This document shows, piece after piece, positions 1-64,000 of a stretch of DNA of 64,000 bases; positions within the stretch are counted from its first letter, which is position 1, and the number at the start of each line of letters is the position of its first letter. The stretch comes from Methanosarcina sp. Its GTDB lineage: Archaea; Halobacteriota; Methanosarcinia; Methanosarcinales; Methanosarcinaceae. The notes beneath the pieces are model-generated. The model saw nothing but the letters and a program-made list of their open reading frames with translations. It made no database searches and had not been told where the DNA came from. Both the position numbers and the translations under genes were made by a program. The stretch is taken from NCBI RefSeq assembly GCF_028693135.1, contig NZ_JAQUVZ010000012.1, forward strand, positions 1-64,000, given 5' to 3'.

Positions 1-117
1 GCAGATTTGCAAATAACTTAATTTTTACTTCAGCCATGAGGAAGACTATTTCATCCTATTCCTTAAATATACCTATGCCTTATAAGGAGCAGCCATCACC
101 GGAAGGTTTGGAAAACA

Positions 118-1752
118 ATGCAGCAAAGTCCAGATAACGACACCGCAAATTCACCGAAGCTCTCTGATCAAAAGTACAGGCTTTTAGGGCTTCTGATCGT
201 TTTTTTTGCCCTTGTCCTCAGACTATTTGAACTTGGAGAGAGGGTTTTCCATCATGATGAAAGCGTACACGCCAGTTTTACCCTCAAACTGCTTGAAACC
301 GGGGAGTACAGTTATAATCCAGCTTACCACGGCCCCTTTCTTTTCCATTCTACTGCAGCAGTCTTCCATTTTCTGGGAATAAACGATACCACAGCCCGCC
401 TGGTCCCGGTCTTTTTCGGAGTGGCAACTATTCTGCTGCTCTTTTTGCTGAAAAAAGAACTGGGGAAGAGTGGAGTTCTCTGGTCAATGTTTCTGCTTGC
501 ATTTTCTCCAAGTATGGTCTACTTCTCAAGGTTCTTCAGAAACGATATGATAATTGTGTTCTGCACTCTGGCTGCTGTTGCAGGTGCATTCCGCTATCTC
601 GACAATATTCACAGTTCAAAGCGGTACCCTTACCTTATCCTGACAGCGGCATCTCTTGCCATTGCCGTAACTGCAAAGGAAAATGCATATCTTGTCATAC
701 TTATATTCGGGGCTTATGCCGGGATGGGCTTATTATACTGGATTTATTCAAGCTGGAAGAGAGAAAACCTGAGTTTGCAAAAGACCCTTCTTCTAAAAAG
801 TTCGGCTCTTTTATCTTTCCTTCCCGAATTTCTTCTTTCAGGGGCACTCTTCATTTTCATTGTAATGTTTTTTTATACAAGCCTTTTCAGAAACGATATT
901 TCTCTTTTCTCAATCGTAGAAAGGGCTTTTACCCATTGGATGGCAATGCACAGGATAGAGAGGATAGGAGGCCCTTTTTACTACTATATCCCCATCCTTT
1001 TTAGATATGAAATTCCGGTTATACTTTTTGGGACTGCAGGATTTTTCCATTTTCTGAATAAGAAAGGAAAAAATGCTTCATTTTTCCTTTTTCTCTGCTA
1101 CTGGGCATTTACCAGCCTGCTGCTCTACTCCTATCTTCAGGAAAAAGTTCCCTGGCTCGTTGTGCATATCGTCCTGCCCTTCGGAATTCTAGCCGGCGCT
1201 TGCCTGGGAGACTTCTTTTCCCGAAATATTGAATCTATAAAGCCGGATCAAGGGCTCCTGGAAGGAAATATAAGCCCCCTGACAGACAAGAAGCCATTTT
1301 CCCGGACAGAACACGCCGGAAAAGCCCGCACTTTAACAGCAGTAATTCTGGCGCTCGCCCTTCTATTTTCCCTGGGTCAGTGTATCTCGGTAAATTACTA
1401 CAGGAGCATGGAACCGGCAGAACTGATGACATATACACAGGCCTCTCCGGATATTCGGGAGCTCATGGTGATGATAGAGGGTTTCAACCGAAGGCCTGAA
1501 ACTCTAAGGCTTTACGTGATTGACCCGAATAAGTTGTACTGGCCCCTGCCCTGGTATCTGCGGGACTACGAAAAAACAGGTTACTCTTCAAAACCTCCCG
1601 CGAGCAGTAAATACGATGCTATTATTGTGCCCATATCCTATGATATGTACAAAGAAATCTCTGCAGAAGAGTACTCCTCTTACAACTTTACCCTGCGTCC
1701 GGGAAGAGATTTCACCCTCTATTATAAGAAGACACTTGAAAAGAACGGATAA
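118..1752 (+). CDS. Agl23-like GT-C membrane glycosyltransferase (TIGR03663/GT39-type)
   Basis: A 544-residue polytopic membrane protein of the archaeal family annotated as flippase activity-associated protein Agl23, related to dolichyl-phosphate-mannose protein mannosyltransferases (GT39, GT-C fold). After a polar 20-residue N-terminus, a first membrane helix leads into an extracytoplasmic loop with HHDESVHASF near residues 45-54; an acidic pair in this loop is the usual catalytic signature of GT-C enzymes. About ten further hydrophobic segments follow, then a soluble C-terminal part (about residues 440-544). Such proteins are thought to act in surface glycan or N-glycan assembly at the cell membrane; the donor and acceptor are unknown. 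ATG start, with no strong Shine-Dalgarno. A DUF2298 protein at 11.4 kb and an AglD-like enzyme at 13.8 kb belong to the same functional theme. Confidence 0.85.
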   Translation: MQQSPDNDTANSPKLSDQKYRLLGLLIVFFALVLRLFELGERVFHHDESVHASFTLKLLETGEYSYNPAYHGPFLFHSTAAVFHFLGINDTTARLVPVFFGVATILLLFLLKKELGKSGVLWSMFLLAFSPSMVYFSRFFRNDMIIVFCTLAAVAGAFRYLDNIHSSKRYPYLILTAASLAIAVTAKENAYLVILIFGAYAGMGLLYWIYSSWKRENLSLQKTLLLKSSALLSFLPEFLLSGALFIFIVMFFYTSLFRNDISLFSIVERAFTHWMAMHRIERIGGPFYYYIPILFRYEIPVILFGTAGFFHFLNKKGKNASFFLFLCYWAFTSLLLYSYLQEKVPWLVVHIVLPFGILAGACLGDFFSRNIESIKPDQGLLEGNISPLTDKKPFSRTEHAGKARTLTAVILALALLFSLGQCISVNYYRSMEPAELMTYTQASPDIRELMVMIEGFNRRPETLRLYVIDPNKLYWPLPWYLRDYEKTGYSSKPPASSKYDAIIVPISYDMYKEISAEEYSSYNFTLRPGRDFTLYYKKTLEKNG

Positions 1753-1835
1753 ATCTCGTATAAAAAGAAATTATTCATTTTGAATTGCAGAGGGAAAAGA
1801 GAGGAACACATAAACGGAACTATAGGGGCACACAG

Positions 1836-1946
1836 AAGCGGAAACACAGAAAAACAGAAGCGGCATACAGAAACATAGAAGCGGAATACAGAAACATAGA
1901 AGCTGAAACATAGAAGCTGAAACATAGAAGCTGAAACATAGGAAAA
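1836..1946. repeat. 15-bp minisatellite between agl23-like gene and CBS gene
   Basis: Degenerate tandem repeat with unit GAAACATAGAAGCTG. The last copies (about 1891-1945) are nearly perfect and the earlier ones drift. It fills most of the gap between the two genes and contains no convincing gene. Confidence 0.85.
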
Positions 1947-2002
1947 CAGATCCGAAAGTACCTGAAAACGCAAATTATCTGTAAAAAGAGAAGAGTTCTT
2001 AA

Positions 2003-2662
2003 ATGGGGTTTTTTATGGGCAAAATATTCTCTCTGGCAAATAATCTTGCAGGAGGACCCCCCTCTCAAAAAAACAGCAACGAAGGGGGGGAAGAAGAGGA
2101 AACAGGAACAGAGAAACAGCTGGAAAAGGTTTCTGAAAAGGGAGAGGAATTACCTGATTCTCCTGAAAGGTATCTGGAAGCCACCCCTACACCCAACCAT
2201 AATGAAGAATTTTTTGAGAGCTGTCTCTGGATAACAATTAGAGACCTTATGACCAAAGAGGTGGTTACAATCCAGGAAGACACTCCTCTGGAAGAAGTCT
2301 TTTCGCTTTTTGGGAAGCTTCCCTACCATACTTTCCCGGTAGTGAATAAGAATAATGAGCTTGTGGGCATTATTGATATTGACATCATTCTTGAAATCCT
2401 GCTTTTGTGCCTGGTTCCCAGAGCAAAACATACTCCTCTTACAGCTATAAGGTCTCTTGGAGGAAAAGCGGAAGATGTAATGATAACGCATCCGGTGACA
2501 ATTCCTCTTGATGCTACACTCAAAGACGCGTCAGACCTGATGATGAAGTACAGGTTTGACCGCGTCTGCGTCAGTGAAAACGGAAAACTGGCAGGAATCA
2601 TCTCCAAGAAAGATCTTGTAAAAGAGATTTGCAGAAGAAGAAAGAAGGAAAGAATAGAGTAG
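2003..2662 (+). CDS. CBS domain protein
   Basis: 219 residues. Residues 1-75 are acidic, Glu/Lys/Pro-rich and look disordered. Two CBS modules follow: the first starts near residue 83 (IRDLMTKEVVTIQ) and contains HTFPVVNKNNELVGIIDI; the second starts near residue 155 (AEDVMITHPVTIPLDATLKD) and ends with RVCVSENGKLAGIISKKDLV. A CBS pair forms a Bateman module that usually binds adenine nucleotides and regulates an enzyme or transporter. Here the protein stands alone, so its partner is unknown. It lies between a glycosyltransferase and a cation antiporter. ATG at 2003 is used; ATG at 2015 is possible. Confidence 0.85.
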   Translation: MGFFMGKIFSLANNLAGGPPSQKNSNEGGEEEETGTEKQLEKVSEKGEELPDSPERYLEATPTPNHNEEFFESCLWITIRDLMTKEVVTIQEDTPLEEVFSLFGKLPYHTFPVVNKNNELVGIIDIDIILEILLLCLVPRAKHTPLTAIRSLGGKAEDVMITHPVTIPLDATLKDASDLMMKYRFDRVCVSENGKLAGIISKKDLVKEICRRRKKERIE

Positions 2663-2802
2663 ACAAAAGGAAAGGGTCAATAACCCACTACTAAAAATCG
2701 CGGGCATGTAACTTATAACGGAAGTTGATGCATTCCTCCCATGTCTGAAGACACGGGTATCCTGCTTCTTTTTTCATGAAAACGATAAATGAATGCGAGA
2801 TA

Positions 2803-2948
2803 GATGAATCCGATAATAAAGTAGAGAATGAATCCGATAATAAAGTAGGAGAATGAATCCAATAATAAAGTAGGAGAATGAATCCAATAATAAAGTAGAG
2901 AATGAATCCAATAATAAAGTAGAGAATGAATCCAATAATAAAGTAGAG
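2803..2948. repeat. 24-26 bp tandem repeat, six copies
   Basis: Six near-identical copies of AATCCAATAATAAAGTAGAG plus AATG. The first two copies carry CCGAT and the later ones CCAAT, and the unit length varies by one or two bases (GTAGAG or GTAGGAG). The array fills most of the 376-bp gap between the CBS gene and the antiporter gene. No stop occurs on the minus strand within the array, but this follows from the repeat composition and I do not take it as coding. Confidence 0.9.
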
Positions 2949-3038
2949 GGGACAAAACAGAAGGGGCTAAAAGCTCTGGCCAATTCCTGAGAAAAAGGAA
3001 TTAGGGTTAAAAAAGCAAAGATTGGGGGACTAACAGCA

Positions 3039-4220
3039 GTGAGTGCTCTGTTTCAGATACTGTTCCTGATTTTCAGTGTGAAAATTCTGGGTGAGGCGGC
3101 AGAAAGAGTCGGTGTCCCCTCAGTCATGGGAGAAATCCTGGCAGGTATCTTACTTGGAGCGCTTTTTCTTAACGTAGAAACCGGAGTAATTACTTTCTTT
3201 GCCCAGCTTGGAGCTATTTTCCTGCTTTTTACTGCAGGATATAAAGAAGTGAGCTTAAGGGACCTGAAACCCGCAGCATTAGCTGCCCTTGTCCCTACAC
3301 TTTTTCAGGTAGCCTTTGCCTTTGCTTTCGGTTTCGGGCTTGGAAAGATCTTTGATTTCAGTTTTCTTCAAAGCCTCTTTATGGCAGTTGCTTTTAGCCC
3401 TACAAGTATAGGAGTGGTGATCAGGGCCCTTATAGACCTGAACTACCTTTCCAGCAGACCCGGGAAAATAATACTCTCCTCGGCAATCCTGGATGATATT
3501 ATAGGGATATTTCTGCTCTCTGTGGTGGTTACCTTTGCCCGTTTTAACCGCGCGCCTTCATTTCTGGGTGTTCTTACGATTGCAGGAAAAATTCTGCTTT
3601 TTCTGCTGATTATGTATATCCTGGGAAAGTACTTTTTTCCCAGGCTTTTTGTCTACGCTCAGAAAATGCATGCAAAAGAAGCAGTATTTTCCTTTGTGGT
3701 TATGGTAGCCCTTTTTTCTGCCTATCTTGCAGAGTTTTTTGAGCTTCATGCAACAATTGGAGCGTTCATAGGAGGGACATTAATTTCGGAAATTCCCCTT
3801 GCCAAAATCCAGGATGTGCAGAGCAAAGTAGAAGGACTGGCTTACGGGATATTGATCCCTCTTTTTTTCGCATTCATAGGCTTTTCAATTGACCTGCCCA
3901 CCCTGGGAAATACAGGCATTTTTGCCCTTCTGGTTGTCCTCTTTGCCCTCTCAGGAAAGCTAATAGGGGGTTTTATAGGGTCAAAAGCCATAGGCTTTGA
4001 TTTTTATGAAAGCCTTATCTTCGGGATAGGAGTCATGCCCAGGGCAGGGGTAGAACTTGTGGTACTGGCCATAGGCAGGGAGCTGGGGATTATCAACCAG
4101 GAAATCTTTTCGGGGATAGTGCTTATGGTGGTTGTATCCATTCTGGTTTCTCCTCCACTTTTGAAGTTTGCGATTCAAACTGAAAGAAAAAAGAAAACCG
4201 ATAATGGAATAAGAACATGA
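3039..4220 (+). CDS. CPA2-family cation/proton antiporter
   Basis: 393 residues, almost entirely hydrophobic, about 11-12 membrane helices, matching KefB/NapA-type monovalent cation:proton antiporters without the C-terminal RCK domain. The helix SSAILDDIIGIF carries an Asp pair at 152-153, the ion-binding signature of electrogenic Na+/H+ antiporters. AFSPTSIGVV (118-127) corresponds to the unwound TM4 segment, and GVMPRAGVELVVLA is the conserved late helix. It should exchange Na+ or K+ for H+ across the membrane; which ion cannot be read from sequence. The GTG start at 3039 is preceded by GGGGGAC at 3024-3030. It converges with the P-type ATPase gene. Confidence 0.9.
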   Translation: MSALFQILFLIFSVKILGEAAERVGVPSVMGEILAGILLGALFLNVETGVITFFAQLGAIFLLFTAGYKEVSLRDLKPAALAALVPTLFQVAFAFAFGFGLGKIFDFSFLQSLFMAVAFSPTSIGVVIRALIDLNYLSSRPGKIILSSAILDDIIGIFLLSVVVTFARFNRAPSFLGVLTIAGKILLFLLIMYILGKYFFPRLFVYAQKMHAKEAVFSFVVMVALFSAYLAEFFELHATIGAFIGGTLISEIPLAKIQDVQSKVEGLAYGILIPLFFAFIGFSIDLPTLGNTGIFALLVVLFALSGKLIGGFIGSKAIGFDFYESLIFGIGVMPRAGVELVVLAIGRELGIINQEIFSGIVLMVVVSILVSPPLLKFAIQTERKKKTDNGIRT

Positions 4221-4328
4221 TTGTTTAAAACCGGATGACGAAACGGGGTATGTATGCTAATATCTGGAAAAGGAATGGGAGATGACCTTTTAAGGCAGAG
4301 AGCCGAAAAAACTCAATTCCCCTTTTGA

Positions 4329-7040
4329 TCAGTGAGCTCTCCTTGCGTTCAGGTACTTTACAATCTCCATCGAGATGAGTGTGGTGGAAGCTAAAGCCGT
4401 TATGCTTCCCAGCTCAGAAAGGGAAAGGGGAACCGTCCTGAAAGCAAATTGAAGGAACGGGACGTAAACCACTATCAACTGCAGAACCACTGTGGTCAGG
4501 ACAGCGTAGACAAGAGGCTTGTTTGTAAAAAGTCCCAGAGTAAAAACCGAATACCTGTCAGAACGCCAGTTGAAGGCATTGAACATCTCTGAAAAGACCA
4601 CAAGTGTGAAGATCATAGTCTGCAGTTTCGAAATGGGAACGCCGCTGTTCAGAGCCCAGACTAAAATTATCAATGCCTGGGAAGCTATAAGCCCTCCCAA
4701 TCCCAGTCCTGCAGTGATTTCACGGCGGGTTATCAGCCCTTCCTCAACGTTTCTGGGCTTCTGTTTCATAAGCCCTCTGTCAGGAGGTTCAACAGAAAGG
4801 GCCATAGGCGGGAGCCCATCTGTAATCAGATTGATCCACAGGATCTGTACGGCAAGCAAAGGCAGGATCTGCCAGCCCAGAATTGCTATAAGGACAATCA
4901 GGACTTCTCCTATATGGGCTGTGAGCCCGTATGTGATGAAATTTTTTATATTTTTAAATATATTTCGTCCTTCTTCAACTGCCGAGACAATGGACGCAAA
5001 GTTATCATCGGCCAGGATCATACTTGAGGCTTCTTTGCTTACATCCGTGCCTGTAATGCCCATTGCTATGCCCATATCCGCAGCTTTCAGAGCAGGAGCA
5101 TCATTTACCCCATCTCCGGTCATCGCCACAACATGGCCTTTCTTTTTTAGAGCTTCTATCACCCTCAGTTTATGGATAGGGTAGACTCTGGAGTAAACCG
5201 AGACCTTTTCAACTTTGTCTTCAAATTCACTCTCATCAAGACTGTCAAGTTCTGAACCAGTAAGAGTGAGATCGTTTTCTTTCAAAATTCCAAGTTCTCG
5301 CGCAATCGCAGCTGCTGTAACTTTATGGTCTCCTGTTATCATTACAGTCTTGATGCCGGCATCCTCACAGGTCTTGATTGCAACTTTTACTTCTTCTCTG
5401 GGAGGGTCTCTCATGCCAATTAACCCTGAAAAGACCATGTCTTCTTCGATCTTCTCTGCAGGGATTTCTCCGAATGAAACTTTTTCGGGAGAGAAGCCTT
5501 CTTCAAGTGGACGGAATGAAATAGCCATAACCCGAAGCGCCTGATTCGCAAGCTCCTTAACCTGCTCGGAGATCTCCCGCGCCTGCTCGGAGGTTAAAGC
5601 TTTCATTTCGCCGTTTTGGAAAATCTTTGTACATGAGGCAAGGATGACCTCGGGAGCCCCTTTTGAAAAAGTTACAAGCTCGGAATTAAGAACGTTTCCC
5701 GGATTGTCTTCCAGTTTATTGAAGGTAGTCATTCTCTTACTTTCGGAAGAGAAAGGTATTTCTCCAAGCCGCGGATATTTCCGGTCAAGTTTGGATTTTT
5801 CAAATCCAGCCTTTGCCGCAGCAACCACCAGAGCTGCTTCTGTTGGGTCTCCTGTAATTTTCCATCCGTCTTCTTCATAAAGGTTTGAATCGTTGCAGAG
5901 AGCAGCCCCAAGCAAAAGAATCCTAAGGTGTGTATCGTCTTCCGGTACTTCTGAATCTCCTTTTATAAATTTTCCCTCAGGATCATACCCGTTTCCTGTG
6001 ACCTTGAGGATCTGCCCGTTAACATATATCTTTTCAACTGTCATTTTGTTCTGCGTCAACGTGCCTGTTTTGTCAGTACAGATAACATCTGTAGCCCCGA
6101 GTGTTTCTACGGAAGGCAGTTTTCTTACAAGGGCATGCCTTTTGACCATGCGCCTTACTCCAAGCCCGAGCCCTACTGTCACAACCGCAGGAAGGGCTTC
6201 AGGGATAGCGGCAACTGCAAGCGCAACCCCCCAGAGAAACATCTCAAGAGGGGGAAAGCCGGATAAGACGCCGAGCACTGCAACAAAAGCTACAATTACA
6301 AGGGTTGCCCCGCCAATCCATCTTCCGAATTTATCAAGGCTTTCCTGTAAAGGGGTTCTGGACCTTTCTATTGTTCCTAGAAGCCCGGCAAGTTCTCCAA
6401 AAGAGGTTTTCATGCCTGTTGCCGTGATAACAGCCTTTCCTCTTCCGTAGACAACTGCAGTCCCTGCGTAGGCCATGTTCTTCCTGTCAGCTCCCGAAGT
6501 GGCTGCAGGCAGAGAACCGGTAATTTTCTGGACAGGCACGGATTCCCCGGTGAGCGAGGATTCGTCCACTTTAAGGTTGAACTCTTTAATTATCCTGGCA
6601 TCTGCAGGAATACGGTCCCCTGTTTGAAGCAGAATAATGTCCCCTGGAATCAGTTCTGTTGAGGGGATCTTTTTTTCAGTCCCGTTCCTTATTACAACTG
6701 CTTCCGGAGACGTCAGGGATTTGAGAAGCTCAATTGCTTTTTCGGCTCTGTACTCCTGCACAAAACCAAGAACTCCGGCAAGAAATACAGTAAATAAAAT
6801 CACTATTGCGTCAATGGCTTCCCCAAGTAAAGCCGAAATAATGGAAGCAACTATCAGGATAAAAATTAAAATGCTTTTAAATTGTGATAGAAAGAGTCGA
6901 AAGATAGAGATTTTTTCTTTTTCTTTAAGCTCGTTTTTCCCATACTCTCCCAGTCTTTTTTCAGATTCATCGGAGCTCAGCCCTTCCTCTGATGTCCCCA
7001 GTTCCTCAAAAACCGAGCTAATTTCCTGATCGTAGTACAC
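4329..7040 (-). CDS. P2-type calcium-transporting ATPase
   Basis: About 903 residues from a GTG at 7040. Visible in order: N-terminal cation ATPase domain (EELGTSEEGLSSDESEKRLG), actuator-domain TGES, TM4 ion site IPEALPAVVT, phosphorylation site CDKTGTLTQNKMT, nucleotide-binding KGAPE, hinge MTGDGVNDAPALKAADMGIA, and a C-terminal group of helices (LWINLITDGLPPMALS). These define a P2A/PMR1-like pump driving Ca2+ (possibly Mn2+) out of the cytoplasm. An in-frame ATG lies at 7136, but the extra 32 codons cover an AT-rich promoter with a TATA box at 7096-7105, so the GTG behind GAGGCGAGGG is preferred. It is divergent from the FAD oxidoreductase gene. Confidence 0.92.
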   Translation of the reverse strand: MYYDQEISSVFEELGTSEEGLSSDESEKRLGEYGKNELKEKEKISIFRLFLSQFKSILIFILIVASIISALLGEAIDAIVILFTVFLAGVLGFVQEYRAEKAIELLKSLTSPEAVVIRNGTEKKIPSTELIPGDIILLQTGDRIPADARIIKEFNLKVDESSLTGESVPVQKITGSLPAATSGADRKNMAYAGTAVVYGRGKAVITATGMKTSFGELAGLLGTIERSRTPLQESLDKFGRWIGGATLVIVAFVAVLGVLSGFPPLEMFLWGVALAVAAIPEALPAVVTVGLGLGVRRMVKRHALVRKLPSVETLGATDVICTDKTGTLTQNKMTVEKIYVNGQILKVTGNGYDPEGKFIKGDSEVPEDDTHLRILLLGAALCNDSNLYEEDGWKITGDPTEAALVVAAAKAGFEKSKLDRKYPRLGEIPFSSESKRMTTFNKLEDNPGNVLNSELVTFSKGAPEVILASCTKIFQNGEMKALTSEQAREISEQVKELANQALRVMAISFRPLEEGFSPEKVSFGEIPAEKIEEDMVFSGLIGMRDPPREEVKVAIKTCEDAGIKTVMITGDHKVTAAAIARELGILKENDLTLTGSELDSLDESEFEDKVEKVSVYSRVYPIHKLRVIEALKKKGHVVAMTGDGVNDAPALKAADMGIAMGITGTDVSKEASSMILADDNFASIVSAVEEGRNIFKNIKNFITYGLTAHIGEVLIVLIAILGWQILPLLAVQILWINLITDGLPPMALSVEPPDRGLMKQKPRNVEEGLITRREITAGLGLGGLIASQALIILVWALNSGVPISKLQTMIFTLVVFSEMFNAFNWRSDRYSVFTLGLFTNKPLVYAVLTTVVLQLIVVYVPFLQFAFRTVPLSLSELGSITALASTTLISMEIVKYLNARRAH

Positions 7041-7095
7041 CCTGACCCTCGCCTCTTTGTAATCAGATCGCTCTGAACTCAATATGTCCTGTGTT

Positions 7096-7105
7096 ATAAT
7101 ATAAA
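7096..7105 (-). promoter_or_regulatory. TATA box of the P-type ATPase gene
   Basis: Read on the minus strand, TTTATATTAT. A start site about 25 bases downstream would fall near 7074, downstream of the ATG at 7136 and about 35 bases before the GTG at 7040. It therefore decides the start codon. Confidence 0.5.
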
Positions 7106-7218
7106 TTAGTTTAATGTATATATAGCGGTTATACATTATAGCGGTTAGACATATCGATATTTAAAGGGGTTTTATGTAATTTGGAGTCCTGCAAAACCTT
7201 TTCTGGAAAAAAGATGTG

Positions 7219-7258
7219 GAATCTATCACGTTTCTCTAGAATCTATCACGTTTCTCTA
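7219..7258. repeat. Perfect 20-bp tandem duplication in a divergent promoter region
   Basis: GAATCTATCACGTTTCTCTA occurs twice back to back with no mismatch, between the divergently transcribed P-type ATPase and FAD oxidoreductase genes. It may be a paired regulator site or simple slippage. Confidence 0.85.
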
Positions 7259-7336
7259 TATCGGAATTTCAGGGTTGTAAAGCCCAATTCTCAACAATCA
7301 GCTTATAAATTCAATGAATAGAGGGAAAAAGTATCC

Positions 7337-8638
7337 ATGAAGATAGTAATAATCGGAAGCGGACTTGCCGGTCTGTCAGCAGGTTACAGGCTCTGTAAAG
7401 CTAACAAAGTAATAGTTTTTGAAAAAGATCCTGATATCGGAGGAATGGCAGCAAGCTACTGTCTGGAACACTCCGGAAAAAAATACTTTATTGAAAGGTA
7501 CTATCACCATATATTCAGGAGTGATTCGGAACTTCTTGCCCTTATAAGGGAACTTGGGCTTGAAAAGCAGATGCTGTGGCTTGAAGCAAAAAACGCCTAT
7601 TTTGTGGATGGCAAAAATTATCCCATGAACACTCCAGTCGAGATCTTACACTTTAGCCCTCTTTCTATTTTTGACCTGGTAAAACTTGGCTTGCTGGTCT
7701 TCAGGATAAGACTGATAAAAGACACGGTGGCCTATGATCAAATAAAGGCAAAGGACTGGATTCTCGATACTGCCGGAAAGTCGGTGTATGAAAACTTTTT
7801 TGCTCCCCTTATGAAAAGTAAATTCGGAGACAATGCCGAAAATGTTTCTGCTGCCTGGTTGATCGGGCGAGTGAAAATAAGGTCGGATAGGGGAAAAGAA
7901 GGAGAGAAGCTGGGGTACATGAGAGGGGGTTTTAATTCCCTTATAGAAGCCCTGGCAGGGGAAATAACTGCAAATGGGGGAGAGATTCACACAAGTAAGG
8001 AAGTAACGGAAATTGTGATCAAAGACAATGCCGTACAGGGAGTGGTAGTTGGCGGGGATTTTATAGCCTGCGATGCAGTTATTTCAACTGTAGAACCAAA
8101 AATACTGGATGCAATCACCGGAGGCAAGCTTGGGACCCTTCATAACTCTTTAAAAAATATCCGTTATCAAGGGACTGCTTGTGCTTTGATAGGGCTTGAC
8201 AGACAGCTTATGGAAGATGGGAATTACTGGTTGAACATAAAAGCCGATGTGCCTTTTGGAGCCGTAATCGAGCACACTAATTATTTGCCTTTTGAAGACT
8301 ATGGGGAACATCTGGTCTATGTGACGTCCTATTTCCAGGACGAAAAGAGTGCTCTCTGGACTCAAAAAGAAGAACGTATCATTGATTCTTATCTTAGAGG
8401 GCTCGAAAAAATGTTTCCCGGATTCTCAAGAGAGGAGGTCCACTGGACGAAACTCTACCGTAGAATAGATACCGCTCCTGTATATGAACAGGGGTATCTT
8501 AAAAATGTGCTTCCTTTTGCGGCAGGCCCATCCGGACTCTACCTTGCAGGTATGTTCTCTTCAACCAACTATCCGGAAAGGAGTCTGAACGGCTCGGTAA
8601 AAGCCGGGTTTGAATCCGCTGAACTGCTGATAAAATAA
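7337..8638 (+). CDS. NAD(P)/FAD-dependent oxidoreductase (amine oxidase/protoporphyrinogen oxidase-like)
   Basis: 433 residues. The N-terminus is a Rossmann dinucleotide-binding fold: MKIVIIGSGLAGLSAGYRL, then the ribose-binding acid and second glycine motif in VFEKDPDIGGMAAS (about residues 29-42). The C-terminus has the second FAD contact, GLYLAGMFSSTNYPERSLNG, close to residues 400-420. The middle contains the conserved GYMRGGFNSLIEALA segment of flavin amine oxidase/phytoene desaturase-like enzymes. Methanosarcina lack normal haem biosynthesis through protoporphyrinogen oxidase, so the substrate is unknown; lipid, carotenoid-like or sugar-nucleotide substrates all remain possible. ATG start. 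Monocistronic, divergent from the Ca2+ ATPase gene. Confidence 0.85.
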   Translation: MKIVIIGSGLAGLSAGYRLCKANKVIVFEKDPDIGGMAASYCLEHSGKKYFIERYYHHIFRSDSELLALIRELGLEKQMLWLEAKNAYFVDGKNYPMNTPVEILHFSPLSIFDLVKLGLLVFRIRLIKDTVAYDQIKAKDWILDTAGKSVYENFFAPLMKSKFGDNAENVSAAWLIGRVKIRSDRGKEGEKLGYMRGGFNSLIEALAGEITANGGEIHTSKEVTEIVIKDNAVQGVVVGGDFIACDAVISTVEPKILDAITGGKLGTLHNSLKNIRYQGTACALIGLDRQLMEDGNYWLNIKADVPFGAVIEHTNYLPFEDYGEHLVYVTSYFQDEKSALWTQKEERIIDSYLRGLEKMFPGFSREEVHWTKLYRRIDTAPVYEQGYLKNVLPFAAGPSGLYLAGMFSSTNYPERSLNGSVKAGFESAELLIK

Positions 8639-9031
8639 ATATAAAATTATGTATATTAATGAAACTGTTTCTCTCAAAACAATCCCTTCGGACGAACTAT
8701 TATATAGTCTGAGGGATAATATTCTACTGTCTGTGCCTGCAGAACTTCTTTCTGCACGGCAACCTGTCTTACCGGATTTGTCACTCGTGGGGATTTAGGA
8801 GTGGCAGATAAAGGAGAGGCGGAGAAAACTTAAAAAACGTTTTGAATTTCTGCCGTAAACTGTCTTTTTGGAGGCACACAGGTCATACCTGTAAGGGAAT
8901 GGCAGAGGGGGACACACATGTTTTCCTTAAGGCTGAGCTCTCTAAAAAGAACCCGGACGCTGAACAAAAGCTGCCTGAGCTTCCGGAAATTGGTAAGGGT
9001 GGCATAAAAATAATAAAAGGAGTGGTAAAAT
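8639..9031. other. Intergenic region, no supported gene
   Basis: 393 bases between the oxidoreductase and the DUF3303 gene. It holds a short open frame (8842-9051) that overlaps the next gene, has no recognisable domain and is not accepted. AAGGAGTGGT at 9017-9026 is the ribosome site of the DUF3303 gene. Nothing else was seen. Confidence 0.6.
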
Positions 9032-9301
9032 ATGTTATTCATGGACGTTAGTACCTGGGACCCCTCGGATCGTGATAGGATCCTTGAACACTTCGCGAAA
9101 ATGGAAATTCCTGAAGGAATTGATGTAATCAACCAGTGGGTTGACCTTTCCGGAAACCGCTATTACATTCTCTACGAAGCAGAAAGTTCTGAGGCTTACG
9201 GAGCCTTCAACCTGCCATGGTCCGACATCTGCATGATTGACAGCGTTCCTGTAATGGAAACCTCCGAATTCATGCAGCTTCTGCCCAAGTACAAAAAATA
9301 A
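9032..9301 (+). CDS. DUF3303 domain protein
   Basis: 89 residues matching the small DUF3303 family (ferredoxin-like alpha/beta fold): it opens MLFMDVSTWDPSDRDRIL, carries the central QWVDLSGNRYYILYEA strand-turn, and ends with a DSVPVMETSEF strand. The biochemical role of the family is not established; it resembles small dimeric alpha/beta-barrel proteins. The ATG at 9032 is fixed by an AAAGGAGTGGT ribosome site five bases upstream. It is followed by a minisatellite and the convergent aldehyde dehydrogenase gene. Confidence 0.8.
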   Translation: MLFMDVSTWDPSDRDRILEHFAKMEIPEGIDVINQWVDLSGNRYYILYEAESSEAYGAFNLPWSDICMIDSVPVMETSEFMQLLPKYKK

Positions 9302-9400
9302 ACGGCAAAAATTATACTTCAGTTTTCTTAAAGAAATTCGGTGAGTCGGTTAATGAAGGCTCACTGAAGATCTTTATTTCCTATTTTCAAATAAGGACTT

Positions 9401-9492
9401 TTTTAACACTTAGCTTTAACACTTAGCCTTAACACTTAGCCTTAACACTTAGCCTTAACACTTAGCCTTAACACTTAGCCTTAACGCGTAGT
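9401..9492. repeat. 13-bp minisatellite, seven copies
   Basis: TTAACACTTAGCC repeated about seven times, with one variant in the first copy (AGCTTTAAC) and a degenerate last copy (TTAACGCGTAGTC). It lies exactly between two convergent genes, directly beyond the aldehyde dehydrogenase stop, in the terminator position. Confidence 0.95.
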
Positions 9493-9500
9493 CTTTACAT

Positions 9501-10931
9501 TCAGGTTTTTAACATTATGGTTTTTGTCTCCAGATATTCAGAAAGGGCGTCGGGTCCATTTTCCCTTCCAAAACCACTCTCTTTAACCCCTCCAAAAGGA
9601 ACTTCAGGAGCTATCTTCATGTGCTGGTTGACCCATATAATGCCTGCATTTAACTGTTCACACCCTGTTCGTGCCCGGTCTAAATCTTTTGTCCAGATAG
9701 AAGCACCAAGCCCGTAACTGGTACTGTTTGCCTCCTCTATTGCCTCATCCAGGTCTTTTACCGTGACCATGGGCAGTAAAGGGCCAAAAACTTCCTCTTT
9801 CAAAAGTCTGGAGTCCCCTGGTACATCTGAAACAAGGGTCGGCTCAAAGAAGTACCCTTTATCAGAACCTTTGAACGCAGGTACTTTTCCTCCGGTAATT
9901 ATCCTGCCTGAATCCTTCTCCTCAATTTCAGATGTGAGCTCTTTTATATATTCCCACTGATGGCGATTGTTAAGAGGCCCTATACTGGTATTTTTCTCCA
10001 GCCCGTTTCCTATTCTTAAGCTCCGAATGCCTGTTTCAAGCTTTTTTGTGAATTCTTCAGCTATGGATTCAAAAACATAAAGCCTCTTGACAGCGGTACA
10101 GGTCTGGCCGCAGTTGTAAAACCTCCCTCTCAGGGCTCCGGCAGCAGCACTTTCAAGATCGGCATCGTCACACACAAGCATAGGGTCACTTCCTCCCAGC
10201 TCAAGAGTAACCCTTTTCATCCCGCGGGCTGCAAGTTCAGCTACTCGTTTTCCGGTTCTGGCTTCTCCTGTGAAAGAAATTTTTCTTACATCAGGGCTGC
10301 GAACAAGACCTTCTCCTGCTGTTTCACCCGGGCCTGTGACCACATTCAACACACCTGCAGGCAGCCCGGCTTCCCCAAATATAGAAGCCAGATTCAGGTT
10401 TGTAAGGGGAGTGTTACTTGCCGGCTTCAGCACAAAAGTATTCCCGGAAATCAGAGCCGGGGCAATTTTCCAGCCCATAATCAGAGCAGGCATGTTCCAG
10501 GGAATTATGGCTGCACAGACCCCAAGAGGGTTTTTTACGGTAAAAGCATACCCATTTCCCGGGACCGGGATGAAGTCCCCTCGCAGACTGCCTGCAAGTC
10601 CGCAGTAATATTCAAGGACGTGTGCAAAACCTTCTATTTCATTTCTGGCTTCTGCAAGAGGCTTTCCCTGTTCCTGCGTAAGCAGGGCAGCTAGCTCATC
10701 CTTCCTCTGTCGGACAATTTCTGCAGTCCTGTAAAGAACTCCTCCCCTCTGCTGTGGAGATGCGGCAGCCCAGCCGGCGAACGCTGATGAAGCAGCTTCG
10801 ACCGCTGCAGCCACGTCCTCTTCCGTGCCCCTGGGGACCTGCTCTATAAGTTCCCCTGTTGCAGGATTTTTAACCCCAAAAAACTCGCCTCCGCATGCTT
10901 CTACAGCTTTTCCGTTGATCTGCATTTTCAT
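9501..10931 (-). CDS. NAD(P)-dependent aldehyde dehydrogenase
   Basis: About 476 residues, full length for the ALDH superfamily. Visible motifs: IIPWNMPALIMGWKIAPAL (cofactor fold), KPASNTPLTNL (cofactor lysine), SFTGEARTGKRV (second nucleotide-binding glycines), catalytic Glu in VTLELGGSDPMLVC, catalytic Cys in FYNCGQTCTAVKR, and the C-terminal VPFGGVKESGFGRENG. Closest types are succinate-semialdehyde, lactaldehyde or glyceraldehyde dehydrogenases; in methanogens a lactaldehyde dehydrogenase supplies lactate for F420, but sequence alone does not show that substrate here. Candidate starts are a TTG at 10949 and ATGs at 10940, 10931 and 10925; MKMQINGK at 10931 is the typical family start. 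Divergent from the DUF2298 gene. Confidence 0.9.
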   Translation of the reverse strand: MKMQINGKAVEACGGEFFGVKNPATGELIEQVPRGTEEDVAAAVEAASSAFAGWAAASPQQRGGVLYRTAEIVRQRKDELAALLTQEQGKPLAEARNEIEGFAHVLEYYCGLAGSLRGDFIPVPGNGYAFTVKNPLGVCAAIIPWNMPALIMGWKIAPALISGNTFVLKPASNTPLTNLNLASIFGEAGLPAGVLNVVTGPGETAGEGLVRSPDVRKISFTGEARTGKRVAELAARGMKRVTLELGGSDPMLVCDDADLESAAAGALRGRFYNCGQTCTAVKRLYVFESIAEEFTKKLETGIRSLRIGNGLEKNTSIGPLNNRHQWEYIKELTSEIEEKDSGRIITGGKVPAFKGSDKGYFFEPTLVSDVPGDSRLLKEEVFGPLLPMVTVKDLDEAIEEANSTSYGLGASIWTKDLDRARTGCEQLNAGIIWVNQHMKIAPEVPFGGVKESGFGRENGPDALSEYLETKTIMLKT

Positions 10932-11099
10932 AGCTACCATTATTTGCAAAGATCTATTTTAAGCTAACAAAGCGTTTTATATCTTTAAAATAATAGTTAT
11001 AAAGTCCAATGCGAAGACTATAGCGAAAGTAAAACGAAAAACAAATTCTCGTTCGACAGAAATATAAGTATATTTACAAATCACATAGTATCAAATATG

Positions 11100-11141
11100 G
11101 GATCTTCTGGCAGATTCGAATGCAGGATCTTCTGCCAGATT
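11100..11141. repeat. Pair of 17-bp direct repeats with complementary cores
   Basis: GGATCTTCTGGCAGATT (11100-11116) and GGATCTTCTGCCAGATT (11125-11141), 25 bases apart. The single difference makes the TCTGGCAGA and TCTGCCAGA cores reverse complements, so the pair can also fold as a hairpin. It lies in the 430-bp divergent region between the aldehyde dehydrogenase and DUF2298 genes; no gene is seen in that region. Confidence 0.8.
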
Positions 11142-11360
11142 AAAACAAAGGAATTTATAAAATACTTATTATAAAAGTGTCAAAGTGGCTTTAGAGGCGA
11201 GACTCTTCTGGGAATAGGGGTGTGACTCCAGATGAGCTTGTATGGGATAAAGATACTTCCTGAACGACATTTTGCAGGATGTAATGTTTTGAGTTTACTT
11301 CCCGAGCTGCAATTTTTCAGTAGCTAAAAAAATGAATTTCACAGGCAGGTACAGATAACA

Positions 11361-13526
11361 GTGTCAGATTACCTTCAATTACTTCTATGGTTTTTTCTTG
11401 TCGAAATCCTGGGCTTGATTGCAATTCCACTTGCTGGAAATGCTGGAAACAGGCTGGCTGACAGGGGCATTTCTGCATCAAAAACTCTGGGAATTATACT
11501 TGTAGCCTATTTTTCCTGGATCTTTTCTTACATCTGGGGTTTTAACCGCAACACAATTCTTATCTCTATTCTTGTTCTTTGCATCCTATCAATTATCCTT
11601 TATCGGAAACAGAGAATTTTCCCGAAAGGAAAGGCTTTGCTCGTCAATGAACTCGTGTTCTTCGCAGGTTTCTTTTTTTTCTTGCTCGTACGCATGCACC
11701 TTCCGGAAATATATATGCACGAGAAATTTATGGACTTTGCTTTTTTAAATGCAGTAATAAGGACTTCCTCTTTTCCTCCGGCAGATCCCTGGTTTGCAGG
11801 TGGGTTTCTGGATTTTTACTATTATTTTGGGTATCTTTCCGTGGGTACTCTGGGAAAACTCAGTGCTGTCAAACCGACCATACTTTTTAATCTGGCAGTT
11901 GCCCTTACTTTTGCTCTTTCCTTCAATCTCTTTTTCGGCATAGGGTATAACCTTACCCACGGGAAAATTAAGTATGGATTCCTTACTGCTGGGGCGGGGA
12001 TGCTGCTTGGAAATTTGCAGGGACTTATAGAATTTGTATCCATGTATGTCCTCAAGGTGCAGGTTGCAAGAGGATACTACTGGAGCAGTTCGAGGGTTAT
12101 TCCTTTTACGATAAACGAGTTTCCCTATTTCACTTTCATACACGGAGACCTGCACTCTCATATGCTTGCAATCCCGTTTCAGTTGCTTGTACTGGTATTT
12201 CTCCTGAATATATATCTCAGGATAAGTGAGAACTCAATCTTTGAAAACAGCCTGGCATTTATGACATTTTCAATAGCTCTGGGTTTTTTATTCCCATCCA
12301 ACTCCTGGGACTTCCCTGTGTACTTCAGCCTGGCACTTTTTATTATCTTTGCATTTTATTACGGGCATTATATTCGTAATAAAAATTTATTCGGATCCAT
12401 TGCAGGATTTTCCGGAGCAGTCCTTCTCGTTTCTGTCTTCAGCTTCCTGCCATATTTGCCCTTTTATCTGTCCTTTAATCCTCAGGCGGCAGGAGGATTT
12501 GATTTTGTTGTGCCGGAACTCAGGACAACGATTGATAAATTCCTTATCCTTTTCGGACTTTTCCTGTTTTTAATCTTCTCTTTCCTTGTAACCCGCCTGG
12601 AATCCAGACGACAACTCGGAGTTTTTGTCCTTTCTGTTGGAGCATCAGCACTGCTTTCTTCGATATGGTCTATTCCCCTGCTTGCGGTTCTTTTTCCCCT
12701 ACTTGCCCTTTCTCTGTTTTCGTTCCTGAAGGATCTTCCGGAAAGAAGCGCGGCAGGATTTATATTTCTTCTAATAGCAACAGTCGCCTTCATTGCCCTG
12801 ATCTGTGAAATTATTTACCTTGACGATCCCATTTCAGGCGATTTCGCCCGTATGAATACAGTATTCAAATTTTACATGCATTTATGGATTTTCCTTGCTA
12901 TTGCAGCCTCTTATTCATACTATGAACTTCATTTTCGTTTCTGGGGCGGGTCTGAAAATAGAATGCTTTTGAAGGGAACTTATGTAAAAAAAGCATGGGC
13001 AGTTGTACTTATGCTACTGGTTATTTCCTGTGCCTTTTTTCCTGTAGTATCAACCTTTACAAGAATAAAAGATATGAATGCCGAGCCTACCCTTGATGGA
13101 ATGGAGTACATGAAGGAACTGGACAGGGGAGATTACAATGCCATACAATGGTTGCAGGAAAATATTGAAGGATCTCCGGTAGTCCTTGAAGCTTCTAAAG
13201 ATGATAGCAGTTACAGGTATACGTCCAGGGTCTCTGCAAATACCGGGCTCCCTACAGTCATCGGGTGGGCAAGACACGAGCGGTTCTGGGGAAGAAACCA
13301 CAAAGAAGTAGAAAAGAGGATAACAGATGTTCGCTCAATTTATTCCACTGGCAATGAAAAGAGAACCCTGGAGCTTATGGATAAATATAACGTAAGCTAT
13401 GTGTATATCGGCAAACTTGAACGGCAGACGTATCACGTAAAACTGGATAAATTTGAGAATGAAACCTATTTTGAACCGGTTTACCGGGATACAGTCACAA
13501 TATATAAATTAAAGAAAGGTGTGTAA
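11361..13526 (+). CDS. DUF2298 (chlor_Arch_YYY) membrane protein
   Basis: 721 residues, at least twelve hydrophobic segments, then a soluble tail from about residue 580. It matches the DUF2298/TIGR03662 family of archaea and Chloroflexi. Conserved features include WFAGGFLDFYYYFGY in the first large loop, FPYFTFIHGDLHSHMLAIP (the HGDLHSH loop, likely catalytic or metal-binding) and ARMNTVFKFYMHLWIF late in the protein. The architecture resembles GT-C glycosyltransferases, and family members are often found near Agl23-like proteins, so a role in surface glycan assembly is inferred, not shown. GTG start, preceded by GGCAGGT. Confidence 0.85.
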   Translation: MSDYLQLLLWFFLVEILGLIAIPLAGNAGNRLADRGISASKTLGIILVAYFSWIFSYIWGFNRNTILISILVLCILSIILYRKQRIFPKGKALLVNELVFFAGFFFFLLVRMHLPEIYMHEKFMDFAFLNAVIRTSSFPPADPWFAGGFLDFYYYFGYLSVGTLGKLSAVKPTILFNLAVALTFALSFNLFFGIGYNLTHGKIKYGFLTAGAGMLLGNLQGLIEFVSMYVLKVQVARGYYWSSSRVIPFTINEFPYFTFIHGDLHSHMLAIPFQLLVLVFLLNIYLRISENSIFENSLAFMTFSIALGFLFPSNSWDFPVYFSLALFIIFAFYYGHYIRNKNLFGSIAGFSGAVLLVSVFSFLPYLPFYLSFNPQAAGGFDFVVPELRTTIDKFLILFGLFLFLIFSFLVTRLESRRQLGVFVLSVGASALLSSIWSIPLLAVLFPLLALSLFSFLKDLPERSAAGFIFLLIATVAFIALICEIIYLDDPISGDFARMNTVFKFYMHLWIFLAIAASYSYYELHFRFWGGSENRMLLKGTYVKKAWAVVLMLLVISCAFFPVVSTFTRIKDMNAEPTLDGMEYMKELDRGDYNAIQWLQENIEGSPVVLEASKDDSSYRYTSRVSANTGLPTVIGWARHERFWGRNHKEVEKRITDVRSIYSTGNEKRTLELMDKYNVSYVYIGKLERQTYHVKLDKFENETYFEPVYRDTVTIYKLKKGV

Positions 13527-13805
13527 AAGAGGAAAATTAAAGAAAGGTACTTAAAAGAGAATATTATATTTGTCTATTTTCAGAGAAAAACTGGCTCATG
13601 AGAAAAAATCATGGTTTAGATCAGATATATCATTTATTTCAGTATCCTAAACATTGTTTCATAAATACTTTTCATAAATACGCTTTAAAACAGGTTCCAC
13701 AAATATATTATAAACATAATATTTATTTGAATATGTGGACATACCTGTGAATACAGTCCAGCATAAATACCCTATTATTATCATAAACGTTAAGAGGTTG
13801 TTCGT

Positions 13806-15557
13806 ATAACCAGCGTCTCGGTAGTTCTGCCCGCTTACAATGAAGCCGCTAGAATAGAAAATACAGTCTCGATAACAGCAGAGACCCTTTCAAAGATAAC
13901 TGATTCTTTTGAGATCATCATAGCAGAGGATGGAAGCACGGATGGTACGGACCGGATAGCTTCACGTCTTTCGGAACAGTATTCTTATGTCAAACACCTG
14001 CATTCCGATGAGCGGCAGGGTAGGGGAAGGGCCCTTAACAGGGCTTTTAAGGCAGCCTCAGGAGAGGTGCTCTGCTACATTGATGTGGATCTTGCAACAG
14101 ATATGAGTTATCTGGAAAAACTGGTCAGAGCTGTAAGTACGGGTGGCTATGACTTTGCCACCGGTTCGAGAATAATGCCCGACAGCGATGCAAAAAGACC
14201 TTTCAAGCGGGAGTTTGCTAGCAGAGGATACAACTCCCTTGTGCGGCTTTTTTTGCGTTCAAAACTCTATGATCACCAGTGCGGTTTTAAGGCTTTCAGG
14301 AGAGGTGCACTCTTCGATTTGCTCGATGGAATTGAAAATCAGCACTGGTTCTGGGACACTGAATTGCTGGTCCGAGCTCAGCACCGGGGATACAGGGTTC
14401 TGGAGTTCCCTGTCTACTGGAGGCACGGAGGATCAAGCAAGGTCAATTTAGTAAAGGATGTTCTTGGAATGGGGTCTGAGATTTTCCGCCTCTGGTGGGA
14501 ACTCTTTTTTCCGGGTTTCTTTTCCGGAAAAGGGAAAATTTTCTTAACAGCTTCTCTAGCACTTCTAATTCTTGCACTTGCTGCAACTTTTCTGGGCGTT
14601 TCCGATGTTCTGGAAAATATCAGGCATGTGTCCCTGGGCACCCTGGTTCTTTCTTCTCTTGTTTACTGCGTTTCCTGGCCGTTTCGGGGTATTCGTTTCC
14701 AGCAGATCCTTAATAGGCTTGGAAGCCATTACGGGCTTGGATTCCTTACAGGAAGTATTTTCATCAGCCAGTCTGCAAATGTGGTCCTTCCTGCACGAAT
14801 AGGGGACCTGAGCAGGATGTATATCCTGAAAAAAAGTAAAGATCTTGCCCTTACAACAAGCCTTTCCGCTCTGACCATCGAAAGGGTCTTTGACATAATT
14901 GCAATTACCTTCATTGCCATATTTGCTTCTTCAAGTGTAGCTTCCAGGTTTGAACTTGCTTCCTGGATGGAGTCCCTGATTCAGTTTTCAGGGCTTGCAG
15001 TTCTCCTTTTCTTTGCAGCTCTCTTTGTATTGTCTTTTCGAGAAAGCCGCAGGAATAAGAGAGGTGGGAAAAAGGATTCTGTAAGTTCTTCCGGTGAACC
15101 TCTTCATAAAATAAAACAGTTTGTATCCACTTTTATCCACCAGATGAGCGTTGTTGCTGTCCGTCCCGGAGCGTTTGTTGCAGTTATTACATTTTCTCTT
15201 CTTTTATGGGGTATGGATATCCTTACCTGTTTTCTGGTTCTGAAATCCATTCCTTCAACTGGGGTAGATATGTATTCAGTGTCCACCATATCCCTGATCT
15301 TCCTGGCGGTAGCTCTTGGGAACATTGCAAAAACTTTTCCTATCACTCCTGGAGCTATAGGGACATATGAGGTTGCCCTTACTGCCGTGTTCGGGCTTGG
15401 AGGAATCAGGCCGGAAATAGGGTTTACAGTCGCTGTGCTTGACCACATAATAAAGAACTCGATCACATTGATTGGAGGCGGGTTCGCCCTCTCGGGACTC
15501 GGGCTCAGGTGGAGAGAGATTCTTTCAACGAATACCGATACACTGAAAGGGATGTGA
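13806..15557 (+). CDS. AglD-like family 2 glycosyltransferase with C-terminal flippase-like membrane domain; start damaged or non-canonical
   Basis: The reading frame is open from 13794 and encodes a GT-A domain: SVVLPAYNEA, then IIAEDGSTDGTDRIA, then the DXD-type CYIDVDLATD, then HQCGFKAFRRG. The C-terminal half (from about 14520) is an eight-helix UPF0104/lysylphosphatidylglycerol-synthase-type membrane domain with LPARIGDLSRMYIL and FPITPGAIGTYEVAL. Haloferax AglD, which acts in N-glycosylation, has this architecture. There is no ATG, GTG or TTG in frame before the GT motifs. Starting at the internal ATG 14067 would delete the nucleotide-sugar site. An ATA at 13806 lies eight bases after TAAGAGG. 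Alternatively, a short frame from GTG 13747 joins by a -1 shift near 13806. Confidence 0.75.
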   Translation: MTSVSVVLPAYNEAARIENTVSITAETLSKITDSFEIIIAEDGSTDGTDRIASRLSEQYSYVKHLHSDERQGRGRALNRAFKAASGEVLCYIDVDLATDMSYLEKLVRAVSTGGYDFATGSRIMPDSDAKRPFKREFASRGYNSLVRLFLRSKLYDHQCGFKAFRRGALFDLLDGIENQHWFWDTELLVRAQHRGYRVLEFPVYWRHGGSSKVNLVKDVLGMGSEIFRLWWELFFPGFFSGKGKIFLTASLALLILALAATFLGVSDVLENIRHVSLGTLVLSSLVYCVSWPFRGIRFQQILNRLGSHYGLGFLTGSIFISQSANVVLPARIGDLSRMYILKKSKDLALTTSLSALTIERVFDIIAITFIAIFASSSVASRFELASWMESLIQFSGLAVLLFFAALFVLSFRESRRNKRGGKKDSVSSSGEPLHKIKQFVSTFIHQMSVVAVRPGAFVAVITFSLLLWGMDILTCFLVLKSIPSTGVDMYSVSTISLIFLAVALGNIAKTFPITPGAIGTYEVALTAVFGLGGIRPEIGFTVAVLDHIIKNSITLIGGGFALSGLGLRWREILSTNTDTLKGM

Positions 15558-15825
15558 TAGCCTGAAACAAAATCTCAGCAAAAATGGTGCCGATTAAGTT
15601 CTTCAAGAGTGAAATGGGAGGGGGGCTCAACTCCAGTCCTAATATATGGGCAACAATAAATATAAGGGAATTTAAAAATGAAAAAGAAGTAAGGGAATTT
15701 TAAAAATGAAACCGAAGCTAATTTAAGACCGGAATAAATAATTGGAAGCTTTATCCAGAGTTAAATTAACGACCGCATGCTTTGCCTTAATCGATGTTTA
15801 AGTGCAAAAGATCTGAGTGGAAGAA

Positions 15826-16182
15826 ATGTCTGAAAGAAAAATAATCGAAGTTCGGGATGCTTATTCCCTGCCGGAAGATGTGCTCGAGGCTGTTCACAGG
15901 GCACTGAACGAAGACGTTGAAAATATCGTAAGTCTGTTCAAGGTTCTTGCAGATCCGACCCGCCTGAGAATTCTTAAAGCCCTCGAAGTCCAGAGCCTCT
16001 GCGTCTGCGTCCTTGTTGAAGCTACGGACCAGAAGCACTCTGCACTTTCTTATCACCTCAAGCTCTTAAAGGAAGCAGGGCTCGTGGACTCCAGGAGAGA
16101 ACGCAGTTTCCAGATCTACGACCTTACTGAATTTGGAAACCTGCTCCTGAAGCATATTGAAAAACACTTTGAACAAAACTAA
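15826..16182 (+). CDS. ArsR/SmtB-family metalloregulator
   Basis: 118 residues from ATG 15826 (121 from GTG 15817). The winged-helix core runs VSLFKVLADPTRLRILKAL, then SLCVCVLVEA, then HSALSYHLKLLKEAGLVDSR (recognition helix), then a wing RERSFQIYDLT. The Cys-X-Cys in the third helix corresponds to the ELCVCDL metal/metalloid site of ArsR-type sensors, which release DNA when As(III), Sb(III), Cd or similar binds. An N-terminal helical extension of about 35 residues is present. No efflux gene is adjacent; the gene converges with nikR, so targets are unknown. Confidence 0.85.
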   Translation: MSERKIIEVRDAYSLPEDVLEAVHRALNEDVENIVSLFKVLADPTRLRILKALEVQSLCVCVLVEATDQKHSALSYHLKLLKEAGLVDSRRERSFQIYDLTEFGNLLLKHIEKHFEQN

Positions 16183-16283
16183 CTTGAGTGGATGGGGGGC
16201 TTTTTCCATTTAATAGTTCTGAGTCCCACAACACTCTATCTTAATTCTGTCTGTGTGTGGATTCGTATTCTTGAAGGATAATA

Positions 16284-16706
16284 TTAGATTTTCTCGTTTG
16301 AGGATACCGTTGTGAGCTTTGAGAACTTTACTCCTTTAAGAGACATTATAGCTTCAGCAAGCTCTTTTATCTCTTCGCCTTCCCCATCCAGAACGATTAC
16401 TTCAAAACAGTTGTCGTGGTCCAGGTGGATGTGCACGGAGGACTTAATCAGGGGAGAGTATTGGTGCTGGATGTCTGCAAGGGCGTTTGAAAGCCCACGC
16501 TTTGTGTGGTCATATATAACAGCAACAGTCCCTACACGATGACCTTTAATGTCACCCATCCACTCGTAGTAAGAAATGTAACTTCTGATGGCGTCCCTTA
16601 TGCCTTCTGAACGGGAAGAGTAACCTCTTTTTTCAATAATCTCATCAAATTTATTAAGAAGTGTGTCGGGCAGGGATACCCCTATCCTCATAAGTTCTGT
16701 TTCCAT
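16284..16706 (-). CDS. nikR: Nickel-responsive regulator NikR
   Basis: 140 residues with the NikR domain order: an N-terminal ribbon-helix-helix ([19 protein letters not shown], then [14 protein letters not shown]) and a C-terminal ACT-like tetramerisation/nickel domain. The nickel ligands align exactly with E. coli His76, His87, His89 and Cys95: here His81, His92, His94 and Cys100 in [20 protein letters not shown]. It represses or activates nickel uptake genes. Methanogens need nickel for F430, hydrogenase and CODH/ACS. GGTGAT stands just before the ATG. Candidate operator repeats lie upstream. A cobalt/nickel-type ECF transporter begins at 62.7 kb but is not adjacent. Confidence 0.95.
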
Positions 16707-16780
16707 CGTATCACCAGGTAATTTGCAATTTATCCGAAAGATATTACATTAAGTTATTGTAAGTATTACTATATATGTTT

Positions 16781-16830
16781 TATTCACTTGTTAATTTATA
16801 TAAAAGAGTTGTATTCATATGTTAATTCAT
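16781..16830. promoter_or_regulatory. Paired direct repeat upstream of nikR (candidate operator)
   Basis: TATTCACTTGTTAATTTAT (16781-16799) and TATTCATATGTTAATTCAT (16812-16830) match at 16 of 19 positions, 31 bases apart (three helical turns). They lie just upstream of a minus-strand TATA-like CATATATAG at about 16768-16776 that would serve nikR. Confidence 0.45.
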
Positions 16831-16839
16831 CCCTCAGTA

Positions 16840-17154
16840 TATTAATGTTTGGGAACTATAATACTTAGCATATATGTAAGGGGCAAAGCGTCCATAAAAA
16901 AATAAAAGAGACAAAAAGAAATAAAAAATAAACACAAAAGGAAAAGAATTTAAAAAAAATAAATAAGCAAAACGGTTAAAGGAAACTTATTAAGTTATGC
17001 CGGCATAAAATACTAAACCATACAAAAACAAAAACTAAAAAAGAATTCATAAAGAATTAAAAAAGTTAAACGAAACCAGAAAGTCATTGAAAATATAGTT
17101 TTATTTTTTCCTTTAAACTCTCGATGTCCGTTAATGTCCGTTATTTCCTATAAT
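16840..17154. other. A-rich intergenic tract
   Basis: Extreme A/purine richness on the plus strand at 16890-17080 (runs of AAAATAAA and AAAAGAAA), with stops in all frames. No gene was seen. It lies in a 730-bp gap between nikR and the ligase gene. Confidence 0.6.
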
Positions 17155-17176
17155 CCTGCTTTCGGCAGGTCGACAT
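17155..17176 (+). repeat. Dispersed hairpin motif (IS200/IS605-type end?), copy 1
   Basis: CCTGC-TTTCG-GCAGG hairpin followed by TCGACAT. The same 22 bases occur at 48818-48839 with one difference. A small hairpin followed by a GTCGAC/GTTGAC terminus resembles the right end of IS200/IS605-type elements; no transposase gene is present here. Confidence 0.5.
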
Positions 17177-17438
17177 AAAAATCCATTCAATTATTCTGTT
17201 GATATCGTTTTTTTCAGAACTTTTGAAATTCAATTTAAATCAAAAATTGCTAAATGTTAACCATAACATAATTAATATATATTTGTGGTAAATGCGATAA
17301 ATGTCAAATCATGTTGGATATATAGTCCGTATGATATTGGTTTTTAAGTGAACCTGCAAAAAATAACAATTAAGGATATTTAGATGTTAGACTGTGCTTG
17401 CTGCCGAATGTAGGTATAATATGTCCGTTACTTTCCGG

Positions 17439-18797
17439 TTATCGTCTGTCCACGAGCCTCTTCGGTCTTCCCTTTATCTTGTAAAGCTCAAGCCCTCTGG
17501 GACCCGTGAAGTTGAAAAGGATCTTGAAAGTATCGTCTTCATAAGCCCTGGAAAGAGGATGTTTATATTTAAGGAAAGAGCGGATGAAGTTTTCTTTTAT
17601 AAGGTCTCTGTCACAGGTATCGGGGTTTTCGCATTCCATACTGACCCTCAGTATGGTTTCTCCTTCATCTTCTCCGCCGTAGAGAAATGCTTCATACTCT
17701 CCTGTCAGGTAGTCCATATTCCCACTCTGGAAGACCCCCCTTTCCACGTCTACACGGTTAAAAGGAGTTCCTTCTATCCAGAAAGTTTCAGCCTCTCGCT
17801 GTGGAGTCATGATTTTCATATGCGTCCTTCCGCAAGAGCAGGTTTTGCGGGTGAGCACGACAGTCGTGTCATCAGTATCGTAGTTTAAGAGAAGGTTTCC
17901 TGCTTTTGCCCCAACAGGCAGAAGAGTGCTCAGGACAATCCTTCCACAATCCCCGTCAGGCACGAAGTTCTTCAGGTGCGGGTCGTAAACATCAAGATGG
18001 ACGACATCCTCGGGAACATGGAGCCCTGTAATTTCACTGCATTCCCCGCACATCGTCCCTTCCGTGCTCCCATAGGTGTTGTACACAGGACAGCCCCAGA
18101 TTTCCGAGAGATAATTTCTGGACTCGTCTGCAAAGGACTCTCCTCCAACGACAAGTTTGTTTATCCCGGATTCTTCAGGGACGAGTCCCTCAGCCTTCAT
18201 CCTTTTGGCAAGGTTCAGGAGCTTAAAGACGCTGCCCACTATGCCTGTCGGCTTGTAGGCTTCAATGATGCGCAGGGGAAAAGTGCATTTACCCTCAGGG
18301 ATGATGCTCATGCCCAGCTGCCTGGCAGCAAGGGTCATGGTGTTTGCCCCCACATTCATGCCGTAGGAAGCACAGATAACGACCCTGTCTCCAGGCCCGA
18401 AACCCTGAGACCTGAAAATCCGGGCGTATTTTTCTGCATAGCGTTCCCAATCCTCCCAGGTAAGGAAAAAGCTCTTTGGGGTCCCGCTCGTGCCGCTGGT
18501 CTCATGGATGGTGAAAACATCTTCCCAGCCCACGCTTTTGAACATAAAATCCTTCATCTCAGGGGGCTGGTTTTCCCGGATAGTCTTTCCAGATATTACG
18601 GGAAGCTCCTGGAGGTCTTCATGGGCTTTAATGTCTCCGGGCTTTATCCCATGCTTTTCAAACCATTTCCTGTAGAAAAGAGAATTTTCGGCTGCATATT
18701 TTACCGTGTAACGTACACGTTCCTCAATGAGAGCATCAAGCTCTCCCCTCTCCATAGTTTCGATTTCAGGGTTAAAGTAAGGTTTTGAAATGTCCAT
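17439..18797 (-). CDS. Adenylate-forming ligase of the phenylacetate-CoA ligase/coenzyme F390 synthetase family
   Basis: 452 residues from ATG 18797 (GTG at 18800 directly precedes). The AMP-binding core is clear: ETSGTSGTPKSFFLTWEDW (P-loop-like A3 motif), VVGGESFADESRNYL, YNTYGSTEGTMCGE (A5) and LLNYDTDDTTVVLTRKTCSCGRTH, which carries the A7 Asp and a Cys-X-Cys typical of the PaaK family. Methanogen members are commonly annotated coenzyme F390 synthetase (AMP transfer to F420 under oxygen exposure), but acid:CoA ligases share the fold, and the substrate cannot be read here. GGGGGTG lies upstream of the start. Confidence 0.85.
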   Translation of the reverse strand: MDISKPYFNPEIETMERGELDALIEERVRYTVKYAAENSLFYRKWFEKHGIKPGDIKAHEDLQELPVISGKTIRENQPPEMKDFMFKSVGWEDVFTIHETSGTSGTPKSFFLTWEDWERYAEKYARIFRSQGFGPGDRVVICASYGMNVGANTMTLAARQLGMSIIPEGKCTFPLRIIEAYKPTGIVGSVFKLLNLAKRMKAEGLVPEESGINKLVVGGESFADESRNYLSEIWGCPVYNTYGSTEGTMCGECSEITGLHVPEDVVHLDVYDPHLKNFVPDGDCGRIVLSTLLPVGAKAGNLLLNYDTDDTTVVLTRKTCSCGRTHMKIMTPQREAETFWIEGTPFNRVDVERGVFQSGNMDYLTGEYEAFLYGGEDEGETILRVSMECENPDTCDRDLIKENFIRSFLKYKHPLSRAYEDDTFKILFNFTGPRGLELYKIKGRPKRLVDRR

Positions 18798-19066
18798 CAC
18801 ATTGCACCCCCATTGAAATATCTGTCTGGAAGAAAAGCCTGTTAATTATAGAATTCCAAATATGAATTTGGTCTTCAATTATGAAACAGTTTTGGGTAGA
18901 GGATTGCCAGGAGGAAATTAATCATAAATATTTCAGGTTGGAGCCCGGGCTGTAAAAAAACGGCTATGCAAAACCTTAAAAGCTCCACTGTTGCAACTCA
19001 GCGTTCGGAAGGAGTTGCTGAAATTTATTTTTAAAAGGTAAAAAAGGAAATAAACTTATTTTAAAT

Positions 19067-19465
19067 TTATTTATCCCCAAAAGGCACAAGATATACGCCA
19101 TTTGCTCTTTTTTGTCCCTTTACCAGCTCACAGTGCCTGAGGAGTGCAAACTGGTTTTCGGTTTCTCGTGGAGATATCCCAAATTTTTCTGCAATTTCTT
19201 CCTTTTTTGCCCCGCCCCGGGAAACAATGAATTCATAAATGGCTTTTTGCAGGTCTGTAAGGCCGTCAGTTCCTTCAAGCCCGGCTTCTTCCCTGAATAT
19301 TTTTTTGGAGCGCACTGCCCAGGGGTTGCATGCCTGGATTTTATGGTGCCCCTCTATATAGCAATCCTCACAAAAAACCTTGCCTTCGTCTTCTATACTG
19401 TCTTCTCCTGTCAGTTCACGTCCGCAGGCCGCACACTTAGCAGGGCTGGTTATTTCTTCTGCCAT
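19067..19465 (-). CDS. Zinc-ribbon/winged-helix regulator, short paralogue
   Basis: 132 residues: an N-terminal four-cysteine zinc ribbon (CAACGRELT, then FCEDCYIEGH), a linker WAVRSKKIFREEAGLEG, and a C-terminal winged helix (LTDLQKAIYEFIVSRGGA, then RETENQFALLRHCELVKG). It is clearly paralogous to residues 78-198 of the protein encoded at 19869-20465 and lacks that protein's N-terminal helix-turn-helix. It is the last gene of a three-gene unit transcribed leftwards, 19 bases after the AhpD-like gene. Probably a DNA-binding or partner protein for the longer paralogue; metal, ligand and targets are unknown. Confidence 0.8.
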   Translation of the reverse strand: MAEEITSPAKCAACGRELTGEDSIEDEGKVFCEDCYIEGHHKIQACNPWAVRSKKIFREEAGLEGTDGLTDLQKAIYEFIVSRGGAKKEEIAEKFGISPRETENQFALLRHCELVKGQKRANGVYLVPFGDK

Positions 19466-19484
19466 CTTTTATCCCTCCAGAGTT

Positions 19485-19796
19485 TTATACATCCAGTTCA
19501 TCCAGAATTTTGAGAACAACTACTGACCCGTAAGCTACGGCAGGTCCTCCTGCCATCAGTATTGCAGTGCTTACAGCCTCCAGGATCTCTTCCCGGGTCG
19601 CTCCCATTCTTACAGCTTCAGGAACGTGCTTCCAGAGGCAGTACTCACAGCGCAGGGCAACTGAAATCCCTACCATCATTATCTCTTTTGTTTTTGCGCT
19701 TAAAGCCCCGTCCTTGACGACTTCGGAATGAAGCCCCATAAGAGCTTTCATTACTCCCGGGATTTCCCCGGCCATTGCTTCCATCCTTTCATTCAT
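19485..19796 (-). CDS. Carboxymuconolactone decarboxylase/AhpD-like protein
   Basis: About 103 residues from ATG 19796. A TTG (19853) and a GTG (19835) upstream are in frame but lack a well placed ribosome site. The CMD fold is shown by VMKALMGLHSEVVKDGALS, TKEIMMVGISVALRCEYCLW (the Cys-X-X-Cys redox pair of AhpD-type proteins followed by a His: CEYCLWKH) and AVRMGATREEILEAVSTAI. Such proteins reduce peroxides or act as disulfide reductants; the precise partner is unknown. It is sandwiched between two paralogous regulators in one transcription unit, which suggests redox-linked control. Confidence 0.85.
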   Translation of the reverse strand: MNERMEAMAGEIPGVMKALMGLHSEVVKDGALSAKTKEIMMVGISVALRCEYCLWKHVPEAVRMGATREEILEAVSTAILMAGGPAVAYGSVVVLKILDELDV

Positions 19797-19868
19797 ATCG
19801 ATTTTTTCGGTCGTGTTATCACTTCCTGAATACACAAAATTTAAGGTACCCAAAATTTAAGGAATAAT

Positions 19869-20465
19869 TTAAGAATCAAAAGGCACCATGTACATTTCTT
19901 CTCCCATTTTTCTCCACTTTAAAAGCTCGCAGTGTCTCAGTATTGCAAGCTGATTCATGGTTTCCTGCAGCGTGAGCTCGAAAAGCTTCGAGGTTTTTTC
20001 AGGGGTTGCACCCCCTTCTGTAAGGATAAAATCATAGATTTCTTTTTGCAGTTCTGTTAGTCCGGCTGTCCCTTCAAACCCGTGCTGTTTTCTGAAGAGC
20101 TTCTTTGAACGCACTGCCACAGGGTCTGCAAACTTTATTTTTTGGTGCCCTTCCAGATAGCAGTCTTCACATATTGCCCGCCCGTTATCTTTTACGCATT
20201 CGTTTTCTGCAACTTCTTTGCCACAACCCGGACATATTACGAAATAGTGGATATTCGGGTCAAGCTCGCGGTTACCTGCTTTATTCGTTTTTATAAGGCC
20301 GTGAAACTCCAGATAACCTACTATTTCGTAAACAGTTGACCTTGATAATCCATATCCGGTTTTTGCCTTCTTGATAACATCCCGAATATGGAATCCACGC
20401 TCGGTTTGAACCTCTTTAATGCATTCAAGGATCCCTATTTCGTCTTCATCCAGAACAAGCATCAT
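19869..20465 (-). CDS. Regulator with helix-turn-helix, zinc ribbon and winged-helix domains
   Basis: 198 residues with three modules. Residues 1-70 form a winged helix (ILECIKEVQTERGFHIRDVI, then LSRSTVYEIVGYLEFHGLI). Residues 75-105 are a zinc ribbon (CPGCGKEV, then CEDCYLEGHQK). Residues 125-198 form a second winged helix (LTELQKEIYDFILTEGGA, then TMNQLAILRHCELLKW). The last two modules match the short protein at 19067-19465. It is first in the three-gene unit and transcribed away from the PadR region. Likely a DNA-binding regulator responding to metal or redox state through the ribbon cysteines; this is inference. Confidence 0.8.
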   Translation of the reverse strand: MMLVLDEDEIGILECIKEVQTERGFHIRDVIKKAKTGYGLSRSTVYEIVGYLEFHGLIKTNKAGNRELDPNIHYFVICPGCGKEVAENECVKDNGRAICEDCYLEGHQKIKFADPVAVRSKKLFRKQHGFEGTAGLTELQKEIYDFILTEGGATPEKTSKLFELTLQETMNQLAILRHCELLKWRKMGEEMYMVPFDS

Positions 20466-20898
20466 TATAATCTCCGGAGCTAAAGCCCATCCAGATTCAG
20501 TATTAATAAGGCAACGTTATAAAGAAGGACTCCAGGTCCCGAACAGCTCCAAAACACTGGACTTTTACGCTGGACCTTTTTTGGTTTCCCATCAAATCCT
20601 ATTTTTGAACCGTGTTCTCTTCAATAGTTCGTTTCTCTATCTATTTGACACTAATTGTATATAATAATTACGATATCATTAAATATAATATCACTATTTC
20701 AGAGAAGGAGAAGTGGTGAAAAAACAAAACCCGGTTCACGCTGGAATGAATATTTTCGTCCTTTTCAGCCAGGTAACTGAAACATACAAAAGGTGCATTC
20801 CGAAGACCAGGGAACACTTATATCAAAAAATTCGGAGCCGGAAGCCCCGGAAAAGCAGCTCTCAGTTCCAGTCGGAAAGAATATGTACAAAAGACATG
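20466..20898. other. Divergent intergenic region
   Basis: Part of a 575-bp space between the left-facing regulator unit and the right-facing PadR gene. It contains AT-rich promoter-like sequence near 20650-20695 (AAATATAATA) and one weak small reading frame listed separately. Nothing else was recognised. Confidence 0.5.
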
Positions 20899-20919
20899 TT
20901 AGTGTTATTTACAATTTAG
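20713..20919 (+). CDS. Possible small protein, unrecognised
   Basis: 68 codons from GTG 20713, preceded by GAAGGAGAAG, a plausible ribosome site, with a TATA-like AAATATAATA about 35 bases upstream. The product is basic with no recognisable domain (MVKKQNPVHAGMNIFVLFSQ at the start). Its 3' end runs into the operator-like repeats of the PadR gene, which argues against it. Low confidence. Confidence 0.2.
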   Translation: MVKKQNPVHAGMNIFVLFSQVTETYKRCIPKTREHLYQKIRSRKPRKSSSQFQSERICTKDMLVLFTI

Positions 20920-20943
20920 TGTTATTTACATCAAGATGTAAAT
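20899..20943 (+). promoter_or_regulatory. Operator-like repeats upstream of the PadR gene
   Basis: TTAGTGTTATTTACA occurs twice (20899-20913, 20916-20930), and the second copy runs into a palindrome ATTTACATC-AA-GATGTAAAT (20924-20943). It lies 50 bases before the first possible PadR start and upstream of an AATAATAAAAACATATA promoter-like stretch, as expected for an autoregulatory site. Confidence 0.5.
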
Positions 20944-21041
20944 CTAATCTAAATAATAAAAACATATAGAGAAACAACTCAGCCATATAACCGATGAGCA
21001 CGTCCGTTACACTCGGCGAATACCATTCAAAAGTGATCATA

Positions 21042-21371
21042 ATGTCCAGAAGCAAATACGGGCGTCATACCCCAGCATTCATACTCCTGTTCCTTGCACA
21101 GGAACCGGCTTACGGAGCTCTCTTACTCACCAGAATAGAAGAAGAGCTGCCTTTCAATCTAATCGATGGGCCTTCCCTTTACAGGTCTCTTCAAGACCTG
21201 GAAAAACAAGGAGCTGTTGAGTCTTACTGGGACACTTCAGAACCCGGCCCTGCCAAAAAATGGTACAGAATAAGCCCTACTGGGATGGAAAAACTGGAAG
21301 AGTTCAGGCAGGACATAGAAATGAGAATGCAAAACCTGGAATATTTCCTCAATACTTTCAAAAAACTATGA
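21042..21371 (+). CDS. PadR-family transcriptional regulator
   Basis: 109 residues from ATG 21042, which follows AGTGAT; an ATG at 20994 would add 16 residues. The PadR winged helix is clear: HTPAFILLFLAQEPAYGALL, EELPFNLIDGPSLYRSLQDL, EKQGAVESYWDTSEPGPAKKW and YRISPTGMEKLEEF. A C-terminal helix for dimerisation (about residues 85-109) follows. PadR proteins repress adjacent genes until a small molecule or metal binds. The downstream permease pair is the obvious candidate target, and the palindrome at 20924-20943 a candidate site. Confidence 0.85.
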   Translation: MSRSKYGRHTPAFILLFLAQEPAYGALLLTRIEEELPFNLIDGPSLYRSLQDLEKQGAVESYWDTSEPGPAKKWYRISPTGMEKLEEFRQDIEMRMQNLEYFLNTFKKL

Positions 21372-21524
21372 ACCAAAATCACTTCAGAGTCCGGAACAAT
21401 AAATTCATCCTGAAATTCTAATAAATAAACTCGTCCTGAAATTCTAACAAATAAATTTTCCCTCAAATTAAAAAATGAAAAACGTGGTGGTTTTCTGAGC
21501 GGCATCTACCTTTATGCCCTGGCT

Positions 21525-21971
21525 TTGATTTTTCTGGGCGTTTCCTTTTTCAAAGACCGGAATAAAACGAAAATGGCCCTCCGCAAGGCCTGGAAATCCT
21601 TCTCTTCCCTGCTGCCGGAAGTCCTCTCCATTATGATGTTTGTGGGAATTTCCCTGGCAATCCTGAGTCCGGAAACTATCTCAAGGCTGATCGGGTCAGA
21701 TTCCGGGCCATTCGGGGTTGCAGTCGCACTGGTTGCAGGATCGGTTACTCTTATCCCCAGTTTTGTTACTTTTCCTCTGGGGGCTGCCCTTCTTAAAGAT
21801 GGGGCAGGGTACGCCCAGATTGCCGCTTTTGTCTCCACGCTTATGGCTGTTGGAATCGTGACCCTTCCTGTGGAAATAAAATATTTCAACTGGTACACGG
21901 CAGTCCTGAGGAATATCTCGGCACTTTTTGTGTCTATAATTTTTACGATCGTGATCTGGAGGCTTATGTGA
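21525..21971 (+). CDS. ArsP/DUF318-type permease, N-terminal half; 5' end frameshifted
   Basis: 148 residues from a TTG at 21525, with about four membrane helices; motifs LLPEVLSIMMFVGISLAIL and GSVTLIPSFVTFPLGAALL match the first half of the COG0701/PF03773 permeases. The TTG falls inside the first helix. The frame is open upstream to 21429 but has no ATG or GTG. In another frame ATG 21475 gives MKNVVVF and stops at TGA; a -1 shift at the TTTTCT (21492-21497) joins this to LSGIYLYALALIFLGV, a natural N-terminus. It is either a real frameshift, recoding or a base error. Its stop overlaps the start of the second half. Confidence 0.7.
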   Translation: MIFLGVSFFKDRNKTKMALRKAWKSFSSLLPEVLSIMMFVGISLAILSPETISRLIGSDSGPFGVAVALVAGSVTLIPSFVTFPLGAALLKDGAGYAQIAAFVSTLMAVGIVTLPVEIKYFNWYTAVLRNISALFVSIIFTIVIWRLM

Positions 21972-22546
21972 TGGTGAACAAAGAAAATGCTGCCATAAAA
22001 CCCGGACTCTTCACCCTGTTGAGGAAGTACAGGTTTTCGATAGGTTTTGCCTTTACAATTGCAGCCCTCTATTTTGCAAACCGACCCGTCGGAACAGAAG
22101 CCTTCGACATCTCCGTATCGAATACAATAGAAATGCTCAGTCTTCTCCCCCCGGTTTTCATCCTTGTGGGGTTGCTGGACGTCTGGGTCCCAAAGGAGAC
22201 GATTATCCGGTATATGGGGGAAAACTCCGGTTGGAAAGGAATCCTCATGGCTGTTTTCCTGGGGTCTGCAGCCGCCGGTCCTCTCTATGTCGCGTTTCCG
22301 ATTACGGCTCTCCTCCTGAGAAAGAGAGCAAGGCTGGCATACGTATTGTTTTTCCTGGGAGTCTGGTCCACTACCAAGCTCCCCATCGTACTTTATGAAA
22401 TTTCATATATGGGATTAAGGTTCACAGCAATCCATGTAGCTGTTGGGATTCCCCTTTTCCTGTTGTTTTCTATGATTATCGAAAAGGTGATGCCAGAAGA
22501 AACCAGAGAAGCCCTGTACAGAAAAGCTGAACTGGAGTTGCCCTGA
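21971..22546 (+). CDS. ArsP/DUF318-type permease, C-terminal half
   Basis: 191 residues from ATG 21971 (GTG at 21968 just before), overlapping the upstream stop as TGATG, so the two halves are translationally coupled. About five membrane helices; VFILVGLLDVWVPKETIIRY, FLGSAAAGPLYVAFPITALL and FFLGVWSTTKLPIVLYEISY are typical of the second half of COG0701 permeases. The two chains should form one transporter of unknown substrate; related ArsP proteins export organoarsenicals. Preceded by a PadR regulator, which probably controls the pair. Confidence 0.85.
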   Translation: MVNKENAAIKPGLFTLLRKYRFSIGFAFTIAALYFANRPVGTEAFDISVSNTIEMLSLLPPVFILVGLLDVWVPKETIIRYMGENSGWKGILMAVFLGSAAAGPLYVAFPITALLLRKRARLAYVLFFLGVWSTTKLPIVLYEISYMGLRFTAIHVAVGIPLFLLFSMIIEKVMPEETREALYRKAELELP

Positions 22547-22566
22547 AAAAAAAGGTCAGACTCAGA

Positions 22567-22621
22567 TCCTGCACACACACCTTGCACTCACACCCTGCAC
22601 TCACACCCTACACTCACACCC
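22567..22621. repeat. 14-bp tandem repeat overlapping the end of the glycosylase gene
   Basis: Units of CACTCACACCCT plus GC or AC, about four copies. The array runs into the minus-strand gene at 22601 and encodes its last residues (GCECRV) and stop codon, so copy-number change would alter the protein tail. Confidence 0.8.
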
Positions 22622-22930
22622 TCTTTCTTTTAAGATCCGGACCTGTTCCTCATAGGTAGTCACAAATTCATTCTGTACAGCTACTCCTGTCGCAAGGGCA
22701 GGGTCCAGGGGGGTGTGGTGTTTATATCCCCTTTTTGTCATCTCTTCCACAAGGGCTTCATGCCTCAGGTAGAGAGCTTTAAGTTTTCCCTTCCAGCGCA
22801 GGGTTTCAGGGTGGTGAGCATAAGCTTTTTTGTTATTGGTAATTATGGACCAAAGGGCGTGCAATTCACGGTGTTCTCCCAGGAGGTGCTGCCTGCACAT
22901 CTTCTCAGGGGTGATGTCCCAGATTCTCAT
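22601..22930 (-). CDS. Pyrimidine dimer DNA glycosylase (DenV/endonuclease V-like)
   Basis: 109 residues of the PF03013 family related to T4 endonuclease V, which cuts the glycosidic bond of UV-induced pyrimidine dimers and then the phosphodiester backbone. The N-terminus reads MRIWDITPEKMCRQHLLGEH with REL following; aligning QHLLGEHRE with T4 QHLMAEYRE puts the catalytic Glu at position 22. The rest is helical and Lys/His-rich (LRWKGKLKALYLRHEALVEE). Length fits the short cellular form. Together with the class II photolyase at 26.8-28.2 kb, NreA and DinB, this window carries several UV and DNA damage functions, though not in one operon. Confidence 0.85.
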   Translation of the reverse strand: MRIWDITPEKMCRQHLLGEHRELHALWSIITNNKKAYAHHPETLRWKGKLKALYLRHEALVEEMTKRGYKHHTPLDPALATGVAVQNEFVTTYEEQVRILKERGCECRV

Positions 22931-23068
22931 AAGATGAACTTGAACACATTTCAGAAAGGGCTTTCGGCAGGAAATTTTAAGCTTTTAAGCCTGAACTTAA
23001 TTTCAGGGATTTGTTTCTGATTCTAGATTCTGATACCTATTTACTGGCGGCAGGTGATAATATGGTCT

Positions 23069-24094
23069 ATGAAACGGTGGACCTTAAGATATTCTGCCTT
23101 ACTATTTATTTTAGTGGCGGGTATGTATTTGTTGCTTATCCCTGTGCTTGCCCATGTTCCGGCCTTTGGAGAGGGAGGTAAAAGCCCTGAAACAGCAACT
23201 TCCGTCGAAAATCCTGCAAAGTCCAGAGTCCTTTATGGACAGCTTTCAGGCACAGATGTTCAGTACTACAGTTTTAAGATGGAAAAAGGGGAGAGAATCG
23301 TACTTGGTCTGATTGTCCCTGCCGGGAAGGAGAGCCGGACTTTTACTCCTGATTTAATCCTTATGGGACCCGGGCTTTCTAACGAAGGAAAAGTTCCAGA
23401 AACCGCAGAACTGCCTGAAGGATACGGAACAAAGGTCTTTTCGGGAAAGATGCCTGAAAGCGCAACATACGAAGGATTTACTCCGAGCGCCTTCTACTCC
23501 CTTGCCCGGGCAGACCTCCAGGCCCCGGAAAGCGGCACATACTATGCAGCAGTGAGTTCTATTGAGGAAAGGGGCAATTACGGAGTTATTCTGGGATACA
23601 AAGAAAGATTTTCCCTTATCGAGTGGCTGTTAATCCCTCTGAACCAGATAAAGACTTACCGCTGGGAAGGACAGGGTCTGCTTTTTATCCTCTTCCCGCT
23701 GGGAGTAACGCTTGCAGCCGGAATTCTGGCAATTTCACTTAAAATGGAAGCTGCAGCCGGGTTCAATCCGGCACGCTGGTCGGGAATTTTTGCAGGGCTT
23801 TTCTTTCTGGGTACAGGCTTATCATTAATATTCCAGATGCTGGTTTCACTTAGCAGGAGTTCATACTCTCCCGAAGTAATCATTACTGTCTTTCTGGCTC
23901 TTGCCAGCCTCGGGCTTGGAATTACAGCCCTTATCTTGAGTCTGAAAGATGAAGGGTATGGGATGAAATCGAGACGAAAACAGTTTTACTTTTTCGGCAT
24001 CGGGCTTGCAGGGCTTTTCCTCTGGGCAGGCTGGTTCATAGGGCCGATTCTAGCTTTTGAAGCGGCAGTCCTTCCCTGGAGGAGAAAAAGCTGA
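23069..24094 (+). CDS. Membrane protein with N-terminal extracytoplasmic domain, unrecognised
   Basis: 341 residues from ATG 23069, chosen because AGGTGAT at 23052-23058 sits ten bases upstream; a GTG at 23054 is inside that site. Residues 1-30 are a membrane helix/signal anchor. Residues about 35-190 are an extracytoplasmic beta-rich domain (RVLYGQLSGTDVQYYSFKME, then SGTYYAAVSSIEERGNYGVI) that resembles pre-peptidase-like beta sandwich domains. Five or so helices follow, ending with a basic tail. No enzymatic motif was seen. Probably a surface-exposed accessory or sensor protein; function unknown. It stands alone. Confidence 0.7.
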   Translation: MKRWTLRYSALLFILVAGMYLLLIPVLAHVPAFGEGGKSPETATSVENPAKSRVLYGQLSGTDVQYYSFKMEKGERIVLGLIVPAGKESRTFTPDLILMGPGLSNEGKVPETAELPEGYGTKVFSGKMPESATYEGFTPSAFYSLARADLQAPESGTYYAAVSSIEERGNYGVILGYKERFSLIEWLLIPLNQIKTYRWEGQGLLFILFPLGVTLAAGILAISLKMEAAAGFNPARWSGIFAGLFFLGTGLSLIFQMLVSLSRSSYSPEVIITVFLALASLGLGITALILSLKDEGYGMKSRRKQFYFFGIGLAGLFLWAGWFIGPILAFEAAVLPWRRKS

Positions 24095-24194
24095 GTTGAG
24101 GGCAGGGGCAAACAAAAGATATAATATAATTACATTAAGAATAATTATTTATTAAAAATATAATTTGTATAATATGATTGAGTTCTATGATTAT

Positions 24195-24406
24195 TAAATA
24201 ATTATTCATTGGTCTTCGGTTAAGGAATTTTCTTGCCTGAAAGTGTCGATTTTGCATTAGAAGTCTACCTTAAATTTTGGCTTGATTACATGAAATCAAT
24301 ATCGTGTCCAGCTCTCAATTACTATAAATATTTGATAACTGTTGTGGGAATGGAGGTAATTTATCACGATTCCTCACTTAACCGAAGACGCATGAATAAT
24401 TATTTA
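24195..24406. mobile_element. MITE-like element with 30-bp inverted ends
   Basis: Left end TAAATAATTATTCAT plus GTCTTCGGTTAAG (24195-24224) is matched in reverse complement at 24377-24406 with two mismatches of 30. The 150-bp interior has a reading frame continuous with the downstream peroxiredoxin but no recognisable domain. No clear target-site duplication was found. It ends 42 bases before the peroxiredoxin start, so it probably supplies or displaces that promoter. Confidence 0.7.
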
Positions 24407-24448
24407 GTAACCGCAAATATGCGGCACGGACTTACCAGGGGGAAAAAT

Positions 24449-24931
24449 ATGGTAAATACATCACTGGAAGCAGGACAACTTGCACCTGATTTTTGTCTTC
24501 CTGATCAGGAAGGAAATCGGATATGCCTTGAAAACCTCAAAGGAAAATGGGTAGTCCTGTACTTTTATCCGAGGGACAACACTCCGGGCTGCAGCCTGGA
24601 AGCCAGAAATTTCAGCTGCCTGAGAACAGATTTCGAAGCTGAAAACGCAGTTGTTCTGGGAGTCAGCAGAGATAGCGAGGAATCTCACAGGACATTTATC
24701 GAAAAGAAAGAGCTTAATATTAAGCTGCTCTCCGACGAGCAGGCGGAAGTCCACGGGAAATATGATGTCCTGCACCCAAAACACTTCAGGGGAAAAGATG
24801 TTATAAGCGCTGTCCGGACAACTTTCCTTATCAACCCGGAAGGAAAAATTGTCAGGATATGGGAGCACGTTAAATCTGTAGGGCACGCCGAAAAGGTGCT
24901 TTCTGAACTGAAAAAACTGAAAGAGAAGTGA
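24449..24931 (+). CDS. Peroxiredoxin of the PrxQ/BCP group
   Basis: 160 residues. Thioredoxin fold with LAPDFCLPDQEGN, VVLYFYPRDNTPGCSLEARN (peroxidatic Cys48) and RTTFLINPEGKIVRIWEHVK. It reduces hydroperoxides in the cytoplasm using thioredoxin-like donors. The resolving Cys of canonical PrxQ at +5 is absent (Arg53); the nearest is Cys57 (+9), so the resolving chemistry differs or is 1-Cys. ATG 24449 is fixed by AGGGGGA at 24437-24443. The frame stays open upstream to 24233 through the MITE-like element, but that part is not credible protein. Confidence 0.92.
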   Translation: MVNTSLEAGQLAPDFCLPDQEGNRICLENLKGKWVVLYFYPRDNTPGCSLEARNFSCLRTDFEAENAVVLGVSRDSEESHRTFIEKKELNIKLLSDEQAEVHGKYDVLHPKHFRGKDVISAVRTTFLINPEGKIVRIWEHVKSVGHAEKVLSELKKLKEK

Positions 24932-25185
24932 AATGAGAATAAGTCATAAAAGTAAATATCAGTAAAATTACATGTATCAAAATTTGTTGATATGTGTAAA
25001 ACCTGAGATTTAGTATAATCGAAAAATTAGATTAAAAATAAAGGTGAAATAAATAAAAATAAAATTTCTAAGAAGAAAAAATAATCTTATCTTAATTTTA
25101 TGTCCAGCCTTCTGAAAAAAATTGTTGCTGGTTAAGGCCCTTTCACAGTATTACCCCGGAAAGGAGCTTTTCCAATCTTTTTTCC

Positions 25186-25419
25186 TTAGTGACGTACTGT
25201 GGTCTCATGGGTTTGATATGTTTCAGCTCTTACAGTGAAATAGATCATATAAAGCGCTGCAAGTCCAACAATCATGTACACAATTTTCGAAAGAGTACTC
25301 CCTGTCCCGAAGATAGTATCTACAAGGTTAAAATCAAAGAGTCCTACAAGTCCCCAGTTTAATCCGCCCACTATAACAAGTATAAGGGCGATCAGGTCTA
25401 CAGGATTTCTTACTGCCAT
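25186..25419 (-). CDS. DUF378 small membrane protein
   Basis: 77 residues, two membrane helices: VDLIALILVIVGGLNWGLVG with FDFNLVDTIFG after it, then LSKIVYMIVGLAALYMIYF. The GGLNWGLVG and LVDTIFG motifs define the DUF378 family, of unknown function. ATG 25419 follows GGGAGTGAT by four bases; a GTG at 25428 lies inside that ribosome site. Monocistronic. Confidence 0.85.
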   Translation of the reverse strand: MAVRNPVDLIALILVIVGGLNWGLVGLFDFNLVDTIFGTGSTLSKIVYMIVGLAALYMIYFTVRAETYQTHETTVRH

Positions 25420-25659
25420 AAGTATCACTCCCTTTTTACTTTATTTCCCTGTTTTCTATATCGAGAAGATATATAAAAATCCCTATATTAAAATTGGGTG
25501 TACTTGTATTTATATGTGACTAATCTAAAAATCGAAGCCTCTTAAAGAAAAAATAAAAAATAATAAAATAAATAGTTATTTTGGTACAGGAATTTTTTAT
25601 TTTTCAGCACCCTTCTAACCGGATATTTTGAGACAACTCAAGTAATTTGTAGATGTAAC

Positions 25660-25996
25660 CTTAGTTTTGTTTGACAGTATACATTGCATTTAGAATGAAA
25701 ACTCATTTTTTCGTCAAAATCATTTGACAGCCTATAATAATTTCATCAAAATTACCTATGATTGGTTGTTTTTTCAACCCCATAATTTTGCTCGCTATCC
25801 ATACAATCTCTCTAATTCAATACCAAAAATTTGATCAAAAATAAAGAAAATAGCCATCAAGAGAAAGAGAATCATCTGTCAAATCGAATCACAAAAAATG
25901 GGTCAAAAATTTGTTGACCATATATTACTTCTTCATTCTTCTCAAATATGAAAACATTCTTTCAACATAAAAATCAAACTGTCAAATTAAGGATGT
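25660..25996. mobile_element. Degenerate miniature element with TTTGACAG ends
   Basis: Left end CCTTAGTTTTGTTTGACAGT and right end CTGTCAAATTAAGGATGT (25979-25996) are partly inverted copies; the motif recurs internally as TTTGACAG near 25730 and CTGTCAAA near 25877. The right end matches 49310-49327 at 17 of 18 bases. No coding sequence is preserved. It occupies most of a 720-bp gene-free gap. Confidence 0.45.
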
Positions 25997-26091
25997 AATA
26001 CTTTCGGGAAAAAGGGTTTTTTGTGTTAAACGGTTGTTTTAGTCCTTAGGTAAATAATCAAAAATCCTTCCTAAAACCTAAGCAGAAAACC

Positions 26092-26120
26092 CCTGAGTCT
26101 TTAGCTCAGGAGTAGTTGAC
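26092..26120 (+). mobile_element. IS200/IS605-type right-end remnant
   Basis: Hairpin CCTGAG-TCTTTAG-CTCAGG followed by AGTAGTTGAC. The GTAGTTGAC end recurs after another hairpin at 56350-56358. Hairpin-bearing ends of this form are typical of IS200/IS605/IS1341 elements; no tnpA or tnpB gene remains here. Confidence 0.45.
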
Positions 26121-26139
26121 GAAAGCCTTCGGGCAAGTT

Positions 26140-26466
26140 TCAGAGAGCACCAAACACACCAGATACTAAATATATAGAAATTACATAAAAAATTAAGTTC
26201 ACAAACACTTTACCAGCTTTATAGTCACAATTAGCTTGATATTCGTTTTCATATAGCTCAACGTATAATCTGTAAGATATTGATTTTCGGTTCCAGTTAT
26301 CAATTAGCACACAAAATGCTCCTACTAACATAATAAGAAAGCTAGCTTTTGTTGATAAATTAACAACAGCTGGATAACTCTTTATTAGCAAGAAAGGAAG
26401 TATTATGCCGTCAAGACCTATGAAATACTTATAGTAATTATCCAGAGAAAAGTAATACTGATTCAT
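26140..26466 (-). CDS. Small membrane protein, unrecognised
   Basis: 108 residues, two to three membrane helices (GIILPFLLIK, ASFLIMLVGAFCVLI, FVNLIFYVISIYLVSGVFG) with a polar central segment NWNRKSISYRLYVELYENEY. Codon use is more AT-rich than in neighbouring genes, and the gene lies next to element remnants, which suggests recent acquisition. ATG start with only a weak upstream ribosome site. Function unknown. Confidence 0.5.
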   Translation of the reverse strand: MNQYYFSLDNYYKYFIGLDGIILPFLLIKSYPAVVNLSTKASFLIMLVGAFCVLIDNWNRKSISYRLYVELYENEYQANCDYKAGKVFVNLIFYVISIYLVSGVFGAL

Positions 26467-26763
26467 GTTTTTACACCATATAAATTCCTTTAGTACACTA
26501 AAAATATTAAGCTAAATATTAACTTAATGCTTCAATGCGAATTATGTTTACCTTTTGATTAGTAGGTTTAAAGGCAAGTCTATCTAAAGAAACAGGTCCA
26601 TTTTAAGCCATGTTTCTGGTAGCAGGTGAAAAATTTCAATTATCTGGGAAAAATCTAAATTTAAGCTTTAATAATCCTGTATAAGTATCCATAAAGCTTA
26701 AAATCTTAGTATGCAACATAACCAAAAAAATGGAATAACTTATTTGGATAAAATTAAGGATTT

Positions 26764-28152
26764 CTACCGAGCTGAATATTTTGCAATATATAATTCAACG
26801 TCGAATTTCCTTTTGCAACCCTCATAACTCATATATCTGATTTTTCCTATCACCTCTCTCTCCCTCCAGGCCCGGTCATGGACTCCTCCGATGCACCAGG
26901 CAATTCCAGCATACCCATTGGGATCTCTTCCGTCCAGTTCATATCTGTCATTCAGGCAGATTGCAATTTCAAGGGCTTTTTCAGGAGATTCGCTCCATTC
27001 CAGGATTTTTTTTGCCCAGTACATGCGCATGTAACCGTGCATTTTCCCTGTATAGAGAAGTTCCATCTGGCTTGCATTCCAGAGGGGGTCATGCGTCTTT
27101 CCGGCTTCAAATTCCTCCAGCGTGTAGAGGTACTCCCTCCTGTCCTGCCTGTGAGCATTCAGAGATTCCTTTGCCCAGTTAGGGAAACTTTCAAAGCTTT
27201 CATACTCGGGGGTGTAATAGCAAAAATTGTCCGCAATCTCTTTCCAGACAAGAAGTTCATCCAGGAAAGCTTTCTTTGATTCCGGATCAGTGTTTGCCTT
27301 TTCCACTTCAAGGGCAACTCTTTGAGCCGAAATCTGCCCGAAGTGCAGGTAAGGGGAGAGTCCCGAGACCCCTGTCTTTGTTGGATCGTTTCTCAGGGTA
27401 TTGTAAGAGTCAAGCCTCTCTTCAAGAAAACTCTTCATCACTCTTTGAGCAGCTTTTTCCCCGGGCTTGAAATGCTCAGGCTCAAAGAAGGGGTCAGTAT
27501 CTTTCCCGGAGAGTCCCTCAGAAAAAGTGGGTTTAATCCTGGTTTCCTGCGTATATGCAAAGGACTCCAGCCCGACGGTGCCAGTTGTGATCTCAGACGG
27601 TTCAGAGTTGGGTTCCAGTTCAGGGAATCCCTCCAGAAATTCAGGCAGGTGTCTATAGAGTTTGGGGCGAAAGGTATGGGCTGCATACTCTCTTTTTGGA
27701 GAAGCTTCCCAGCAGGGGACGACATTGTGGGCATCCACCTCAAAAAAGGGAATTCCGATTCCTGATATAACTTTGTCTACCCATTCTGTCTTCAAGTTTA
27801 GTGGGCTAAAATCAGTAACTAGAGTGCCAATCCCGTGCTCCTTGACAAATTCAGGTATTTTTTGCCCGGGATCTCCTCGCAGAAAGAAGAAAGGGATCTT
27901 TTTCCGGGAAAGGGTATTCCCAAGCTCCTGAAGCCCCTGGAGCATGAACTCGTACTGCCTTTTCCCTGCCCCTAAAAACCCGTATGTGAGACAAAAAACC
28001 ACTACTACCGGGACACCAGTTCTCTGTGCAATTGCCCTGGAGAAAAGCAGAGCCCAGTTATCTTCAACCCTCTGGTCGCGGCTCATCCAGTAAGCAACAG
28101 GCCCATCACCTGTTTTCCCTGGTTTAAGAGTCCGGATGCGTTTGGGATTCAT
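26764..28152 (-). CDS. phrB: Class II CPD photolyase
   Basis: 462 residues from ATG 28152. Close to the structurally known Methanosarcina mazei class II cyclobutane pyrimidine dimer photolyase: [20 protein letters not shown] at the N-terminus, [40 protein letters not shown] with LHFGQIS after it (FAD pocket), [20 protein letters not shown], and the class II hallmark [20 protein letters not shown]. The Trp-containing C-terminal region supports light-driven electron transfer to FAD. It repairs UV dimers directly. In-frame codons upstream of 28152 are not needed for the fold. Monocistronic and converging with the hypothetical membrane gene region. Confidence 0.95.
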
Positions 28153-28261
28153 AAATGGTTTTTGGGTTCTCAGAGGATATAGAGCTAACATAAAAAAAAT
28201 AAAACAAAAGCTAGAGGCATGAAAACAAAGTCCTTATCCAGTGAGCAACAGAAGCTGAAAA

Positions 28262-28342
28262 AGGTAAACTGTTAAGCTGTTAAACTGGCAGACTGTTGAA
28301 TTGTTCAACTGTTAAACGGCTGAATTGTTAAACTGTTTAATT
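28262..28342. repeat. Degenerate 12-13 bp repeat (AACTGTTAA type)
   Basis: AACTGTTAA, AGCTGTTAA, GACTGTTGA, AATTGTTCA and similar units in a row, directly downstream of the minus-strand hydrolase gene and upstream of the photolyase gene. Probably slippage-derived. Confidence 0.7.
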
Positions 28343-28347
28343 ATATA

Positions 28348-29088
28348 TTAAAACTCAAAGACCTGCCCGTCATAACCCAGGGGCAAAAACATCGATTCAA
28401 TATGATGGGGGCGGAAGAGATGGCTGAGGTGAGTTAGGACCACTTTCTTTGCATTGAGTTTACCTGCAAGTGCCATAGCTTCTTCTGAATTCATGTGTTT
28501 TTTGATGTGGATGTGCGGAGGGACTATCCCATCGGCAATAAGAAGGTCCGGGTCTTTCATCAACTCCAGGCTTTTTTCAGGGATCTCTGAATTTGTATCT
28601 CCCGTAACCACAACTTTTGTATTACCCTCGCGGATGAGGACTCCTGTAGGGACTTCCACAGGTGGGTGGTTTACCTTAAAGAGGGTAAACTGAAGCCCTA
28701 TCAACTCAAAAGGCTCATAAAGTTTTACGTAGTGGTATCTGGGTTTCAGGAACGAAACGTACTGGTTTATGTAGTCAAGAGTCTCGGGAATCCCGTAGAC
28801 ATCCACCTTGTTCTGAACCCGGTAAAACTCTCCGAAACCCGAGTAATGGTCGTAATGTCCGTGGGTCCAGATCACACCATCTATGCCTGAAAGCCTTTGC
28901 TTAAGGAACTGCTGTCGAAGGTCCGGGCTGGTATCAATAAGGATTTTTCCCTGATTTGATTCGACAAGGATAGAAAATCGAAGACGCTGGCTCTTTCCGC
29001 CGGCACGGGCATCTGCACAGGCTGCGCAGGTGCAGCCTATTTTAGGGGTACCGACTGCGTCACCAGTCCCAAGCAGCGTTATCCTCAT
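28348..29088 (-). CDS. PhnP-like metallo-beta-lactamase-fold phosphodiesterase
   Basis: 246 residues. MBL fold with the metal motif THGHYDHYSG, further ligands in VVTGDTNSE and VVLTHLSHL, and an N-terminal structural zinc site GCTCAAC as in PhnP. E. coli PhnP hydrolyses cyclic ribose phosphates; the archaeal substrate is unknown. Its ATG overlaps the stop of the upstream AAA ATPase by four bases (29085-29088), so the two proteins are translationally coupled and probably work together. Confidence 0.85.
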   Translation of the reverse strand: MRITLLGTGDAVGTPKIGCTCAACADARAGGKSQRLRFSILVESNQGKILIDTSPDLRQQFLKQRLSGIDGVIWTHGHYDHYSGFGEFYRVQNKVDVYGIPETLDYINQYVSFLKPRYHYVKLYEPFELIGLQFTLFKVNHPPVEVPTGVLIREGNTKVVVTGDTNSEIPEKSLELMKDPDLLIADGIVPPHIHIKKHMNSEEAMALAGKLNAKKVVLTHLSHLFRPHHIESMFLPLGYDGQVFEF

Positions 29089-30371
29089 GAAGAACTCTTC
29101 CCTTTGTATTCATCGGACTTGAGATTTGCCCTTTCATTAAAAGACGTTACTGCTTCCAGCAGGTCCAGCTGGGTGAGCACCTTGCGTTCTTCCAGAAGAG
29201 CACTCAGGACTGCTTCCCTGATAACCATGCGCAGGTCAGAACCTGAATAATCCTCTGTCAATTCCGCAATCTCTTGCGTATCAAAGTCTCCCTTGATGTG
29301 CCGGGTCACAATGTCCAGTATATTTTTGCGCATCTCAAGGTCAGGCAGAGGGAAATGGACGATTTCGTCAAAACGCCTCCATGCAGCACTGTCGAGCATC
29401 CGGGGGTGGTTTGTCGCAGCAATAAGAAGGACTCCATGCTCTACCAGGCTGATTTCATCTATAGCTTTCAGGAGAGTATTGACTGCCCTCTTGATTGCGG
29501 CATTTTCGTCTGAAGTCCTGGCTTTTGCAACAAAGTCCAGCTCATCTATGAAAAGAATGCAGGGATTCAGTTTTTTTGCAAGCAGGAAAACACGGTCTAT
29601 GTTTTTAGCGGTCTCGCCAAGGTACTGGTCCGTAATCATTGAGAGCTTGACCTCAACAAAGGGAATCGAAAGCTGTTCTGAAAGGGCACGGGCAACTGAG
29701 GTTTTTCCGGTTCCCGGGGGCCCTACAAACAGGAGTTTTCCTATGTCATGCAGCCCGATATCCCGCAGGTATTCCCTGTGCTTGATGGCTTTCATAATTT
29801 TTTCAATTTCGTCTTCCTGTTCCCTGGTGAGCACAAGGTCCTTGACTTTCTGTTTTACGTCTTCAGGAGCGATAATGACAACGAGCTTGAGCATGTCTTC
29901 GCCCTTGTCTTCTTTCCTGATTTCAGCTATCAGAGATTCTATCCATTCCCTGTCGACTTCCTTTGGCCTGAGCTTTGCTTTTGCAGCTGCATAGTTTGAA
30001 GCCTCACCCTTCCTGATTTCTCCCAAATAATAAGCGAGGACAGGATTGTTTTCGATTTTCTCCTGAGAGCCTTCCTGTTTTTCAAACCATTCCGCGGCAA
30101 GTTCCAATGCGCTCAGGCGGAGTTCAAAGTGAGACCTATCAATGGTTATGAAAGGTACACTCCTTACACTTTTTTCGATGTCTTTAATCCCATATAGTTT
30201 TTCGATCCTGACAAATGAAGCTATTATGGGTTTGGGAACTGTTTTTTCTGTGCTGTTCCAGTAATTTTTTCGGATATTTTTGGGAAGGTCATTTACATCC
30301 AGTTCTGGGTAGCGATTATAGATCTCTGCAGTCAGCAGTAGCTCTACTATGTCTAGTATAATTCCTGACAT
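29085..30371 (-). CDS. AAA ATPase with unrecognised N-terminal domain
   Basis: 428 residues. Residues 200-400 form a classical AAA module: Walker A FVGPPGTGKTSVARALSEQL, pore-region MITDQYLGETAKNI, Walker B CILFIDELDFVAKAR, sensor 1 LLIAATNHPRMLD, and arginine finger region AAWRRFDEIVHFPLPDL with sensor 2 GSDLRMVIREAVLSAL. Residues 1-195 (LDIVELLLTAEIYNRYPELD to RKEDKGED) are helical and not recognised; this is where substrate specificity should lie. Its partner is probably the PhnP-like hydrolase encoded by the overlapping downstream gene. Possible roles include protein remodelling; nothing more can be said from sequence. Confidence 0.85.
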   Translation of the reverse strand: MSGIILDIVELLLTAEIYNRYPELDVNDLPKNIRKNYWNSTEKTVPKPIIASFVRIEKLYGIKDIEKSVRSVPFITIDRSHFELRLSALELAAEWFEKQEGSQEKIENNPVLAYYLGEIRKGEASNYAAAKAKLRPKEVDREWIESLIAEIRKEDKGEDMLKLVVIIAPEDVKQKVKDLVLTREQEDEIEKIMKAIKHREYLRDIGLHDIGKLLFVGPPGTGKTSVARALSEQLSIPFVEVKLSMITDQYLGETAKNIDRVFLLAKKLNPCILFIDELDFVAKARTSDENAAIKRAVNTLLKAIDEISLVEHGVLLIAATNHPRMLDSAAWRRFDEIVHFPLPDLEMRKNILDIVTRHIKGDFDTQEIAELTEDYSGSDLRMVIREAVLSALLEERKVLTQLDLLEAVTSFNERANLKSDEYKGKSSS

Positions 30372-30784
30372 GTTTTTTTATCCGTTGCGTATTGAGATGG
30401 GTCCATCATTAAGTGGTGGGCGTTCAAGTGCTGTAAGTTCTTAATTCTTTACTTAAGTTGTTAAAACTATTAATTGATTTTCTTCAATGATATAATTTAC
30501 GAAGCAGGAGGCAGACCTCTGCAGAAGGATATACGCCGGTAGGAGGTGATAACTTTATCTAGCAGAAAGACTTTATCGTTTACTCCGTCTCTTCATGAAA
30601 TCGAGAGTATATTTCAGGAAGAAATCTCTGCAAATCTGGAAACCTCTCGAGTTTCAGGGAGTATCTTTGTGAGTTCTGGAAGTGATTCGATCACTACCAT
30701 AAAGTATTCCAGTTCCGGTACATATTCCAGTCCGCTTCTGAAATGCCAAAACATTATTTAAGAACTCCTATATTAAAGCTACTG
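30372..30784. other. Intergenic region with a strong ribosome site but no good start codon
   Basis: AGGAGGTGAT at 30541-30550 is a near-perfect Shine-Dalgarno, yet no ATG, GTG or TTG follows at normal spacing. A Ser-rich frame of 71 codons would begin at a GTG inside the site (30546-30761), and an ATG at 30595 gives only 25 codons. It may be the relic of a small gene. The rest is the purC upstream region. Confidence 0.4.
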
Positions 30785-30798
30785 TTGTTCCGGAACAA
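30785..30798. promoter_or_regulatory. Perfect 14-bp palindrome upstream of purC
   Basis: TTGTTCCGGAACAA, perfectly self-complementary, 69 bases before the purC ATG. Size and position fit a dimeric repressor site, possibly for purine control. Confidence 0.4.
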
Positions 30799-30866
30799 TG
30801 TTTCCGGGAAATCTCTTTATCCAGGGAAATCCAGAATCCATAATCATCCCCAGAGAGGACCACCGC

Positions 30867-31580
30867 ATGAAAAGAGAACAACTCTATTCAGGGAAAGCAA
30901 AGACTATCTATGCGACAGATAATCCCGACACCTTTATCTCCGAATTCCGAAACAGCCTGACCGCATTCAACGGGGAAAAGAAAGCTGAGATGGAAGGTAA
31001 GGGTTACTACAATGCCCAGATCTCAAAAAAAATATTTGAGATGCTGGAAGCCAGCGGGATAAAAACACATTTTATCAGCATGCTTTCTGACATCGATATG
31101 CTTGTAAAGAAAGTAGAAATCATAAAGATCGAGGTCATTGTCAGAAACATTGCTGCGGGCTCAATTACAAAGAGATACCCAATGAAAGAAGGTACTATTT
31201 TCGAGCCCCCGGTTCTTGTTTTTGATTTCAAAAGTGACGAATACGGAGATCCCATGCTGAATGACGACATCGCTGTTGCGCTTGGTGTTGCAACACGCGA
31301 AGAACTTGCTACACTCCGGAAGCTTGCGCTCAGTATCAACGAGCTGCTTGTGCCTTATCTTGATGAGAAAGGAATTTTGCTTCCCGACTTCAAGCTTGAG
31401 TTTGGAAGGAGGGAAGGGGAAATAATCCTTGCCGATGAAATTTCCTGCGATACCTGCCGCTTCTGGGACAAGAAAACCGGGCAGTCCATGGATAAAGATG
31501 TCTTCAGATTTGACAAAGGCGATATTTCCAAAGCTTATGAAGACGTTGCCCGGCGCATTGTGCCCGAGATCTTTGAATAA
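30867..31580 (+). CDS. purC: Phosphoribosylaminoimidazole-succinocarboxamide synthase (SAICAR synthetase)
   Basis: 237 residues, usual length. It joins CAIR and aspartate with ATP to form SAICAR in purine synthesis. Family motifs: [17 protein letters not shown] at the start, [37 protein letters not shown] with RYPMKEG following (ATP/substrate site), [20 protein letters not shown] and the DTCRFWD signature. ATG 30867 follows AGAGAGGA; an earlier in-frame ATG at 30798 lies within the palindrome and is not used. Monocistronic. purL, four steps earlier in the pathway order, is at 35.3 kb. Confidence 0.96.
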
Positions 31581-31754
31581 GCCGGATGAAGGTTGAATAA
31601 GCCTGATGCCTATTGAAGGTTTGAATGAACCTTCAAAGGCCTTTAAGTTCTTCTTTCTTAATTTTTCCTTCTTTATTATTTTTTTTATCTGAAAACCAGC
31701 ATCGGATTAGCGATCTATTTTTTTGTTTCGAACTCTTTTTTCTTTTTTAACTCC

Positions 31755-32981
31755 TTACGCCTTAAAAAAAGAATCAAGCGTTGTCTGGAACCGGAAGTTA
31801 GAGAGCATCTTTGCCTGCTGCACCCACTCTAATTTTGGGGTTTTTACCCTTTCTGTAAGGTCTGAAATTGCTGTTTCCAGGGAATCGAAGGATTTCGGAG
31901 GATTTTGAAGAGCTTTTCTCATGCCCTCTCTGACCACCCAGACTCCAAGAGGAGCCCAGTAATCGGGAGTTATTTCCCTCAGCACAAAGACTGAAGCCTG
32001 CCTTTTGATTTCTGTAAGGTACTCAAGTACAGGAAGCCTTGCTGCATAATATCCCCCCGCCAGAGGGGAGTACCCTTTCTTTCCTTCAAGTCCTTCGCTG
32101 TCCTCTCCGATCCAGCTTGATTCTCCGGACCAGACTGTTTTTGGGAGCCAGATTTCAATAAGTTCAAAGGAATAAGCCCGCGGAAGGATGAGGACTTCAA
32201 AATGGTTTCCGAAATGTGTTCCGCTGAAAAGCTTAATGTCTGAAACCCAAGGGAAGTCTCGTATACGGTCTGCAAGTTCCTTTCCTGCCATATCGTCCAC
32301 AGCTGTGATGGACCAGCGGGTAGGCACTATTTTGCGTTCTTTCCCGAGCAGGCCTATGGAAAAAAGGCGGGTGATATGTTCCGTAGAAACGTCACTTTTT
32401 AAAAGTTCGGTAACAGTGTCTTTTGCAAGGGCATCGGTATCATAGACCAGGTAGTCCACTTTTTTCGGGACATCCGGGTTTTCGGCAAGCTCAAAGTTTT
32501 TCACAAGCCCGGAAGGGCCCATAGGCGTAAGGACTGCATCGAACTTGAGTTCCTGTTTAGGAGCTTTAAAAAACCAGGCTTCGGTATCCACCGGCTTTCT
32601 GGAGAGTGCCAGTTCCTGAGCCTTTGCAAGAAGAGGATTTTCTTTGCTCCGTGCATCTTTTATATGCAGGCTCGTGTTTGCCCTGACCATACGGGAGCGC
32701 ATGGAGATGATATCTTCTATCTGCATGTTTCCCCAGGCTGACGGGTCTTCGAGAAGCAAAGCTTCGTTTTCCGTTGCTAAAGGAGGAATCAGGGGACCTG
32801 CCGAAACTCTGGGGTAGCCGTAGCTTCCTACAAAAAGAGCTGGGGGAGAAGCCCCAAATATAGAATCTCCTGAGATAACAGGTGAAATTGACTGCAAGGA
32901 TTTAAATTTTTCCAGAATCGGGCAGCGAGGGCGCCCACAAAGTCCTTTTCCCTTGCACTTGATACACAGTGTGTCTTTCAC
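31755..32981 (-). CDS. nreA: Nre DNA repair protein (NreA) with PCNA-binding tail
   Basis: 408 residues. It begins with a zinc finger (CIKCKGKGLCGRPRCPI), continues with the conserved Nre core (PPALFVGSYGYPRVSAGPLI, then DIISMRSRMVRANTSLHIKD, then LPVLEYLTEIKRQASVFVLR) and ends with QTTLDSFFKA, a canonical PCNA-interacting (PIP) box. Nre proteins are archaeal DNA-damage proteins; Haloferax NreA mutants are sensitive to mitomycin C and recruitment is through PCNA. It starts two bases after the stop of the upstream HTH regulator, so the two are co-transcribed. Confidence 0.93.
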   Translation of the reverse strand: MKDTLCIKCKGKGLCGRPRCPILEKFKSLQSISPVISGDSIFGASPPALFVGSYGYPRVSAGPLIPPLATENEALLLEDPSAWGNMQIEDIISMRSRMVRANTSLHIKDARSKENPLLAKAQELALSRKPVDTEAWFFKAPKQELKFDAVLTPMGPSGLVKNFELAENPDVPKKVDYLVYDTDALAKDTVTELLKSDVSTEHITRLFSIGLLGKERKIVPTRWSITAVDDMAGKELADRIRDFPWVSDIKLFSGTHFGNHFEVLILPRAYSFELIEIWLPKTVWSGESSWIGEDSEGLEGKKGYSPLAGGYYAARLPVLEYLTEIKRQASVFVLREITPDYWAPLGVWVVREGMRKALQNPPKSFDSLETAISDLTERVKTPKLEWVQQAKMLSNFRFQTTLDSFFKA

Positions 32982-32983
32982 CT

Positions 32984-33343
32984 TTAGTTCATATCCTTAC
33001 AGATGATGCAGGTTTTAGCTTCAGGAGCATTTCTGTACAGCCAGCCGGATTTCTGAACAAAACTGCATATGCTGCACATCCCGTCTACTTTTTCCTGAGA
33101 GGATAATCCGCCATTTAAGAGCACTGATGCAAATTTCCGAATTTCTTTTTGGGTCTCCTCAGAGAAATCAACTTCAGCCCCACGTTTTTCGCTCACGTAC
33201 TGGGATACCGCAGCTCGTGAAAGCTCAAGGATATCTGCTACATCCTGCTGCGTGCATCCATGCTCAAAAATCATTGCCCGTGAAAGTTCAGCCCTGATTG
33301 CAGGCAAGACTTTCTGTACCATAATTTCGCATGTTGTTTTCAT
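32984..33343 (-). CDS. HTH regulator with C-terminal cysteine cluster (COG2522-type)
   Basis: 119 residues from ATG 33343. The HTH core is HGCTQQDVADILELSRAAVS followed by QYVSEKRG. The C-terminus carries CSICSFVQ, then TCIICKDMN: two Cys-X-X-Cys pairs that could bind zinc or an iron-sulfur cluster. An in-frame extension upstream to 33553 is Asn/Tyr/Lys-rich, encoded by AT repeats, and not protein-like. It sits directly upstream of nreA and is co-transcribed with it, so it may regulate this repair gene or itself. Confidence 0.82.
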   Translation of the reverse strand: MKTTCEIMVQKVLPAIRAELSRAMIFEHGCTQQDVADILELSRAAVSQYVSEKRGAEVDFSEETQKEIRKFASVLLNGGLSSQEKVDGMCSICSFVQKSGWLYRNAPEAKTCIICKDMN

Positions 33344-33362
33344 TGGAGACCAACACTTGCAC

Positions 33363-33481
33363 AGATTATTATAATAATTACTATTATAATAATGGTTATT
33401 ATAACAATTACTATTATAACAATTCTTCTTAAAATATATCTTACAATTTTTAAAATATATCTTACAATTTCTAAAATATAT
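33363..33481. repeat. AT-rich direct repeats upstream of the HTH-nreA operon
   Basis: Two families: ATTATTATAA/TATTATAACAATTACT units (33363-33425), then TTAAAATATATCTTACAATT repeated with small changes (about 33428-33470) and a third partial copy CTAAAATATATAC. The AAAATATAT parts are TATA-like, so several overlapping promoter boxes exist. Part of a 317-bp gap with no gene. Confidence 0.7.
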
Positions 33482-33660
33482 ACAACGCACTTTTTGTATC
33501 GTTTTCCGAGCAGGAACTCCTGTTCCTTTCAATGCCTCGAGATGAAAGCACAAGCTCTCGAAAAGCTTGCAAAAAGATACTTAAACCCCAAACCTAAAAC
33601 CTATAAACTTACATTCCTGTTCTGGGGGCCGGTTGCTCCGGTGGGGGACGGATTCAGAGT

Positions 33661-33969
33661 TTAATTCTTTATTTGTTCAGCAGAGAAACCCTTTTCCATT
33701 AAAACGTCTTTCATGCGGGTCAGGTGGTTGCCCTGAAGTTCTACTGTGTTTCCTTTTACTGTACCACCGCATGCGAATTTTGATTTAAGATAGGTGGATA
33801 ATTCATAAAGGTCAATCTCACTTGCATCGAAACCTTCTACAACAGTGACTTCCTTACCATATCTCCTTCTGTTTACTTTCACAGTAATTCGCTGTTGCTC
33901 TTTTGCAACCTCTTCGCAAATGCAAAGTTCTTTAGGGAGCCCGCATACCGGGCACATTCCGCTGCTCAT
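33661..33969 (-). CDS. Translation initiation factor aIF1 (SUI1)
   Basis: 102 residues. A short N-terminal Cys-rich ribbon ([15 protein letters not shown]) precedes the SUI1 fold: [57 protein letters not shown]. aIF1/eIF1 binds the small ribosomal subunit and enforces start-codon fidelity. Length is typical for the archaeal protein with zinc ribbon. Divergent from the wHTH gene at 34.5 kb across a 564-bp AT-rich gap. Confidence 0.95.
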
Positions 33970-34533
33970 TTGTTGGTATGTCCTCCAAATTTGTAATCAT
34001 TGTATATGTAAATTACATCCGAAAATAACTGATTAGATATAAAGTACTTATCAATGATGATATTAAAGCCTAATGGTGTTTTTAAGGCACTTTATACTGA
34101 ATTTCGGTCATAACCAAAAATTCTCAATAATATAAAAAGCCTACCAGAGCTTTGTATTTTTTGAGTTTTTGTATTTTAAAGTAAATTAGTAAATTGTCTC
34201 ATCGAGACAGAATAAATCTCACAGTCTGAAATTAATAAAATTTACAGGCTTGCATAAAAAGGGAGCTCGTATACGAAAAAAATCCAAAAATTCGGGCACA
34301 TGCAGCTTCAATAAGCAAAAACTCCGGGAAACCCGGATTCGTACCTTGAAGAATAAACCCCTTAAATTTGTGTTTTTACCGGAAAAAGCATTTTTCAGCC
34401 AGCAAAAAGCTAAATATATCTTGAACTCCATCTTTTTATATTACCTATCTAATTACTTATCTACGCACTTTTAATATATAAATATGTCTATATAATAATA
34501 TCCGGGAAATTTAACATATATTGGAGGTATCTT
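33970..34533. other. AT-rich divergent intergenic region
   Basis: 564 bases without a credible gene. Contains the TATA-like TTTTAATATATAAATATG near 34470-34487 for the downstream wHTH gene and GGAGGT at 34522-34527 as its ribosome site. Short frames at 34219-34474 on both strands are composition artefacts. Confidence 0.6.
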
Positions 34534-34773
34534 ATGAATGAATTAGTCGGTTTTGTGAACGGAAACAATGTAAGGCAAAAAGTGCTCTCTCTACTAGCCT
34601 CAAAAGGGGAAATGGAAGGAGAACGTATCTCTAAAACTCTTCGGATAGTACATCTTACCATTGCAAAGACTCTCGAGGAACTGGAAGAAAAAGAGCTAAT
34701 CGCAAAAAAAGAAGAGGTTTACTTCCTTACCGAAACCGGAATTAAGGTCGAAAAAATGGTCCAGCAAATCTAA
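34534..34773 (+). CDS. Small winged-helix transcriptional regulator
   Basis: 79 residues: NVRQKVLSLLASKGEMEGER, then ISKTLRIVHLTIAKTLEELE as recognition helix, then EKELIAKKEEVYFLTETGIK as wing. One minimal winged helix with no effector domain, a common archaeal type. GGAGGT precedes the ATG at ideal spacing. Monocistronic; targets unknown. Confidence 0.8.
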   Translation: MNELVGFVNGNNVRQKVLSLLASKGEMEGERISKTLRIVHLTIAKTLEELEEKELIAKKEEVYFLTETGIKVEKMVQQI

Positions 34774-35172
34774 TATTTTACTGATTTTTTCAAATCAATT
34801 TTAATTTTTTTAGTTCTGAGCTATTTTAATCTCTTCTTCATCCGTCCGGAAAATTTGTCATTTTTTTGTAAACTATTCTGTAAACTATTCTGTAAACTAT
34901 TTAATTTTTCCTCCGGCAGTGTTTGAATCTCTAGAGTCGGTTCTGATAAAGTCGGTTCTGATTTTTCTGGTCGTCCACTGGAATATTAAACAGCAAAAAG
35001 TAAAAACTACTGTAAAAAAGACACGGGAGCACACAAAAATCGAAGTAAATAAAGTCTGCAATGTCTCCACAGCCCAAAGAGCTGACAGCTACTTATTTTG
35101 CAGAACCTTTTTCCTTCTCGGGCTTAAAGAAATATTTATCTAATCCCTGTTCCTTTATGTCGGCATAGTCTG
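34774..35172. other. Intergenic region with a 13-bp repeat
   Basis: T-rich downstream of the wHTH gene (terminator-like runs near 34785-34870), then three copies of CTGTAAACTATTT-like units at 34866-34902. No gene was supported; a frame at 34919-35143 shows no domain. Confidence 0.55.
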
Positions 35173-35217
35173 TTAACGCTACATTAACGCTACATTTAAA
35201 TCCCTGATATTTCAGGG
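35173..35217 (+). promoter_or_regulatory. purL upstream direct repeat and hairpin
   Basis: TTAACGCTACAT occurs twice in tandem (35173-35184, 35184-35195), followed by TTTAAA and the inverted repeat CCCTGA-TATT-TCAGGG (35202-35217). The block lies 63 bases before the purL ATG. Likely a regulator site or leader structure; it is not the palindrome seen upstream of purC. Confidence 0.4.
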
Positions 35218-35279
35218 AAATTACAAGAAAAACCGAAGCTTCGGCATCCAAAAGAGGCTTAAGAATCAGAGGCAAGGCA

Positions 35280-37427
35280 ATGTTACCTGAAGAAGACCTG
35301 AAGATTATTATCAAAGAACTTGGGCGAGAGCCTACTCTGGTAGAGCAGGGCTGTTTTTTAAATATGTGGAGTGAACACTGTTCCTATCGCTCCAGCGCCC
35401 CTCTCCTGAAAACTTTCACAACCACGGGCGAAAACGTTCTTATCGGTCCCGGAGATGATGCTGCAATTATTAAATTCGAAGACGGATATGTGCTTGCCAT
35501 AGGCATGGAAAGCCACAATCACCCTTCATATGTAGATCCATATAATGGGGCAGCTACCGGTGTGGGAGGGATCGTGAGGGATATTATCTCTATGGGAGCC
35601 CGTCCAATAGCCCTTATGGATCCGCTCTATTTCGGGCCTCTGGACACCCCGAAAAACCTCTTCCTTTTCGAGCAGATCATTAAAGGAATTGCAGGGTATG
35701 GGAACTGCATAGGAGTGCCTGTTGTCAACGGCGAGACATTTTTTGACAGAAGATACAGCGGAAACCCGCTGGTAAATGTTGTTGCAGTCGGGCTCTGTAA
35801 GGAAGAAGAAGTAATAACCGCTCGCTCCCAGAAAGCCGGTAATAAGCTCGTGCTTGCAGGTTCCAGCACTGGAAAAGATGGACTTGGTGGAGCTTCCTTT
35901 GCTTCCAGAGACCTTTCCGAATCAGCTGAAGCCGACGACCGCCCGAGCGTTCAGGTAGGAGACCCATACACCGAAAAGCTTGTCATGGAAATGACTCTGG
36001 AAGCCATGGAAAAAGGATATGTAAAATCCTGTAAAGACCTTGGGGCTGCAGGGCTTGGAGGGGCAAGCTCGGAACTGGTTGCAAAGGGAGGACTGGGAGC
36101 ACGCATTATTGCAGATGCGGTTCCTCAACGTGAACCCAACATGAACGCATATGAAATCCTGCTTGCCGAGTCCCAGGAGCGCATGCTCTTTGAAGTCACT
36201 CCTGAAGATGTCGATGCAGTACTTGCCCTGGTACAGAAGTATGACCTGAATGGGGCTGTGATCGGCTACCTCACAGAAGAGCCCACATATACCGTTGAGT
36301 TCAGAGGGGAAATCGTTGCCGACATTCCAATTGGTTTTCTGACAGGAGGGGCCCCTACCTGTGAGAAGCCCTCAGAAGCCCCCACACGAAGGGAAGAAGG
36401 CAAAAAACCGGAAGCTCCAGAAGACCTGAAAGCGGCTTTCATAAAGGTCCTGTCCTCCCACAACATCGCCTCAAAGGAATGGATCTACAGGCAGTATGAC
36501 CACGAGGTTCAGTTAAGGACCGTTGTCAAACCCGGAGAAGACTCCGGAGTGCTCAGGATTACCGATACAAAAGGAATTGTACTTACCTGTGGATGCCAGC
36601 CCAGAGTCACCCTTCTTGACCCCTACACCGGAGGAAAGACGGCAATCATCGAAAACGCCATGAATCTTGCAGTAAAAGGTGCAGAGGGACTGGCTATTGT
36701 AAACTGCCTTAACTTTGGAAATCCGGATCGCCCTGAAACCTACTGGCAATTCAAAAACTCCGTACTCGGGCTTGGAGATGAAGCCAGACGGTTTTCAATT
36801 CCGGTAGTTGGAGGGAACGTTTCTCTCTATAACGAAAGTGATGAGTTCAAGACTGCAATCCCTCCCACTCCCTCGATAGGAATGATAGGGAAAGTGGATC
36901 TCGAAACCCCTCTGCCCTCAAGTTTCTTTGTGAAGGCAGGAGATAGCATTATCCTTGTAGGAGAGACAACACCTGAAATGGGAGGCTCCGAATACTACAC
37001 CTGCATGGAGTCTGAAAATGTCGGAAATGTCCCTGCAGTCCCGGAGAACGCCCCTGACGTTATAAAAGCCATAGTCGAAACTGTTAAAAGTGGAAAACTT
37101 AGTTCTGCACATGACCTTTCCCTTGGAGGAATCGGGGCAGGGCTTGCAAAAATGTGCAGAGATCTGGGCGGAAAAGTAGACCTTAGTGAAGCTGCAGGAG
37201 AAACGCAGGCAGACGAATTCCTGTTCTCAGAAACTCCCGCAAGGGCACTGCTTGCAACACCCGAACCCGAAGCTGTAAAGGAAATGCTTAAAGGCGTACC
37301 ACATGCCGTAATCGGTAAAGTTGGAGGCGACAACCTTGAAATTAAAGGCAAGAATTTCGAGGTTTCCCTTTCCTTAGAAGAAATCGCAGAAGCTTACGGC
37401 AGCCTCACCAGATTCATGATGGGATGA
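35280..37427 (+). CDS. purL: Phosphoribosylformylglycinamidine synthase subunit PurL
   Basis: 715 residues, the length of the small-type PurL that works with separate PurQ and PurS. It converts FGAR to FGAM using ATP and ammonia from PurQ. Motifs: [56 protein letters not shown] with [10 protein letters not shown] after it, [17 protein letters not shown], and in the second half [16 protein letters not shown] and [20 protein letters not shown]. Two AIR-synthase-like halves are evident. purQ and purS are not in this window. ATG start; leader repeats lie upstream. Confidence 0.97.
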
Positions 37428-37430
37428 TCA

Positions 37431-37560
37431 TTTCATCCCCCTTTTTCTTTTTAGTCTAATGCTTTTTTTAACTCACAGCCTGCTATTTTTAGGCTGTTGT
37501 CTTTACTTTTTTATCTATTCTGTTCTTTACTCTTTTACCTATTCTGTTTTTGATTATGGT
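37431..37560 (+). terminator. Pyrimidine-rich terminator region after purL
   Basis: Runs of T (CCCCTTTTTCTTTTTAG, CTTTTTTTAA) follow the stop, then a repeated ACTTTTTTATCTATTCTGTT / ACTCTTTTACCTATTCTGTT. T-runs are the archaeal intrinsic termination signal. Confidence 0.45.
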
Positions 37561-37636
37561 CAATAATTCATTTCCCAGGCAAAAAGCTGAAGGAAACAAT
37601 AGTTTTTAGTACGTTTCCGCACAAGAGTCTTTTGTT

Positions 37637-38773
37637 ATGAAAGCCGTGTGCATGTGTCTGGGAGTGCATCTGCCTTACAGTCCCAAGTGGTACTGGCCCG
37701 TAGAGGGGTTTTCCGGGGTGCCTGAAATGGACCGGTATTTTGACCGAAACCAAATTTTTTCAAGGCTCTTGAAAACAGGCAGAGAATTTCTGCGCCTTAA
37801 TGATCTTTTTCTGGAGTCCATTGAAAGGGGGGGAAGCTATGCCTTTGATCTTTCGGGTCCTTTTCTGGAACAGTGCAGGTGGGACCCCGAACTTCTTGAG
37901 TCTTTCAGGGAACTTGCAGAAAGTAAAAAGGTAGAGTTTACAGGAAGCTGCAATTACCATTCCCTGAGTGCCCTTTATCCTGACCTTTCCTGGTTTAAAG
38001 AGGAAGTTATGATTTGCAGGGAAATGGTCCGGGAACTGTTAGGTGTAAACCCCGAAACTTTCGTGAACACAGAACTTCTGTATACGGAAAGAGTGGGGAG
38101 TTTACTTGCAGATATGGGGTTCAGGTGTCTTATTGCCGAAGGGTCAAGAAACATACTGGATGGATGCGATCCTGTCCTCGTTTTTGAAAACCACCTTCCG
38201 ATCCTTCTCAGGCACATAAATCTCAGTGAAGACCTTGAACTGCGCTTTTCGGAACAAAGTTGGGAAGGCTACCCTCTTATTCCGGAAAAGTTCGCAGACT
38301 GGATTGCAAGCATGGAAGGGGATGTCCTGACCCTTTATTTTAATTACACAAGCCTCTGCCTTCACCACAGGAGCAAGAGCATGATAGCTGATTTTATACG
38401 GGCTTTTCCGGAAGCCCTGAAGAGCAGGGGTATTGAAATGATCACACCTTCGGAAGCAGTAAGCAGGTTCCGTCCTGTGAAACTTCCTACTCTCGGGACC
38501 GAACAGACAATCCGTTACGGAATGCACAATGCTGTTGGAAACCATGCGCAACAGCTCTATCTAAGGGAGCTGGTAAGGGTAGGGGAGGAACTTGCAGAAA
38601 TTACAGAAAAACCAAATTACCAGAAGCTGAAGCAGGTTTTCGGTTACCTCCAGCAGAGTGAAATCCTTTTTTCAATGAATGCGGGAAACGCTCGTGAAGG
38701 GTCTGAAAAAGCTGTGAACTACTATTCCATTCTCTCGGATTTAAGACGAGCCATTCTGGAGGAAGGGGCATGA
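37637..38773 (+). CDS. GH57-like protein, probably catalytically inactive
   Basis: 378 residues, homologous over its length to the GH57 enzyme encoded next. Conserved region 1, normally HQP, reads HLP (residues 11-13). The nucleophile region VNTELLY keeps Glu146. The position of the catalytic acid/base, Asp in MDYETFGEHQW of the neighbour, reads FNYTSLCLHHR, giving Asn236. With the acid missing, normal retaining glycosidase chemistry is not expected. It may bind glycogen or oligosaccharides, or regulate the active partner; inactive GH57 paralogues are known in the family. It overlaps the next gene by four bases (ATGA at 38770). Confidence 0.88.
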   Translation: MKAVCMCLGVHLPYSPKWYWPVEGFSGVPEMDRYFDRNQIFSRLLKTGREFLRLNDLFLESIERGGSYAFDLSGPFLEQCRWDPELLESFRELAESKKVEFTGSCNYHSLSALYPDLSWFKEEVMICREMVRELLGVNPETFVNTELLYTERVGSLLADMGFRCLIAEGSRNILDGCDPVLVFENHLPILLRHINLSEDLELRFSEQSWEGYPLIPEKFADWIASMEGDVLTLYFNYTSLCLHHRSKSMIADFIRAFPEALKSRGIEMITPSEAVSRFRPVKLPTLGTEQTIRYGMHNAVGNHAQQLYLRELVRVGEELAEITEKPNYQKLKQVFGYLQQSEILFSMNAGNAREGSEKAVNYYSILSDLRRAILEEGA

Positions 38774-39960
38774 CCTCTCTTTGCATGTACTTTCAGGTGC
38801 ATCAGCCTTTCAGGCTGCGCAGGTTCTGGCCTGATGACAGGTCCGGATTTTTCCGCTACTTTGATGACAGAGGCAACAGGGAGATTTTTGAAAGAGTAGC
38901 CCGCAAATGCTACCTCCCTACAAACCGGGCTCTTCTGGACTCTCTCGACGAACATAAAGGGGAGTTCAGGTTTTCCCTTTCAGTCACTGGTACGCTGCTC
39001 GAACAATGTGAACTCTGGGGAAAAGAAGTGCTTGAGAGTTTCCGGCAATTGGCAGAAACAGGAGCTGTGGAGTTTCTGGACGAGACCTGTTATCATTCTC
39101 TTTCAAGCCTTTTTGACGACAAAACAGAGTTTATTGAAGAAGTGAAGGAACACAGAGAAATGATGTTCAACCTCCTTGGGGTTAAACCCCAGGTATTCCG
39201 AAACACAGAGCTTCTTTACAATAACACCATAGCAAAGATCGTTTCCAAGCTGGGTTATAAGGCAATTCTTACGGAAGGTGCGGACCATATGCTTGAGGGG
39301 AGGTCTCCTAACGTACTCTATAGGGCAAAAGGTTCAGGACTGCCCATTCTCTTCAGGAACTACAAGCTGAGCGACGATATAGGGTACCGTTTTTCGGCAA
39401 GGTGGTGGGAAGGATATCCACTTACTGCGGAAAAATGGGCATCATGGGCTTCAGGAGTCAAGGAGGATTGCGTCAATATTTTTATGGACTACGAGACGTT
39501 CGGAGAACACCAGTGGGAAGAAACCGGAATTTTTAAATTTCTGGAAAGACTGCCTTCCGAAGTCCTCAAAAGTGGCATGGAATTTAGCACTCCTGTAGAG
39601 ATTGCCAGAAAATATTCGCCTGTAGCCGAGATCGATATTGGAGATTTTTCTACGATCTCCTGGGCGGATATGGAACGCGATACAAGCGCATGGCTCGGAA
39701 ACGATATGCAAAGGCGTTGTTTTGAGGAAATTAAATTGCTTGAGCCTTTTGTGAGAAAAACAGAAGACCCTGAAATCCTGCGTATATGGAAGCACCTGTT
39801 GACTTCGGACCACTATTACTATATGTGCACCAAGTGGCTCGGGGATGGAGACGTGCATTCTTATTTCAGTGTCCACGCCACACCCTTCGAGGCAGCAGTA
39901 AACTTTATGGCAGTACTTATGGACTTCAAAGCTAGTGTATTCAGGAGCTTAACGCAATAA
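38770..39960 (+). CDS. GH57 alpha-amylase-type glycoside hydrolase
   Basis: 396 residues with intact GH57 motifs: VHQPFRLRRFW (region 1), SVTGTLLEQC (region 2), FRNTELLYNN with nucleophile Glu147 (region 3) and IFMDYETFGEHQWE with acid/base Asp240 (region 4). It should hydrolyse alpha-1,4-glucans (glycogen-type reserve) by a retaining mechanism in the cytoplasm; no signal peptide is seen. It is translationally coupled to the inactive paralogue upstream, and followed 44 bases later by the V4R-domain gene and the GH15 gene, forming a glycogen-degradation operon. Confidence 0.92.
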   Translation: MTSLCMYFQVHQPFRLRRFWPDDRSGFFRYFDDRGNREIFERVARKCYLPTNRALLDSLDEHKGEFRFSLSVTGTLLEQCELWGKEVLESFRQLAETGAVEFLDETCYHSLSSLFDDKTEFIEEVKEHREMMFNLLGVKPQVFRNTELLYNNTIAKIVSKLGYKAILTEGADHMLEGRSPNVLYRAKGSGLPILFRNYKLSDDIGYRFSARWWEGYPLTAEKWASWASGVKEDCVNIFMDYETFGEHQWEETGIFKFLERLPSEVLKSGMEFSTPVEIARKYSPVAEIDIGDFSTISWADMERDTSAWLGNDMQRRCFEEIKLLEPFVRKTEDPEILRIWKHLLTSDHYYYMCTKWLGDGDVHSYFSVHATPFEAAVNFMAVLMDFKASVFRSLTQ

Positions 39961-40004
39961 CTTAATGAAATGCACACATACTAATTTACGGGAGTTTGAG
40001 TTAC

Positions 40005-40811
40005 ATGGTTCGAGACTTATGCATGTTTGCAGGTTTAAATGAAAATTCAAAAATTGTATGGTTCAAAATCACTTATTCGAAAGATCCCGGCTCTTTATCC
40101 CCAATAATTGATTTCCTGGAAAAGCAAAGTGTTCTCATAAGGATCGGGCACTTTGACAATATGAACATGGAAACAGGAGAGTATTCGGTCTTCACTGAAA
40201 TCGGAAACGAAGTTGATTTAGAAGAGCTTTCCCGTAAAATAGAGGAGTTGGAAGCTGTCCTGAAGGTGGAATACGGGATTTCTGAAAACCGGATGATACA
40301 TGGGGTGGATTTCCCCTTGAATGTGATAGGGGTCCGGGCAATTATTGCACGAGCACCCACCCTTGTTGATATAATCAGGACTCTGAACGAGAACGCACCA
40401 CATGCCGAGGGGCTTCTCACCCTCTCAGGGCTTAAGGGCGGGATCCATGCAGCAAAATATTTCAAGAGCATCATGCCTCTTGACGACAACAATTTCACGA
40501 GCCCCCTGGTAGAACTCTACAAGGCTGTTGGGTGGGGTATACTGGAAATTGAATGCGATCCCGTTACTTTTGAGGGAAAAATTATTGTAAGAGATTCCTT
40601 TATTGCCGACGTTTATGGTGAGTCCGAACAGCCCGTATGCGCCTACATGAGCGGTTACTTTGCAGGGTACCTGACCGAATATTCCGGCAAGGCCATAAAG
40701 GTCAGGGAAATCAGCTGTAAAGCCACCGGAAAGAACGTCTGTGAGCACATAATCTCGCTGGCATCCCCCAGCATAAGCCCAGAACACCAGCCAAGAGGGG
40801 ACACTCGGTGA
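40005..40811 (+). CDS. V4R-domain protein with N-terminal ACT-like region
   Basis: 268 residues from ATG 40005 (TTG 39996 is nested in the ribosome site GGGAG). Residues about 15-90 look like an ACT-type fold (KIVWFKITYSKDPGSLSPII, then EELSRKIEELEAVLKVEYGI). The C-terminal half is a V4R (4-vinyl reductase) domain: VGWGILEIECDPVTFEGKII, VCAYMSGYFAGYLTEYSGKA, then REISCKATGKNVCEHII with conserved cysteines. V4R domains bind small molecules. It lies inside the glucan operon, with its stop overlapping the GH15 start, so it is probably a sensor or regulator of glucan use. Confidence 0.85.
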   Translation: MVRDLCMFAGLNENSKIVWFKITYSKDPGSLSPIIDFLEKQSVLIRIGHFDNMNMETGEYSVFTEIGNEVDLEELSRKIEELEAVLKVEYGISENRMIHGVDFPLNVIGVRAIIARAPTLVDIIRTLNENAPHAEGLLTLSGLKGGIHAAKYFKSIMPLDDNNFTSPLVELYKAVGWGILEIECDPVTFEGKIIVRDSFIADVYGESEQPVCAYMSGYFAGYLTEYSGKAIKVREISCKATGKNVCEHIISLASPSISPEHQPRGDTR

Positions 40812-42784
40812 TCAAACAACCTAATGTCATTCTCGGAAATGACGAACTGCTTGTGACAATGGGCAGAAAGGGGGATATTTTAGGCTTATTTTATCCCCGC
40901 AGAGACCATGCCCAGCACGTAGAAGAATCCCTTGCCTGTATCCATACAGGGGAAAAGCTTCTCTGGACAAATGACAACGATTGGCACTCTATTCAGAATT
41001 ACATCGAAGATACCAATATCGTATCCACAAAACTCTACCATGACTCCGGGATAAGGATCTCGATCCTGGACCTTGTGCATCCTGAAGTGCCGGTCCTTAT
41101 CCGCAGGTTTAAGGTGCAGTCCCAGCAAAAGATGTCAGGAAAATTCTTTTACTATTCTAATTTGAACGTAGGGGAAACTCCCAAGAAAAACTCCGGATTT
41201 TGCGATACGGAAGCTCGCCTGCTTGCACAGTACTGGCAAAATTACTATATAGGAATCTATGCCCTGCCGGAGTTTACGGAATGGCAGATCGGAAAGGCAA
41301 TGGATACCATATGGTGGACAAATTCCAAATATGATATGGAAGATGGAAAGCTGCAGCGGAATAAGGAAGATATCGGAAATATCAACAATGCTGTTGGCTG
41401 GGACCTTGAACTGGAAGCTGACGGAGCAAATGAGTTTGTAATCTTTATAGGAGCTGCATCTTCCCGGAGTCTCCTGTATAAGAGGATGCATGAGTTATCC
41501 AAACTGCCTCTGGAACACATCTTTGAAAAGACGCGGGAACACTGGGTGATGTGGCTAGCAAAAAAACATGTGCTCAAGATGCCAGGGCTTGAAGGGCATA
41601 ATAACCTGCGTCAGGAGTTATTCAATGCATATAACCGGGCGCTTCTCATGCTTTATCTCCTGAACGACCGTGAACATGGATCCTTTGTGGCTGCTCCGGA
41701 GTTTGACTCCCATTTCGAGAAATGCGGAGGATACGGGTTTTGCTGGAACAGGGATACCTCGGAGGTTGTGCTTGCCCTCAAGCATTCCGGATATCCCGAA
41801 TATTGTGACCGATTTTTCAAGTGGTGTATCCGGACCCAGCTCCCCAATGGTTCATGGTTCCAACGTTACTGGCTCAATGGAGACATAGCTCCTTCCTGGG
41901 GAAATTTTGACTATTCAACCCAGATAGACGAGACCGGGTCCACACTTCATGCCATGGATATATATTACAGGATTCTCGAAGGTCTCAAAAAGGTTGAGTT
42001 TCTGGAAGAAGTCTGGGTCACCGTGCTCAGGGCTGCCGAGTACCTGATGAAGAGGACCAAGTCAGGGCTGCATGAAAGCTGTATGGACCTTTGGGAGACT
42101 TATTACGGAGTTTTCACCTACACCAATGCCTCGATCTATGCAGGGCTCATGGGTGCCTCCCACCTTGCAGAAGAAAACGGTGAATCTGGCATGGCAAGGC
42201 GCTGGAAGAAAAGGGCTGAGTTCATCAAGCAGGCTACAATTGACCGTTTCTGGCTTCAGGAAGGCTACTTTGCAAAAGGAATCCTCAACGAGAAACTGGA
42301 TAAAACCATTGATGCGAGTATCCTGGGCGCATATATGCCCTTTGGAATGCTCTCTCCGAAAGACCCTGTGGAAAGAGACATGATTCTTTTCCTGATCGAA
42401 AATATCCAGAAAAAGCTATCGATTCCTATCAATGCGGGTAATGGAATCAAACGTTACGAAAATGACAGTTACATCGACGGAAATCCCTGGATAATAACCA
42501 CTCTCTGGCTTTCGGAGGCTATGTTTGCCTTTGTCCTTGATCTTCCCAAAGGACAAGAGGGGCAGTATGCCGAAGAGGTGAAAAAATTGACAAGTGAAGG
42601 GATTAAATACCTGAGATGGGCTCTGGCGGGGGCAACAAGCACAGGGCTTCTCCCTGAACAGGTGGACAAGTCTACAGGAAAGCCAGCCTGGGCGATCCCT
42701 CTTGGCTGGAGTGGTTCTCTCATGCTTGACAATATCCTTCTCCTTGATAAAATTTGCAGAAGAAACGCAGGAAATCAGGAATAA
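40808..42784 (+). CDS. GH15 glucoamylase
   Basis: 658 residues. A beta-sandwich N-terminal domain (GNDELLVTMGRKGDILGLFY, then LVHPEVPVLIRRFKV) precedes the alpha/alpha-barrel: YGFCWNRDTSEVVLAL, WFQRYWLNGDIAPSW, DYSTQIDETGSTLHAM, DLWETYYGVFTYTNASIYAG (general acid Glu) and TGLLPEQVDKSTGKPAWAIP with LGWSG next (general base Glu). It releases glucose from the non-reducing ends of alpha-glucans. GTG start at 40808 overlaps the V4R stop. It ends the four-gene operon; together with GH57 it would convert stored glycogen to glucose or short dextrins. Confidence 0.95.
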   Translation: MIKQPNVILGNDELLVTMGRKGDILGLFYPRRDHAQHVEESLACIHTGEKLLWTNDNDWHSIQNYIEDTNIVSTKLYHDSGIRISILDLVHPEVPVLIRRFKVQSQQKMSGKFFYYSNLNVGETPKKNSGFCDTEARLLAQYWQNYYIGIYALPEFTEWQIGKAMDTIWWTNSKYDMEDGKLQRNKEDIGNINNAVGWDLELEADGANEFVIFIGAASSRSLLYKRMHELSKLPLEHIFEKTREHWVMWLAKKHVLKMPGLEGHNNLRQELFNAYNRALLMLYLLNDREHGSFVAAPEFDSHFEKCGGYGFCWNRDTSEVVLALKHSGYPEYCDRFFKWCIRTQLPNGSWFQRYWLNGDIAPSWGNFDYSTQIDETGSTLHAMDIYYRILEGLKKVEFLEEVWVTVLRAAEYLMKRTKSGLHESCMDLWETYYGVFTYTNASIYAGLMGASHLAEENGESGMARRWKKRAEFIKQATIDRFWLQEGYFAKGILNEKLDKTIDASILGAYMPFGMLSPKDPVERDMILFLIENIQKKLSIPINAGNGIKRYENDSYIDGNPWIITTLWLSEAMFAFVLDLPKGQEGQYAEEVKKLTSEGIKYLRWALAGATSTGLLPEQVDKSTGKPAWAIPLGWSGSLMLDNILLLDKICRRNAGNQE

Positions 42785-42992
42785 GGCTGAATAGATAAAA
42801 ATAAGTGCCTGGAAAAAGGAGAAAGGGGAACCTGCTAATTACTTTAACCTGGGGAGCGCGGGGGCACAGCGAGAAGTCCCCTTCCTCGCCTTCATCAGAA
42901 GGATGACAAAAAGAATGTTGGAAAAGTTAACGGGATTCATCTCCAAGCTAAAGCATAGGGGCTTTCTCCATTCTTTCTCGTAATCCACAAGC

Positions 42993-44270
<1,278 letters not shown>

Positions 44271-44397
44271 TTATCCTGCATGTTAGCTAATATATATTTT
44301 GCTATTTTCAGGCTGTAAGCCTGTTATATGAAACATACAAATGAAAATACAACGAAAAAATAACTTTCGGATAAAGGAAATTGAGGGAGTCCGATAC

Positions 44398-45627
44398 TTA
44401 CCCTATACAGGCAAGAATCTTCCCGTAAGGGCTTTCCTCAAAGTAATTGACAAATTGACTGGTTTCCCTACTGGAATCCCCTGAATCCGAACCGAGAAGT
44501 AAACTTGAAAGTCTTGCCTTGTTCATATACACTACTCTTGGCTCCCCCTGAATACCTCCCAGTTCCGCAGCCTTATCAATTGCATCATAGAGGTTTCCAA
44601 AGTCGTCCACAAGCCCAAGCTCCTTTGCTCTGGACCCGGTATATACGCGTCCGTCGGCAAGTTTTTTTACATCACTCCTGCTCATATTACGTCCTTCTGC
44701 AACCTGGGTTACAAATTCTTCATAACTATCCATGACAACGCTGTCAGCGTATTCTTTTTCTTCGTCCGTAAGCCCTCTCCAGGTTCCTCCCATATCTTTG
44801 AACTCTCCGGACTTTGAAATGTAATAATCTATACCTTCCTTTTCGTTGAAAGAAGACTTATTCTCAAAGGTCCAGATAACTCCTATGGACCCCGTATTTG
44901 TTGAAGGATTTGCAAATATGTAATCTGCAGGTGCAGAGATATAATATGCAGCGCTGGCCGCAAGATCTCCCATGGAAACAATAACCGGTATGCCCTGTTC
45001 TTGAGCTTTCTCGATTTCTACTGTAATCTCCTGTGCGGCTGCAGGAGATCCTCCCGGACTGTTTATCCTGAGTACTATTGCCCTGACGTTTTCATCCGCT
45101 ACAGATCTGTGGATGTTTTCAGAAATCTCTTCTGAGGTTGCATAGCCGAGTCCTGCAGGAACGTTTCCAGTGAGCATGGTGCCCTGCACATAAATTATCG
45201 CTATCTTCTCAGAAGTCCCTATATTTCCTCCGAAACCGAGCCCGTAGATGATAGCAACCATACTGAGCCCAATAACAGCAATCAAAGCCAGTAAGATCAC
45301 AATATAGGACGTACCGCTGCGTTTCTTTTTCTTTACGGAAGGAGAAGAGCTGGAATTCATGCTTAAACTCTCGTTTTCAATCCTTTTTTTATCAGGGTCC
45401 CGGGGAGGAAGTTCCTGAGCATCCTTTTTTGCAGATTCCTGTCTTTCAGGAGCAGAATCGGAATATGAGGAATTTTCCTCGATAGTACTATCTGAAATAT
45501 CTCCCTCTGGGACAATAGTCTCTTTTTTATTGGGAGCACTACTTCTCGAAAGGTCGTCTCCAGATGCCTCTTCTGGACTCGTGCTTTTTGAATCCACACC
45601 TTCTGAGTTTACGTTTTCATCATTCAT
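44398..45627 (-). CDS. sppA: Signal peptide peptidase SppA
   Basis: 409 residues. Residues 1-105 are a Ser/Glu/Lys-rich low-complexity cytoplasmic tail. One membrane helix follows (SYIVILLALIAVIGLSMVAI), then an extracytoplasmic ClpP/crotonase-fold protease: IAIIYVQGTML, RAIVLRINSPGGSPAAAQEI, PVIVSMGDLAASAAYYISAP (nucleophile Ser in ASA) and DGRVYTGSRAKELGLVDDFG, which has the catalytic Lys of single-domain archaeal SppA. It degrades cleaved signal peptides in the membrane. The tail is longer than in most homologues. Divergent from metG across a 331-bp gap. Confidence 0.92.
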   Translation of the reverse strand: MNDENVNSEGVDSKSTSPEEASGDDLSRSSAPNKKETIVPEGDISDSTIEENSSYSDSAPERQESAKKDAQELPPRDPDKKRIENESLSMNSSSSPSVKKKKRSGTSYIVILLALIAVIGLSMVAIIYGLGFGGNIGTSEKIAIIYVQGTMLTGNVPAGLGYATSEEISENIHRSVADENVRAIVLRINSPGGSPAAAQEITVEIEKAQEQGIPVIVSMGDLAASAAYYISAPADYIFANPSTNTGSIGVIWTFENKSSFNEKEGIDYYISKSGEFKDMGGTWRGLTDEEKEYADSVVMDSYEEFVTQVAEGRNMSRSDVKKLADGRVYTGSRAKELGLVDDFGNLYDAIDKAAELGGIQGEPRVVYMNKARLSSLLLGSDSGDSSRETSQFVNYFEESPYGKILACIG

Positions 45628-45958
45628 ATCTGACAGGACCGTATTTCTTGGATTTTTTTCTTTAATTTCCGGTCTATGCTTCTTTACTGCTGAAAACTCC
45701 AGTTAAGGGGCAGGCAAATTCTCCTTTTCGGGAAACTACCAGAAATATGTTTTTAAGAAGCCCGCAAATAAAAGGGTCAATTCAACAGGTCTGAATTGTC
45801 CGAGCAACTATTTATGTCTCTCTGTATTTCACCCTTCTTTATATAGGAGTATCAACTATCCCTCAAATAAGTTCCATTGTAAACACATTAAGCGAAATAT
45901 ATTTCAGAATTGCAGTCATCCAGAAGAGATACACTTATAAAAATATATGGAGATAAGA
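45628..45958. other. Divergent sppA-metG intergenic region
   Basis: Holds TATA-like GAAATATATTT near 45895-45905 for metG, and GGAGAT at 45949-45954 as its ribosome site. No gene or repeat was recognised. Confidence 0.6.
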
Positions 45959-48094
45959 ATGTCAAACTCATCCAATAAACCTGTACTTGTCACATGTGGC
46001 CTGCCCTATGCCAACGGCAAGGCCCATATCGGGCATCTCCGGACCTATGTGCCCGCTGATATTTTTGCCCGCTCCCTGCGGAAGGAAGGAAGGGAGGTTA
46101 CCTTTGTTTGCGGTTCGGATACCCATGGCACCCCAATTGTCGTAAACGCCGAAGAGCTCGGGATCTCTCCTAAAGAACTGGTCGAAGTCTATCATAAACA
46201 CTTTGACGAAACTTTCAAGCAGCTTGGAGTTTACTTTGATGCTTTTGGGACAACCGATGACCCTGAAAATCATCACCGGACCATGCAGATTGTAAACCGG
46301 CTGATTGAAAAGGGCTATGTATACCCGAAAATTATAGAAATCGCTTACTGCCCGAAATGCAACCGCTTCCTTCCTGACCGTTATGTGGAAGGAGCCTGCC
46401 CTCACTGCGGAGAAACAGCCAGAGGCGATGAATGTGACCAGGGATGCGGAAAACACCTCGAACCTGGAGAGCTTCTGAACCCTGTATGTACTATCTGCGG
46501 AGGGCCTGCAGAGTACCGCCAGCAGGAACACTTCTTTTTCAAACTTTCCGAGTTTAGCGACTACCTGATGAATTACCTCTCAAATGACCTGGGAGGTACC
46601 AGTAATGCCATCAATTACGCACTTGGCTGGGTAAAGCAGGGGCTTACGGACTGGTGTATCACAAGGAACCTTGAATGGGGGGTTCAATTCCCGGGGCATG
46701 AAGACCTTGTGGTTTACGTCTGGGTGGATGCTCCCATAGGATACATGGCTTTCACCGAGGAATGGGCTGAAAAGACAGGGGATTCCTGGGAAAAATTCTG
46801 GAAAGAGGACGGAGAAATAGTCCACTTTATTGGAGGGGACATTACCTACCACCACTGCATCTTCTGGCCTGCCATGCTTAAAGGCGCAGACTATTCCGTG
46901 CCTACCGCTGTTGTGGCATCAGGCATGGTCAAGATCGAAGACAAGAAGTTTTCCAAGACCAGAGGTTATGTGGTCTGGGTAGGGGAAGATTATCTTGACC
47001 ACGGCTTCCATCCCGATCTCCTGAGGTATTACCTTGCAAGCTACACTTCTCATACTAAGGAACTGAACTTCTCCTGGCGCGTGCTTCAGGAAAAGGTCAA
47101 CACCGAACTGGTGGCTGTGTTCGGGAATTTCCTGTACAGGACCATGCTCTTTGCTTTCAAGAACTATGGAGAAGTTCCTGAAGGGAAACTCGAACCTGAA
47201 GTAAGCGCAGAAATCGAAAAGGCTCTAAAAGAAGTAAAAGCTGCAATGGCTGAGTACGAGTTCAAAAAAGCTGTCGATTCTGCCATGACTCTCGCGTCTT
47301 TTGGGAACATTTATTTCCAGTCCCACGAGCCCTGGAAACTTATAAAAGAAGACAGAGCCGCTTGCGGACAGGTCCTCTACAACTGCCTCCACCTGGCAAA
47401 AGCCCTGAGCATTATATTTGAACCCGTGCTCCCGCTGACCATGGAAACAGCCTGGAAAGGGCTCGGGCAGGAAAGCGATATACATGCTGTGCAGTATGAA
47501 GAAGCCCTTGTGCCTCTGAAGGCAGGCACAAAACTTGCAAAGCCTGAGCTCCTCTTTACCAAGCTTGAAGATGACAGGATAGGAGATATGGATGAGATTG
47601 CAAATCAGAGGGTAAAAGCTGCAAATGAAAAGAAAAACGCGGCAAAGGGGAAGGGAAAGGAGCCCGTCAAATCCGATGGAATGGGTCCCGGAGAAGAGGC
47701 AAAACCAGCTGAAAAAGCCGAAGACGCAGCAATAACTGAAGAAAAAGGGCAAATCGAAACTCTTCCAATGGTCGAGTACGAAGACTTTGCAAAACTTGAC
47801 ATAAGAGTAGGAAAAGTCCTCCTTGCCGAACCCGTAAAGAAGTCCAAAAAACTCCTCCGTCTGGAAGTGGATATAGGCGAAGCAAAACCAAGGCAGCTTG
47901 TTGCAGGCATGTCTTCCTATTATACTCCTGAAGAGCTTGTCGGGAAGAATATAGTCGTGCTCACCAACCTGAAACCTGCAAAACTCTGCGGAGTTGAGTC
48001 AAACGGCATGATGCTAGCAGCCGATGACGGTGGAGTAATTGTAGCAGCCCTGATGCCGGACAAAGATCTAAAGCCGGGTTCAAAGATAAGGTAA
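45959..48094 (+). CDS. metG: Methionyl-tRNA synthetase
   Basis: 711 residues from ATG 45959, chosen because GGAGAT ends four bases upstream; ATG 45947 overlaps that site. Class I core: [20 protein letters not shown] (HIGH), a double zinc knuckle ([37 protein letters not shown]), and the KMSKS equivalent [11 protein letters not shown]. An anticodon-binding helical domain follows, then a Lys/Glu-rich linker (about 565-605), then a C-terminal EMAPII/Trbp111 tRNA-binding domain ([20 protein letters not shown] onward). It charges tRNA-Met in the cytoplasm. Confidence 0.97.
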
Positions 48095-48178
48095 CCTGCT
48101 CCACGTGTTGTGCAGGTCACTTTTTAATTTTTGGAAGTATTCTAAATACTAAAGATTGCGTTAGCCCCGTCTGCGCCA

Positions 48179-48198
48179 CCCCCGAATTCATTCGGGGG
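48179..48198. terminator. GC-rich hairpin downstream of metG
   Basis: CCCCCGAAT-TC-ATTCGGGGG, a perfect nine-base stem, 85 bases beyond the metG stop. Outer bases (CGCC ... GGCG) could extend it. It could be a terminator or processing structure; T-runs immediately after metG (TTTTTAATTTTT) are the simpler terminator. Confidence 0.4.
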
Positions 48199-48374
48199 CA
48201 TCCCCGGCGTTTCTGTGTTTTAAATCTTCTTTTCTTCTGATATTTTTCAGTTCATTTATCTCCGCAGGCGGTAAGCTCCTCCCTCAAAAAGCTGAGCCGT
48301 TAGGCAAAGATTTTATGGAGGGGTAGTTCACACTTCGTACTCTGTAGGTCTAATCATCGGTATCAAAGTGTATC

Positions 48375-48755
48375 TCAATGAAGTGGAAGGCGATATAGGT
48401 AAGCAAGACTCATTACTAAAGCGGGGATGAGATACAGATATACAATTCTTGGCACAAGTTTCATACCTTTGGTGTAAATTATAAGCACGAACAGCGAAAT
48501 CCATGCAAGAATACCATAGAATGTATATGCCGATACTTCCCACGAGTATTGCTCAAATACGATACCAATTGTATTAAGTATCATAATAAGCCAACTCCAC
48601 ACAAATAATACAAAGAACGAAACCGGAAGCCAATAATCTGTAAACACAGCGTAACCTATAACACCGAGTTGATCGAGCATCCCGTGTACAACATGCACGA
48701 AAAGCAGACATAAAATAATTGAAACTAGGATTTTATCTCTTTTTGTTAGTTCCAC
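48375..48755 (-). CDS. Small polytopic membrane protein, unrecognised
   Basis: 126 residues from GTG 48755, preceded by GAGGGT at six-base spacing. A longer in-frame start at 48839 would run through a dispersed hairpin repeat and is rejected. Four membrane helices: ILVSIILCLLFVHVVHGMLD, VSFFVLFVWSWLIMILNTIG, YTFYGILAWISLFVLIIYTK and VYLYLIPALVMSLAYLYRL. No family was recognised. It is isolated between metG and element fossils, with lower GC than neighbours. Confidence 0.6.
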   Translation of the reverse strand: MELTKRDKILVSIILCLLFVHVVHGMLDQLGVIGYAVFTDYWLPVSFFVLFVWSWLIMILNTIGIVFEQYSWEVSAYTFYGILAWISLFVLIIYTKGMKLVPRIVYLYLIPALVMSLAYLYRLPLH

Positions 48756-48817
48756 TTTTATACCCTCTTTTGATCTTATTTTTATCCCGCTTGCATTTAA
48801 CTCCACCACGCTATTAA

Positions 48818-48839
48818 CCTGCTCTCGGCAGGTCGACAT
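48818..48839 (+). repeat. Dispersed hairpin motif, copy 2
   Basis: CCTGC-TCTCG-GCAGG plus TCGACAT. Matches 17155-17176 at 21 of 22 bases. See copy 1. Confidence 0.5.
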
Positions 48840-48936
48840 TAGATTTTGAGAACTCTTTATAATGGCGTTTTCCAGTCAGATATAAATATGTATTCTGTTT
48901 GAAGATGGTTGACATATGGCCCAAATCTCACGACAT

Positions 48937-49098
48937 ATTATGATAGCGTCGGAAAAGTCCATAATTTCCTAAAATTTGCCCAATTTGATCATTGTACATA
49001 AATTTAATAATTCCGCATGATGCCGATTCACTACTTTAAATTTTAATGACTGTGTGCGATAAGTTCTAGATTTCAGACTTTTCCGACGCTCTCATTAT
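48937..49098. mobile_element. MITE-like element with AGCGTCGGAAAAGTC ends
   Basis: Perfect 15-base inverted ends AGCGTCGGAAAAGTC (48945-48959) and GACTTTTCCGACGCT (49076-49090), with imperfect extension outward (ATTATGAT / CTCATTAT). The 116-bp interior is AT-rich and non-coding. Size and structure are those of a miniature inverted-repeat element. Confidence 0.7.
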
Positions 49099-49128
49099 AG
49101 ACAATGAACCATTTTTGCAATAATGTTT

Positions 49129-49323
49129 CCCAAGTTTGACATGTCCCAATAAATAACACAGTATTCTCTCACAAAAAATGCATTGTGGCGGCATAATGTT
49201 GTTAGAAATATAAAAAATGTCAAAAATCAAAAAACACAAGATAGAACTTTGAATTGTATGAAGAAAACATAATCATAAAGCCCATTTGTACATTACAAAA
49301 TGTATGCTTCTGTCAAATTAGGG
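49129..49323. mobile_element. MITE-like element with CCCnAnTTTGACA ends
   Basis: Left CCCAAGTTTGACA (49129-49141) and right TGTCAAATTAGGG (49311-49323) are inverted copies, 11 of 13. The right end plus flank, CTGTCAAATTAGGGATGT, recurs at 25979-25996. Non-coding interior. It lies 30 bases from the preceding MITE. The rest of the gap to 49576 is gene-free. Confidence 0.5.
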
Positions 49324-49576
49324 ATGTTTAGTATCAGGGATAATGTGGTTTCTAGCAAAAACGCCATAAGTAATAATATTCTGAAAAAACAAGTTCCCTG
49401 CTGAATATAGGTCCGATGATTACGGTTTTTAAATTTGAGCATCGGGTTCGTGTGCTTAAGTTTAAGCACATAATTCAGCATCAATAGAAGTTTATGCGCC
49501 GAAAAAGGCGGGACTTCAAATAAAAATAGTCGGGAAAATTACCGAAATTGACCAGATGAATTGACCAGATTAATTT

Positions 49577-50107
49577 TTAATTGCTTTTATCCAGTACCAT
49601 TTCAAGGTAAGAAGTCCGAATAGAGTCTTTTTCCCCGGCGCCAAACTGTTTTAGTAATTCAAACAGCTTTCCCCTTGAAGTTTCAAGATCTTTTTCATCT
49701 TCAGCTATGATTTCTACTTCCAGGAATTCTCCCAGTCCTTCGACTGCGTCAAGGCAGACAGTTATCTCTCCTGCCCTGAAGACTTCCCTTTTTTTCCGAA
49801 CTATTCCGGCATCAGAGAAACCAAGCGCATGGAGTATTTTTGCAGTAGTTGCTTCATCTACAGAAGTTTCGAGTTCTTCCCGGGTTTTGGATACTTTGTC
49901 AAGTTTAGGGCCTTTATAGGTCAGCACGGCTTGACCGTCCAGGGAACGAATCCTGAGAGCCTCGTCGGTCTTTGAAAAATCCCTGTAAGGAGCTGCAAAA
50001 TAAGTATCTGACTGATTCTCAATCCCTATTTTTATTGCCCCTAATTTCTGAAGGACGGAGCGGACCTTTGAATGATCCGCTCTGACCTTGACTTCCACTT
50101 CAATCAT
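49577..50107 (-). CDS. CYTH-domain protein (class IV adenylate cyclase/triphosphatase-like)
   Basis: 176 residues with the CYTH tunnel-fold signature: N-terminal MIEVEVKVRAD (ExExK motif), DTYFAAPYRDF, EALRIRSLDGQAVLTYKGPK, EVFRAGEITVCLDAVEGLGE with FLEVEI following. These charged residues line a tunnel that binds triphosphates and divalent metal. CyaB-type proteins make cAMP, while many archaeal ones are inorganic or thiamine triphosphatases, so activity is undecided. It is the last gene of a leftward cluster, 91 bases after the DUF35 gene. Confidence 0.87.
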   Translation of the reverse strand: MIEVEVKVRADHSKVRSVLQKLGAIKIGIENQSDTYFAAPYRDFSKTDEALRIRSLDGQAVLTYKGPKLDKVSKTREELETSVDEATTAKILHALGFSDAGIVRKKREVFRAGEITVCLDAVEGLGEFLEVEIIAEDEKDLETSRGKLFELLKQFGAGEKDSIRTSYLEMVLDKSN

Positions 50108-50198
50108 AGGTTACAGACATCTCCGATTTTATCCGGGAAGCCCCGGAAATCCTTACTTTAATTAATTATTAACGAAATCCGGAAGAATCCGGATCCTA

Positions 50199-50597
50199 TC
50201 AGGCATCTGCAGGGATGAATTTAGTGCCGTAGTAAATCATGCCGCGATCGCCGTCTTCCCCTAGCTTCCTGAACACGGACTTAACCCGCGTTCCAATCTG
50301 GATTTTATCAGGGTCACCAATCACCTGGGAGGTCAGCTGGGGCCCTTCATCCAGTTTAATAATTGCAAGGGTGTAGGGAGCCTGGTTTTCAAAACCTTCC
50401 GCAGCCGTGTGAATCAATGTATAGGTTACTATTTCGCCGGTGCCTTTGAATTTGAATGATTCGAGTTCACCCATGCGCCTGCAGTTTACGCAAACATTGC
50501 GCGGGGGATAAAAATATTCCCCACATTCCTTGCAGTGGGTCCCTTCAAGGTTATACCTGCTGCCGAGGCTTCTCCAGAATCTTGGAACAGAAGACAT
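50199..50597 (-). CDS. DUF35 zinc-ribbon/OB-fold acyl-CoA-binding protein
   Basis: 132 residues. A rubredoxin-like zinc ribbon (CKECGEYFYPPRNVCVNCRR) is followed by an OB fold (SFKFKGTGEIVTYTLIHTAA, then YTLAIIKLDEGPQLTSQVIG). In archaea this protein binds the acetoacetyl-CoA intermediate and bridges thiolase and HMG-CoA synthase in one complex. It lies directly downstream of the thiolase gene (stop of thiolase at 50604), completing the trio. ATG 50597 follows GAGAGGTGAT; a TTG at 50600 is adjacent. Confidence 0.92.
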   Translation of the reverse strand: MSSVPRFWRSLGSRYNLEGTHCKECGEYFYPPRNVCVNCRRMGELESFKFKGTGEIVTYTLIHTAAEGFENQAPYTLAIIKLDEGPQLTSQVIGDPDKIQIGTRVKSVFRKLGEDGDRGMIYYGTKFIPADA

Positions 50598-50603
50598 CAA
50601 ATA

Positions 50604-51776
50604 TCACCTCTCCCTCGAGAAAATATGTATCACTGCGGTCGCTCCTGACCCGCCTACGTTGTGGGTCATTCCATACTCGGCTCCTGCGACCTGGCGCTTT
50701 CCTGCGTCCCCGCGGAGCTGGGTTGCAATTTCCACAGCCTGCTTTATGCCGGTTGCTCCCACGGGATGTCCGCAGGCTTTCAAGCCACCGGATGTGTTTA
50801 CAGGGATCCGACCTCCAATCGCAGTTTCCCCATTTTCTGTGACAATTCCGCCTTTCCCTTTCTCTGCAAATCCGAGGTCTTCAATTGCGCAGATCTCGGC
50901 AATGGTAAAGCAGTCATGCACCTCGACAAGGTCGATGTCTTCAGGCTTCAATTTTGCCATGGAATATGCCCTCTTTGCAGCCATCACGGTTGCGTCCAGA
51001 GTTGTGATGTCCCTTCTGTCATGAAGGGCAAGTGTGTCACTTGCCTGTGCTGTTGCTTTAATGTAAATGGGAGTATCAGTATATTTGTGGGCAACGTCTG
51101 CAGGAGCCAGGACAAGTGCAGAAGCTCCGTCTGTTATGGGGGAACAGTCAAAGATATGTAATGGGTCGGCTACCATTATTGAGTTCAGTACGTCGTCCAC
51201 GGTAATTTTATTCTTGTACTGGGCAATAGGGTTGAAACACCCGTTTTTGTGGTTTTTAACGGCTACTTCTGCAAGCTGTTCGCTTGTAGTTCCATACCTG
51301 TGCATGTGTAGCTTTGCAATCATTGCATAAAGCCCGGGGAAGGTTGCTCCCGCCATGCCTTCCCATTCCCGGTCAGCGGCTGCTGCAAGAGCCGAAGCAG
51401 CTTCTTCAGATCCGACATCAGTCATCTTTTCCGCTCCTGCTGCGACCACAATATCGCTGTAACCTGAAGCCACGGACATTATAGCCTGGCGCAGGGCAAG
51501 CCCGCCGGACGCACAGGCAGCTTCCACTCTGGTAGCTGGAACATGAAGGTTTCTCGAAAGCCCTGAATAGTCCGCTATAAGGGCACCTATGTGCTCCTGG
51601 TCAACAAAGCGGCCCCCACTCATGTTTCCTACATAAAGAGCATCGATATCTTTTCCGCTCACACTTGTATCTTCAATCGCTCCGATTCCGGCTTCTACGA
51701 CTATGTCTCTCAGGGAACGCTCCCAGAGTTCCCCAAATTTTGTATTCTTTATTCCGATAATTGCTACGTCTCTCAT
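50604..51776 (-). CDS. Acetyl-CoA acetyltransferase (archaeal thiolase)
   Basis: 390 residues, thiolase fold: [20 protein letters not shown] at the N-terminus, catalytic Cys in [56 protein letters not shown] and [20 protein letters not shown] with the His of the second site. It condenses two acetyl-CoA to acetoacetyl-CoA, first step of the mevalonate route to archaeal isoprenoid lipids. Endergonic alone, it is thought to be driven by direct transfer to HMG-CoA synthase, whose gene ends 15 bases upstream. Confidence 0.94.
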
Positions 51777-51791
51777 GTATTCACCCCGTTT

Positions 51792-52841
51792 TCAGGCCAG
51801 ACGGATTTTGCCTTTATGTCTGGCATACTTTGCGTAGTCGATGTATATAGGATCCTTTATAAGTTCGGAAACCGTCGGAGCCAGATTTCGGATTTCCTCA
51901 ATCCTGTCAGTAACTGTTATGCTGAATGAATCGGACCCTGCTCCTGACCCGAAGGCGGTCGCAAAAATCCGGTCCCCGGGTTTTGCCTGGTCAAGGGTTG
52001 CGGCGATTCCCATAAGGCAGGACCCTGAATACGTATTCCCTATTTTTGGAACTACAAGTCCAGGAGTTATCTGGGCTTTTGTGAACCCCAGCATCTTTGC
52101 AGCTTTGCTTGGGAACTTCCCGTTTGGCTGGTGGAATACTGCATAATCATAATCTTCAGGTTTTGTCCCGAGTTTATTAAGAAGGCCTTTTGCGCCATTT
52201 GTCACGTGTTTGAAGTATCCCGGTTCTCCTGTAAAACGTCCTCCGTGCTCGGGGTAAGGCATTCCTTCCCTTCTCCAGAAGTCAGGAGTATCTGTTGTAA
52301 AAGAGTATGTATCTTCAATGATTGCTGCAAGCTCGGATTCTTTTCTCCCGATGAGGCAGGCAACTCCTCCTGCTGCGGCAGTGTATTCCAGGGCATCACC
52401 GGGGGCTCCCTGGGAAACGTCTGCTCCTATAGCCATGCCAAGGTCAATCATTCCAGAACCTACCAGCCCCATACATGCCTGAACTGCGGCTGTTCCTGCC
52501 TTACATGCAAACTCAAAGTCTGCTGCAGTCATTTCGGGGGTTGTGCCTATAGCCTGGGCTACTATAGTGCTTGTCGGTTTTACAGCGTAGGGATGACTTT
52601 CTGAACCTGTATATACCGCCCCGATTCTGGAGGGATTTACACCGCTTCTTGCCATTGCGTATCTTGCCGCTTCCACTGCAATCGTTGCTGTGTCTTCATC
52701 GACATCAGGCACGGATTTTTCGTACACCATGAGGCCATTTTTGAGAGCCTCTGCGTCATCACCCCAGAGCCGGGCGATTTCTTCAATTTTTATACGGTAT
52801 CTAGGAACATACGCACCGTAAGATACAATTCCAATAGTCAT
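51792..52841 (-). CDS. Hydroxymethylglutaryl-CoA synthase
   Basis: 349 residues, the archaeal short form. [20 protein letters not shown] at the N-terminus, [19 protein letters not shown], catalytic Cys in [40 protein letters not shown] (catalytic His) and [20 protein letters not shown]. It adds acetyl-CoA to acetoacetyl-CoA to give HMG-CoA. Transcribed together with thiolase and DUF35; the regulator gene lies 45 bases upstream. Confidence 0.95.
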
Positions 52842-52886
52842 GTGTTCACCTGTTTTTGAGTGGTTAGGGCATCAGTTTCCAAGGGT

Positions 52887-53627
52887 TCATTCCCTTGCAT
52901 AGTATTGACTGTATTTTTTCAGTAACTGCACAATCTGATCGAGGTCCATTGTAGTTGTGACCAGGGGTACACGGTCTACTTCCGCCATCTTGACTGCAAC
53001 AGGTTCGACCTCTTCTTTACGGAGCCCGTGAAGCACAACAGCTCCGGGTTTCAGGTTGGTGACCCGGATAGCTACCAGGGGGGATTTTCCGGTACTGACC
53101 TTCGTAAAGATCATGGCTCTATCTGTACTCCAGCCATAGAGCTTCTGGAATTCGTGGGAGGAAAGTTCCAGGACTGCCCGCTGGCTGTCGATGACAGAAA
53201 AACCATATAGGGGCCTCTCAACCCCTTTATAAACAATCTCGCCTTCAATAAGGTTTACCAGTTTCGCAAGCTGTATGGGGAAAGTATACTCGTAGGTTGA
53301 GTAGATGGATTTTGAGCCGTTTTCGGCGTTAAGTATCGATTCATAGGTGTGGATCTTTTTACCTCCCCGCTCAATATCAACTTCAAGCAGGGATTCCACG
53401 ATCTTTCGGACGATCATTGTCCCTGGAGACTTTCGCCTCCCGCTTTCGTAATCACTGATAACAGAGGGAGAAACCTTAAGGTAATTTGCAATATCGGTCT
53501 GGGATATCTCGAAGTTTAATCTCCACTTCTTCAGTGACTCTCCGGGTTTTTCGGAGAGTGTGATATCTCCAGCCATCTTTTCTGCCAGGCGGTTGCGCAG
53601 ATTTTCTGAGGAATCGTTGGATGTCAT
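52887..53627 (-). CDS. Archaeal HTH regulator (COG1395-type)
   Basis: 246 residues. An N-terminal XRE-type HTH, WRLNFEISQTDIANYLKVSP then SVISDYESGRRKSPGTMIVR, is followed by a conserved archaeal domain (about 85-246: FPIQLAKLVNLIEGEIVYKG, then KLYGWSTDRAMIFTKVSTGK). The family is commonly linked to the mevalonate-entry genes, as here, where it precedes HMG-CoA synthase in the same direction. Probably controls the operon or itself. Promoter TTAAATATATAAGG (minus strand, about 53657-53669) lies just upstream. Confidence 0.88.
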   Translation of the reverse strand: MTSNDSSENLRNRLAEKMAGDITLSEKPGESLKKWRLNFEISQTDIANYLKVSPSVISDYESGRRKSPGTMIVRKIVESLLEVDIERGGKKIHTYESILNAENGSKSIYSTYEYTFPIQLAKLVNLIEGEIVYKGVERPLYGFSVIDSQRAVLELSSHEFQKLYGWSTDRAMIFTKVSTGKSPLVAIRVTNLKPGAVVLHGLRKEEVEPVAVKMAEVDRVPLVTTTMDLDQIVQLLKKYSQYYARE

Positions 53628-53656
53628 GACTTACTTAATCTAAGAGGAAACATTCC

Positions 53657-53684
53657 CTTATATATTTAACGAATGCGAGTTCGT
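53657..53684. promoter_or_regulatory. Promoter of the HTH/mevalonate operon with adjacent inverted repeat
   Basis: Minus-strand TATA box TTAAATATATAAGG overlaps the end of ACGAA-TGCGAG-TTCGT (53669-53684). The inverted repeat sits at the BRE position, where a bound repressor would block TFB. It also lies between this operon and the Cas4-like gene. Confidence 0.4.
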
Positions 53685-53769
53685 CAATTGTCGCAGGAGT
53701 TTAACTATCAGGTAAGAGTGGGGTCTTATGCAAAAAATTTATATCAAGTGTAAAAGAACTTACTATGTA

Positions 53770-54588
53770 ATGCCTGCAGATTCACGGAATCCTGAGATAA
53801 GCGTTTCTGATCTTCTCCTGTATATCAACTGCCCGCGGCGCGTATACTTTGTCAGCCGTGGTTTTGAGCTGTTCCCGGAAATAAATGCTTCAAGGATTGA
53901 AAGAATGCTCTTGAAAGAGCTTTCTCTGACTTTTCCTGAAATTGTGAGGGAATGTTCGTTAAACGCCGATAACCTGTGCAAAGAACTTGAAACTGCTTTT
54001 CTCCATGCATGTGAGGACCTCCCGCTTATGTTCCCAGCAGAATTCGCATGCATTGAAAAGGAAGTCGTTGAAGAAGGGAAGGCGCGGGCAAGAGCTAAAA
54101 TTCCTGAAATCGCGGCTAACCTTTTCAGAGGGCTTGAAGAATACGGAAAAGACCCTATGCTTGCGGCACTTACGCCTGTTAAAACCGAGCCCTTTCTTTC
54201 ATCTGAAAAACTTAACCTGAAGGGTGTCCCGTCCAAACTTGTCTGTTTCGAGGGCAGGAATGTCCCCTCGATTATGAAACCTGGAAATTGTCCGGTTCAG
54301 GGCGTGTGGGCCTCTGACCGGATGCATGCCGCATCCCTTGCCCTTCTCCTTGAAGCCGAGGCCGGAGGAGAAGTACCCTTTGCCTTTGTTGAATACGTAA
54401 GTTTCGGCCTGCTCCGGAAAGTAACTATCAGAAGTTCGGACCGCAGAGAAGTTTTAAAAATTTGCAGGCGTGTGGAGAAAATAAAAGCCGGATTCATGCC
54501 CGAGAAAAAAGAAGAAAAATTCTGTTCAGAATGCACTTTTTCAGAGCATTGTGTTTCAAATTCGTCCTTGATGTCAAAGTTTTTTTGA
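53770..54588 (+). CDS. Cas4/RecB-like protein lacking nuclease active-site residues
   Basis: 272 residues from ATG 53770. An in-frame ATG at 53728 lies upstream of a TATA box (AATTTATATC, about 53737-53746) whose start site would be near 53768, so 53770 is preferred and may be leaderless. The Cas4 cysteines are kept: Cys21 (LYINCPRRVYF), Cys252/Cys255/Cys261 (CSECTFSEHC), likely a 4Fe-4S site. But the nuclease core is changed: the metal Asp is Ser155 (KGVPSKLV), the Glu of ExK is Ile168 (VPSIMKPG, Lys170 kept), and the QxxxY helix reads MHAASLA. Probably non-catalytic. No CRISPR array or other cas gene is nearby. Confidence 0.8.
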   Translation: MPADSRNPEISVSDLLLYINCPRRVYFVSRGFELFPEINASRIERMLLKELSLTFPEIVRECSLNADNLCKELETAFLHACEDLPLMFPAEFACIEKEVVEEGKARARAKIPEIAANLFRGLEEYGKDPMLAALTPVKTEPFLSSEKLNLKGVPSKLVCFEGRNVPSIMKPGNCPVQGVWASDRMHAASLALLLEAEAGGEVPFAFVEYVSFGLLRKVTIRSSDRREVLKICRRVEKIKAGFMPEKKEEKFCSECTFSEHCVSNSSLMSKFF

Positions 54589-54676
54589 ACCGGGAATGGA
54601 CGGAAAAAGATTACAGCACAATGAAAAGGGAAAAAAGAATCTGTCCCATTTGTATGGTTGGATTTGGAGAGAACAG

Positions 54677-55279
54677 ATGAATGGTAAAAATGGGACATTA
54701 GCGCTATGTATTGCTATGGCATTGTGTCTATGTCTTATGCCATCAGCAATGGCTTCGACCGAAGAACAGCAAACCAACCAAACTAAAGATGCTGCTCAGT
54801 TAAAGATGGAGGCTTTGGAGGCTGAGCTGGGTGAAGAAGGAATGAAGGAAGTTGCGGATTACCTGGAGCTGCAGGCTTCTTTGCCTGATGTAGTGAAACG
54901 TATGCCGTATAGAGGACTTGCTTTTGCTGCTACTGATCCTGAAAGTCAAGCTATTACAATAAAATATATTGATCACTTCGATGTTTCTGAGAAGGAGAAA
55001 GAGGAGTATAAAGCTGGACTGCAGGACATCTGGGAGAGGTATCCGGATAAGATCACGAAGGATGACTATGCTTTCATGATTGAGTTGGGTCCAATGATCG
55101 ATAAAGAGGCTTTTAAGAACTATCAGGATCAGGATTATTCAAACAACAGTGATTTTGAATCTGATAATGGTAGTAGCTCAGGTGAAAATGAATCGAGCAA
55201 AAGTAACTCTACTCTAGGCTTCGGATTATTGGGGAGCTTGACCTGCCTGTATGGAGGATGGAAACTCAGGAAAAAGTAA
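54677..55279 (+). CDS. Secreted/anchored protein, unrecognised
   Basis: 200 residues from ATG 54677, after GGAGAGAAC. A signal peptide is evident (GTLALCIAMALCLCLMPSAM then AS), followed by an acidic helical domain (AAQLKMEALEAELGEEGMKE onward; DIWERYPDKITKDDYAFMIE), a Ser/Asn/Asp-rich linker (about 155-178) and a C-terminal helix LGFGLLGSLTCLYGGWKL ending in KK. This arrangement suggests a cell-surface protein held by its C-terminal helix. Function unknown. In the tandem duplication the second copy of this gene is deleted except for its last bases. Confidence 0.75.
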   Translation: MNGKNGTLALCIAMALCLCLMPSAMASTEEQQTNQTKDAAQLKMEALEAELGEEGMKEVADYLELQASLPDVVKRMPYRGLAFAATDPESQAITIKYIDHFDVSEKEKEEYKAGLQDIWERYPDKITKDDYAFMIELGPMIDKEAFKNYQDQDYSNNSDFESDNGSSSGENESSKSNSTLGFGLLGSLTCLYGGWKLRKK

Positions 55280-55385
55280 TGAAGGACCTGGATAACCGGA
55301 TTGCTGGTAATTGGTAATCTGTAGCCTGTTGGATCGGATACACAAACTGTTGAAGCCTCTGGTTATGAAATTAACCGTATATAAG
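55252..55385 (+). repeat. Conserved leader/promoter block, copy 1
   Basis: From the end of the secreted-protein gene to the TATA box GTATATAAG (55377-55385) upstream of the first UPF0228 gene. It matches 56850-56982 with only scattered differences. Homology largely stops at the TATA box. Confidence 0.85.
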
Positions 55386-55417
55386 CGGGATTAAAGCCAT
55401 ATTTTTGAGTGGTTAAT

Positions 55418-56005
55418 ATGAGTAAAGTAAATAAGAAAATCACCTTCTTTATTATTTTTCTGATTTTTGTAGTAATTATTGGATTATTTGTAAAAATGAC
55501 CATTTTTACTCCAACAGTAAATCCTGGACAAGAAGAGAGAAAAGTAGCTGGGTTAATCATTCAATTTAGAGATGGGGTTAGTGAGCAGGAAGCAAAATCT
55601 ATTCTCAAAAACTATAATTTAGCTAGATATAAACTGGATTTCACGGTTGATATGCCGGATAACTACTACATAATAGTAGATGAAGATAATATAATGGATG
55701 TAAAAAGTGAATTGAGATACGAAAATTTGACTGAAGCTACTCCGGCTTTAGAAAAAGGAAATTATTACATAACTAAAAAAGGAGATTATTACATAATTAC
55801 AATAGCGGAACAAAACATTCACAATGAAAGTTTTATTGAGATGCTAAATAAATATAATCTTGAAGTGAAAAAGTTCGTCTATTGCCATGTTATCATTACA
55901 GATCACCCAGATAGTGGGATTTCAGAGGAACGTGTGAATAAAGTAAAAAGTGAGCTTGAAATGAATGAAAACGTCTTCACTGTTTACTTTGAGTCTATTG
56001 AATAA
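55418..56005 (+). CDS. UPF0228 family protein, copy 1
   Basis: 195 residues from ATG 55418 (GTG 55409 also in frame). An N-terminal membrane helix (ITFFIIFLIFVVIIGLFVKM) is followed by the UPF0228 extracytoplasmic region: KVAGLIIQFRDGVSEQEAKS, NYYIIVDEDNIMDVKSEL, YYIITIAEQNIHNESFIEML and VNKVKSELEMNENVFTVYF. The family is largely confined to Methanosarcina and has no known function. The paired segments suggest two similar alpha/beta subdomains. It shares its upstream promoter block with the second copy at 57.0 kb, but the proteins differ greatly. Confidence 0.85.
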   Translation: MSKVNKKITFFIIFLIFVVIIGLFVKMTIFTPTVNPGQEERKVAGLIIQFRDGVSEQEAKSILKNYNLARYKLDFTVDMPDNYYIIVDEDNIMDVKSELRYENLTEATPALEKGNYYITKKGDYYIITIAEQNIHNESFIEMLNKYNLEVKKFVYCHVIITDHPDSGISEERVNKVKSELEMNENVFTVYFESIE

Positions 56006-56018
56006 TGAATATTTCACA

Positions 56019-56361
56019 TTTGACAGGCAGGAAGCCCTGTTGCTTTAACGCAGGGAGGAATGCCGTCAACTTTCTGGCATTCCGTTCCACGTTTGGATTT
56101 CTCCACTCTGCTTTGGAAACGAATTTCCGTAGCAGGTAATATGGTTTTGGAAAACCGTATCCCCTCGCCAATGTTGGATATGCTTGTCAAGTGTAGCACA
56201 CCGCCCCTACCTCTCAGGACTTTTAATGCTACACGATAGAGCTACAAACTGAGGAAGCATTCGCAGGTATCATGACATTTACAACGTAGTCAATTAAGAC
56301 TTAAGCTGGTCAATCAGGGCTTTTGCAAGCCACACTGCTTGAGCGTGGGGTAGTTGACATT
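56019..56361 (+). mobile_element. IS200/IS605 (IS1341-type) 3' remnant
   Basis: Begins with a hairpin CCCTG-TTGCTTTAACG-CAGGG (56035-56055). One frame reads SPVALTQGGMPSTFWHS and onward, resembling the tail that TnpB frames gain when they run into the element end. It ends with a second hairpin CCAC-ACTGCTTGAGC-GTGG and GTAGTTGAC (56350-56358), as at 26112-26120. No transposase catalytic region remains. It lies inside copy 1 of the tandem duplication and not in copy 2. Confidence 0.55.
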
Positions 56362-56457
56362 ATTTGGTAATTAATAATCTTTGCTTGTTGAGTCTGGTAC
56401 TTATATATATGGAATCATTTGGGAGTTTAGATAAGAAGGCTCTGAGGAAAAGCCAAT

Positions 56458-56497
56458 GCCTTTTAAAGGTGAACCTCGCTCAATCTGTATGACATGT
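56458..56497 (+). repeat. Displaced leader of the PAPS reductase-like gene (duplication junction)
   Basis: GCCTTTTAAAGGTGAACCTC and the following 20 bases are identical, except one C/T, to 57998-58037, where they lead into the ATG of the PAPS reductase-like gene. Here they run into the 3' part of the Cas4-like gene instead, marking the junction of a tandem duplication. Confidence 0.9.
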
Positions 56498-56739
56498 TCC
56501 TTGAAGCCGAGGCCGGAGGGGAGATGCCCTTTGCCTTTGTTGAATACGTAAGTTTCGGCCTGCTCAGAAAAGTGACTATCCGAAGTTCGGACCGCAGAGA
56601 AGTTTTAAAAATCTGCAGGCGTGTGGAAAAAATAAAAGCCGGATTCATGCCTGAGAAAAAAGAAGAAAAATACTGTAAAGAATGCACATTTTCAGAACAT
56701 TGTGTTTCAAATCCATCCCCGATGTCTAAGTTTTTCTAA
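56498..56739 (+). pseudogene. Duplicated 3' fragment of the Cas4-like gene
   Basis: Encodes the last 80 or so residues of the protein from 53770-54588, from LEAEAGGE to MSKFF, with about five substitutions (for example CKEC for CSEC and YC for FC), keeping the three C-terminal cysteines. An in-frame ATG at 56494 arises from the joined leader, so a short protein could in principle be made, but the N-terminal Cys and the core fold are missing. Confidence 0.88.
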
Positions 56740-56849
56740 ACCATGTAAGGGCCATTCTGGGACAGGAAGTGCCATGGGGGAATAAAAGTCTTACAGACTG
56801 CCTTAAAATAACGCTAATCTATCAAACTATTTTTAGCTTGATATGAGTG

Positions 56850-56982
56850 TGGAGGGTGAAAACTCAGTAAAAAGTAATGAAGGACCTGGATAACCGGATC
56901 GCTGGCAATTGGTAATCTGTAGCCTGTTGGATCTGATACACAAACGGTTGAAGCCGCTGGTTCTGAAGTTAACCGTATATAT
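56850..56982 (+). repeat. Conserved leader/promoter block, copy 2
   Basis: Matches 55252-55385, including the last codons of the secreted-protein gene (AACTCAG, AAAAAGTAATGAAGG) and the TATA box GTATATAT. Bases 56742-56832, between the Cas4-like fragment and this block, have no match in copy 1; they replace the secreted-protein gene. Confidence 0.85.
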
Positions 56983-57021
56983 GTGAGGAGTTAATACTCC
57001 TCATTTTTTTCGGTGATTGAT

Positions 57022-57558
57022 ATGAATAAAATTAGCAAAGTCGTAGTTGTTTTTATTGTTTCTCTGACTTTCTTAGTACTGATGATGCAATCTCAAGAAG
57101 TTAAAGTAGCTGGTTTACTTATTCAATTTGAAAATGAAACTACTGAGCCGGAAGTTCAAGCCATTCTTGAAAATTACAACATACCTGTGAATTATACCAT
57201 AGACTACAATTCTAATATTGGGCGAGGAATGTACTACATAAAAATAGATGAAGATAAAATAAATGAATTGAGGGAAGATGAAAACTGGACTTCTGTAGTT
57301 GAACTCAAAAAAGGAAATTATAACATAATTATGTTATCTGAAGAATTTGTTCCAGATGAAAGTTTTCTTACAATGCTGGACAAAAATAATCTCCAGTTGA
57401 AAAAGGCCGTCGTGTGTTATATCCATTTTGGAGATGGACCACAGAATTGGGTTGTGGGGACGAATTGTGTTCTGGAAAAGGATGCAATCAGGATAAAAAA
57501 TGAGCTTGAAACAAATGAGAAAGTTTTGATTGTAGGTCTAGATGATATTGAAGGGTAA
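57022..57558 (+). CDS. UPF0228 family protein, copy 2
   Basis: 178 residues from ATG 57022, which follows GGTGAT by four bases; a GTG at 57013 lies in that site. N-terminal helix (VVVVFIVSLTFLVLMM), then KVAGLLIQFENETTEPEVQA, YYIKIDEDKINELRED, NIIMLSEEFVPDESFLTML and RIKNELETNEKVLIVGLDDI. By eye only about a third of residues match copy 1, although the promoter block upstream is nearly identical. Function unknown; probably membrane-anchored and exposed. Confidence 0.83.
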   Translation: MNKISKVVVVFIVSLTFLVLMMQSQEVKVAGLLIQFENETTEPEVQAILENYNIPVNYTIDYNSNIGRGMYYIKIDEDKINELREDENWTSVVELKKGNYNIIMLSEEFVPDESFLTMLDKNNLQLKKAVVCYIHFGDGPQNWVVGTNCVLEKDAIRIKNELETNEKVLIVGLDDIEG

Positions 57559-58033
57559 AAACACTGCACTGAACTATCACTGCAGAAATTATGATACATG
57601 AATCATTAAACTTCCAGAGTAAATAAATTTATCCAAGCTAAAATTTATTATGGTGAAATTATCATGATGAATAAATCATACCAACTACTGTATATCGCTT
57701 TCTTCGTCATTTCTTTATCATAATCCTGATTATGCATATAATAAATAGTGACAGGAGACCATCTTAAATTACCCCCAAATATTTACGCACCCTATGTATG
57801 AAATCAAATACAGTAAACATCATAGTTTAGATTTATATTTTAGACATTTAATGGTTTAATGCTACTTTTCCAGTTCAAATACATAAGTCCTGCCACGGCT
57901 GCAAAATAAATTCGATATTAAAACTTTTTCATAGGAAAAGCTAAAACCTTCCACAAAAATTTTTGGTCAAGCTTTTTTTTAAAAAGCTTGAGCCAAAGCC
58001 TTTTAAAGGTGAACCTCGCTCAATCTGCATGAC
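57559..58033. other. Intergenic region before the PAPS reductase-like gene
   Basis: AT-rich. A 19-codon frame at 57664-57723 (MMNKSYQLLYIAFFVISLS) looks like a bare signal peptide and could be the relic of a further secreted or UPF0228 gene. AAGCTTTTTTTTAAAAAGCTT near 57969-57989 is a palindromic hairpin. The last 36 bases are the leader duplicated at 56458-56497. Confidence 0.5.
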
Positions 58034-59938
58034 ATGTCCAAACCAGTATACCTTGGCAAAATGCTCCTGCACTGGTGCGATGCCTGCAATGTGCCTGTGC
58101 TCGGAAAACAGTGTGGGTGCGGCAATAGAGCAAAAAAAGTTGAGGTCACTCCTCCCGGCGATATTCGTCCGGCTTTTGATTATGATATAAAACGCATAAA
58201 CTCCGTTTCTGAAAAACAGTTCAATGCCCCCCTTATCCCCGAAGGGCATCTTGTGGTGCTTAACAAAGCCCCTTATGAAGACCGGATGGATGAAATTATA
58301 GTGGACGGGGAAGTCCTTGCATCTATCAGGTTTGAAATAGAAAACTGCACATGGGTCCTGCTCCCCAGGCTCGAAGGAGCAAGGCGGCTTTTTCAGGGCA
58401 GGGACAGGAAAGAGCTTAAAAAATGGGTGGTTATCGAGCCGGAAATTATGCCCTTTATCCTGAAAAAAGGGGCAAGTGTCCTTGCTCCCGGAGTCCTTGA
58501 TGCAGATCCGGAAATCGAAAAAGAGGACGAGGTTGTTGTCCTTCTCCCTTCCGGAGAGGTAGTTTGCTGCGGGAGAGCCCGGCTGACAGGCAGGGAAATG
58601 ATTGAAGAAAAGCGCGGAAATGCCGTAAAGCCGCGCTGGAGTGCAGAACCCGTAGCTGCAAAAACCCTTCCCCCGGGAAAGAGCTGGGATGATGCCGTAA
58701 AAGCCAATGAGAAAATTCTTGACTCAATGATAGGGATGGCTCATTCTTTCATAAGAAACGTTTCCGGAAGTATGGACCTGAAAGTCAGTGTATCCTATTC
58801 CGGGGGCAAGGACAGCCTTGCAGTGCTGCAGCTTGTGGATGAAACTCTGGACGATTATGAATTGATGTTTGCAGATACAGGGATTGAGTTTCCGGAAACC
58901 CTTGAAAACGTCAAAAAGGTTGCAGAATATTACGGAAAAACCCTCCGGACAGCGAGTTCAGGAGATTCGTTCTGGGAGTCTATTGGAGTTTTCGGGCCTC
59001 CGACAATGGATACGCGCTGGTGTTGCAAGATCTGTAAACTGGGACCCATTGCCAGGCTGATTGACGAAAATTATGAGGGAGGCTGCCTGAGCTTCATAGG
59101 ACAGCGCCAGTACGAATCCCATGCTCGCTCCATCAGTAATAAGGTCTGGAAAAATCCCTGGGTCGGAAATCAGGTTGGAGCGTCCCCCATACAGGAATGG
59201 ACAGCTCTGCATGTCTGGCTCTACCTCTTCAGGACAAAAGCTCCCTATAATCCGGCGTATGAGAAAGGTTACGATCGGATGGGCTGCTGGCTCTGCCCGT
59301 CTTCCTCCCTATCCGACTTTTTCCAGCTTGAGGAAAGTCACCCTGAACTTGCACAAAAACTCAACACCCACCTCCTGGCTTACGCAGAAAGGATGGGACT
59401 TTCCCCGGAATGGGTAAAATACGGCTTATGGCGCTACAAACGCTACCCCAAAGTCCTGCAGGAGCTTGCGGATAGAAAGGGAATTTCCCTGCTCCCTACC
59501 CAGGAAGCTCCCGGAGAGCTCCATTTTGAAGTTGCCACAGGATACAGGCCCTGCAAAGCAGGAGGGATTTCTGCGGATGGAAGTTTCGGGCAGGCGATAG
59601 ATATTGAATCTCTTGAAGAAAGCGGAATGCTCAATCCTGTAGGGAAAGCTTCCTTCATAGAAGGAGCTGCCTCTGTCGCTCTGGGGGAGTCGAGAGCCCA
59701 GGTCTTTGCTTCCGGAAATGTGAACGGAAGAAGTGAAAACGAAAAAACCCTGAAAAAGCTCATGCGAATGGTAGAGTTCTCAGTAAGAAGAGCTGTCCTC
59801 TGCCAGGGCTGCGGAGTCTGTGTAGGACACTGTGAGCACAACGCAATTGAAATGAAAGAAAAGAGAGCCTGGATCAGGGAGAGCTGCACTCACTGCGGGG
59901 CCTGTATAGAGGTCTGCCCGCTTGTGAAATTCCTGTAA
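58034..59938 (+). CDS. Zinc ribbon-PUA-PAPS reductase-ferredoxin fusion protein
   Basis: 634 residues, four modules. Residues 10-35: zinc ribbon (HWCDACNVPVLGKQCGCGNR). About 135-205: PUA-type RNA-binding domain (WVVIEPEIMPFILKKGASVL onward). About 250-440: PP-loop ATPase of the PAPS reductase family with VSVSYSGGKDSLAVLQL, DTGIEFPETLENV, TRWCCKICKLGPIARL and a CWLCPSSSLSDF cysteine site. 575-634: two 4Fe-4S clusters (CQGCGVCVGHCEHNAI, CTHCGACIEVCPL). RNA binding plus PP-loop plus redox suggests sulfur insertion into RNA or sulfur mobilisation, and not classical sulfate assimilation; this is inference. ATG 58034 has AGGTGA only at distance. Confidence 0.9.
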   Translation: MSKPVYLGKMLLHWCDACNVPVLGKQCGCGNRAKKVEVTPPGDIRPAFDYDIKRINSVSEKQFNAPLIPEGHLVVLNKAPYEDRMDEIIVDGEVLASIRFEIENCTWVLLPRLEGARRLFQGRDRKELKKWVVIEPEIMPFILKKGASVLAPGVLDADPEIEKEDEVVVLLPSGEVVCCGRARLTGREMIEEKRGNAVKPRWSAEPVAAKTLPPGKSWDDAVKANEKILDSMIGMAHSFIRNVSGSMDLKVSVSYSGGKDSLAVLQLVDETLDDYELMFADTGIEFPETLENVKKVAEYYGKTLRTASSGDSFWESIGVFGPPTMDTRWCCKICKLGPIARLIDENYEGGCLSFIGQRQYESHARSISNKVWKNPWVGNQVGASPIQEWTALHVWLYLFRTKAPYNPAYEKGYDRMGCWLCPSSSLSDFFQLEESHPELAQKLNTHLLAYAERMGLSPEWVKYGLWRYKRYPKVLQELADRKGISLLPTQEAPGELHFEVATGYRPCKAGGISADGSFGQAIDIESLEESGMLNPVGKASFIEGAASVALGESRAQVFASGNVNGRSENEKTLKKLMRMVEFSVRRAVLCQGCGVCVGHCEHNAIEMKEKRAWIRESCTHCGACIEVCPLVKFL

Positions 59939-60476
59939 GTATTAATCCAGTGTTAAATGATCAGGTTGTCCATAATTAATCGCTTGACATTATTCCGGGC
60001 AGCCTGACCAGTATCTCCTATTTTTTTCATGTCCTGTGCCTGTGCAGCTGATTTCTTTTTTTCTTTTCTGCATTGTGCAGAGCTGAGCCGGCTCGCCAGC
60101 CAGAGAATCTACAACAACAGGCAAACCGTCACTGCTGTTGAAATAGGCCAAAATCGAAATTCCTTCACTGACCTCAACTAAGAGATAAACTATAGAAAAC
60201 ACGACGGAAGGACAAGGAAAAGCTATCAATATTTTTTAATTTGCCCTCTTGAGCGCAGCTCAGCTAAACCCCATCAAGTAGTCCTCTTGAGCGCAGCGAA
60301 AAGGACCGCGTACTCCCGAGGCGCAATTCGGGTGCCGAATCGCAATTCGGGAAGCACAACTAGGGGAGAAAAGCATATCAAAAATAAAATGAGCCTACGG
60401 CAAGGCAGGGCGGATGGACTTTAACCAGAGAAGGCGGTCTTGCGTGGGCTCCAGGTTCCGTGACCTGTAAAATGTA
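59939..60476. other. Intergenic region with GC-rich dispersed-type repeats
   Basis: CCTCTTGAGCGCAGC occurs at 60245-60259 and 60283-60297; CGCAATTCGGG at 60322-60332 and 60341-60351. They look like fragments of dispersed repeats. A minus-strand frame at 59990-60229 has no recognisable domain or ribosome site and is not accepted. Confidence 0.55.
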
Positions 60477-60731
60477 TTACTCGGCATCAATATTGATTTC
60501 AAAACAGCTTGCTATCTGGTTTCCCCTCCGGTATGTGCCTTTTATCTTTTGACTTCCCTGGCAAGTTACCTGAATATCCCATACATGGTATCCCACGCTT
60601 CCGGTCTTTTCCTCATCTTCAGGGACAAACATGTCCCTCATTATCTGTAAGCCGTTACTGGTTGCAATGTCCCAGCTGAATCCGCTGACTGGATTTTCCG
60701 GAAATTGGATTGTAAACGGTTTTTTGATCAT
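60477..60731 (-). CDS. Chagasin-like (I42) cysteine protease inhibitor
   Basis: 84 residues. The three inhibitory loops of the I42 family are recognisable: NPVSGFSW (family NPTTGY/F), GSVGYHVWDIQ (family GxxG) and KGTYRRGNQ (family RPW region). The immunoglobulin-like beta fold is implied. No signal peptide, so it would act on a cytoplasmic papain-like protease, or be secreted without a classical signal. GGAGAGGGACA precedes the ATG. Such inhibitors occur sporadically in archaea; the target protease is not in this window. Confidence 0.75.
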   Translation of the reverse strand: MIKKPFTIQFPENPVSGFSWDIATSNGLQIMRDMFVPEDEEKTGSVGYHVWDIQVTCQGSQKIKGTYRRGNQIASCFEINIDAE

Positions 60732-61225
60732 ATTGTCCCTCTCCTAACCGTCCTTATGCAGTCGTCCTTCCTTACCCACTTTATAATTCTTTCGCCATTT
60801 TTTGCGAATTTCAGATAAATCACTTTTCTGAAAAAATCCGCATGTAGAGCTGATCTACATAAAAAAATAGCCTCTCTCAAAAATGGGATCGAAATTCAGG
60901 TTATGGAAGCAATTTCGAACTATTACCCATATTATTATTACATTTCTTGTTTGATAAATTTTATGAAAAAATTCTCTTCGGGGTTAACAATAAAATGGAC
61001 ACAATCACTAAAATATTTTTAACTGCGGCAAATGTTGTTTATATACTAGTTATAAATATAAATTATGTGGTTAACTGGAGTACTGTAAATGTATAATCGA
61101 GTAAACATTTACTCGCCTGATAAATCTCCTGGCCTGTACAAACGACCAGGTAAACACAGGATCGAAATAGCACAAACAATGAGGTAGACCTACCCCCAAA
61201 CATATGCATAACACAGCATTCAGGC
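60732..61225. other. AT-rich intergenic region
   Basis: 494 bases between the inhibitor gene start and the dinB stop, both on the minus strand. No gene, tRNA or clear repeat was seen. Promoter-like AT runs occur around 60930-61070. Confidence 0.55.
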
Positions 61226-62323
61226 TTAATAATCAAAAAGGCTTTTTTGACCCTTTTTTTTCTGGAGCCCTCCTACCCTTACCCCCACACGCCGGAGTTC
61301 AGTTCTGTTTTCCGAAAGGAATTCGCTCAGGATTTCCCTGGTTGCTTCAAGAAGGGCTTCCTTTGAAGAAACTGTATGGTTGAGTGTGCGACTCCTGGTA
61401 TACATCCTGAAATTTGAGTTTATGGCCGTAAAGGTTACAACCCTGAAGGAGAGTTCCCTTAAATTCAGTTTTTCAATAACGTCTCCTGCAAGCATTTCCA
61501 GCAGCGGAAAGATAAGTTCCTGATCCAGAGTATCCTCAGGCAGTGTTGCAATCCTCCCGATCTGTTCTGAGCCTTCCCTTTCCTTAAGGGGGGAGTCATC
61601 AATTCCTGCCGCCGCTTGTTTAAGCCACGTACCCCGGGCTTTTCCAAAGGTGGAAATAAGTTTGATAACATCATATTCTGCAAGGTCCTTTACCGTAACT
61701 ATGCCCATTTCCTGCAATTTTTTTGCAGTTACATCCCCGATCCCCCAGAGTTTGGACACCTTCAACGGCCAGAGAAAACCTTCCAGATTCTGCGAACTCA
61801 CGATCGTAATCCCATCAGGTTTTTTTGCGGAGGAAGCCATCTTGGCAATTAGCTTATTTGGCCCTATTCCTATAGAGCAGGTCAGTTTCTCCTTTTCTTT
61901 TATTTCTTCCTTTATCTGCATCCCGAGCTCAAAAGCAAGGTTAAAGTCTCCCTCTGTCCTGTCGGTAATTTCAAGGAAAGCCTCATCAATACTTGTCTGT
62001 TCAAAGGAATCTCCGTTTTCTCCGGGATCTGCATAGTTGCGGAGAATTTCCATGATTCTGTCTGAAACCGAAGTGTAAAACTCCTTCCTGACAGGCAAGA
62101 AAATAGCTTCCGGATTGAGTTTTTTAGCCCTTGAACAGGGCATTCCCGACCGAATCCCAAACTCCCGCGCAATGTAATTACATGTGCTTACAGATCCGCT
62201 GAGTTCGCTTCTCCCGGAGAGCATGCAGACTACAACTGCTTTTCCGCGGAGTTCCGGCTTTTCCCGCTCCTCAATGGCTGCATAAAAATAGTCCATGTCT
62301 ATGTGAAGAATAACCCGCTGCAT
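61226..62323 (-). CDS. dinB: DNA polymerase IV (Y-family)
   Basis: 365 residues from ATG 62323 (GTG 62326 precedes). Y-family motifs: VILHIDMDYFYAAIEERE (first metal Asp), SVSTCNYIAREFGIRSGM, SIDEAFLEITD (catalytic Asp-Glu), CSIGIGPNKLIAKMASSAKK with PDG after it, and a helix-hairpin-helix LWGIGDVTAKKLQEMG. The little-finger domain follows (about 240-345), and the end GQKSLFDY is a PCNA-binding box. It performs translesion synthesis. Monocistronic. Confidence 0.95.
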   Translation of the reverse strand: MQRVILHIDMDYFYAAIEEREKPELRGKAVVVCMLSGRSELSGSVSTCNYIAREFGIRSGMPCSRAKKLNPEAIFLPVRKEFYTSVSDRIMEILRNYADPGENGDSFEQTSIDEAFLEITDRTEGDFNLAFELGMQIKEEIKEKEKLTCSIGIGPNKLIAKMASSAKKPDGITIVSSQNLEGFLWPLKVSKLWGIGDVTAKKLQEMGIVTVKDLAEYDVIKLISTFGKARGTWLKQAAAGIDDSPLKEREGSEQIGRIATLPEDTLDQELIFPLLEMLAGDVIEKLNLRELSFRVVTFTAINSNFRMYTRSRTLNHTVSSKEALLEATREILSEFLSENRTELRRVGVRVGGLQKKKGQKSLFDY

Positions 62324-62410
62324 CACAGTAAAAGATGCGGGGAAGATTTGTATAATTATCTCTCAAGCTTATTTGCCTTTCAGGTTTAATAAAGCCGAAA
62401 AGGAATGTAC

Positions 62411-62472
62411 AGGAAATGAAATGAAATGAAAGTAAATGAAATGAAATGAAATGAAAGTAAATGAAATGAAAG
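62411..62472. repeat. 5-bp microsatellite (GAAAT)n
   Basis: GAAAT repeated, interrupted twice by GAAAGTAAAT. It lies upstream of the ECF transporter genes, in a 335-bp gap between dinB and cbiO-like genes. Confidence 0.9.
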
Positions 62473-62658
62473 GCATAAATATCAACAAATATCTTAATCC
62501 ACTAACCCTGAAAGAGAATTAAGCAATGAACATAAACTTTAAACCGGAAAGTACAAACCATAACACATAAAAAAGATAACTTCATTAGCTGTGACACTAT
62601 TTTTAAAAAAGGTATATTATAAGGTCATTAGTTGTCTCCTTACAGGACGTTTTCAAGT

Positions 62659-63642
62659 ATGAGTATATCGAATCCCCCACACAACTCCGATGAAGCAAAA
62701 AATATCCCTGAAGAAATGGCAGGCAGGAGGAATCTTAAAACAGAGGCAAGTCCTGAAAAAGCAGACAAAGCCTCTGAAATAAGCGGTACTCCTATCCTTG
62801 AAGTAAGAGATCTCTGTCACAGATACCCACACCTTGAGTCAAATGCCCTGGATAAAATTAACCTGAAAATATTCAAAGGGGAAAGGGTTGCAGTGCTTGG
62901 GGCTAACGGAGCAGGAAAATCAACTCTTTTTAAACACCTTAACGGGATCCTGCGTCCTCTTTCCGGAGAAGTCCTGGTAAAGGGAGAAAAGGTTACCAAA
63001 AAGAATGTCCGGATGTGCAGAGAGGCAGTTGGGATAGTTTTTCAGGACCCTGATGACCAGGTGCTTGCCCCAAGCGTTGAAGAAGATATAGCTTTTGGGC
63101 CGATTAATATGGGCCTCTCCAGAGAAGAGGTAGAAAACAGGGTTAAGGAAGCCCTGGAAATGGTGGGACTTACAGGTTTTGAAGAGAGAGCTCCGCATCA
63201 TCTGAGCGGTGGGCAGAAGAAACTTGTGGCAATTGCAGGCATTCTTGCCATGCGCCCTGAAGTTATAGTGCTTGACGAACCCACAGCAGGGCTTGATCCT
63301 TTGAGTTCAGCCCGCATCCTGGAACTTATCCTGAAAATGAACCGGGAACTCGGGATCACCATGCTTCTTTCCACACACGATGTGGATGTTGTCCCTTATT
63401 TTGCAGAAAGGGTTTTTGTCCTCCATCACGGGAGACTTGAGGCTGACGGAAGTCCGGGAGATATATTCAATGACCCCGAGCTTCTCAGAAAAGCCCACTT
63501 AAGGCTCCCGAGGGTTGCAGAGGTCTTCGAAATGCTGCAGCAGGAAGGCGTTAATGTCAGCATACAGATAACAGCCGAAACTGCAAGGGATGAGATCCTT
63601 CGGGTCATAGGCTCGGGACAGAAAACCGCCGGGATTGAGTAA
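62659..63642 (+). CDS. ECF-type cobalt/nickel transporter ATPase (CbiO/NikO)
   Basis: 327 residues from ATG 62659 (an in-frame TTG at 62632 is weaker). A 50-residue charged N-terminal extension precedes the ABC domain: Walker A VLGANGAGKSTLFKHLNGIL, Q-loop GIVFQDPDDQVLAPSVEEDI, signature HHLSGGQKKLVAIAG, Walker B VIVLDEPTAGLDP, and H-loop LLSTHDVDVV. The Q-loop QDPDDQ is typical of ECF/CbiO ATPases. It powers uptake of cobalt or nickel with the CbiQ-type permease encoded next. The extension is longer than usual. CbiM/N-type substrate components are not seen upstream. Confidence 0.92.
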   Translation: MSISNPPHNSDEAKNIPEEMAGRRNLKTEASPEKADKASEISGTPILEVRDLCHRYPHLESNALDKINLKIFKGERVAVLGANGAGKSTLFKHLNGILRPLSGEVLVKGEKVTKKNVRMCREAVGIVFQDPDDQVLAPSVEEDIAFGPINMGLSREEVENRVKEALEMVGLTGFEERAPHHLSGGQKKLVAIAGILAMRPEVIVLDEPTAGLDPLSSARILELILKMNRELGITMLLSTHDVDVVPYFAERVFVLHHGRLEADGSPGDIFNDPELLRKAHLRLPRVAEVFEMLQQEGVNVSIQITAETARDEILRVIGSGQKTAGIE

Positions 63643-63678
63643 AAGCCTAAAAAAAGGCTCCTTACGGGGGAATGTATA

Positions 63679-64000
63679 ATGGTAACTCTCACTGATATTG
63701 AACGCGAATCCTATAAAAACAGCCCGATACACAGGCTTGACCCCGGGGTAAAATTGCTTTTTGCGCTTGTGATAATCATTTACGTAGTTAGCCTACCCAG
63801 GATTCACGATAAAAATATGGTTCGCCTTCTTGCCATAGAAGTTTATTTGCTGGTTCTTGTACTTGTTGCAGGGCTGGATTTAAGGTACTTTTTCCTCCGT
63901 ATTCTCGCAATTTTACCTTTCGGGCTCGGAATTGCCCTTATTCAGCCTTTTCTGCGGCCTTCCTTCGTAGAAAATTATACGCTTTATCCTCTTGACCTGC
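63679..64000 (+). CDS. ECF transporter transmembrane subunit (CbiQ/NikQ), partial
   Basis: First 107 codons, cut by the window end. The protein begins MVTLTDIERESYKNSPIHRL and continues DPGVKLLFALVIIIYVVSLP; SPIHRLDPGVKLL matches the N-terminal motif of CbiQ/EcfT proteins. Helices at about 28-45, 53-70 and 73-95. It forms the membrane scaffold coupling the ATPase to the substrate subunit. ATG 63679 lies 36 bases after the ATPase stop, so the genes are co-transcribed. Confidence 0.85.
   Translation, partial: MVTLTDIERESYKNSPIHRLDPGVKLLFALVIIIYVVSLPRIHDKNMVRLLAIEVYLLVLVLVAGLDLRYFFLRILAILPFGLGIALIQPFLRPSFVENYTLYPLDL

Follow-up and report, generated by a model that had tools for sequence, protein, structure and literature searches.

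A variable Methanosarcina locus with two anciently diverged UPF0228 genes behind a duplicated leader that resembles a C39-like peptidase 3′ end

The closest described systems to the locus analyzed here are the multigene surface families that undergo gene conversion or cassette exchange. The locus resembles these in that a constant flank adjoins a divergent cassette, the edge between them is sharp and lies within a short shared sequence, and a tract of high identity is shared with a related genome (G027). It differs in that its genome contains two UPF0228 genes in total, with no silent archive of cassettes of the kind that defines programmed antigenic variation. The Pfam entry for UPF0228 (PF05727) gives no function, and no paper containing 'UPF0228' was found in the literature searched; papers on C39, inhibitors, recombination and surface-protein paralogues in Methanosarcina held nothing directly relevant by title or abstract. 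The tandem ferredoxin-like model and the link to a C39-like peptidase described below are new from the present analysis.

The window is a stretch of 64,000 nt from Methanosarcina sp. (contig NZ_JAQUVZ010000012.1, positions 1 to 64,000). Its genome is denoted G000, and relatives are cited as G003, G025, G027, G030, L122, L149 etc. The features discussed, all on the forward (+) strand, are the following.

53728..54588, +, Cas4-like (DUF83) gene, 286 aa, from which the duplicated tail derives (PF01930, E 1.1e-9)
54347..54591, +, Cas4 tail of unit 1, 245 nt (repeat D1)
54677..55279, +, secreted ORF, 200 aa from ATG 54677, tail ...GFGLLGSLTCLYGGWKLRKK; N-terminus signal-like on inspection of the sequence
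55249..55383, +, leader 1: secreted-ORF end and fossil C39-like 3′ end (in-frame TAG), to TATA-like CCGTATATA (repeat D2; 9.2 bits)
55418..56005, +, UPF0228 gene A (copy 1), 195 aa, N-terminal membrane anchor (PF05727, E 1.9e-31)
56015..56358, +, interspersed repeat, 344 nt, inserted 3′ of gene A (genome copies and comparison with G025)
56360..56435, +, second, weak candidate C39-tail fossil 3′ of A (6.3 bits here, 11.3 bits in G025)
56451..56497, +, start region of a PAPS-reductase-like gene, end of unit 1 (repeat D3)
56494..56739, +, duplication-junction ORF, 81 aa: PAPS-reductase-like ATG in frame with the last 79 Cas4 codons
56847..56981, +, leader 2: fossil C39-like peptidase tail NL*PVGSDTQTVEAAGSEVNRIYVRS* (repeat D2; 28.1 bits)
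56971..57010, +, putative exchange point: AACCGTATATA core (fossil codons N-R-I-Y), hairpin GTGAGGAGT-TAAT-ACTCCTCAT and T run; left edge of G027 homology
57022..57558, +, UPF0228 gene B (copy 2), 178 aa, N-terminal membrane anchor (PF05727, E 9.7e-45)
57991..59938, +, PAPS-reductase/PUA/ferredoxin-domain gene, 634 aa from 58034, 5′ region included (PF01507, E 4.2e-42; PF01472)

Three direct repeats are present. D1 (54347-54591 and 56498-56742; 245 nt, 91% identity) is the Cas4 tail, D2 (55249-55383 and 56847-56981; 135 nt, 92% identity) is the leader, and D3 (56451-56497 and 57991-58037; 47 nt, 96% identity) covers the beginning of the PAPS-reductase-like gene. The duplicated unit thus reaches from the Cas4 tail into the first part of that gene. 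Unit 1 is 54347-56497 and unit 2 is 56498-58037, with the junction at 56497/56498. Between the two Cas4 tails 5 of 79 residues are changed (93.7% identity), in agreement with an earlier note on this DNA. The parent Cas4-like gene is found in nearly all members of the genus, while the PAPS-reductase-like gene is conserved across it and forms the right border of the variable interval. G025 has the identical duplication junction, with the frame of its Cas4 fragment interrupted by a stop; the duplication therefore predates the split of G000 and G025 or was shared by transfer.

Two further parts of unit 1 can be described. The secreted ORF has a tail common to G000, G025 and G027 and a body that is different in all three, and it matches no curated family. 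A PGF-CTERM label for the ...GFGLLGSLTCLYGGWKLRKK tail was dropped, as NCBIfam has no sorting-tail model that matches it. The 344-nt interspersed repeat after A is missing in G025; the genome of the window has 15 copies at >90% identity (one covering 317 nt) together with many partial copies.

A and B are both members of UPF0228, scoring 109 and 152 bits against the PF05727 cut-off of 25 with nearly the whole profile covered. Both begin with a hydrophobic stretch, in keeping with the membrane anchor proposed in the earlier note (residues 6-23 of B are helical in the model), and both proteins are predicted to be extracytoplasmic. The contrast that the note had drawn between a near-constant leader and diverged coding sequence is borne out, since the leaders are 92% identical and the proteins just 32% (BLASTP). 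DNA identity stops at 55383/56981, directly 3′ of the TATA-like CCGTATATA. The drop in homology that had been placed at the TATA box is thus real for the DNA, but not for the protein, where the homology is old and continues past the box.

The earlier note had also taken the duplicated parts to be of equal age. In a tree of 80 UPF0228 proteins (protein-length limits set at a single value) A and B lie in different, well-supported clades. Nearest to A are the genes that G025 and G027 have at this locus and then a distant gene of G027, which is its closest relative outside the locus (at 1031501, dS 0.25). B is closest to the genes found at the locus in G027 and G030 and then to genes in distant clusters, so the expectation that copy 2 would group with a distant locus fails at the first step and holds at the second. 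A behaves like B in this respect, and therefore neither can be called an isolated import from a remote locus. Forcing A and B into a joint clade costs 318 log units and is rejected (p-AU 1.6e-6), as is a single clade of the six same-locus A and B genes (p-AU 2.7e-11). The dS between A and B is 1.07 (dN 0.46) and near saturation, as against 0.39 for the duplicated Cas4 tails, a value from about 50 synonymous sites only. Synonymous divergence in UPF0228 no higher than in the flank, named by the note as evidence against its own proposal, was thus not seen. Given the separate clades and the higher dS, the coding sequences of A and B are older than the duplication; as judged from these trees and rates, the two diverged long before it occurred locally, and the idea of equal age has to be given up.

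These comparisons bear directly on the reading in which both UPF0228 genes arose by the tandem duplication and were then driven apart by fast diversifying selection, while the leader and Cas4 tail remained constant. The predicted extracytoplasmic location of both proteins would suit it, as would a dN/dS between orthologues of 0.24-0.49 in UPF0228, higher than the value of about 0.1 in Cas4 (one UPF0228 pair was left out of this range, where 1 synonymous and 5 non-synonymous changes give 1.27). We interpret the ratios as a sign of weaker constraint on UPF0228 than on Cas4, with no gene-wide sign of positive selection. The rejection of the joint clade argues against fast diversification, and so does the synonymous divergence, which is raised too. 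Moreover both genes have close orthologues at the same locus elsewhere. Those of A are in G025 and G027 (91-95% protein identity, dS 0.07-0.16), with a decayed copy in G003; those of B are in G027 and G030 (90-97% protein identity, dS 0.009 between G000 and G027). Taken together the sequence data exclude fast diversification after the duplication, and we regard this reading as extremely improbable. The second option of the earlier note, recombination of the cassette, is the one that survives: the cassette is older than its flank and incongruent with it, and A and B belong to different ancient clades that both include genes from distant loci.

In relatives, the gene directly 5′ of UPF0228 often ends in a sequence like leader 2 (e.g. 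INDPLPVGSGHQTVEVNGAQERKRIYVRP); such genes encode secreted proteins, some 400 residues long, whose Peptidase_C39_2 domain matches PF13529 with E 1.3e-12 to 3.7e-7. A C39-tail profile was made from 19 tails, whose source C39 genes are themselves near UPF0228 genes; with this profile leader 2 scores 28.1 bits and leader 1 only 9.2 bits, which is weak, and none of 500 dinucleotide-preserving shuffles scored as high for either. The second fossil, after A in G000 and G025, is also weak; in neither genome did any of 500 shuffles reach its score. The comparisons show that the leader is the eroded 3′ end of a gene for a secreted C39-like peptidase, corresponding to the last ~30 codons of PF13529 genes and interrupted by an in-frame TAG. 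What had been called a promoter block is thus mainly a peptidase fossil, with a TATA-like core at its end. An intact C39-like domain with catalytic residues is absent from the window, which has the fossil tail alone. Relatives have the domain; L122:635-1840, for instance, is an intact C39-like peptidase gene followed by a UPF0228 gene. The genome as a whole has no convincing intact member of PF13529; its matches are one to a signal peptide and one weak match at 28%.

The edge of the cassette is well defined. A and B share AACCGTATATA, a TATA-like core of ~11 bp, at the exchange point, so that there is a sharp breakpoint within a sequence common to both partners, as in cassette exchange. This core, a putative promoter element, coincides with the old codons R-I-Y-V. 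On its 3′ side, before B, there is a terminator-like hairpin with a T run, and the old stop codon lies in the hairpin loop. The stem shows paired changes from gene to gene (GTGAGGAGT/ACTCCTCAT, GTGAAGAG/CTCTTCAC and ATGTGAGG/CCTCACAT). A scan with a score threshold fixed once, at a single value, found such a hairpin at 43 of 94 UPF0228 genes, compared with 7-15 for shuffled bases. The earlier note had named conservation of the leader blocks for unrelated reasons, at many loci without the duplication, as evidence against its own proposal, and this is partly so in that the hairpin seen 5′ of B is also present at many UPF0228 loci that are not duplicated.

Between its Cas4-like and PAPS-reductase-like genes Methanosarcina has a variable slot, in which several ancient UPF0228 lineages have resided. 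The leader precedes A in G000, G025 and G027, and precedes B in G000 and G030. In G025 the order is leader, A and Cas4 fragment, followed by an unrelated stretch in place of B, and there is no B. In G030 the leader is followed by B, and a third UPF0228 lineage stands farther upstream with a leader of its own. At this locus in G003 there is a decayed A, without a leader. The order in G027 is leader, A, 147 nt and B, with neither Cas4 tail nor second leader; the 147 nt resemble the 3′ end of a DDE transposase (cf. L149), and therefore an element probably removed what stood between A and B. Between G000 and G027 the tract 56971-58400 has 1.1% differences, while the remaining sequence compared has 8.0%; the tract end at ~58400 was picked after viewing a 1-kb profile, and the binomial P assumes a uniform rate. 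This suggests that the two lineages recently exchanged B together with the beginning of the gene that follows it. The relatedness of G000, G025, G027 and G030 is a mosaic along the window, and therefore no single species tree orders the events.

We suggest the following course. A tandem duplication would have copied the Cas4 tail, leader, UPF0228 and start of the PAPS-reductase-like gene. Recombination or a deletion, one edge of which lay in the ~11-bp AACCGTATATA core, would have left leader 1 in front of A and leader 2 in front of B. It seems that cassettes were exchanged from one lineage to another or dropped from an array; the likeliest route is complementary loss within an A...B array, with import of one cassette as the alternative.

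In complementary loss the whole A...B array with its C39 remnants would have been duplicated, after which recombination between identical TATA cores removed B from unit 1 and A from unit 2. G027 still keeps A followed by B, the second fossil after A in G000 and G025 looks as if a UPF0228 gene had once followed, and AACCGTATATA is common to A and B at the exchange point. This route requires two deletions, however, the second fossil is weak, and the leader-B joint in G030 must be either the same event or a repeat of it. We consider it possible, somewhat short of probable. If instead a leader-B unit was duplicated and the B of unit 1 then overwritten by an imported A cassette, the presence in G030 of leader and B without A would be explained, and the closest relative of A outside the locus is indeed at a distant place in G027. 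Yet the decayed A at the locus in G003 and the side-by-side A and B of G027 suggest that A may be an old resident, and a donor tract for A was not found, its relatives being same-locus orthologues and the one distant paralogue of G027. Replacement by import is in our view rather doubtful. With a leaderless, decayed A in G003 and leader-B in G030, either gene could be the older resident, and we slightly favour complementary loss over import of A behind the leader.

The neighbourhood of UPF0228 genes was analyzed more widely. UPF0228 is present in 27 of 60 genomes and in 2 of 18 genera, both of one family, and Methanosarcina acetivorans alone among the control organisms matches it. With distances set once at single values, 36 of 94 UPF0228 genes have a C39 tail or remnant in the 420 nt upstream of them and none was detected at 58, while 19 of 39 C39 genes (approximately) have a UPF0228 gene within 700 nt downstream and 20 have none adjoining; these 39 were picked by hand from a match table and are mostly the longer matches reaching the C-terminal part, with a few shorter fragments. 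The order of the pair is constant, C39 and then UPF0228, and the spacing is about 30-160 nt in 18 of 19 pairs. UPF0228 is present in 19 of 19 genomes with a convincing C39 gene and in 7 of 12 without (p 0.005, relatedness ignored; genome sets read by hand from match tables). The pairing of C39 and UPF0228 is common and not obligate.

A structural model of the A ectodomain (pLDDT 80.2, pTM 0.75) has an order of elements corresponding to two beta-alpha-beta-beta-alpha-beta units. Its best match in the PDB is a design made of two ferredoxins (E 9.8e-4, TM only 0.29), no natural structural homologue was identified in that comparison, and its weak matches include 1o6x, a procarboxypeptidase activation domain (E 0.1). 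The full-length model of B is poorer (pLDDT 69), and a fold search with it gave no useful match. A sequence search of solved structures found no convincing relative of UPF0228, while profile self-comparison is no more than suggestive of an internal repeat (E 0.01-0.05 for one comparison). The model makes it plausible that UPF0228 is a membrane-anchored tandem ferredoxin-like protein. The order of secondary structure is similar to that of Inhibitor_I9 (PF05922) and protease propeptides, with no sequence relationship by profile; I9 was rejected as a homologue, the N-terminal half scoring 11.1 against a shuffled-column maximum of 14.4, and a Pfam scan of UPF0228 gave no I9 match.

Gene order, spacing and exposure are the reasons for proposing that UPF0228 acts on the secreted C39-like peptidase next to it, as its inhibitor, immunity protein or folding partner, a role that we put forward as tentative and rather less likely than not. 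It is less likely still that UPF0228 proteins are specifically inhibitors or immunity proteins for polymorphic secreted C39-like peptidases, with orphans kept and swapped at the stop codon and TATA core. UPF0228 could also be functionally unrelated to the peptidase, both simply being encoded by surface-protein genes of the kind that gathers in hypervariable clusters. About half of the C39 genes have no adjoining UPF0228, other, unrelated surface-protein genes occupy the same slots, and UPF0228 persists where no C39 remains. The tight spacing and constant order of the pairs would not be expected on this basis, however, nor would the shared hairpin at the C39 stop codon, and we judge the lack of a functional relationship to be quite possible, just short of probable. 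On the partner role, the peptidase would be gone here, with A and B remaining as two orphan partners.

Taken as a whole, we think it likely that this is a variable slot in which old A and B cassettes have been sorted by recombination behind a leader that is a C39 fossil. A constant promoter in front of a divergent gene need not signify fast evolution; here old variants appear to have been sorted by recombination. The uncharacterized archaeal family UPF0228 gains a likely fold and a genomic partner, which are testable in genetically tractable laboratory strains of Methanosarcina.

Four features of the duplicated stretch and its flanks are considered here; the first two begin upstream of leader 1 and after the first UPF0228 gene (A), respectively, and the last lies in the related genome G025, at its locus L083.

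54677-55279: secreted ORF, upstream of leader 1; counterparts at L083:2584-3924 and L084:1891-3015
56015-56358: interspersed repeat, 344 nt
56494-56739: junction ORF, 81 residues, a product of the duplication
L083:5030-5510: stretch of G025 occupying the place of leader 2 and the second UPF0228 gene (B)

On comparison of the loci, the bodies of the secreted ORF are unrelated among the source genome (G000), G025 and its relative G027, that of G025 being a beta-propeller, while all three have the C-terminal tail ...GFGLLGSLTCLYGGWKLRKK in common. It is as if bodies had been exchanged ahead of a constant anchor tail.

The 344-nt repeat has 15 copies of >90% identity in the G000 genome, plus numerous partial copies, and is absent from the matching site in G025. 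By eye, its ends resemble those of IS200/IS605-type elements. In the junction ORF, the PAPS-reductase-like gene contributes its 5′ region with the start codon, joined in frame to the 79 C-terminal residues of Cas4; the frame is open in G000 and broken in G025. Sequence comparison found no real match to the G025 stretch in the window, G027 or G030; on visual inspection, its opposite strand could code for a small membrane protein.

Between 43000 and 64000 G025 and G027 take turns in being the nearer of the two to G000, pointing to frequent recombination among these lineages. Elsewhere, in clusters that are not at the locus of A and B, four species (G007, G008, G014 and G025; L094, L095, L096 and L100) carry genes for one UPF0228 protein, identical over 158 residues, which suggests that it has spread recently.
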